A DNA stretch of 38,546 nt, taken from assembly GCA_027622905.1 (NCBI GenBank), contig JAQBVV010000016.1, positions 1-38,546 on the forward strand, in the 5' to 3' direction. The translations under genes were made by a program, and so were the position numbers. Below the pieces are notes generated by a model that did no database searches, was not told the DNA's origin, and worked only from the letters and a program-made list of their open reading frames with translations. The stretch is from Acidobacteriota bacterium (lineage in GTDB: Bacteria; Acidobacteriota; Vicinamibacteria; Vicinamibacterales; UBA2999). Below are positions 1 through 38,546 of the stretch, piece by piece. Positions within the stretch are counted from its first letter, which is position 1. Every line of letters starts with the position of its first letter.

Positions 1-290
1 TTCCTGGCGAATCCGACCGCCGCAGGCGTGGGTTCTCCGGCGGGCGTGAACGCCGCGGAGACCGGTGGCCCCGTCACGACCTCTTCGAAATCGGTCTGGT
101 GGTCGGCGAGCTTCGCGACGCGCGCCGTCAGTCGTCGTGGCGTACTGAAGCTCTCCGCCGGCGCCTGCGGCGTGAGCCGCGCGGCCTTCAGACGTGCGTC
201 AAGGTGTCGGGCGAGTTGCGCCGTCAGTCCGGGGAGCCATCCCGCCGGAAGCTCCTCGGTCCCGATCTCGATCAGCAGTTCGCGGTCCAT
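1..290 (-). CDS. glyS: Glycyl-tRNA synthetase beta subunit, N-terminal part (runs off window start)
   Basis: Reverse frame reads MDRELLIEIGTEELPAGWLPGLTAQLARHLDARL..., typical GlyS N-terminus, directly downstream of glyQ. Confidence 0.9.
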   Translation of the reverse strand, partial: MDRELLIEIGTEELPAGWLPGLTAQLARHLDARLKAARLTPQAPAESFSTPRRLTARVAKLADHQTDFEEVVTGPPVSAAFTPAGEPTPAAVGFAR

Positions 291-293
291 GCC

Positions 294-1208
294 CTAGGTC
301 GCCTCTTCCGCCGCCGGGGTGCCTGCCGCGCCGACGTCGGGCGACGGGGGGGCGGACGATTCGACGTACGCCGCAGCGATGCCGACCGCGAGCTGTCGCA
401 CGCGAAGGATGTAGGTCGTGCGCTCCGTCACACCAATGCTGCCGCTGGAATCAAGCACGTTGAACAGATGCGAACATTTGAGACAGTGCTCGAGGGCTGG
501 TCCCACCAGGCCGGACGCGAGCAACTGCTCAGAGAATCCGAAGTACTGGTCGAACAGGTTGCGATGCAGCGAGGCGAACTCCCCGGCCGGCATGTCGACC
601 TGGCCAAAGGCGTACTTCGATTGCTCGATCTCCTCCCGCAGTCGCACCTCGCCGTACTTCACACCCCCACCCCATTCCAGGTCGAAGACGTTGTCCACGC
701 GCTGCAGAAACATCGCGATCCGCTCGAGTCCGTACGTGATCTCGCACGCGATAGGCGCCAGATCGATGCCACCCACCTGCTGAAAGTATGTGAACTGGGT
801 GATCTCCAGGCCGTCCAGCATGACCTGCCAGCCGATTCCCCAGGCGCCGAGCGTCGGCGACTCCCAGTTGTCCTCTTCGAACCGGATGTCGTGCTGCCGC
901 GGGTTGATGCCACAGGCCTCGAGGCTGTCGAGGTAGATCTGCTGGACGTCGTCCGGCGACGGCTTCAGGATGACCTGATACTGGTGGTGCTTGAACAGGC
1001 GGTTCGGGTTCTGACCAAACCGGCCGTCGTCCGGCCGGCGGGACGGCTGCACGTACGCCACGCTCCACGGCTCCGGCCCGAGCACGCGAAACAGTGTTTC
1101 AGGATGCGACGTGCCGGCACCTACTTCCAGATCGAGGGGCTGCTGCAGTAGACATCCGTGCGACGCCCAGTAGGCTGAGAGCTTGAGGATGAGATCCTGA
1201 AATGTCAC
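294..1208 (-). CDS. glyQ: Glycyl-tRNA synthetase alpha subunit
   Basis: [48 protein letters not shown]... is canonical GlyQ. Confidence 0.97.
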
Positions 1209-1229
1209 AACGGCGGCAGTCTCACATTT

Positions 1230-1958
1230 CTAATTGTGGCGGCGGAGTTCGCGCAGTACGCGGTCCGATCGCAATGTCTTCTCCAGATGCGTGGCGATCA
1301 GTCCACGGTGCACCTGCTCCAGTTCCCTGAGCGCGCGTCCCTCGGCCGGCAGCTCGCCCGCCCGATCGGGCCCGAGACTGCGCGACGCCGCCAGAAACGC
1401 CATCGCCGCGTCCGACAGCGTGCCGCGCGCCTCCGGGTAGACCCCCTGCAGCCGGAGGAGCCAGTACTCGAAGTACCGCGCGAGCGGCTCAGCCGGCGCA
1501 CCGGCCCCCAGCGCGTGGAGCATCGAGGCCCCCAGGCGATAGAGGCGCTCGTCGGCGTCCGCCTCCTGGGCCCACTCATCGAGCAGTTCCGCAAAGTACC
1601 CGACGTATCCTAACGCGTCGGCGTCGACCGCGCGCGTCGTCTCCGGTGCCGCCCCGCTCGTGGAGGCATCCCTGGCCGTCGTCCGCCCCTGGGTCGCGGG
1701 ACCGATCAATCCCAGCGGCGACCGGATCGACTCGGCGAAGTTCAGCCCGACCAGCTCGCGTCGCTCCTTCTCAAAGTACGCCACGCGAGCTTCCGTGAGC
1801 GGCTCCAGGGCGCCGACAAACGGCGACCTTGCCCGCCTGGCCCCTTTGGCCACCCCCCGCTTCTTCCCCCGATCGCGGGTCAGGAACACGACGATACGGT
1901 CAGATTCACCGAGCTTATATGTGCGGAGGATCAGCGCATCGGCGTGGTACAGCGGCAC
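1230..1958 (-). CDS. recO: DNA repair protein RecO
   Basis: MPLYHADALILRTYKLGESDRIVVFLTRDRGKKRGVAKGARR..., RecO N-terminal OB fold. Confidence 0.92.
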   Translation of the reverse strand: MPLYHADALILRTYKLGESDRIVVFLTRDRGKKRGVAKGARRARSPFVGALEPLTEARVAYFEKERRELVGLNFAESIRSPLGLIGPATQGRTTARDASTSGAAPETTRAVDADALGYVGYFAELLDEWAQEADADERLYRLGASMLHALGAGAPAEPLARYFEYWLLRLQGVYPEARGTLSDAAMAFLAASRSLGPDRAGELPAEGRALRELEQVHRGLIATHLEKTLRSDRVLRELRRHN

Positions 1959-2001
1959 AGAGTAGTCTGGCGTCTAGTGTACTTCCACCGCAGAGGGTCC
2001 G

Positions 2002-3375
2002 TCAGGCCATCGGCACGAGGTATCGCAGGAAGAGCGTGGCCAGGCCCAGAAACGAGAAGAACCCGAACACGTCGGTCAGTGTCGTGATGAACACCGACGA
2101 GGCCAGCGCGGGATCGATGTTCGCGGCCCGCAGACCCAGCGGCACCAGCGTACCCGCGGTTGCCGCCACGAACATGTTGATGATCATCGCCGCACACAGA
2201 ATCAGGCCCAGCACCGGGTTGCCTCTCGTGCCCCAGGCCACCAGGGCCGCGATCAAGCCGAGGACGACGCCATTGCCCAGGCCGACGATCGCCTCCTTCA
2301 CCAGCGCCTGGCGGGAGTTGCCCCAGGTCAGTTCGCCGAGCGCGATACCGCGCACGATCACCGTGAGCGTCTGCGTGGCGGCGTTGCCACCCATGCCCGC
2401 CACGATCGGCATGAACACCGCCAGCGCCGTGATGCGCTCGATGGTCCCCTCGAAGAGCGCCACGACAGAGGCTGCCATGAACGCCGTCGCGAGATTCACA
2501 CCCAGCCATGGCAGCCGCTTGCGAAGCGACTCGCGCGCGGGCGTGAACGCCCGTTCATCGCCGGCGACACCGGCAAGCCGATAGATATCTTCGGTCGCCT
2601 CGTCCTTGATGACGTCGATGATGTCATCCACCGTGATGACGCCGACCAGCTTGTTTTCCTCGTCCACCACTGGAATCGCCAGCAGGTTGTACGAGGCGAC
2701 CTGCTGGGCCACCTCCTCCTGGTCGGTCTCCACCCGCGCACTGATCAGATCGGCCGTCATGATCCGCTTGAGCGGCGTCTCCGGCGACACGAGCAGCAGT
2801 CGGCGCAGCGACGTCACCCCCACCAGATGGCGACGCTCGTCGACGACGTAGAGATAGAAGACCATCTCGACGTCGCGGTTGGTCTGGAGCTCGGTGATCG
2901 CCTCGCCGACCGTCATCTCCTCGTCGAGGGCGAAGACGTGCGGGTTCATGATGCGGCCGGCTGTCTGCTCCTGGTACTCGAGCAGGTGCTCGACAACGCC
3001 AGACTCGTCGGGCCGCATCAGGTCGAGCACCGCAGCGGACAGCTCGTCCGGCAGGTGGTCGATCAGCGCTGCCGCATCGTCCGACGGGATCTCCTGGGCA
3101 AGCTTCGCGATCTCTTCGGCCGGACGGGTGGCCAGCAGCGTGGCGCCCGCCTCCGGACCCAGTTCGGAGACGGCCTCCATGGCAAGCCGGCCGTTCCGAT
3201 CGGCGAGCAGCGTGAACGTGGCCTGGCGATCCTTCTCCGGGAATTCGCTGAAGATCTGGGCGAGGTCGGCGGGGTGCTGCTTCTGCAGCAGGTTCAGCAG
3301 GTTGGCGGTCGCACCGATGCGCAGCAGTCGCTTGACCGAGTCAAGCACGAGATCGATTCTTCGCTGCGGCGCCAT
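2002..3375 (-). CDS. mgtE: Magnesium transporter MgtE
   Basis: MgtE N domain, CBS pair (VGVTSLRRLLL..., VGVITVDDIIDVIKDEATEDIYRLAGV) and the C-terminal membrane domain. Confidence 0.95.
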   Translation of the reverse strand: MAPQRRIDLVLDSVKRLLRIGATANLLNLLQKQHPADLAQIFSEFPEKDRQATFTLLADRNGRLAMEAVSELGPEAGATLLATRPAEEIAKLAQEIPSDDAAALIDHLPDELSAAVLDLMRPDESGVVEHLLEYQEQTAGRIMNPHVFALDEEMTVGEAITELQTNRDVEMVFYLYVVDERRHLVGVTSLRRLLLVSPETPLKRIMTADLISARVETDQEEVAQQVASYNLLAIPVVDEENKLVGVITVDDIIDVIKDEATEDIYRLAGVAGDERAFTPARESLRKRLPWLGVNLATAFMAASVVALFEGTIERITALAVFMPIVAGMGGNAATQTLTVIVRGIALGELTWGNSRQALVKEAIVGLGNGVVLGLIAALVAWGTRGNPVLGLILCAAMIINMFVAATAGTLVPLGLRAANIDPALASSVFITTLTDVFGFFSFLGLATLFLRYLVPMA

Positions 3376-3541
3376 GGCATGAGTCCTTCAGGCACGGGTA
3401 AACAGGTCAATTTAGCACGCGGGACGGTGCGCTCGACACTGCTTTTCTGTTCTCTGCTTCTGTGCTCGTCTGCGCCCTTCGACCAGGACCGCCCCGCCCG
3501 CGGTGCCGGTCGACGCGGTCGGCCGCGGCGGAATCCGACCG

Positions 3542-4438
3542 CTAGGAACGCGCCCGGTCCTGCAGGCCCATGTCATCCAGGACGCGATCGTTGTCGCGCC
3601 ATTCGGACTTCACTTTGACGTGCAGGTCCAGGTACACCCGGGTATTCAGGAACCGTTCGAGCTCGATTCGCGCCGCCGACCCGATCTGCTTGATCATGGC
3701 CCCGGCCTTGCCGATGACGATCGGCTTCTGTGAGCTCCGCTCCACGAGAATGGTGCAATAGACCGCGACGACCTTGTCGGAGTCGCCGTCGGCCACTCGA
3801 TCGACGACCACCGCGGTCGAGAACGGTAACTCGGCGTGCGTGAGGCGAAGCACCTGTTCCCGCACGATCTCGCTCACGAAGAACCGGTCCGGTTGATCGG
3901 TCACGTAGTCGGCCGGATAGAACGGGGCACCCTCAGGCAGATACTTGAGAAACAGCATCTCCAGCAGATCGACGTTCGTGCCATCGGCCGCTGAAATCGG
4001 CGCGATCTCGACAAACGGGTGCGCCTGCCTGTAGCGGTCCATGATCGGCAGCAGCCTGGCCTTCGCGATCAGATCCACCTTGTTCAGGGCCAGCATCACC
4101 GGGACCTTCACGCCTCTCAGCAGCCCGATCAGATGACGGTCACCCGGCCCCTCCTTCGCCGAGGCATCCACCACGAGCGTGAGCACATCGACGTCACGCA
4201 TCGCATCGAGCGCCACGTCAACCATGCGCACGTTCATGCGGTGCGTCGGCTTGTGTACTCCCGGCGTGTCGACGAAGACCACCTGCCCGTCGTCGTAGTG
4301 CTTGACGCCCACGATGCGGGTTCGCGTCGTCTGCGGCTTGTCGGACACGATGGCCAGCTTGTGGCCGACGATGCGATTCAGCAGCGTCGACTTGCCGGCG
4401 TTCGGGCGTCCGATGAACGAGACGAAGCCAGCCTTCAC
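3542..4438 (-). CDS. era: GTPase Era
   Basis: GRPNAGKSTLLN, DTPGVHKP, NKVD motifs and C-terminal KH domain (VIGKAGAMIKQIGSAARIELE). Confidence 0.96.
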   Translation of the reverse strand: MKAGFVSFIGRPNAGKSTLLNRIVGHKLAIVSDKPQTTRTRIVGVKHYDDGQVVFVDTPGVHKPTHRMNVRMVDVALDAMRDVDVLTLVVDASAKEGPGDRHLIGLLRGVKVPVMLALNKVDLIAKARLLPIMDRYRQAHPFVEIAPISAADGTNVDLLEMLFLKYLPEGAPFYPADYVTDQPDRFFVSEIVREQVLRLTHAELPFSTAVVVDRVADGDSDKVVAVYCTILVERSSQKPIVIGKAGAMIKQIGSAARIELERFLNTRVYLDLHVKVKSEWRDNDRVLDDMGLQDRARS

Positions 4439-4447
4439 GCGTCGCTG

Positions 4448-5686
4448 CTACTCCGGGGCCTCGACGGCACCGGCGCGCTGCACGCGCACTTTCGTGATCC
4501 GCCGACGCTCCACCTCGACGACCTCGACCGCGAGACCATCGACCTCGAACGTCTCACCGACGTACGGAATCCGACCAAGATGCGCTAGCAGATACCCGCC
4601 AACCGTCTCGAATCCCTCGCGCTCGATCCGCACGCCCAGACGGTCCTTGACTTCGTCAACAGCGACCTTGCCGTCGAACACGAACACCCCGTCCCCTTCG
4701 TCGGTGACGGTATCGCTTTCGACGTCGAACTCATCGCGAATCTCGCCGACGATTTCCTCCAGCAAGTCCTCCACCGTGATCAGGCCCGCCGTGCCGCCAT
4801 GCTCGTCAACGACGATCGCCGTCTGCGCCTGGCGGCGCTGCATCTCCTTGAGCAGTTCAGCACCCCGCTTGCTCTCGGGCACCATGTACGCCGACCGCAT
4901 CAGCGTGGTCAGCGGCGGCCTGGCATCCGGCGGCAGCGCGGCCAGATCCTTGACGAAGACAATGCCGACGATGTTGTCCAGGCTTCCCCTGTAGACGGGA
5001 ATCCGCGAGTACTGCTCCTCCCGGAACAACGTCCGCAGATCATCGATGGATGACTCGGCCCGGATCGCGACGATATCGGGACGCGGTGTCATGACCTCGC
5101 GCACCACGGTCTCGGTGAAATCAACGATCGACTGAAGCAGTTCGCGGCCCTCGGCTTCCGAGATCGTCCCCTCGGTGTCCTGCTCGTCAGGGAGGCTGGC
5201 TCCATTCGACGCCGGGCTTGCGTCACCGCCATGGCCCACCGCCTCACGATCGCCGCGCGCGCCCGACATCTCGCTGAGCAGGCGCGTCAGGGGACGCATG
5301 GCCCGCTCGAGAGGATGGAACACCACCAGGAGGAGGTCGAGGGCCTTCTCCGGACTGCGACGCGTCAGAAGCATCGGCAGCAGGTGCTCGCAGACCGTCA
5401 CGAATGCGATCAGCGACACGCAGAAGGTCGCCACGGCCAGCGCATCGTTCACCGTGCTGAGCCTGGCGATCAGCACGCCTGCCAGCACGGTACACAGCCC
5501 GATCAGGATCCGAACGGGTATGAAGAGCTGGAGCGGGTCGTCCAGGTACGGACCGAGCCGATCGTCGCGCCCTCCCCGTTCAGCCATCAGCCGCAGCGAC
5601 AAGCGCATCAACGCGCTGAACGCGGCCTGCACTGACCCGAGGAACACCGTCACGCAGGCGATGAGGAATAGGGAAAGTGGCGTCAC
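4448..5686 (-). CDS. Hemolysin/CorC family protein (CNNM, CBS pair and CorC_HlyC domains)
   Basis: TETVVREVMTPRPDIVAI..., IVVDEHGGTAGLITVEDLLEEIVGEIRDEFD; N-terminal membrane segments. Confidence 0.92.
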   Translation of the reverse strand: MTPLSLFLIACVTVFLGSVQAAFSALMRLSLRLMAERGGRDDRLGPYLDDPLQLFIPVRILIGLCTVLAGVLIARLSTVNDALAVATFCVSLIAFVTVCEHLLPMLLTRRSPEKALDLLLVVFHPLERAMRPLTRLLSEMSGARGDREAVGHGGDASPASNGASLPDEQDTEGTISEAEGRELLQSIVDFTETVVREVMTPRPDIVAIRAESSIDDLRTLFREEQYSRIPVYRGSLDNIVGIVFVKDLAALPPDARPPLTTLMRSAYMVPESKRGAELLKEMQRRQAQTAIVVDEHGGTAGLITVEDLLEEIVGEIRDEFDVESDTVTDEGDGVFVFDGKVAVDEVKDRLGVRIEREGFETVGGYLLAHLGRIPYVGETFEVDGLAVEVVEVERRRITKVRVQRAGAVEAPE

Positions 5687-6159
5687 CGATGTCTCTCGAT
5701 CAAGCCTTCGCGCAACCCGCCGCGACGACGCAATCTCGCTTCGGCGCGCGCCATCCGACCATCGTCATGTTCGTGATCATACCCAAGCAGATGCAGAAGG
5801 CCATGCAGCGCCAGCACGCGCAGTTCCGTCTGGAGGGTATGGCCCGCGGCGCGAGCCTGCCGCCCGGCCACGCCTGCCGCGATCACGATGTCGCCGAGAC
5901 ACCCGGGGTCGCCAGACGGAAACGACAGCACATCCGTGGCTTGGTCCTGCTGTCGATACACGCGATTCAACCGACGGACACGATAATCAGACACGATGGC
6001 GACCACGACGGTGCCTCGAGCGCGGGCCGGTGCGATCGTCCGCAGCCACGTGGCGAGTCCGGGAGACCGGGTCGCACCGTCAGCAACGACCTCGACCATG
6101 ACGCGCGGCGGCACCGCGGGCCGGGCTGGGCGACGTGGGCGTCCAGTCCGGTCAGTCAT
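5683..6159 (-). CDS. ybeY: Endoribonuclease YbeY / rRNA maturation factor
   Basis: VLALHGLLHLLGYDHEHDDGRM metal-binding motif; located next to phoH. Confidence 0.93.
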   Translation of the reverse strand: MTDRTGRPRRPARPAVPPRVMVEVVADGATRSPGLATWLRTIAPARARGTVVVAIVSDYRVRRLNRVYRQQDQATDVLSFPSGDPGCLGDIVIAAGVAGRQARAAGHTLQTELRVLALHGLLHLLGYDHEHDDGRMARAEARLRRRGGLREGLIERHR

Positions 6160-7118
6160 GCATCCTTCGGCGAACCAGCGGCCGTAAACGACTCGTAGGC
6201 CCGGACGATCTGCTGCACGAGCTTGTGGCGCACGACATCCGTATCGTCGAAGCGCACGAAACCGATCCCCTCGACCCCCGCGACGACATGCAGCGCCTCC
6301 ACCAGGCCCGACATACGCATGCTGGGCAAATCGATCTGGGTGATGTCACCGGTCACCACCGCCTTGGAGCCGAATCCAAGCCGCGTGAGAAACATCTTCA
6401 TCTGTTCGGACGTGGTGTTCTGGGCCTCGTCCAGAATCACGAACGCGTCATTCAGCGTCCGCCCCCGCATGAATGCGATCGGCGCCAACTCGATGACACC
6501 GCGCTCGATCAGCCGCCCGGCCTTCTCGGCGTCCATCATGTCGAAGAGCGCATCGTACAGCGGGCGCAGATACGGATTGACCTTCTCCTGCAGGTCTCCA
6601 GGCAGGAAGCCGAGCTTCTCGCCGGCCTCGACGGCCGGTCGCGCGAGGATGATGCGGCTGACCTTCTTGGCAATCAGGTAGTTCACCGCCTGCGCCATGG
6701 CGAGGTACGTCTTGCCGGTGCCGGCCGGACCTACGCCGAACACGATGTCGAACCGCTCGATCGCGTCGAGGTACGTGCGCTGGTTGACGCTCTTCGGGTT
6801 GACCCGGCGACGGGTGCCCTGGCGCTGCCCATCCTTGACGAAGTAATCGCGCAGATCCAGATCCGAGTTCCCGGCGACCAGCTGCGCGGCCGTCTGCACG
6901 TCGCCATTGGCCAGGGCATAACCCTCCGAGAGCAACGCACCCAGCTGGTCGAACAGGCGCTGCGCCCGCTGCTCGCCGTCACGCTTCCCGCGAACCGTCA
7001 GTTCCGATCCCTGCGTGCGGATCTGCACGTGCAGCAGCGTTTCGATGTACCGGAGATTGACGTCGTGCGCGCCGTAGAGCGTCTCGATACCCTCGCTGGG
7101 CAGGGCGATCTTTCTCAT
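6156..7118 (-). CDS. phoH: PhoH family ATPase
   Basis: GPAGTGKTYLAMAQAVNYL, ILDEAQNTTSEQMKMFLTRLGFGSKAVVTGDITQIDLP. Start placed at MRKIALPSEG rather than the longer ORF start at 7181. Confidence 0.92.
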   Translation of the reverse strand: MRKIALPSEGIETLYGAHDVNLRYIETLLHVQIRTQGSELTVRGKRDGEQRAQRLFDQLGALLSEGYALANGDVQTAAQLVAGNSDLDLRDYFVKDGQRQGTRRRVNPKSVNQRTYLDAIERFDIVFGVGPAGTGKTYLAMAQAVNYLIAKKVSRIILARPAVEAGEKLGFLPGDLQEKVNPYLRPLYDALFDMMDAEKAGRLIERGVIELAPIAFMRGRTLNDAFVILDEAQNTTSEQMKMFLTRLGFGSKAVVTGDITQIDLPSMRMSGLVEALHVVAGVEGIGFVRFDDTDVVRHKLVQQIVRAYESFTAAGSPKDA

Positions 7119-8890
7119 ACCTTGGGCACGAGATGCAGTTCCCGGAGTTGCTTGGCGTCGACCGGCGACGGCGCCGAGCACATCAGATCCACGGCGGCCG
7201 CGGTCTTCGGGAACGCAATGACTTCGCGAATCGACTGCTCGCCCGCCAGCGTCTGGATGATCCGGTCGAGGCCGAGCGCGATCCCGCCGTGCGGCGGCGT
7301 GCCGTACTCCAGGGCCTCGAGAAAGAAGCCGAACCGCAGCTTGGCCTCATCAGGGCCGATATTGAGCAACGAGAACACCTGCCGCTGCACGGCTGCGTCG
7401 TGAATTCTGATGCTCCCCCCGCCGATCTCGCTGCCATTCAGCACGAGGTCGTAGGCCTTGGCGCGCACGCGCCCCGGCTCGGTCTCGAGCAGCGCGACAT
7501 CGTCCTCGTGCGGCGATGTGAACGGATGGTGCATCGAGTTGTATCGGCGTGCCTCCGGATCCCACTCCAGCAGCGGGAAGTCCACCACCCAGACGAACGC
7601 GTACGCATCCGGATCCAGCAGGCCCTTCTGGCGAGCCAGCGCCAGCCGCAGCTTCCCGAGCAACGTGGATGTGGCATCCGGCTCCCCGGCCGCCACCAGG
7701 ACGAGTTCGCCCGGGCCTGCCGATGCCGCGTCGAGCAGGCCCACGACCTCTGCCTCGCCCAGCGCCTTCATCACCGAGCTGGTGACCGTCCCATCGTCCG
7801 CACGGCGCGCCCAGACCAATCCGGCCGCACCCATCTGCTTGGCCCGGTCGACGATCCCGTCGACTTCGCTTCTGGAGTATCCGCCGGCGTGCTTCACGAC
7901 GAAGCCCCGCACGGTGCCTCCTCCCGCGACGATCTCGCGGAACACGCGAAAGCCCGACTCCCTGAACAGGCCGCCGAAGTCCTGGATCGGCATGCCGCAG
8001 CGCAGATCGGGCTTGTCGGAGCCGTAGGTGGCCATCGCATCCGCGTACGCCATGCGCTGAAACGGCGCGGAGACCGACTTCCCTACCACCGCGCACACCT
8101 CGACCATCAGCGGCTCGATCATGTCGAAGATCGTCTCTGGCCGGGCGAACGACATCTCCACGTCGACCTGCGTGAACTCGGGCTGCCGGTCGGCCCTGAG
8201 GTCCTCATCCCGGAAGCAGCGGCAGATCTGCACGTAGCGGTCGACGCCGGACATCATCAGAAGCTGCTTGAACAGCTGCGGCGACTGCGGCAGCGCAAAG
8301 AACTCGCCCGCATGGACGCGGCTGGGCACCAGATAGTCGCGGGCCCCCTCGGGGGTCGACTTGGTGAGAATCGGGGTCTCGATATCCCAGAAGCCGTTCT
8401 CGTCGAAATACCGGCGGATGGTCGCGGTGACGCGGTGCCGGAGCCCCATGTTGGCCTGCAGCCGTGGACGCCGCAGGTCGAGGTAGCGGTACTTCAGTCG
8501 CACGTCCTCGGAGACCGCCGTATCGTCAGCGATCGGGAACGGCGGCGTCTTCGCCTCGTTGAGCAGTGTCAACCGGCGCACGACCACTTCCACCTCCCCG
8601 GTGGCGAGCTTCTCGTTCACCGTGTCGGCCGACCGCCGTCGCACCTGCCCCTCCACGCCGATGACGAACTCCGACCGAAGGCGCTTGGCCTTGGTCATCA
8701 GGGCCTCATCGTCTTTGTCGAAGACGACCTGCGTGAGACCCGCACGGTCGCGCACATCGACAAACAGCACGCCGCCAAGATCGCGCACCCGGTGCACCCA
8801 GCCGAGGAGGACCACGTCCGCCCCGACATCCCCGAGTCGCAAGTCATTGCCGGTGTGCGTCCGCGTCAGTTCGCCCAGCTGCTCAGCCAC
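7115..8890 (-). CDS. aspS: Aspartyl-tRNA synthetase
   Basis: Class II aaRS motifs: RYLDLRRPRLQANM, FRDEDLRADRQPEFTQVDVEMSF, GGIALGLDRIIQTLAGEQSIREVIAFPKT. Confidence 0.97.
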   Translation of the reverse strand: MAEQLGELTRTHTGNDLRLGDVGADVVLLGWVHRVRDLGGVLFVDVRDRAGLTQVVFDKDDEALMTKAKRLRSEFVIGVEGQVRRRSADTVNEKLATGEVEVVVRRLTLLNEAKTPPFPIADDTAVSEDVRLKYRYLDLRRPRLQANMGLRHRVTATIRRYFDENGFWDIETPILTKSTPEGARDYLVPSRVHAGEFFALPQSPQLFKQLLMMSGVDRYVQICRCFRDEDLRADRQPEFTQVDVEMSFARPETIFDMIEPLMVEVCAVVGKSVSAPFQRMAYADAMATYGSDKPDLRCGMPIQDFGGLFRESGFRVFREIVAGGGTVRGFVVKHAGGYSRSEVDGIVDRAKQMGAAGLVWARRADDGTVTSSVMKALGEAEVVGLLDAASAGPGELVLVAAGEPDATSTLLGKLRLALARQKGLLDPDAYAFVWVVDFPLLEWDPEARRYNSMHHPFTSPHEDDVALLETEPGRVRAKAYDLVLNGSEIGGGSIRIHDAAVQRQVFSLLNIGPDEAKLRFGFFLEALEYGTPPHGGIALGLDRIIQTLAGEQSIREVIAFPKTAAAVDLMCSAPSPVDAKQLRELHLVPKV

Positions 8891-10211
8891 GTTCTTTCAA
8901 CGCCTCAAGAATGGCGGCTCCGGCCGCCGATTGTTCGTAGGTGTGCTGCGTCTGCGCAGCCAGATCCTTCACGGTCACCGTGCCTGCTGTGATCTCGTCC
9001 TCACCCAGCAGGGCCACGAACGGCACGCCGCGTCCGTCAGCGTACTTGATCTGTTTCCCGAGCTTCTCCGCCTCCGGATACACCAGGACTCGCAGCCCGC
9101 AGGCCCGCATCTGGTCGGCCACGCGCAACGCATGCGATGCGGTGGACATGTCGAACATCGCCACCATCACGTCGGCCGGGGCATTCGCCAGCGCCGGGGG
9201 GAACATGCCGCGCTCGGCCATGACGACGAGGATGCGCTCGAGACCCAGCGAAAACCCGCAGGCCGGGATCTCCTGTCCCGAGAACATCCCGATCAGATGG
9301 TCGTACCGTCCCCCGCCACCAAGACTGCCTGGCAGGTCGGCCACCGACACCTCCATGATCGCACCGGTGTAGTACGACAAACCGCGTGCCAGACTGGGAT
9401 CCACACGCATACTGCTCGCCGCGCGCGTGCCGCCGACGAGTCGCACGATCGCCCGCAGATTGTCGAGCGCCGACTGCCCGGGCTCACTGCGAACGTGGGT
9501 CGCCAGCCTGTCCAGCTCTGCGTCGCAACTGCGCGCAGTCGCGTCGGTGCCCGGCCGCAGGTCGAAACACGACAGCAGGGCCGCCCGCGCCTCGGGCTCG
9601 ATGCCCCTCGCGGTGAGTTCGCCCTCCACGCCATCGGCGCCGATCTTGTCGAGCTTGTCGATCGCGACCAGCGCCGGGCCGTGGAGTCCCTCGGCGACAC
9701 CCGCGGCGTCCAGCAGCGCGGTCAGCACGCGCCGGTCGTTGAGCCGGATCACGAAATCACTGAACCCGAGCTCGGTCAGCACGTCGGACACCGCCGTGCA
9801 CAGCTCGGCCTCCACCACCGGCGAGGTCGACCCCAGCAGGTCCACGTCGCACTGATAGAACTCGCGGAAGCGGCCGCGCGCCGGGCGATCGGCACGCCAG
9901 ACCGGTTGAATCTGATACCGCCGGAACAGCCGCGGCAGCTTCGCCTGGTGCTGGGCGACAACCCGCGCCAGCGGTACCGTCAGGTCGTACCGGAGCGCGA
10001 GGTCGGCCTCCCCGGTCTTCTCGTGCTCGCCTCGCTTGAGGATCTTGAAGATGAGCTGGCTGCCTTCGTCCCCGTACTTGCCGAGGAGCGTCGCCAGGTT
10101 CTCGACGGCCGGCGTCTCCAGCGGCTCGAACCCGTAGCGCTGGTAGACGCGCGTGATGACGCCGATGACGTACTCGCGGCGCCGCACGTCCTCCGGCAGG
10201 AAATCGCGCAT
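8883..10211 (-). CDS. hisS: Histidyl-tRNA synthetase
   Basis: MRDFLPEDVRRREYV..., LALRYDLTVPLARVVA, RAD(R)PARGRFREFYQCDVD, GLSYYTGAIMEV. Confidence 0.96.
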   Translation of the reverse strand: MRDFLPEDVRRREYVIGVITRVYQRYGFEPLETPAVENLATLLGKYGDEGSQLIFKILKRGEHEKTGEADLALRYDLTVPLARVVAQHQAKLPRLFRRYQIQPVWRADRPARGRFREFYQCDVDLLGSTSPVVEAELCTAVSDVLTELGFSDFVIRLNDRRVLTALLDAAGVAEGLHGPALVAIDKLDKIGADGVEGELTARGIEPEARAALLSCFDLRPGTDATARSCDAELDRLATHVRSEPGQSALDNLRAIVRLVGGTRAASSMRVDPSLARGLSYYTGAIMEVSVADLPGSLGGGGRYDHLIGMFSGQEIPACGFSLGLERILVVMAERGMFPPALANAPADVMVAMFDMSTASHALRVADQMRACGLRVLVYPEAEKLGKQIKYADGRGVPFVALLGEDEITAGTVTVKDLAAQTQHTYEQSAAGAAILEALKERG

Positions 10212-10248
10212 GCCGCGCGCCGGCTCTGTTCGGGGTTTGGCGCTCGTT

Positions 10249-10770
10249 CTAGACAGAAGGCTGCTCAGTCTGAAAGTCGAGGCGATAGCGCACGTAATTC
10301 TCCGCGTACCACAAGATGGATGCGTCTTCCTCCGGCGTCAGGGCGCGCCGGACCTTCCCCGGCAATCCCATCACCATCGACCCTGGAGGGACAACGAACC
10401 CCTCAGGCACCAGCGTGCCGGCCGCGACGATCGAGCCGGTACCGATGTGGCATCCGTTGAGCAGGATGGCTCCCATCCCGATCAGGCATCGGTCTTCGAT
10501 GGTGCACCCGTGAATCACGGCGCTGTGTCCGATCGTGACGTCATTGCCGACCACCGTGGGATGGGTGTCGCGCATCACATGCACGAGTGTCAGATCCTGG
10601 ATATTGGAGCGGGCACCGACGCGGACATCGTTGACGTCGCCGCGGACCACGACGTTCATCCAGACGCCGCTCTCCGGTCCAATCGTCACGTTACCGATGA
10701 CCTGTGCGCTGGTATCCACAAACGCCGAAGCGTCAACCCGTGGCGAAACACCGCGATGCGACCGAAGCAT
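10249..10770 (-). CDS. Gamma carbonic anhydrase family protein (left-handed beta-helix)
   Basis: VIGNVTIGPESGVWMNVVVRGDVNDVRVGARSNIQDLTLVHVMRDTHPTVVGNDVTIGHSAVIHGCTI hexapeptide repeats. Confidence 0.92.
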   Translation of the reverse strand: MLRSHRGVSPRVDASAFVDTSAQVIGNVTIGPESGVWMNVVVRGDVNDVRVGARSNIQDLTLVHVMRDTHPTVVGNDVTIGHSAVIHGCTIEDRCLIGMGAILLNGCHIGTGSIVAAGTLVPEGFVVPPGSMVMGLPGKVRRALTPEEDASILWYAENYVRYRLDFQTEQPSV

Positions 10771-10797
10771 GTCTGGATTATAAGAGGTGGCTGGCTG

Positions 10798-11355
10798 CTA
10801 GAGCTTCGGGAGCGTCAGACCGCGCTGCCCCTGGTACTTGCCCTTCTTGTCCGCATACGAGACGTCGCACATCTCATCGCTCTGGAAAAACAACACCTGG
10901 GCGATGCCCTCGTTCGCGTAGACCTTGGCCGGCAGCGGCGTCGTGTTCGAGATCTCCAGGGTGACGTACCCCTCCCACTCGGGCTCGAACGGCGTGACAT
11001 TCACGATCAGGCCGCACCGCGCGTAGGTGGACTTGCCGACACAGACCGTCAGGACATCGCGGGGTATCCGAAAATACTCGATCGTCTTGGCCAGCGCGAA
11101 CGAGTTCGGCGGGATGATGCACACGTCCGCCTGCACATCGACGAACGAGCGCGCGTCAAAGTGCTTGGGATCCACGACGGTGCTGTTGATATTCGTGAAC
11201 ACCTTGAATTCATCGGCGACGCGGATGTCGTAGCCGTACGACGACAGGCCATACGAGATGACCCCGGCGCGCACCTGCTGGTCCTCGAACGGCTCGATCA
11301 TGCCGTGCTCGAGCGCCATCCGCTTGATCCACTTGTCTGCTTTGATCGAAGGCAT
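10798..11355 (-). CDS. dcd: dCTP deaminase
   Basis: [68 protein letters not shown]. Confidence 0.96.
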
Positions 11356-11389
11356 TGGTCAGGGCTCTCGGGAGAAACGAGTGATCACG

Positions 11390-11587
11390 CTAGCGTTTGC
11401 CGAAAAACGCGAACAACAGCGTCAGGACGATGCTCGCGATGATGGACGTGGCCAGCGGGAAATAGAACGAGACGCTTCCCCGCCGGATCGTGAAATCTCC
11501 GGGCAACCGGCCGAGCGGCACGCCAAGATGGATCATGCCCCCCACCGCCGCCAGCACGAGACCGATCACGATCAGGATACGACCCAT
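11390..11587 (-). CDS. DUF2905 family small membrane protein
   Basis: MGRILIVIGLVLAAVGGMIHLGVPLGRLPGDFTIRRGSVSFYFPLATSIIASIVLTLLFAFFGKR. Confidence 0.88.
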   Translation of the reverse strand: MGRILIVIGLVLAAVGGMIHLGVPLGRLPGDFTIRRGSVSFYFPLATSIIASIVLTLLFAFFGKR

Positions 11588-11641
11588 ACCTCTGCCCCGC
11601 GGGTGTCAGCGCCCTCCGCAGCACCCGCCTCGGCGCCGCCC

Positions 11642-12055
11642 TCAGCGCAGTTCGAGCCCCCGGAAGAAATAGCCCAGCTCGAACGCCGCCGTCTCCGGGG
11701 CGTCGGAGCCGTGCGTGGCATTCCGGTCGATCGAACTGCCAAAGTCCTTGCGCAGCGTGCCGGCGTCAGCCTTGCCCGGATCGGTGGCGCCCATCAACGT
11801 GCGCCACTCCGCGATGGCATTGGGCGCCTCGAGCGCAAGAAGCACGCACGGGCCGGATGACATGAAGTCCGTGAGCGCGCCAAAGAAGGGTCGCTCCCGG
11901 TGCACCGCGTAGAAGCCCTCGGCTTCGGCCTTCGTCAGATGCTGCAGCCGCATCGCCCGCACGGTGAACCCGGCCGCCTCGATGCGCGCCAGGACCTGCC
12001 CAGTCAGTCGACGCTCGACGGCATCGGGTTTGATAATCGCAAACGTTCGTTCCAT
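11642..12055 (-). CDS. ndk: Nucleoside diphosphate kinase
   Basis: [30 protein letters not shown]...[20 protein letters not shown]. Confidence 0.96.
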
Positions 12056-12083
12056 AAGCTCCATCGGTCAGACCGCACGCGGC

Positions 12084-12956
12084 CTACTGTCCGAGTACCT
12101 CGCGCATCTTGATACCCATGTCCGCCGGGCTGGTCACGACATGCACGCCAGCCGCGGTCAATGCCGCCATCTTCTCCGCCGCCGTGCCTTTACCGCCGGC
12201 GATGATCGCTCCCGCGTGCCCCATCCGCCGCCCCGGCGGCGCGGTCTGCCCGGCGATGAATCCCACCACGGGCTTGGTGAACTCACGCGTGATGAAATCA
12301 GCCGCCTCCTCTTCAGCGGTCCCACCGATCTCCCCGATCATGACCACCGCGTCGGTCTCGTCGTCGGCCGCGAACAATCGCAACGCATCGATGAAGCTGG
12401 TGCCAATGAGCGGATCGCCACCGATCCCGATGCAGGTCGTCTGCCCCATCCCTTGCCGTGTCAGCTGGTGGATCGCCTCGTAGGTCAGGGTGCCGCTCTT
12501 GGACACGATCCCGATCCGCCCTTCCGTGCAGATATGGCCGGGAATGATGCCCGCCTTGGCTTTCCCCGCCGAGATGACGCCCGGACAGTTAGGGCCCACC
12601 AGTCGCGTGGGCTTGCCCTTCATGAACGTCGTCGCGCGCAGCATGTCGACGGTCGGAATCCCCTCGGTGATGCAGACGGCGAGCGGAATGCCCGCGTCGG
12701 TCGCCTCCATGATCGCGTCGGCCGCAAACGGCGGCGGTACGAAGATGACGGTGGCGTTCGCGCCGGTCTCACGCATCGCGTCGTGCACGCTGTTGAAGAC
12801 CGGCCAGGACCCGTGCCGGGTGCCACCCTTGCCCGGTGTCACGCCGCCGACAACCGTGGTGCCGTAGTCGGCAGCCTGTTTGGCGTGGAAGGTGCCCTCA
12901 CGGCCGGTGAGTCCCTGTACGATCAGCCTGGTGTTCGTGTCGAGTAGGACAGCCAT
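12084..12956 (-). CDS. sucD: Succinyl-CoA ligase alpha subunit
   Basis: [45 protein letters not shown]...; [17 protein letters not shown]. Confidence 0.97.
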
Positions 12957-12970
12957 GTGTGACCCGGGCC

Positions 12971-14137
12971 CTACGCCGTTCTGGCAGCCGCCACGACGTA
13001 CTCGGCCGCTTCGCCCATCGAATCAGCTGTCCTGAAATTCAATCCGCTTTCCTTCAGCAACCGTTTCCCCTCTTCGACATTGGTGCCTTCCATCCGAATC
13101 ACGATCGGCACCGGCACGCCGAGCTCCGTCACCGCTGCGATCACGCCCTGTGCGAGCACGTCGCACCGCAGAATGCCGCCGAAGATGTTGATCAGCACGG
13201 CGCGCACGTTCCGGTCGGATGTCAGGATCTTGAAGGCGTTCCGGATCTGGTCAGCGTTGGCCCCGCCGCCAACATCCAGAAAATTCGCCGGCTCCCCGCC
13301 TGACAGCTTGATGATGTCCATCGTCGCCATCGCCAGGCCGGCGCCGTTGACCATGCACCCGATGTTGCCATCCAGGCGAATGTAGTTCAGCGAGAACTTC
13401 GACGCCTCCACCTCCAGCGGATCCTCCTCGGACAGGTCCCGCAACTCCCGCAAGTCCGTGTGGCGATACAAAGCGCTGTCGTCCAGGGACACCTTCGCGT
13501 CGAGCGCCAGCAGACCGCCGTCCTTCGTGAGAATCAGAGGATTGATCTCGATCATCGACGCATCGGACTCGATAAACGCCGTGTAGATCGACTGGAGGAC
13601 CTTGACCAGCTTCTGGGCCGGCCCCGCCGCCAGCCCCATGCCGAAGGCCAGCTTGCGTGCCTGAAACGGCATCACGCCGACCGCGGGATCGATCGTCTCC
13701 CTGAGGATCTTCTCCGGCTCGGAGGCCGCGACCTCCTCGATGTCCATGCCGCCGGCCGCACTCGCAATGAACACGGGCCGGGCGGTCGCGCGATCGATCA
13801 CGAGACTCAGGTAGAGTTCGCGCTCGATCTGCACCCCTTCCTCGATCAGGAGACGGCCGACCTTGCGGCCCTCGGGACCGGTCTGGTGCGTCACCAGCGT
13901 CATCCCGAGTATCTGCTTGGCGATCTGCTCGGCTTCATCCGGCGACTTCGCCAGCTTGACGCCGCCACCTTTACCCCGACCACCCGCATGGATCTGCGCC
14001 TTGACAACGGTGACGCCACCTCCGAGGCGGCGCGCGATCGCGCCCACCTCGTCGGTCGAACCCGCGACTTCCCCGCGCGGCACGGGCACGCCGAACCCCG
14101 CGAGGAGTGACTTGGCTTGATATTCGTGAATCTTCAC
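12971..14137 (-). CDS. sucC: Succinyl-CoA ligase beta subunit
   Basis: [22 protein letters not shown]...; [34 protein letters not shown]. Confidence 0.97.
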
Positions 14138-14162
14138 TGGACGAAGTTCGAAAGTGTATCGC

Positions 14163-15089
14163 CTAGACGCCGATCACGTCGACCAGTTCTTTCACGGACG
14201 CCGCGGACTTCTGCAGCGCGGCATTTTCCTCGGGCGACAGCGTGATCTCGATGATCTGCTCCACGCCTCTGGCGCCCAGCTTGACCGGCACGCCGACAAA
14301 CAGATCCCGGACACCATACTCGCCCTGCAGAAACACGGAGCACGGCAGAATCTTCTTCTTGTCCTTGAGAATCGCCTCGACCATCTGGGCCGCCGCCGCA
14401 CCAGGAGCGTACCAGGCGCTCGTGCCGACCAGCTTGGTGATCTCCGCCCCGCCGTTGGCCGTCCGTACCGCGATCGCGTCGATCTGCTCCTTCGACAGCA
14501 GTTCCGTGATGGGGATGCCCGCCACCGTCGAGTACCGAGGCAGCGGCACCATCGTGTCGCCATGCCCGCCGAGGACGAACGAGTGCACGTTCTCAACCGA
14601 GACGTTCAACTCCATCGCGATGAACGTGCTCATCCTGGCTGAGTCCAGCACGCCTGCCATGCCGATGATCCGCTCGCGTGGAAACTTGGTCAAACGATAG
14701 AGCGCCTGCGCCATCGCGTCGAGCGGATTCGCCACCGGGATCACAATACTGTCAGGGCAATGCTTGACGACCAGCGGTGCGATGCTCTGCATGATGGCAA
14801 AGTTGTCGCGCACAAGGTCGTCGCGACTCATGCCGGGCTTGCGAGGCTTCCCGGACGTGATGACAACAATGTCGGAACCCGCGGCCGCCTCCCAGTCGCT
14901 GCCGCCGATGATCCGCGAATCGGAGCCGAGAATCGGGCACGTCTCGTACATGTCCAGCGCGATACCCGCTGCCTTCTGGTCCGCGATATCGATGACGACG
15001 ACGTCAGCCAGTTCCTTTTCTGCGATGGAGCGCGCCACCGTCGCGCCAACGTTGCCTGCCCCACCGACCACCGTGACTTTGCGTTTCAT
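14163..15089 (-). CDS. mdh: Malate dehydrogenase
   Basis: [35 protein letters not shown]...; [40 protein letters not shown]. Confidence 0.96.
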
Positions 15090-15199
15090 TGAACTTGTCC
15101 TCAGTTCGCTCGGACCGTCAGGCCCGTTCCAGTTTTCGGGTCACCTGAGCACTCGGTTCGGCCGAGCCCTTAGGGCGAGTCCCGCACACCTACTCCCGA

Positions 15200-15520
15200 T
15201 TACCCACAGCTTCTGTTGAAAACCCTGTTGAAAAATCTCGGCCGCAGCGGCGAATCCGGCACGAATCCGAACGTTCTAGCGATTTGCACCATCGTGGTGC
15301 GACCCACCCGAGTGCGGCACCCGTCACGTCGACGGCAAACCCAGATTATACTTGCTGGAGTCGTACTCTGATGCTGCCTTTTCAACAGAGCTTCTTCAAA
15401 TTGCTTCTTCAAATTCACACTCTGCTTTTTCAACGCAGCACTCTCAACGCTGCCTTTTCTTTCAACGCTGCCTTTGCAACGCTGCCTCTTCAACGACGGG
15501 CGCTGCGTTTGTCTTTCGCA
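15200..15520 (+). repeat. Degenerate short direct repeats (core TGCYTYTTCAACGC) in the mdh-serA divergent intergenic region, with two inverted-orientation units at about 15,209-15,235
   Basis: About seven imperfect units in 15,372-15,495, e.g. tgctgccttttcaac, tgcttcttcaaa, tgctttttcaacgc, tgccttttctttcaacgc, tgcctttgcaacgc, tgcctcttcaac; gTTGAAAAcccTGTTGAAAA upstream in reverse orientation. Confidence 0.6.
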
Positions 15521-15549
15521 TCTCGCATTTCACATTTCTGGATACGCCA

Positions 15550-17127
15550 TTGAAAATCGTTATCGCTGACGGTCTCGCCGCCCCGGCACAGGCCCTGCTG
15601 ACCGCTGAAGGGTGGGACATCGATGCCCGCAGCGGTCGAACGCCCGACGAACTCGCGGGCGATCTTGCCGAAGCCGACGGACTCATCGTTCGCAGCGCCA
15701 CGAAGGTGACCGCCGCGATCATCGCCGCGGCGCCACGCTTGCGCGTGATCGCCCGAGCCGGCACCGGTGTCGACAACGTCGACATCGCCGCCGCCAGCGC
15801 GCGCGGCATTGTCGTCATGAATGCTCCCGGCGCCAACAGCATCAGCGTCGCCGAACTGGCCCTGGGCCAGATCCTGTCGCTGGCCAGGCATCTGCCTGCC
15901 GCCGACGCGGCCATGAAGCAGGGCAAATGGGAGAAAAAGAAGTTCCTCGGCGAGGAAATCCGGAACAAGACGCTCGGCCTTGCCGGTCTCGGGCGCATCG
16001 GCCAGGAGGTGGCGCGTCGCGCCGCGGCATTCGGCATGCGCATCATCGCCCACGACCCCTTCATCTCCGAGCAGGTCGCCGGCGACCTGGGCGTGAAGCT
16101 CGTCACGCTGGACGAACTCTTTGCGAGTGCCGACTATGTGTCGCTGCACATGCCGTCGAACGAGAAGACCCGCAATCTGGTCAACGCGGAGCGTCTCGCG
16201 CGGGCACGAAAGGGCATCCGCATCATCAACACCGCGCGGGGTGACCTGATCGACGAAGGGGCGCTGGCCGATGCGCTCGAAGCCGGGCAGGTCGCCGGCG
16301 CTGCGCTCGATGTCTTTCACAAGGAACCGCCGTCCGATCCCCGACTGCAGAACCTCCCACAGGTCGTCGCCACGCCGCACATCGCCGCGTCGACCAGAGA
16401 AGGACAGGAACTGGTGGGGATCGAAACAGCGGCCGCGCTGCGGGACTTTCTTCGAGACGGCATCATCCGCAACGCGGTCAACTTTCCGTCGCTGTCCGCC
16501 GAGGAGTTTGGCCGGCTCCGACCCTTTGTCGAACTGGGCGAGCGGCTGGGCGCGTTCCTGTCCCAGATGAACGACGACCGGGCGCACACGCTGAGCGTCC
16601 GCTACTACGGCGGTCTGGCCGAAGGGCGCAACGACATCATCGTCAACGCCGTACTCGTCGGCGTGTTCACACCCATCCTGTCCTCGGGTGTCACGCTGGT
16701 CAACGCGCGCGCCGTCGCGGCCGACCGCGGCATCGAGATTGTCGAATCACGCAGTTCCAGGACACGAAACTACACAAATCTCCTGTCGGTCAAGCTGCAC
16801 ACGAGCGAGGGCGAGCACTGGGTGGAGGGCGCCGTCTTCGAGCGCGCCAGCCCGCGCGTCGTTCAGATCAATGGGATCAGCGTCGAAGCGCCGCTGGAGG
16901 GCACGATGATCGTGATTCGCAACAACGATCAACCCGGCGTCATCGGCGAGATCGGCACGTTGCTCGGGCGGCACGGCGTGAACATCGCCAACTTTGCGCT
17001 GGGCCGAGACGGGACCAAGGCCGTGGGCGTGGTCATCGTGGACGAGACGTCACCGATTCCGGATTCCGTGCTCGCCGATCTGCGCAAGGTTTCGGCGATC
17101 GAGGACGCCCGCATCGTCAGGGTGTAG
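15550..17127 (+). CDS. serA: D-3-phosphoglycerate dehydrogenase
   Basis: (TTG start) LKIVIADGLAAPAQALL...; GLAGLGRIGQEVARRAAAFGMRIIAHDPF; C-terminal ACT domain. The ORF extends upstream to 15352 but homology-like sequence begins at about 15550. Confidence 0.94.
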   Translation: MKIVIADGLAAPAQALLTAEGWDIDARSGRTPDELAGDLAEADGLIVRSATKVTAAIIAAAPRLRVIARAGTGVDNVDIAAASARGIVVMNAPGANSISVAELALGQILSLARHLPAADAAMKQGKWEKKKFLGEEIRNKTLGLAGLGRIGQEVARRAAAFGMRIIAHDPFISEQVAGDLGVKLVTLDELFASADYVSLHMPSNEKTRNLVNAERLARARKGIRIINTARGDLIDEGALADALEAGQVAGAALDVFHKEPPSDPRLQNLPQVVATPHIAASTREGQELVGIETAAALRDFLRDGIIRNAVNFPSLSAEEFGRLRPFVELGERLGAFLSQMNDDRAHTLSVRYYGGLAEGRNDIIVNAVLVGVFTPILSSGVTLVNARAVAADRGIEIVESRSSRTRNYTNLLSVKLHTSEGEHWVEGAVFERASPRVVQINGISVEAPLEGTMIVIRNNDQPGVIGEIGTLLGRHGVNIANFALGRDGTKAVGVVIVDETSPIPDSVLADLRKVSAIEDARIVRV

Positions 17128-17194
17128 CGTCAGGGAGTTACCGCAGGGTGTAGTCCGCGCCCGTGGGCGGGTGGCGGCGCCGAGGCCGGGACTG

Positions 17195-17758
17195 CTAGGG
17201 TTGGAAGCCGAGGCGCAGCGTCGTGCCGTCGGCGCGCTGGAGTTCGACGGCGTCGCTCTCGATTCGCACCACGCGGTAGAGTCCAAGCACCTCGTCGCCC
17301 TCGCGGACCAGCAGCACATCGTCGGGCGCACTGAGCACCGCGGTTCGCTCGACGCTGGGCCCATCTGGGCCTTCGCGCCGATCCTCCGCCACACCGGCCA
17401 GCGACACGAGTGGAGCCGGCCGCGAGTCGGGGACCGTCTCGGCCGGGCCCGCGGCGGCCGGCGCGGTGATGTCTCCCTGGTCGCCGACCGGGTCCGCTGG
17501 CACGCTCGCGCGCGGCCTGGCAGCACCGAATCGAAACGGATCGCGTTCAGGCCTGGCGTAGGCCGACTCCAGCCGCAGGCGTGCCGCGAGTCGCGCAGCC
17601 TCCCGCTCGATCTCCGACGGCGTCGCAGCCACCGCGTGCGACTGGATGTCACGGGCGGCAATGCCTGGGTCCGGCACGCCTGACGGGGGCGGGGCGGACA
17701 CAACCCACCCAGCCAGTACGGTGGCTCCGGAGACGGCAGCGTAGGCTTTCCAGGTCAT
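17195..17758 (-). CDS. Hypothetical protein with N-terminal hydrophobic segment (weak PilP/GspC-like C-terminal region)
   Basis: Long ORF; C-terminus DDVLLVREGDEVLGLYRVVRIESDAVELQRADGTTLRLGF resembles secretion-associated beta domains; not firmly assignable. Confidence 0.6.
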   Translation of the reverse strand: MTWKAYAAVSGATVLAGWVVSAPPPSGVPDPGIAARDIQSHAVAATPSEIEREAARLAARLRLESAYARPERDPFRFGAARPRASVPADPVGDQGDITAPAAAGPAETVPDSRPAPLVSLAGVAEDRREGPDGPSVERTAVLSAPDDVLLVREGDEVLGLYRVVRIESDAVELQRADGTTLRLGFQP

Positions 17759-17911
17759 TAGCGGTCTATCGGTACTCTAGCACTCTCGGCCTTTCGCTCG
17801 TCCGACGACAGGTCCCCTTCGTTCGTGCCCTCTCGGACACCCCGACACCGACAACGTCGCGGCATCCCGCGCGCAAGCGAGCGACCCCTTTTGCGCGTGC
17901 TATGATTCGCC

Positions 17912-18691
17912 GTGCCGCCCTTCACGCTGCCGGACTTCTCACAACAGAAGGACCAGCCCCCGCATCTCGTCGTCGTCATTCCGGCTCGCTATCAATCGAC
18001 GCGCTTTCCCGGAAAACCGCTCGCAGACATCGCGGGCAGACCGATGATCGAGCACGTGTACGCGCGAGCCGCCGAGGTGCCGGGCGTGTCGGCGGTCATC
18101 GTCGCCACCGACGACGACCGTATCGCGGAGGCGGTGGCGCGGTTTGGCGGCGTCGCGCGGATGACGCGGTCGACGCACCGTACGGGTCTCGAACGGGTGG
18201 CGGAGGTCGCGGCCGACCTGACGTGCGACATCGTCGTCAACGTCCAGGGCGATGAGCCGCTGCTCGAGCCGCGGATGGTGACCGAGGTCGCCTGCGCCAT
18301 CGAGGCCGACGAGCGCGTCCGGATGTCGACCCTTCGCAGGCGGATCGATGACCCGGCTGACGTCAGCAATCCCAACGTGGTGAAGGTGGTCGTCGATCTG
18401 CAGGGCGATGCGCTGTACTTTTCCCGCGCGACGGTGCCCTTCGTGCACGGCACGGCGACGCCGACCTTCAGGCATATCGGCCTCTATGCCTACCGCCGGG
18501 CCTTTGCATGCGAGCTGGCCGCGTTGCCCGCGACACCACTTGAAATTGCGGAATCGCTCGAACAGCTGCGCGCCCTGGAACATGGCTTCAGCATTCGGGT
18601 GGTCGAAACCCAGTACGACTCCATCGGGGTGGACACCCCGGAGGATCTTGAGCGTGTTCGCCGGCGTATGGCGGTCGAGACGCGCGTATGA
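17912..18691 (+). CDS. kdsB: 3-deoxy-manno-octulosonate cytidylyltransferase
   Basis: VVIPARYQSTRFPGKPLADIAGRPMIEHVYARA...VNVQGDEPLLEP...; GTG start. Confidence 0.95.
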   Translation: MPPFTLPDFSQQKDQPPHLVVVIPARYQSTRFPGKPLADIAGRPMIEHVYARAAEVPGVSAVIVATDDDRIAEAVARFGGVARMTRSTHRTGLERVAEVAADLTCDIVVNVQGDEPLLEPRMVTEVACAIEADERVRMSTLRRRIDDPADVSNPNVVKVVVDLQGDALYFSRATVPFVHGTATPTFRHIGLYAYRRAFACELAALPATPLEIAESLEQLRALEHGFSIRVVETQYDSIGVDTPEDLERVRRRMAVETRV

Positions 18692-20359
<1,668 letters not shown>

Positions 20360-20389
20360 ATCCTGCCCGTCAGCCGGTAAGATAGGCCC

Positions 20390-21247
20390 GTGAATCCCGT
20401 TCAGATTGGGTCAATATCGATCGGCGCCGGACACCCCCTGGTCTTCATCGTCGGTCCCTGCGTCATCGAAAGCGCCGAGCACGCGGTCGAGACCGCGATC
20501 GTCCTTCGCGACATCGCGAGCCGCTGCGGCGTGTCGCTGATCTTCAAGGCCTCGTACGACAAGGCGAACAGGACCTCTCGCGCGTCGTACCGCGGCCCCG
20601 GTCTCGACGCCGGGCTGAAGATCCTCGCCGAGGTCCGGGCCACGTCCGGGCTGCCGGTGCTCACCGACATCCACGAAGCCGCCCACGCCGCACCCGCAGC
20701 GGCTGTCGTTGACGTCCTGCAGATCCCCGCATTTCTGTCGCGACAGACCGACCTCCTGATCGCCGCGGCGCGTACCGGGAAGGCGGTGAACGTGAAGAAG
20801 GGACAGTTTCTCGCCCCGTCGGATATGCGGCACGTCATCGACAAGGTGATCGCGGAAGGCAACGAGGCGATCCTGATCACGGAGCGCGGCGCCAGCTTCG
20901 GGTATCACGACCTCGTCGTCGACATGCGCGCGATCCCGATGCTCCACGAGCTTGGCTGTCCCGTCGTGTTCGATGCCACGCACAGTCTGCAACTGCCGGG
21001 CGCCGGCAATGGCGTGACCGCCGGGCTGGCCCAGTACATCGAGCCACTGGCGTCGGCCGGTGTGGCAGCCGGCGCCGATGCGGTGTTCATGGAAGTCCAC
21101 CAAGCCCCCTCGCGCGCCAGGAGCGACGCCTCGACGGCCCTTCGACTGGACGCGCTCGAGGCGCTCATCCTGAAGCTGCAGCGCATTGACGTTGCCGCCG
21201 GTCAGCGCGCCACGATCGACCCGGCCCCCCGCGGAGCGCGCGCGTGA
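20390..21247 (+). CDS. kdsA: 2-dehydro-3-deoxyphosphooctonate aldolase (KDO-8-P synthase)
   Basis: FIVGPCVIESAEHAVETA...FKASYDKANRTS...VNVKKGQFLAPSDM; GTG start. Confidence 0.96.
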   Translation: MNPVQIGSISIGAGHPLVFIVGPCVIESAEHAVETAIVLRDIASRCGVSLIFKASYDKANRTSRASYRGPGLDAGLKILAEVRATSGLPVLTDIHEAAHAAPAAAVVDVLQIPAFLSRQTDLLIAAARTGKAVNVKKGQFLAPSDMRHVIDKVIAEGNEAILITERGASFGYHDLVVDMRAIPMLHELGCPVVFDATHSLQLPGAGNGVTAGLAQYIEPLASAGVAAGADAVFMEVHQAPSRARSDASTALRLDALEALILKLQRIDVAAGQRATIDPAPRGARA

Positions 21248-21292
21248 CGACCTCGCTGGCTGTCAGCCGCGCGCTCGCCACGTAGTCCCCAT

Positions 21293-22531
21293 ATGACCAC
21301 CCAGTTCCACCTGCTTGCCGTGCTTGGCGCCCTGCTGGTCGGGCTGGCCGTCGGCAAGGCCTGGGAACGCTACAAGCTTCGGAACGGTCGCTGGATCGAC
21401 CGTCGCCGACTTCGCGAGACCCCGCACTACATGCTCGGTCTGAACTTCCTTGTCGACAGCCAGGTCGACCAGGCCGTCGAGGAGCTCACCCACGCCGCGA
21501 GCACCGAACCTGAAGCGCTCGAGATCCAGATGATCCTGGGCAACCTGTACCGCGAGAAGGGACAGGTGGGCCGCTCGGTGACCGTCCACCAGGCGCTGCT
21601 GAAACGACCCGACCTCACCGAACTGGAGCACGCGTACGTGCTGCTGTGCCTGGGGCTCGACTTTCGCCACGGAGGATTCGTGGACCGGGCGCTGGAGGCG
21701 TTCCAGGAGGTGCTGCAGCTCGACCCGCTGAACCGCTATGCCCTGATCAACTTGCAGAAGCTGCACGAAGACCAGCATCAGTGGGCAGAGGCGTTGGAGG
21801 TGCGCGAGCGACTGGCCAGGATCGATGCGGGCCGCCGGCCGGACGACCAGCAGATCCTGGGCTTCCTGCGCAACGAGATCGGCAGCGCGCAGCAGCGCGG
21901 GGGCGACGGCGCCGTCGCGGCGCGCACGTTTGCGGAAGCCATCGACGCCGACGCCCGCACGACGCCGGCATACCTGAATCTCGGAGACGTCCGTGAGAAG
22001 GAAGGGAACCTCCCCGCCGCCATCGACATCTGGGAGCAACTGATCGACGCCATGCCCGAGCACGCGTATCTGGCGTTCGAGCGGCTGGAGCGTGTGTACC
22101 GGGCGCTGGGCACGCCGTCCGGATTTGCGGCGCTATGTCAGCGACTCATCGACCGCGACCCGCTGGGATGGCGGGCCCGCCTGGCGCTCGCGCGGCACCT
22201 CTCAGCCGCCGGCCAGCATCGTGAGGCATTCGATCGACTGCTCGACGCGCTGCCCCATCACCCGCACGGCCTCGCCATTCACCAGCAGGTGTGGGAAACG
22301 CTGGCGTCGCTCGACTTCGACACGCAGCTGATCCGGCGGTACGTCGATCTCACCCGCGAGGCCGTGTTCTACCTCGACCCCCACATCTGCCGCAGATGTC
22401 GCTACCGCAGCACCGAGCTCCTCTGGCAGTGTCCGCAGTGCCGCGAGTGGAACACCTTCGCACACGAACGGATGGTGCCGGCGAAAGAGACCGCCACGAC
22501 CTCGGGTGATCCAGTAATGGATCCGGAATAG
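21293..22531 (+). CDS. TPR protein, LapB/YciM-like with C-terminal rubredoxin-type Cys motifs
   Basis: N-terminal membrane anchor, TPRs (YMLGLNFLVDSQVDQAVEELTHAA...), C-terminal CRRCRYRSTELLWQCPQCREWNTF. Confidence 0.85.
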   Translation: MTTQFHLLAVLGALLVGLAVGKAWERYKLRNGRWIDRRRLRETPHYMLGLNFLVDSQVDQAVEELTHAASTEPEALEIQMILGNLYREKGQVGRSVTVHQALLKRPDLTELEHAYVLLCLGLDFRHGGFVDRALEAFQEVLQLDPLNRYALINLQKLHEDQHQWAEALEVRERLARIDAGRRPDDQQILGFLRNEIGSAQQRGGDGAVAARTFAEAIDADARTTPAYLNLGDVREKEGNLPAAIDIWEQLIDAMPEHAYLAFERLERVYRALGTPSGFAALCQRLIDRDPLGWRARLALARHLSAAGQHREAFDRLLDALPHHPHGLAIHQQVWETLASLDFDTQLIRRYVDLTREAVFYLDPHICRRCRYRSTELLWQCPQCREWNTFAHERMVPAKETATTSGDPVMDPE

Positions 22532-22586
22532 ACAGTCCGCTCGGAAAGAAGCGCGTCCCCCCCCGGATGCTGCACCGTTCGTCACA

Positions 22587-23492
22587 ATGCATACATCTTC
22601 CCGCGGCCATCTGCCGCAACTCGAGAGCGAAGGCATCCTGATCCTGCGGGAGGTGGCGGCCCAGTTCGAGCGGCCGGCGTTGCTGTTCTCCGGCGGCAAG
22701 GACTCGATCGTGGTCGCGTGGCTGGCCCGCAAGGCCTTCGCACCCGCGCGCGTGCCGTTTCCGCTGCTCCACATCGACACCGGGCACAACTTCCCGGAGA
22801 CGCTCCGCTTCCGGGACGACTTCGCCCGCACGATGGACTGCACGCTGCTCGTCCGGCAGGTGCAGGACTCGATCGATCAGGGGCGGGTGCAGGAGGAGAC
22901 CGGCGCAGCCGCCAGCCGCAACGCCTTGCAGACGACCACGCTGCTGGACGCCATCAAGGAACTGGGCCTTGACGTCGCGATCGGCGGGGCACGGCGCGAC
23001 GAGGAAAAGGCCAGAGCGACGGAGCGCATCTTTTCGCACCGCGACGTGTTCGGCCAGTGGGACCCGAGAAATCAGCGCCCGGAGTTGTGGAACCTGTACA
23101 ACGGGCGGAAGAATCACGGCGAGCACTTCCGCGTCTTTCCGCTGTCGAACTGGACCGAGCTCGACATCTGGCAGTACATCAGCGCGGAGGACATCCCGCT
23201 GCCCGGACTGTACTTCGCCCACCAGCGCGAGATCGTCGAGCGGGACGGAATGCTCCTGGCCACGACCGAGCACCTTCGGCTCGACCCGAGCGACACGGTC
23301 TCGACACGCACCGTGCGCTTCCGCACGGTGGGAGACGCCACGTGTACCGGCGCCGTGGAGTCCAGCGCATCGACGGTGGCCGACATCATCATCGAAACGG
23401 CCGCCGCCAGGATCACCGAGCGCGGGGGCCGCGCGGACGACAAACGATCCGACACGGCCATGGAAGACCGTAAGCGGCAGGGCTACTTCTGA
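22587..23492 (+). CDS. cysD: Sulfate adenylyltransferase subunit 2
   Basis: PALLFSGGKDSIVVAWLARKAF...; FPLSNWTELDIWQYI; GDATCTGAVESSAST. Confidence 0.96.
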   Translation: MHTSSRGHLPQLESEGILILREVAAQFERPALLFSGGKDSIVVAWLARKAFAPARVPFPLLHIDTGHNFPETLRFRDDFARTMDCTLLVRQVQDSIDQGRVQEETGAAASRNALQTTTLLDAIKELGLDVAIGGARRDEEKARATERIFSHRDVFGQWDPRNQRPELWNLYNGRKNHGEHFRVFPLSNWTELDIWQYISAEDIPLPGLYFAHQREIVERDGMLLATTEHLRLDPSDTVSTRTVRFRTVGDATCTGAVESSASTVADIIIETAAARITERGGRADDKRSDTAMEDRKRQGYF

Positions 23493-25441
23493 TGCCGAGC
23501 ACACGACAGCCCGGTGACACGCGCGGAGAGACGCCCGAGCAGACAGGCTCGGCGCCGATGATGGACCTGCTGCGCTTCACCACGGCGGGGAGCGTGGACG
23601 ATGGTAAGAGCACGCTGATCGGACGGCTGCTCTACGACACCAAATCGATCTTCGAGGATCAGCTCGAGGCCGTGGAGGGCGCCAGCCGCAAGCTCGGCGA
23701 GGACCACATGAACCTCGCCCTGCTCACCGACGGGCTGCGAGCCGAGCGCGAGCAGAAGATCACCATCGACGTGGCGTACCGCTACTTCGCCACGCCCCGC
23801 CGCAAGTTCATCATCGCCGACACGCCGGGGCACGTGCAGTACACGCGCAACATGGTCACCGGCGCATCGACGGCCGACCTGGCGGTGGTCCTCGTGGATG
23901 CCGGCAAGGGGGTGCTCACCCAGTCCCGGCGACACGCCTTCATCACGTCGCTGCTGGGCATCCCCCACATGATCGTGGCGGTCAACAAGATGGATCTGGT
24001 GGACTTTGCCCAGTCGGTCTACGACGAGATCGTCGCCGACTTCGGCCGGTTTGCCGCGCGACTCACCGTCAAGGACATCACCTACATCCCGATCTCGGCG
24101 CTCGAAGGCGACAACGTCGTGGAGCGGTCGACGCGCATGCCCTGGTACCAGGGCGGGCCACTGCTGAGCAAGCTGGAAACGGTGGCGGTTGGCGCGCGCA
24201 CCAACAGCATCGACTTCCGATTCCCGGTGCAGTACGTGATCCGTCCGAACCAGACGTTCCGCGGGTACGCCGGCGTGGCGGTGTCCGGATCGGTGGCGGC
24301 CGGCGACGATGTCGTCGTGTTGCCATCCGGCATGGCGACCCGGATCAAGTCCATCGAAACGTTCGACGGCCCCCGGGACCTGGCGGATGTCGGCGAGTCG
24401 GTGGTCCTGACCACGACTGACGAGATCGATATCTCGCGCGGCGACATGATCGTTCGTCCCCGGAACCTCCCCGCGGTGGCGCGCCGGCTGGATGCTTACC
24501 TGTGCTGGATGGACGCCACGGATCTGGCCGTCGGTCGACCGTACCTGCTGGCACACACCACCAGACGCATCCAGGCGATCGTCAAGGGCATCGACTACCG
24601 CGTCAACGTGGACACGCTGCACCGCGACCCGGCGTCAACGCTGGCCATGAACGAGATCGGGCGCGTCGAGATCGAAGCCGCCGACCCGATCTTCTTCGAC
24701 TCCTACCGCCTGAATTCCGCCACCGGTTCGTTCGTGCTGATCGACCTGCAGACCAACGCCACGGTCGCGGCCGGGATGATTCGCGGAGAGACGCACGACG
24801 TGGCCGCCGCAACTCACCCTGCGGCTGCAACGGCCACCACCGTGTCCGCCGGGGTGGTCTGGGAAGGCTGGAATATTCCGCGCGAGGCCCGCGAGGCCCG
24901 CCAGGGACACCAGGCCGCGGTGCTCTGGCTGACGGGCATGTCGGGCGCCGGCAAGACCACCATCGGGAGACTCGTGGAGCGGCAGCTCTTCGAACAGGGT
25001 TGCCGGACGATGCTCCTCGACGGTGACAACCTGCGCCATGGACTCTGCGGAGACCTGGGCTTCTCGCCTGCCGACCGCGACGAGAACATCCGACGCGCCG
25101 GCCAGGTCGCCCACCTGTTTTTCGAGCAGGGCGCCATCGTGCTGTGCGCCTTCGTCTCGCCATATGCGGCGGGACGCTCCAACGTCAGGGGGCTGATGCC
25201 GGCCGGGCGATTCGTCGAGGTCTTCGTGCAGGCCGACGTGGAAACCTGCCGGGCGCGCGATCCCAAGGGGCTCTACGCCAAGGCCTCGACGGGCGGCCTC
25301 GATCAGTTCACGGGGGTGTCAGCGCCCTACGAGGAGCCGGCAGAACCGGAGTTGACGATCGACACGCGCACGATGACCGCCCAGGCCGCCGCCGAGATGG
25401 TGATCGACTTCCTGCGCCGGAGCCGCCTGATCGACGTGTAG
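23492..25441 (+). CDS. cysNC: Bifunctional sulfate adenylyltransferase subunit 1 / adenylylsulfate kinase
   Basis: LRFTTAGSVDDGKSTLIGRLLYDTKSI..., DTPGHVQYTRNMVTGAS, fused C-terminal APS kinase LTGMSGAGKTTIGRLVERQL... Confidence 0.96.
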   Translation: MPSTRQPGDTRGETPEQTGSAPMMDLLRFTTAGSVDDGKSTLIGRLLYDTKSIFEDQLEAVEGASRKLGEDHMNLALLTDGLRAEREQKITIDVAYRYFATPRRKFIIADTPGHVQYTRNMVTGASTADLAVVLVDAGKGVLTQSRRHAFITSLLGIPHMIVAVNKMDLVDFAQSVYDEIVADFGRFAARLTVKDITYIPISALEGDNVVERSTRMPWYQGGPLLSKLETVAVGARTNSIDFRFPVQYVIRPNQTFRGYAGVAVSGSVAAGDDVVVLPSGMATRIKSIETFDGPRDLADVGESVVLTTTDEIDISRGDMIVRPRNLPAVARRLDAYLCWMDATDLAVGRPYLLAHTTRRIQAIVKGIDYRVNVDTLHRDPASTLAMNEIGRVEIEAADPIFFDSYRLNSATGSFVLIDLQTNATVAAGMIRGETHDVAAATHPAAATATTVSAGVVWEGWNIPREAREARQGHQAAVLWLTGMSGAGKTTIGRLVERQLFEQGCRTMLLDGDNLRHGLCGDLGFSPADRDENIRRAGQVAHLFFEQGAIVLCAFVSPYAAGRSNVRGLMPAGRFVEVFVQADVETCRARDPKGLYAKASTGGLDQFTGVSAPYEEPAEPELTIDTRTMTAQAAAEMVIDFLRRSRLIDV

Positions 25442-25449
25442 TAGAGGAA

Positions 25450-25608
25450 TTACCTTCCGCCGATTGAGTCGTCCTGCAGAACGCGCTCGACGTCCTGTGC
25501 GCCGTGTAGCACGGCGACAACAGTAAGAGGCACGCTCGCGGGGTCGTAGACGATCAGGTACGAATAGACGGTCCAGAACTTGACTTGCCGCGCCGTAAGG
25601 TCTTCACT
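25450..25608 (-). pseudogene. C-terminal remnant of a RelE/ParE-type toxin; N-terminal half absent, joins repeat copy A
   Basis: Reverse frame SEDLTARQVKFWTVYSYLIVYDPASVPLTVVAVLHGAQDVERVLQDDSIGGR resembles ParE C-terminal half; the upstream coding side is repeat sequence. Confidence 0.65.
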
Positions 25609-25857
25609 GTCACGGCCACGGAAGCCGGCATCTCGACTCCGCCGTCCGCACGGCACGCCCACCCGGAGGCGCAGGACCTGGAATCCCTTTCGAATCGACA
25701 GCGCTCTGGCGACCGCGTCGGCTAGAGCGTTTTTCGATTCGGTGGAGACCGAAAAACGCGGGAAAGCGCTTTTCGAAAACGCCCGGCCCCCGCGAGAAGC
25801 CCTGGACCGAAACGAAAAGCGCTCGGGCTCCGCGAGACACCGGCTCCTGCGTCCGTG
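25609..25857 (+). repeat. Palindrome-ended dispersed repeat, copy A (145-bp core interrupted by a 100-bp TIR element)
   Basis: CACGGCCACGGAAGCCGGCATCTCG ... CGAGACACCGGCTCCTGCGTCCGTG, imperfect 25-nt terminal inverted repeat; shared with copies B, C, D. Confidence 0.85.
25725..25824 (+). mobile_element. 100-bp TIR (MITE-like) element inside copy A
   Basis: GAGCGTTTTTCGATTCGG...CCGAAACGAAAAGCGCTC; 96/100 identical by eye to 26,899-26,998; left flank TA. Confidence 0.75.
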
Positions 25858-26003
25858 GTGGCCCATCGCTGGAGGCCAGCGTGCGTTGCAGTTGATGGGC
25901 GCCGATCTCACCGCCCTCGATTCGCCGACTTCCGACCGCTTTCTCGTAGCGTTAGAACACTCAGCCGAGCCGCGAGCATGAACACCGACGCTGCAACCTG
26001 TTG

Positions 26004-26017
26004 AGTATGATCATACT
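26004..26017. promoter_or_regulatory. Perfect 14-bp palindrome AGTATGATCATACT, candidate antitoxin operator
   Basis: Sequence equals its reverse complement; a third CATACT half-site at 26,024-26,029; antitoxin GTG start at 26,036. Confidence 0.6.
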
Positions 26018-26035
26018 TTAGGCCATACTCCTTAC

Positions 26036-26338
26036 GTGGGTAATAGCGAGCGCGTCACCGTCACGCTGTCCGGTGACCTCGTCGAGGGGATCGATCGGCT
26101 CGAGAGGAATCGCAGCCGCTTCATCGCCGAAGCTATCCAGCACGAGTTGGATCGGCGGCGTCGCGATGCCCTCCTCCAGTCGCTCAGTAGCCCACATCCG
26201 GAGACGACCGAACTCGCCGACATGGGCCTGGCCGACTGGACTTCCGACCTGCCCAACGATGAGGGGCTCGTCGATCCAAGAGGCGGAACCGCCGTTCGCT
26301 GGATTGAAGACCGCGGCTGGGTGAAAGAAACGGCGTGA
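26036..26338 (+). CDS. Ribbon-helix-helix (CopG/MazE-like) antitoxin
   Basis: ERVTVTLSGDLVEGIDRLERNRSRFIAEAIQHELDRRRRDAL is an RHH DNA-binding pattern; overlaps downstream toxin by GTGA. Confidence 0.85.
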   Translation: MGNSERVTVTLSGDLVEGIDRLERNRSRFIAEAIQHELDRRRRDALLQSLSSPHPETTELADMGLADWTSDLPNDEGLVDPRGGTAVRWIEDRGWVKETA

Positions 26339-26685
26339 AGTTCGAACGAGGCACCGTTGTTCTCGTTGAGCTTGATCCGACGGTTGGCCACGAGCAACGT
26401 GGTTCGCGCCCCTGCATCGCGGTCAGCGATCCGACCGTCAATGTAGATCAGCGCTTCCCCTTGATTGCAGTGGTGCCGGTCACCGGTACCGAAGGGGCGG
26501 GTGCTCTGTATCCCACGTTGTCCCCAGGAGTCAGTGGCCTCACGAAACAGTCGTGCGCTCTCGTGGACCATCTCCGGTCCATCGACAAGCGCCGCATCCG
26601 GCGGATCTTCGGCCAGGTGTCGCCGGGCGAGCTCGCGAGCATCGACCAGGGCCTCGCACTATTCCTGGGCCTCGGCGCCAGCTGA
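26335..26685 (+). CDS. PemK/MazF family toxin
   Basis: MKFERGTVVLVELDPTVGHEQRGSRPCIAVSDPTVN...RFPLIAVVPVTGTE...CALVDHLRSIDKRRIRRIFGQVS. Confidence 0.93.
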   Translation: MKFERGTVVLVELDPTVGHEQRGSRPCIAVSDPTVNVDQRFPLIAVVPVTGTEGAGALYPTLSPGVSGLTKQSCALVDHLRSIDKRRIRRIFGQVSPGELASIDQGLALFLGLGAS

Positions 26686-26898
26686 ATCGCCGTAGGGCTA
26701 CCAGACGGTCTTTCAACCATCGTGACCGCCGGTAGCTCCCAAGGAGGCCGCCGCGCACAACGAGTCGCGCAGAGGCCCAAGTCTCACGGCCACGGGAGCC
26801 GGCATCTCGACTCCGCCGTCCGCACGGCACGCCCACCCGGAGGCGCGAGGCCTGGCATCTCTTTCGAATCGACAGTGCTCTGGCGACCGCGTCGGCTA

Positions 26899-26998
26899 GA
26901 GCGTTTTTCGATTCGGTGGAGGCCGAAAAACGCGGGAAAGCGCTTTTCTAAAACGCCTGGCCCCTGCGAGAAGCCCTGGACCGAAACGAAAAGCGCTC
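26899..26998 (+). mobile_element. 100-bp TIR (MITE-like) element inside copy B, flanked on both sides by TA
   Basis: TA-GAGCGTTTTTCGATTCGG...CCGAAACGAAAAGCGCTC-TA; internal hairpin GCGTTTTTCG/CGAAAAACGC. Confidence 0.8.
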
Positions 26999-27000
26999 TA

Positions 27001-27129
27001 GGAGCCTGCGCGGCAGAACTGTTTCGGCCAGATTTTCGGGGTACCGCGACCCCTCTCTGGTGCCGATCGCGGCTCCTGGGGCAACGTCGCCAGCTGAAAA
27101 ATCGTGCCGTTTTCTGGCGCGCAGGCTCC
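27001..27129 (+). mobile_element. 129-bp TIR (MITE-like) element inside copy B, flanked on both sides by TA
   Basis: TA-GGAGCCTGCGCG...CGCGCAGGCTCC-TA, perfect 12-bp TIR (14 with TA) extending imperfectly; no such segment in copy A. Confidence 0.78.
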
Positions 27130-27176
27130 TAGCTCCGCGAGACACCAACTCCCGCGTCCGTGGTGGCCGCCTCGAG

Positions 27177-27258
27177 ACCCAACCCGGGGTGACGTCGCCG
27201 CTTCAGCCGCAGCGGCTCATGATCCACCCCGCCGCTGTCGGCTGCAAGCGGGTTAAAC
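27177..27258 (+). other. attC-like integron recombination site 1
   Basis: R''-like ACCCAAC (RYYYAAC) ... R'-like GTTAAAC (GTTRRRY), enclosing hairpin CCGCTT-CAGCCG-C-AGCGGC ... GCCGCT-GT-CGGCTG-C-AAGCGG with single-base bulges. Confidence 0.5.
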
Positions 27259-27301
27259 CCCAAAAACGATCGAGCTGTATACTCAGGGAACAAAAGACAA
27301 C

Positions 27302-27526
27302 ATGGGAACCAAATCCGCAGTTGTCCACAGCGACCCGGAAATCATGGGCGGAACGCCCGTGTTTGTCGGAACGCGCGTGCCCTTTCAGACACTCCTTGAC
27401 TATCTCGAAGCGGGCGATCCCCTCTCAGAATTCCTCGAAGACTTTCCGACGGTAGGTCGGGAGCAAGCGGTGGCGGCTCTCGAAGAGGCCAAGGACGCCC
27501 TTCTTGCGCGTGCGCATTCTGCTTGA
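27302..27526 (+). CDS. DUF433 domain protein (putative antitoxin)
   Basis: VHSDPEIMGGTPVFVGTRVPFQTLLDYLEAGDPLSEFLEDFPTVGREQAVAALEEAKDALL. Confidence 0.9.
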   Translation: MGTKSAVVHSDPEIMGGTPVFVGTRVPFQTLLDYLEAGDPLSEFLEDFPTVGREQAVAALEEAKDALLARAHSA

Positions 27527-27830
27527 CGAGTGCCTGCCGAAACGCTTGAAAGGCGATTTGGTCGGGTACGACGCACGAACGGTGCCCGAAATGGGCTGGG
27601 CGAGCAAGCGGAATGGCGAGTTGCTCACCCTGGCAGAGACGCAATTCGATGTGTTTCTGACAGTCTATCGCAATCTCTCATTTCAACAGAATATTGGTCG
27701 GTTCAAGATCGCGGTCGTGGTCATAGTAGCCAAGAGTAACAAACGCACTGACCTGCAACCATTGATCAAAGACGTGTTGGCGGCTCTGCCCACAGCAATA
27801 CCCGGCCACGTCACGAAAGTGGGTGCCTAA
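27504..27830 (+). CDS. DUF5615 PIN-like protein (putative toxin partner of DUF433)
   Basis: MRVRILLDECLPKRLKGDLVGYDARTVPEMGWASKRNGELLTLAETQFDVFLTVYRNLSFQQNI. Confidence 0.9.
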   Translation: MRVRILLDECLPKRLKGDLVGYDARTVPEMGWASKRNGELLTLAETQFDVFLTVYRNLSFQQNIGRFKIAVVVIVAKSNKRTDLQPLIKDVLAALPTAIPGHVTKVGA

Positions 27831-27914
27831 ACCTAACCAGGCGAGACCAGGCGCTGAACCCGACGGCCGCCGGTGCCCTCATGAGCGGCCGCTGGTGAGC
27901 GCCGGGTGTTAGAC
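27831..27914 (+). other. attC-like integron recombination site 2
   Basis: R''-like ACCTAAC immediately after the DUF5615 stop; R'-like GTTAGAC; stems CCAGGCGCT/AGCGCCGGG (8 of 9 paired) and GGCCGC/GCGGCC. Confidence 0.7.
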
Positions 27915-27974
27915 CGTTCGTCCATCAGTTGAGACGAGTGTGGGGCTGAGGTTGGCGTCGAAGAGCAGCTTCAC
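27909..27974 (-). pseudogene. Truncated DUF5615 toxin (21 codons), ending inside the attC-like R' box
   Basis: Reverse frame VKLLFDANLSPTLVSTDGRTV*; GTGA overlap with the upstream DUF433 stop, N-terminus typical of DUF5615. Confidence 0.7.
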
Positions 27975-28192
27975 GCCACCGAACTTACGCGACGCTCACG
28001 CGCGGCGGCGAAGGCAAGGCTGGCGCGAATATCCTCGGTGGCCAGATCCGGGAAGTCGCTCAGCAACTGCGCTTCGGTCATGCCACCAGCGAGATACTCC
28101 AGCACGTCGTAGACGGTGATGCGCGTGCCCTTGATGCACGGCTTACCACTACGGACGCCGGGATTGACGATGATTCGTTGCTCCCACTCCAT
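27971..28192 (-). CDS. DUF433 domain protein (putative antitoxin, orphaned)
   Basis: MEWEQRIIVNPGVRSGKPCIKGTRITVYDVLEYLAGGMTEAQLLSDFPDLATEDIRASLAFAAARERRV. Confidence 0.92.
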   Translation of the reverse strand: MEWEQRIIVNPGVRSGKPCIKGTRITVYDVLEYLAGGMTEAQLLSDFPDLATEDIRASLAFAAARERRVSSVA

Positions 28193-28241
28193 GGAGCCGA
28201 TTCTACTCCCTTCTTCTCGAGGCGCCGTTCCAATGCCGTTT

Positions 28242-28289
28242 GGTGGAAAGACACGGTTCTTCGCGTCGCTCGGCTTCTCCCGCGAGTAC
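28242..28289 (+). pseudogene. 48-bp fragment of a DUF6883-type coding sequence fused to repeat copy C
   Basis: ggtggaaagacacggttcttcgcgtcgctcggcttctcccgcgagtac vs 28,577-28,624, 44/48 identical by eye. Confidence 0.7.
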
Positions 28290-28463
28290 TCCCACGGAGG
28301 CCGCCGCGCACGACGAGCCGCGTAGAGGTCCAGTAGAGGGCCAGGTGTCGCGGCCGCGGGAGCCGGCATCTCGACTCCGCCGTCCGCACGGCACGCCCAC
28401 CCGGAGGCGCGAGGACTGGCATCTCTTTCGAATCGACAGCACTCTGGCGACCGCGTCGGCCGG
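28290..28463 (+). repeat. Dispersed repeat, copy C (partial leader plus truncated core)
   Basis: GGAGGCCGCCGCGCACGACGAGCCGCGTAGAGGTCC...CGCGGCCGCGGGAGCCGGCATCTCGACTCCGCCGTCCGCACGGCACGCCCACCCGGAGGCGCGAGG...GACCGCGTCGGCCGG. Confidence 0.85.
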
Positions 28464-28492
28464 GTGATTCGACGTGGGACAATGCAGGCAAC

Positions 28493-28836
28493 GTGAAGCT
28501 CCGGAACGCTCAGCTTGCTGTCGTCGAACGTGGCAAGGTCCTCGACTATCTGCTGGATGAAGCCCACCCGGACAACGGTGGGAAGGCACGATTCTTCGCG
28601 TCGCTCGGCTTCTCCCGCGAGTATCCCGAGCGCCTGATGAGGGCCCTCCGGCAGGTCGCCGAACACGGCGAGGTCGCGAAAAGCGCGGCATCGGTGCATG
28701 GAGAGAATACGTTGTTGACGGCTGGTTGTCGGTGCACACTCAAGAGAGCCGGCAAAGGTCGGTCCGCACGGTTTGGATTATCGACCACGGCGGGGCGGCA
28801 CCGCGACTCGTGACCGCGTATCCTGGCAAGGAGTGA
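28493..28836 (+). pseudogene. DUF6883-like protein, frameshifted near 28,680
   Basis: VKLRNAQLAVVERGKVLDYLLDEAHPDNGGKARFFASLGFSREYPERLMRALRQVAEHGEVAK then, after a -1 shift, RGIGAWREYVVDGWLSVHTQESRQRSVRTVWIIDHGGAAPRLVTAYPGKE*. Confidence 0.75.
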
Positions 28837-28844
28837 CCATTCGA

Positions 28845-29078
28845 ATGATCAAGGAGCACGATCGAATCGTTCTGAACGAGCCCGTGCCCGGCGAAGGCCT
28901 CGAAGTTGGCGACGTCGGCACGGTGGTTCACGTTTACGCGGACGGGAAGGCGTTCGAGGTCGAGTTCACGACACTCGACGGTAAGACCGCCGCCGTCGCA
29001 ACCGTGGAAGCACTCGCGGTCCGGCCGGTCACCGGTCACGAGATCACGCACTCTCGCGAGCTGACGGACGCCAGATGA
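28845..29078 (+). CDS. DUF4926 domain protein
   Basis: MIKEHDRIVLNEPVPGEGLEVGDVGTVVHVYADGKAFEVEFTTLDGKTAAVATVEALAVRPV; start chosen inside the longer ORF 28773..29078. Confidence 0.85.
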   Translation: MIKEHDRIVLNEPVPGEGLEVGDVGTVVHVYADGKAFEVEFTTLDGKTAAVATVEALAVRPVTGHEITHSRELTDAR

Positions 29079-29322
29079 ATCGCCGTTGAACTGGGAGACG
29101 GTCTTTCAGCCATCATGACCGCCGGTCGCTCCCAAGGAGGCCGCCGCTCACAACGAGCCGCGTAGAGGTCCAAGTGTCACGGCCGCAGGAAGCCGGCATC
29201 TCGACTCCGCCAGCCGCACGGCACGCCCACCCGGAGGCGCGAGGCCTGGAACCGTTTTCGAATCGACATCTCCCTGGCGACCGCGTCGGCCGGCTACGCG
29301 AGACACCGGCTCCCGCGGCAGC
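29069..29322 (+). repeat. Dispersed repeat, copy D (leader plus uninterrupted core)
   Basis: CGCCAGATGAATCGCCGT...CACGGCCGCAGGAAGCCGGCATCTCG...GACCGCGTCGGCCGGCTACGCGAGACACCGGCTCCCGCG; lacks the TIR insertions seen in A and B. Confidence 0.87.
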
Positions 29323-29393
29323 GGTCGCGAGCTGCGCTGTCCTTCTGCGTCCCTCATCGAGGCGCAGTGGGAGGCGTGGGAAGCGATCGCGCC

Positions 29394-30278
29394 TCAGTCC
29401 GCCTCGGTCTCCTTGAGCAGGCTCAACAGGTACTGCCCGTAGCCGTTCTGTTCGTAGGGCGTGGTGAGAGCCCGCAGTGCGTCAGCATCGATCCACCGCT
29501 TGCGGAAGGCGATCTCCTCGGGGCACGCGATCTTGAGTCCCTGCCTGCGCTCCACGGTCCGGACGAACTGATTGGCCTCGATCAGGCTTTCGTGGGTGCC
29601 CGTGTCGAGCCAGGCGAAGCCCCGTCCCATCACTTCCACCGCGAGCGATTTCTTGTTCAGGTAGACCCGGTTGAGGTCGGTGATCTCGAGTTCGCCCCGC
29701 GGCGACCGCTCAAGGCTCCTGGTGTACTCCACGGCGTGCTCATCGTAGAAATACAGCCCCGTCACGGCGTAGTTCGATCTGGGCTTCTGCGGCTTCTCTT
29801 CCAGGCTGACGACCCGCCCCTGCCGATCGAACTCTGCGACGCCGTATCGTTCCGGGTCGTGCACGTGGTAGGCGAAGACCGTGGCGCCAATCGCCCTGTC
29901 CGACGCCGACGCCAGAAGCCGTTGGAGTTCGTGCCCGTAAAAGATGTTGTCGCCCAGCACCAGCGCCGACGGGTGCTGCCCCACGAACGAATCTCCGATG
30001 ACGAACGCCTCCGCGAGTCCGCCGGGCGACGGCTGCACGCGATAGCTCAGGTTCAGCCCCCACTGCGACCCGTCCTTCAGCAGTTCTTCGAACATCGGGA
30101 GATCGCGGGGCGTGGAGATGATCAGAATCTCCCTGATGTCGGCCAGCATCAGGGTCGACAGCGGGTAGTAGATCATCGGCTTGTCGAACACCGGCAACAG
30201 CTGCTTCGACACGGCGAGGGTTGCCGGATGGAGTCGCGTGCCGGCCCCGCCAGCCAGGATGATGCCCTTGCGTGTCAT
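29394..30278 (-). CDS. rfbA: Glucose-1-phosphate thymidylyltransferase
   Basis: [55 protein letters not shown]. Confidence 0.97.
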
Positions 30279-30323
30279 GTCGTGCTCTCCGAACCGATCG
30301 CGCGTCTCAGCAGGGCTTCCACG

Positions 30324-31094
30324 TCAGCCGGTCTTTCGCGTTTCAAACCAGCGGCGCAACGAAGCCGGGGTTTCACCGGAACGTCGCCCGGCGAGCAGGC
30401 CTTCCACGCTGACGTCCTCGTCCAGTTCGGGCCAATGCAGGCCCTCACCCTCACCGATAATCCGCCAGTGCGCTCGTGCCTCGTTCGTACCATGTGCAAG
30501 CCGCGGGTACCAGCTGAGGGGAACCGCAATGGTCCGACTATCGATGAGATCGACCACGAGTGCGTCGCCGGTAATCGAGACGCGCTGCGCCCGACCTTCG
30601 GTCATAGCAATCCGTGACGATGAGGTACTTTGCCCTTGTCGGCCAGCAAGGACCAAAAGCTCATTGTCCCCTTTCGCGACCACCAGCACGACACTCCCGA
30701 TTGGCACGTGCTTTGGGACCAGCTCCCTGATCCGACGCACGAGGCGCCAGTAGTCAATTTTCTGCTGAAACGCCTCGCGAGCGTCTGACGACAGCTGGGC
30801 AGAAAAGAAGTCGCACAAGAGAGACCGGAGTTCTTCGTCTCGTCTCGCGATATCGCGTCTTATTGCGTCGAGCAGGACGTCACCGCTCGCCTCTTGATCC
30901 CCCTCTTTAATGGCGGCCGTCTTGGTCACCGACCGTGGGGCGGGCGGTTTGCCAGGCCTCTTCGCAGAAACCTTGAGCTTGCTGCGATGACTGGATCCAT
31001 TCTCCAGTCCCACCTCCTCGGCCGCCGTTGGGCTGGCCAGCAATTTGCCTGCTGGGGCATCGGCAGTTCGACGTACCAAACTTTTTCTACTCAT
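30324..31094 (-). CDS. Chimeric protein: charged N-terminal region, partial polysaccharide-cluster domain, C-terminal DUF2442
   Basis: C-term RVSITGDALVVDLIDSRTIAVPLSWYPRLAHGTNEARAHWRIIGEGEGLHWPELDEDVSVEGLL is DUF2442; middle WRLVRRIRELVPKHVPIGSVVLVVAKGDNELLVLAGRQGQ resembles the 31756..32373 ORF. Confidence 0.75.
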   Translation of the reverse strand: MSRKSLVRRTADAPAGKLLASPTAAEEVGLENGSSHRSKLKVSAKRPGKPPAPRSVTKTAAIKEGDQEASGDVLLDAIRRDIARRDEELRSLLCDFFSAQLSSDAREAFQQKIDYWRLVRRIRELVPKHVPIGSVVLVVAKGDNELLVLAGRQGQSTSSSRIAMTEGRAQRVSITGDALVVDLIDSRTIAVPLSWYPRLAHGTNEARAHWRIIGEGEGLHWPELDEDVSVEGLLAGRRSGETPASLRRWFETRKTG

Positions 31095-31753
31095 TTCTCG
31101 CCCTTCGTGCCAATGTCGGTCGTCGCGGTCGACGACGGCACCACATCCGGTAACGCAGCTCTGAACTCACCAAAACTCGCCAACCGCCGATCGCGTTCGG
31201 AAACGGTGGGCTGTCCAATCGGCCATCGGATCGCAAGGTCGGGGTCGCTCCAACGGATGCCGTCTTCCGTCGCGGGGTTGTACGGGACGTCCACCTTATA
31301 GAGAATATCGGCCGGTTCGTCTCCAAGGACACAGAAACCGTGCGCGAATCCCTCCGGTATCCAGAGGAGCCTGCCGTTGGTGTCGCTGAGTTCGAGTCCG
31401 ACGTGCCGCCCAAAGGTGGGCGAATCCGGCCTGATGTCCACGACGACATCCCAGATTCGCCCCCGGACGACGCCGACGAGCTTCCGCTGCCACGGTGACT
31501 GCTGATAATGGAGTCCGCGCAACACACCCGGCGCCGAGCGCGAGTGGTTGTCCTGAACAAAGGTGGTCGGCAATCCGTGAGCGTCGAACGCGTCCGTTCG
31601 ATATCGCTCGACGAAGAATCCGCGCGCGTCTCCCCAGACCTTGAGTTCGATCAGGCGCAGCCCATCGAGGTCGAGCGGCGTGACGCGAATCCCGCCGGGG
31701 GGACTCTCATCCTCTGGAGGAACCGCGCCTTGCGATTGCTTCGCGACCGCCAT
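31091..31753 (-). CDS. rfbC: dTDP-4-dehydrorhamnose 3,5-epimerase
   Basis: DARGFFVERYRTDAFDAHGLPTTFVQDNHSRSAPGVLRGLHYQQSPWQRKLVGVVRGRIWDVVVDIR...WIPEGFAHGFCVL. Confidence 0.95.
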   Translation of the reverse strand: MAVAKQSQGAVPPEDESPPGGIRVTPLDLDGLRLIELKVWGDARGFFVERYRTDAFDAHGLPTTFVQDNHSRSAPGVLRGLHYQQSPWQRKLVGVVRGRIWDVVVDIRPDSPTFGRHVGLELSDTNGRLLWIPEGFAHGFCVLGDEPADILYKVDVPYNPATEDGIRWSDPDLAIRWPIGQPTVSERDRRLASFGEFRAALPDVVPSSTATTDIGTKGEK

Positions 31754-31755
31754 AC

Positions 31756-32373
31756 CTACTCTCTCGACTCCCCACGTTGCTGGTCCCAATCACCTGCCGA
31801 CACCGCACTGCCCTCGCGCTCGGGCTGGTCCGGCCGCAGGTCGAAAATGGCGCACGAGTCCTCGTCGCGCGCAAGCGGCCGATAACGCGTCAGGAGATGT
31901 TCGCCGAACGCCTGGTAGTATTCCAGCCACCACACCGTTGTCGACGGCACGACGACAAATTCGGCGCCTTTCGCTCGCAGTCGTTCCAGTTCGTCAATGC
32001 ACGCGGCGCTGTCTGCCGGGTAGTGACCGGCGTAGCCCCCGTCCTGATCCTGCGGGAAGTGCCACGCGCGACGGCCCGCCAGATCGAGCAGATCGTCGTC
32101 GCCCTTGCTTACTACCAGTACGGTCGCGTCGGTCGGCACCGCATCGGAAACCGTCCGCCGAATGCGCTCGACCAACGCGGCGTATCCTGATCGGGCTCGC
32201 CGTGTGTGGGGCTGCACCCGTTCGGGAGACGGAAACTGTCCACGGTCCCCATTGGGCGCAAAGGTGCCGTATGCGACCCCCTTCACGAGGAAGCGTTGTT
32301 CGCCACAGCGCAGGAACTTCCCGTCTGGAAGTGCGCGCGAGGCAGTCTGACCACACAAGGCGATCGACGACAA
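31756..32373 (-). CDS. Hypothetical polysaccharide-cluster protein; apparent fusion of a short glycosyl-hydrolase/GT-like N-terminus with a C-terminal conserved domain
   Basis: GKFLRCGEQRFLVKGVAYGTFAPNGDRGQFPSPERV followed by VLVVSKGDDDLLDLAGRRAWHFPQDQDGGYAGHYPADSAACIDELERLRAKGAEFVVVPSTTVWWLEYYQAFGEHLLTRYR. Confidence 0.65.
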   Translation of the reverse strand: MSSIALCGQTASRALPDGKFLRCGEQRFLVKGVAYGTFAPNGDRGQFPSPERVQPHTRRARSGYAALVERIRRTVSDAVPTDATVLVVSKGDDDLLDLAGRRAWHFPQDQDGGYAGHYPADSAACIDELERLRAKGAEFVVVPSTTVWWLEYYQAFGEHLLTRYRPLARDEDSCAIFDLRPDQPEREGSAVSAGDWDQQRGESRE

Positions 32374-32560
32374 GATACGGCTGGCCTCTCTTTTTCACGT
32401 CAGGCGGGGGGTCCTGCGAATTAAAGTCCTAGAAAGTCCTTCAGACTACGACCACAAGATTAAAGTGTGCAACGTCCTTCTATCGCGTGTCAATGCCCAA
32501 AAGTGTAATTTCAATAACGATTTAGCTCCATTTACCGTCTTGGTCTGGCTGTCGAGGGCG

Positions 32561-33169
32561 CTACGGGAAGAGCACGCCAAACAACCTCGTTACCTGCCTG
32601 TCAGTTTCCTCGTAGTCGCCATCGGTCGAAATCACGTAGTTCGCGCGGCGCACCTTTTCGTGAATAGGCAACTGCACGCCGATCCGCAGTCGTGCCTCTG
32701 CATCAGACATGCCATCTCGCGCTATCAAACGACGAATCTGCGTGGCCGGATCGCACGCGACCACGATGACGGCGTCGAAATCACGATCCCGGCCCACTTC
32801 ATACAAAAGCGGAATATCGGCGATCGCGCAGGGGAACTGCTCTGCGTCCAGGGATGCAAACCACCGATCGGTGGCCCGTCGAACCTCGGGGTGCACGATC
32901 GCCTCCAGCGCCAATCTCGACTCCGGGTCGGCAAACACGATGTCAGCGAGGCGCTGGCGGTCGAGGGTCCCGTCCGGGTGCAGCACATGCCGGCCAAAGC
33001 GAGCCACGACCGAGGCCAGACCCGCCGTGCCAGGAGCCACGGCGTCGCGCGCCAACGCATCGGCATCAATGGTGGGAACGCCGAGCGCCTCGAATCGCGC
33101 TCGCACGTAGCTCTTCCCTGTAGCGATTCCGCCCGTCAGGGCGACGCGTCTGACGTCTGCGCGATCCAC
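32561..33169 (-). CDS. coaE: Dephospho-CoA kinase
   Basis: VALTGGIATGKSYVRARFEALGVPTIDADALARDAVAPG... Confidence 0.95.
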   Translation of the reverse strand: MDRADVRRVALTGGIATGKSYVRARFEALGVPTIDADALARDAVAPGTAGLASVVARFGRHVLHPDGTLDRQRLADIVFADPESRLALEAIVHPEVRRATDRWFASLDAEQFPCAIADIPLLYEVGRDRDFDAVIVVACDPATQIRRLIARDGMSDAEARLRIGVQLPIHEKVRRANYVISTDGDYEETDRQVTRLFGVLFP

Positions 33170-33211
33170 GTCCCGCCTCCCCCGATAGGTCCCGCTAGTT
33201 CCCGCAGAGAC

Positions 33212-33321
33212 CCAGCGCGGATTTCACGTGCGCGTAACGGACCGTCGAGGCGCCCCCCTGGCAGGAGTGGACTGCCTGCGGTTCCGGTGCCGGAGCTACG
33301 CGCTCATGAAATCCGCGCTGG
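33212..33321. repeat. 110-bp segment bounded by a perfect 15-bp inverted repeat around the folD stop
   Basis: CCAGCGCGGATTTCA (33,212-33,226) and TGAAATCCGCGCTGG (33,307-33,321). Confidence 0.65.
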
Positions 33322-34302
33322 CGACCTCCCGCTGGCGCCAACGCGTGCCCGCGCGGCACGCAGCGTGTTCATCATGAGCATCGCAATCGTCAGCGGTCCG
33401 ACCCCCCCGGGAACCGGCGTCAGCGCGCCGGCCACGTCAGCGACACTCGGATGGACATCGCCCACGAGCATGCTGCCGCGCTCACGGAATCGCGCCAGCC
33501 GTGGATGTCCTTCCGGGAACAGGGAGGCCGCGACGCTCGCGTCGGTCACGGTGTTCATCCCGACATCAACGACCGTGGCGCCTCGCTTGACGAAGTCCTT
33601 GGTGACCAGGCCGGTTCTGCCGACGGCGGCCACGAGGATGTCGGACGATCGGCACACTGCGGCCAGGTCGGACGTCTTGGAGTGGCAGATCGTCACGGTC
33701 GCGTCGCGCTGGAGCAGAAGGAGCGCCATCGGCTTGCCCACGATCTCGCTGCGCCCGATGACGCACGCATGGCGCCCGGCGATGGGAACACCTTCGCGCG
33801 TCAGGAGTTCGATGATCCCGAGCGGAGTGCACGGTACCAGCGTGGGACGGCCCTGGACGAGGCGACCGACATTGCCCGGCGTGAACCCATCCACGTCCTT
33901 CTCAGGTGCGATCGTGTCAAACACCCGCGAGGCGGCGTCGCGACCGAGCGAGCCCGGCAGCGGCGCCTGCACCAGTATCCCGTCGTGGACCTCACTCGCA
34001 TTGAGTCGCCCGACCAGTTCGAGAACATCGGTGAGCGCCGCGCTCCCGGGGAGTCGTTCAAGGTCAGCGCGGACACCGACCTCACGACCGGTCTTCAGCT
34101 TGTTGCGAACGTAGACCTCGGAGGCCGGATTCTCTCCCACCAGCACGATGGCGAGCCCTGGCGGACGACCGTACTGCCGGGTAAACGCCGCCACCTCCGG
34201 CGCGACCTCGTCTCGCAGTTGATCGGCCAGCGCGCGGCCGTCAAGTACTCGTGCCGTCACCGAACCCTGCTCGTTTCCGTCCCCATGAAGACGAGCGTAC
34301 AT
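33304..34302 (-). CDS. folD: Methylenetetrahydrofolate dehydrogenase/cyclohydrolase (start uncertain, 34,302 ATG or 34,260 GTG)
   Basis: VLVGENPASEVYVRNKLKTGREVG...GIIELLTREGVPIAGRHACVIGRSEIVGKPMALLLL...PVPGGVGPLTIAMLM. Confidence 0.95.
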   Translation of the reverse strand: MYARLHGDGNEQGSVTARVLDGRALADQLRDEVAPEVAAFTRQYGRPPGLAIVLVGENPASEVYVRNKLKTGREVGVRADLERLPGSAALTDVLELVGRLNASEVHDGILVQAPLPGSLGRDAASRVFDTIAPEKDVDGFTPGNVGRLVQGRPTLVPCTPLGIIELLTREGVPIAGRHACVIGRSEIVGKPMALLLLQRDATVTICHSKTSDLAAVCRSSDILVAAVGRTGLVTKDFVKRGATVVDVGMNTVTDASVAASLFPEGHPRLARFRERGSMLVGDVHPSVADVAGALTPVPGGVGPLTIAMLMMNTLRAARARVGASGRSPARIS

Positions 34303-34410
34303 CAGTCGCGCGAGCTTTGACTCGCCTCGAGGTTTGACTTTTGTGACCAGTTCCCGGATTCTCCAACTGCTCGTCGCCGTCGCCACACCAGCATCGGAGG
34401 TTAGACACAG

Positions 34411-36171
34411 ATGTTGTCCCGCGTGTTCTTCCGCGTCAGTACGGCTCGCCGCGCGATACTCCTCGCGTGCGTCGTGGCAACCGTCAGCGCCGCGGCGGCG
34501 TTCGCGCCACGCGAGGTCGCCACGGCAACCACGGCACGGGACCCGGTTGCCCGCGGGTCTGGCGCACTCGTTCCCATGTCGTCGGCACCGTCGCAAGGCT
34601 CAGAATGGGACTGGTCGTCGTCGCCGAACACGCCGTCAGTCGTGCCTCCGACGCTGCTGCGCGGGTCACCTCCCGCCTACCAGGCCGCCCAGGCATCGTT
34701 GCCCTCCGACCCGGATCCAGCCGGATTCATGGATGGAGCCGATCGGATGATGGGCGTCGTGAACGGCTGGATCGCGACGGCCTTCTTTTTCGATCTGATC
34801 TTCTGGAACGACGCACAGCGGCTGCCATTCATCGTCCTCTGGCTGGTTGTCGGCGCGATCTTCCTGACGCTCCGGATGGGATTCATCAACCTCCGCGCGT
34901 TTCGGCACGCCATCCATGTGACCAGCGGGCGCTACACCAATCCGAACGAACCAGGCGACGTGTCGCACTTCGACGCGCTGAGCACCGCGCTCTCGGCGAC
35001 CGTGGGCCTGGGCAACATCGCGGGCGTCGCCATCGCCATCACCATCGGCGGACCGGGCGCCACCTTCTGGATGATCATCGCCGGCCTGATCGGCATGACG
35101 ACCAAGTTCACCGAATGCACGCTCGGCCAGATGTATCGCGAGGTGCGCCGCGATGGTCACGTGCTCGGCGGTCCCGTGCAGTATCTGTCCAAGGGATTCG
35201 CCGAGCGTGGCATGCCAGGTATTGGCCGCGTCCTGGCTGTCTGCTTTGCGCTGCTCTGTATCGGAGGATCGCTCGGTGGCGGCAACGCCTTCCAGGTCAA
35301 CCAGTCGATGAATGCGATTCAGGAGACCGTCCCCTGGCTCGCGTCCGCCCCGTGGGCCTACGGCCTGGGTATGACGGCGCTGGTCGGCATCGTGATTCTT
35401 GGCGGCATCCAGCGGATCGCTCACGTGGCGGACAAGGTCGTGCCGTTGATGGCGACCGTCTACCTCGCCGCGGCGCTCACGGTGATTCTGTCGAGCCTCG
35501 ATCAGGTCCCAGGCGCACTGGCCGCCATCGTGACCCAGGCCTTCGCTCCTGATGCGGTCTACGGAGGATTCGTCGGCACCCTGGTGACCGGGTTTCAGCG
35601 CGCGGCGTTTTCCAATGAAGCCGGCGCCGGCTCGGCCTCCATCGCGCACTCGGCCGCCAGGACCAAGTATCCCGTGCGGGAGGGCATCGTGGCGCTCCTC
35701 GAACCCTTCATCGACACGGTCGTGATCTGTACCATGACGGCGCTCGTCATCAATATCTCCGGCGCGTACAACAACCCCGCCTACGCGGATCTGATCGCAG
35801 GTGCCAGGGGGGCCGCGCTCACGTCGCGTGCATTCAGCGAACACATCACCTGGTTCCCGTACGTCCTGTCAGGGTCGGTGTTCCTGTTCGCGTTCTCGAC
35901 GATGATTTCCTGGTCGTACTACGGCGAGCGCTGCACCGTCTGGCTGTTCGGTGACGCCTCGTCGAAATATTTCAAGGCGCTGTTTCTCGTGTTTGTCTTT
36001 CTCGGTTCGATCATCACGTCCACCAACGTGCTCGACTTTGGCGACCTGATGATCCTGGGCATGGCATTGCCGAACCTCGTCGGCGTCTACCTGCTGCACG
36101 GCAAGGTGCGTGCGGCGCTCGGAACCTACTGGACCAGCTACAAGGCGGGACAGCTGCAGACCTACAAGTAG
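34411..36171 (+). CDS. Alanine/glycine:cation symporter family protein (AGCS)
   Basis: FDALSTALSATVGLGNIAGVAIAITIGGPGATFWMIIAGLIGMTTKFTECTLGQMYR; upstream GGAGG ribosome-binding site. Confidence 0.94.
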   Translation: MLSRVFFRVSTARRAILLACVVATVSAAAAFAPREVATATTARDPVARGSGALVPMSSAPSQGSEWDWSSSPNTPSVVPPTLLRGSPPAYQAAQASLPSDPDPAGFMDGADRMMGVVNGWIATAFFFDLIFWNDAQRLPFIVLWLVVGAIFLTLRMGFINLRAFRHAIHVTSGRYTNPNEPGDVSHFDALSTALSATVGLGNIAGVAIAITIGGPGATFWMIIAGLIGMTTKFTECTLGQMYREVRRDGHVLGGPVQYLSKGFAERGMPGIGRVLAVCFALLCIGGSLGGGNAFQVNQSMNAIQETVPWLASAPWAYGLGMTALVGIVILGGIQRIAHVADKVVPLMATVYLAAALTVILSSLDQVPGALAAIVTQAFAPDAVYGGFVGTLVTGFQRAAFSNEAGAGSASIAHSAARTKYPVREGIVALLEPFIDTVVICTMTALVINISGAYNNPAYADLIAGARGAALTSRAFSEHITWFPYVLSGSVFLFAFSTMISWSYYGERCTVWLFGDASSKYFKALFLVFVFLGSIITSTNVLDFGDLMILGMALPNLVGVYLLHGKVRAALGTYWTSYKAGQLQTYK

Positions 36172-36183
36172 GCACCGAGACTG

Positions 36184-36825
36184 CTACGCAAGGGCGTCCA
36201 CGAACGCGCGGACACGGCGCCCTGGGTCGCCCGTCGCCAGCAGGTCTGCGATCACCGCGACCGACGACGCGCCGGCCGCGATCACAGCCGGGGCGGTGTC
36301 GAGCGTGATACCTCCGATGGCCACGACCGGCAGCCCGAGCGACAGGCGAGCCGCTTCCGACACCCGCGCCAACCCGACCGGCTCGTATCCCGTGGCCTTC
36401 GTCCTCGTGCCGAAGACAGGACCGATGGCGATGTAGGTCAGGGGCTCGTTGACCGCGGCCTGAATCTGCGCGACAGTGTGTGTCGAGTGGCCGACGACGG
36501 CCCCCGGCCCCAGCAGCAGGCGCGCGGCGCGCGGCGCCAGGTCGTCCTGCCCGACGTGCACCCCGGCCGATCCGGACATCCGAGCCAGGTCAGCACGGTC
36601 GTTCACGACGATGCGCGTGCCGTACGGCTCCGCGGCGCCAACCACCGCGTCGCAGAGGGCGAGAAACGACCCCGAGTTCAGGTGCTTGGCGCGCAACTGG
36701 ATCAGCGGCGCGCCGCCGTCGAGAAACACCCTGGCTAGATCGAGGCTGTCCCAGTTCGCCGCCGCGGCAACCTCGACGTCAAGAATGGCGTGAAGCGAAG
36801 GCAGCCTACCGTGAACAGAGTCCAT
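36184..36825 (-). CDS. thiE: Thiamine phosphate synthase
   Basis: IQLRAKHLNSG...IVVNDRADLARMSGSAGVHVGQDDL...IGPVFGTRTKATGYEPVGL. Confidence 0.92.
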   Translation of the reverse strand: MDSVHGRLPSLHAILDVEVAAAANWDSLDLARVFLDGGAPLIQLRAKHLNSGSFLALCDAVVGAAEPYGTRIVVNDRADLARMSGSAGVHVGQDDLAPRAARLLLGPGAVVGHSTHTVAQIQAAVNEPLTYIAIGPVFGTRTKATGYEPVGLARVSEAARLSLGLPVVAIGGITLDTAPAVIAAGASSVAVIADLLATGDPGRRVRAFVDALA

Positions 36826-37966
36826 GCGGCACCGCCGTCAACACGTCGCAACCCGTCTCGGTCACCAGGACATCGTCCTCGATGCGCACGCCACCGACGC
36901 CCGGCACGTAGGCACCGGGCTCGATCGTGAAGACCATGCCAGGCTCGAGGCGCACGCCGGCGGCGTCGGCCCGGGCGCGCGCGATCCGCGGGAGCTCGTG
37001 CACGTCGAGGCCGAGACCGTGACCCGTGCTGTGACCGAACGCCGCACCCAGCCCGCGCGAATCCAGCAGGCTGCGCGCGGCGGCATCCACGGCGGTCGAC
37101 TCAACCCCCGGCCGGACAGCCGCGATGGCTGCCTGATGCGCATCGTAAACGGCGTCGTACAGCCGCCGAGCGTCGGAAGACGGCGCACCCACCGACGCCA
37201 TCCGCGTCAGATCGCAGCAATACCCATTCAACACGCCGCCGAAATCGAGCACAACGAGATCGCCGTCGGCCAGCACGCGGTCCCCGGGGTGATGGTGTGG
37301 TCGCGCGGCATTCGGACCGGAGGCGACGATCGTGTCGAAGGCTGGTCGCTCGTAGCCGGCGTCGCGGATCGCGGCGTCGATCGTCCCCGCGACCGCCCAC
37401 TCGGTTTCGCCGGCTCGAACCGCGTCAAGCGCTGACCGGGCCACCCCCGTCAGCCGCGCCGCCGCGTCGCGCAGCGTTGCGATCTCGAAGGAGTCCTTGA
37501 CCACCCGCGCGTCCTCCACGATGGATTCGGTCGCCGTGAAGGTGACGTCAACCTGTCGCGCTCCCGCCATCCGCTGCCACCGTCCGTGCGTCGCAACCGG
37601 CACATGGGCAGCTTCGAATCCCACGACCGACGCACCAAGGTCGCCCAGACACTCGAGCAGCGCCTCGTCGTAGCTGGCCGGCACGTCGCGCACGACAAGA
37701 TCCGGACACGCGGACGACGACCGCTGCAGCGATGCCACCGCGTCGCGGTACCTGAAGTCGACAAGCAGGTGGGCGCCGTCACGCGTGAGGACGAACACGC
37801 CAGCGGAGCCCGTGTGATTACTCAGATAACGAATATTGGGCGCGCACGTCACGACGAGCGCGTCGAGGCTCAGCGTGTCGAGACGCTGGCGAAGGCGCGC
37901 GTGTCGGGCCACCAGCAGAGTGGACGCCGGCAGGCGCGCGCGATCGAGGGGGCTCTCGGCCGTCAC
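36806..37966 (-). CDS. M24 family aminopeptidase (Xaa-Pro peptidase-like)
   Basis: VVLDFGGVLNGYCCDLTRM, GHSTGHGLGLDVHELPRI, GMVFTIEPGAYVPGVGGVRIEDDVLVTETG. Confidence 0.94.
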   Translation of the reverse strand: MTAESPLDRARLPASTLLVARHARLRQRLDTLSLDALVVTCAPNIRYLSNHTGSAGVFVLTRDGAHLLVDFRYRDAVASLQRSSSACPDLVVRDVPASYDEALLECLGDLGASVVGFEAAHVPVATHGRWQRMAGARQVDVTFTATESIVEDARVVKDSFEIATLRDAAARLTGVARSALDAVRAGETEWAVAGTIDAAIRDAGYERPAFDTIVASGPNAARPHHHPGDRVLADGDLVVLDFGGVLNGYCCDLTRMASVGAPSSDARRLYDAVYDAHQAAIAAVRPGVESTAVDAAARSLLDSRGLGAAFGHSTGHGLGLDVHELPRIARARADAAGVRLEPGMVFTIEPGAYVPGVGGVRIEDDVLVTETGCDVLTAVPHGLCSR

Positions 37967-37984
37967 GCCGAGAGTCTATCCTAG

Positions 37985-38546
37985 CTAGGTCACCGTCACG
38001 TTCACCGTGACGGTACCCGTCCGTCCGGTGCTGTCGGTCACCGTTAACCGCACGACGTAAATGCCCGCCACGCCGAACGTGTGTGCCGTCGTCGGCCCGG
38101 TTGTGGTCGTGACGGTGCCGTCGCCGAAGTTCCACGCCCAGGACGTGATCGTGGCGCCGCCCGGCGCGGTCGAGGCGACGCCGTTGAACTGCACCGCGAT
38201 CGCCGTCGTCGGATTGGTGGGCGACGCGGTGAAACTTGCCGTCACCCCGCTCCCGACGATGGTGAACTGGAGCGATGCCGTCGCCGTCTGGCCGAGGTCA
38301 TCTGTCACCCGCACCGACGGCACGTAGGTACCGACCGCGCTGTAGGTCTTGGTCACCGTCGGCACAGTGGTCGTCTGCGAATTACCGTCGCCCCAGGTCC
38401 AGAAATAGCTACTGATCCCGTGGCCGGTGGCAGCGGCCGCCGTCGCGGTGAACGTCGCCGGCTGATCGGCAAGCGGCGGACTCGGCACCACGGTCGAGAC
38501 TGAGCCACGCTGAGACATTACCGTCGCCGTGAGCAGCGGTTGCAAC
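37985..38546 (-). CDS. PKD-domain repeat protein, C-terminal part (extends beyond window)
   Basis: Two PKD domains: SSYFWTWGDGNSQTTTVPTVTKTYSAVGTYVPSVRVTDDLGQ and ITSWAWNFGDGTVTTTTGPTTAHTFGVAGIYVVRLTVTDSTG. Confidence 0.88.
   Translation of the reverse strand, partial: LQPLLTATVMSQRGSVSTVVPSPPLADQPATFTATAAAATGHGISSYFWTWGDGNSQTTTVPTVTKTYSAVGTYVPSVRVTDDLGQTATASLQFTIVGSGVTASFTASPTNPTTAIAVQFNGVASTAPGGATITSWAWNFGDGTVTTTTGPTTAHTFGVAGIYVVRLTVTDSTGRTGTVTVNVTVT

Follow-up and report, generated by a model that had tools for sequence, protein, structure and literature searches.

Within a 38,546-nucleotide contig of an Acidobacteriota bacterium (the window), one copy of a short repeat is split by two small inverted-repeat elements that stand side by side at TA dinucleotides, and this raises the question of what kind of element each is, which class of transposase would have moved it and why the two lie next to each other. 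The original prediction had treated them as a nested pair of non-autonomous elements of a single IS630/Tc1-mariner type. We consider it probable that the two, here called E1 and E2, are instead unrelated MITEs moved by two transposase classes that both favour the word CTAG. This reading draws on the observed repetition of the elements, their end sequences, their TA and CTAG flanks, two genes that are restored around E1, the identity of the terminal inverted repeat (TIR) of E2 with that of ISKpn6, and the adjacency of E2 to E1.

The interrupted outer repeat

Positions 26785-27162 span 378 bp, and subtraction of 102 and 131 bp leaves an outer repeat core of 145 bp (copy B), which confirms the coordinates predicted for a core split by TA, 100 bp, TA, 129 bp and TA. 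The interruption lies at a single CTAG, after GACCGCGTCGGC, in the order TA-E1-TA-E2-TA, and every TA in it belongs to a CTAG. The outer repeat has four copies in the genome, all of them inside the window, with copy A located at 25.6 kb. The features of the locus are as follows:

25725-25824, plus strand: E1 in outer repeat copy A, at the same site as in copy B, with GG for the right TA and without E2
26335-26685: PemK/MazF gene between outer repeats
26785-26896, plus strand: left segment of copy B of the outer repeat, which runs up to the insertion point with GACCGCGTCGGC; identity of 90-95% to copies A, C and D
26897-26898: left TA beside E1, inside the CTAG at 26896-26899
26899-26998, plus strand: E1, a 100-bp MITE with the TIR GAGCGyTTTTCGwTTCGGt; end-to-end hairpin, z -3.5
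26998-27001: CTAG formed by the last C of E1, the TA and E2; the putative target entered by E2, relatives of which are CTAG-bounded
26999-27000: TA between E1 and E2, common to both elements
27001-27129, plus strand: E2, 129 bp, a putative IS1182/ISKpn6-type MITE, every copy of which adjoins an E1; hairpin, z -6.0
27002-27128, plus strand: 127-bp unit of E2 between two CTAGs, a unit better written CTAG-127 bp-CTAG
27129-27132: right CTAG of E2
27130-27131: right TA of E2; the outer repeat core resumes at 27132
27132-27168, plus strand: right part of outer repeat copy B, starting GCTCCGCGAGACACC; family D5
27302-27830: DUF433 gene with a DUF5615-like gene, between outer repeats
27971-28699, minus strand: DUF433 gene between outer repeats
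28460-28463: CCGG at the matching site of uninterrupted copy C
28493-28813: DUF6883 gene between outer repeats
28845-29078: DUF4926 gene between outer repeats
29290-29293: CCGG at the matching site of uninterrupted copy D

E1 and E2 are thus neighbours that share a TA, neither lying inside the other, and the image of a Russian doll does not describe them. Copy A does hold the predicted 102-bp insert, the same E1 at the same place, but its right side reads GG instead of TA; copy D, proposed as an intact version of the site, is indeed uninterrupted but reads CCGG without a TA, as does copy C, and serves as an approximate empty site only. These departures from CTAG count against the reading of two MITEs at CTAG. 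The commonest readings at the internal CTAG site of E1 in the catalogued copies are CTGG in 17, CCAG in 17, CTAG in 11 and CCGG in 3 (main sequence context), and CTAG seems to decay by transitions. Given these variants, it is plausible, if not proven, that the CCGG of copies C and D is a decayed CTAG.

As E1 is common to copies A and B and E2 is present in B alone, we infer that E1 arrived earlier and E2 later. In copy B, E1 would first have entered the outer repeat, and E2 would subsequently have entered the CTAG at the right border of E1, a target made up of the last C of E1, the TA and a host G. Between positions 25600 and 29350 of the window, the four outer repeats are found in alternation with small genes of toxin-antitoxin type, as if the repeats, which are absent elsewhere in the genome, marked the borders of gene cassettes.

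E1 and its target site

BLAST returned 40 scored matches to E1 in the genome of the window, and an 18-mer pattern that covers both ends matched this genome 208 times, its backward control 0 times; a repetition of this order greatly exceeds chance. Correction of the 18-mer matches for the number per copy gives approximately 125-145 copies of E1 in the 3.4-Mb genome, although copy counts, like the CTAG counts below, are estimates in an assembly of 239 contigs that is broken inside repeats. A 12-mer was unsuited to a direct count as the interior of E1 also matches it. We catalogued 77 distinct near-full-length copies, with a mean of 4.8% off consensus, and truncated forms are also present in the genome. 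E1 has terminal inverted repeats, no coding capacity and many copies, as expected of a MITE, and its strand folds end to end into one hairpin. Four 37-bp forms, on contigs C5, C43, C111 and C133 (L067, L084, L136 and L140), consist of the left hairpin only and start at CTAG; they may have arisen by internal deletion from CGAAAAACGC to CGAAAAGCGC.

E1 is a lineage-specific MITE. BLAST found it in none of 58 relatives, its end pattern was practically absent (0 to 4 stray matches) from the 161 other genomes of the order, and the plasmid collection contained no E1. Its TIR patterns gave either no match or a chance match in a coding region among viral contigs, and Rfam returned one sub-threshold chance match only for the window between 25 and 30 kb. 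A single 20-mer match in a collection of genome contigs was dismissed as a chance occurrence inside hisB. Order-level matches to GAGCGGTTTTCGATTCGG (in G085 and others) were also set aside; they diverge past the first ~20 bp or are coding. In G085, a genome of the same order, a dispersed sequence (CTAG/GAGCGGTTTTCGATTCGGTrTAGCGGCGCTGAATCAACAC; L170, L172) shares ~20 bp of the E1 end and then differs, and may represent a cousin element.

A 105-bp repeat found in Bradyrhizobium and further alphaproteobacteria, bounded by CTAG (TAGAGCATTTTCG...CGAAAATGCTCTA), resembles E1 in its ends (TAGAGC-TTTTCG), in its size, in being flanked on each side by CTAG or TA and in having a CTAG inside, whereas its interior is no more similar to that of E1 than are shuffled sequences. 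Homology beyond the ends was accordingly rejected, as 121 of 500 shuffles with the ends held fixed scored as well. On Bradyrhizobium plasmids (L200, L201; 151-255) the 105-bp repeat is intergenic, has GAGCATTTTCG ends, lies between CTAGs and contains a further CTAG.

TA lies on both sides of E1 in 39 of 78 two-ended copies, the commonest flanking 4-mer being CTAG, and copies without TA flanks are not the rule. CTAG occupies both sides in 22 of the 78, and several IS1182/IS5-like and other elements of this genome use CTAG, both of which would suit a 4-bp CTAG duplication made by an IS1182- or IS5-type transposase, with CTAG-98 bp (AGCG...CGCT)-CTAG as the unit. The bases outside the TA (C and G) are, however, off the CTAG consensus in 35 of 167 cases versus 10 of 167 for the end bases of E1 (G and C), or ~3.5 times as often (Fisher p = 9e-5), and this greater variability speaks for duplication of 2 bp (TA) at NTAN sites, among which CTAG is strongly preferred. 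Copies flanked by CTAG/CTAA, GTAG/CTAG or TTAG/CTAG fit the same NTAN rule with TA duplicated, while a non-CTAG 4-mer common to both sides was found in two copies only (CTGG and CCAG), apparently products of decay. PF13340, which was taken as a marker of IS5/IS427-type transposases, is absent from the genome. We regard a 4-bp duplication by E1 as unlikely.

Two interrupted genes serve as independent empty sites for E1. On contig C129, a PHP-family phosphoesterase gene interrupted by E1 reads through in frame if a single TA is retained, and the alignment of its joined product with solved homologues extends over the junction. On C52, an IS630 and an E1 with a TA in common break a redoxin-like gene; retention of one TA restores the frame (RAQLGELQANYP), and the joined protein shows no alignment gap at the junction. 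The length of the spanning open reading frame alone did not separate one-TA joins from zero- or two-TA joins, as DNA of high GC content contains long open frames on whichever strand is read, and the evidence was confined to the two joins from which recognisable proteins result. The C52 redoxin gene (L036, ~630-840 and 2145-2453) has an in-frame TGA near the position of the peroxiredoxin catalytic Cys (MHT-TGA-PFRRAQLGELQ), a candidate selenocysteine codon.

The high copy number of E1, its hairpin shape and its 37-bp single-hairpin forms are reminiscent of REP/BIME-type palindromes, which would be spread by a RAYT (Y1 transposase) and leave no target duplication. Nevertheless, no Y1_Tnp gene (PF01797) is present in the genome, the interrupted genes are restored by a single TA, and E1 has long TIRs and a CTAG target, making this origin highly improbable.

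The best description of E1 is therefore an IS630-like MITE that targets TA and prefers CTAG. A duplicated TA and a preference for CTAG are shared with IS630, ISY100 (Tc1-mariner) and their MITEs: IS630 reportedly prefers the TA in CTAG (Tenzen and Ohtsubo 1991, cited in PMC2170065), and CTAG is the target of the IS630-family element ISPsy32 (PMC8027508). E1 would thus enter TA, preferably in CTAG, and duplicate the TA as IS630/Tc1-mariner transposases do, which points to an IS630-like class for its transposase. The target agrees with the family originally proposed for E1, but the corresponding transposon was not found. The one complete IS630 of the genome, on C52 with a frameshifted transposase, has the TIR AACAGrrTCGCG, which is unlike that of E1, and so it is not the partner of E1; an IS630 fragment on C177 is without a recognisable end. 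Searches of the genome, of the order and of the viral collection yielded no autonomous element with the TIR of E1, which weighs against the two-MITE reading.

The ISKpn6-type ends of E2

E2 is represented in the genome by five copies detected by BLAST and one further end. It begins with CTAGGAGCCTGCGCGGCAGAA, identical to the left end of ISKpn6, and with the CTAG included this identity extends over 21 bp (17-bp TIR plus CTAG); the ends of E2 are written as CTAG followed directly by GAGCCTGCGCGGCAGAA. The borders of ISKpn6 in a plasmid record are CTAG-GAGCCTGCGCGGCAGAAG and, with the other end read inwards, CTAG-GAGTCTGCGCGGCAGAGC, and the right end of ISKpn6 matches the variant of the E2-type end on C213. 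A pattern scan of viral contigs located the 20-bp end pattern of E2, with the same TIR, beside a transposase in an IMG/VR contig. This transposase is 79% identical to that of ISKpn6, and its best NCBIfam match is IS1182, below the full-length cut-off for a fragment cut by the contig end. All complete E2 borders in the assembly are CTAG, as are both sides of ISKpn6 and of four other IS1182 copies, and CTAG borders with GAG-type ends also mark more distant IS1182 relatives, some on phage contigs and others in genomes of this order.

Judged by this identity of TIR and CTAG, E2 is an ISKpn6-type IS1182 MITE and not an IS630 MITE, differing from ISKpn6 itself in being 127-129 bp long and without a transposase. 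ISKpn6 is known from blaKPC plasmids, and the ends it recognises are present, letter for letter, on a MITE of a distant bacterial genome. The strand of E2 also forms a hairpin. The plasmid collection, in which ISKpn6 is frequent, contained no match to the interior of E2, the whole element giving two weak partial matches (E 0.3).

The expectation that both elements are small, TIR-bounded, without coding room and mobile is borne out by the independent occurrence of each elsewhere in the genome, outside the outer repeat. Their assignment to one IS630/Tc1-mariner class by TA duplication survives in part, for E1, where the two restored genes and the flank statistics bear it out. A shared class for both is what the TA on all sides of E1 and E2 would suggest, together with the reported preference of IS630 for TA in CTAG (PMC2170065) and the use of the same kind of site by the frameshifted C52 IS630. 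The ISKpn6 (IS1182-family) ends already contradict it for E2, and the IS630 TIR of this genome is unrelated, leaving a common IS630 origin very unlikely.

A full ISKpn6-like transposase was not found in this assembly, which likewise counts against two MITEs of separate classes; relatives possess such transposases. At C213:1-64 (L161 / L049), an ISKpn6-like end, GAGTCTGCGCGGCAGAA, with an interior unlike that of E2, runs off the contig end beside a truncated E1, and may belong to an autonomous IS1182 copy, a helper of E2, in an assembly gap.

CTAG sites shared by several elements

Each of the genome's six E2-type ends or copies adjoins an E1, on either side and in both orientations. CTAG is rare, with 156 occurrences in 425 kb versus 325 expected from trinucleotides; of the CTAGs in 732 kb, 56 border an E1, 13 are internal to one and 201 have other locations, and by a scaled estimate E1-linked CTAGs make up ~14-28% of those in the genome. 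If E2 picked CTAGs at random, the probability that six of six ends would lie at E1 is ~1e-5 to 5e-4, where the CTAG sample is scaled up and the E2 copies are treated as independent.

Such constant adjacency, with three of the E2 ends in the order E1 right end to E2, might be taken to mean that the pair is one composite element moving as a unit. Yet E2 lies to the left of E1 on C210 and C213 and is inverted on C150, the E1 partners are 6-15% apart and no closer to one another than to other E1 copies, and E1 usually occurs without E2. Composite copies with identical partners and one common outer duplication were not found in the genome, and we give a composite hardly any credence.

Two elements mobilised in trans by two different transposase classes would account for the arrangement, E2, with its ISKpn6-type IS1182 ends, inserting at CTAG. 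As E1 starts with G and ends with C, its insertion at the TA of a CTAG leaves a CTAG at both borders and turns one target into two; that the G...C ends would rebuild the full word at either border follows directly from the sequence. The borders and the internal CTAG of E1 would then act genome-wide as landing sites for E2 and several insertion sequences. The C52 IS630 adjoins an E1 at its border with the TA in common, an IS1182/IS5-like insertion sequence lies inside the internal CTAG of E1 on C190 and again on C148, and IS1634 junctions lie in the internal CTAG on C142 and C82, perhaps representing one or two insertions.

We tentatively propose, as a possibility short of an even chance, that E1 is a target-multiplying landing pad, which raises the local supply of CTAG with each insertion and attracts CTAG users from several transposon families, diverting them from genes. 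Active attraction by E1 would go beyond the rebuilding of its borders. The IS1182-family element IS1272 aims at inverted repeats (PMC5678879), and such a preference might contribute to the pull of the palindromic E1, at or in which E2 and an IS1182-like insertion sequence are found. In contrast to the inverted-repeat-replacing transposition of IS1272 (PMC5678879), the target palindrome is not replaced here, E1 being retained with CTAG borders present.

In place of a single-family account, two transposase classes, one aiming at TA in CTAG and the other at CTAG, would converge on one rare word, with a high-copy MITE that regenerates CTAG as a favoured docking place for other elements. If this is true, one selfish element shapes the positions of other transposons, and the genome offers a natural test of whether target supply or chance governs transposon nesting in bacteria. 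A side-by-side CTAG arrangement was also observed outside this genome: on a phage contig (L178, ~4370-5240), an IS1182-family insertion sequence has a second element, with the ends GTGGTGTGGAC, precisely at its terminal CTAG.
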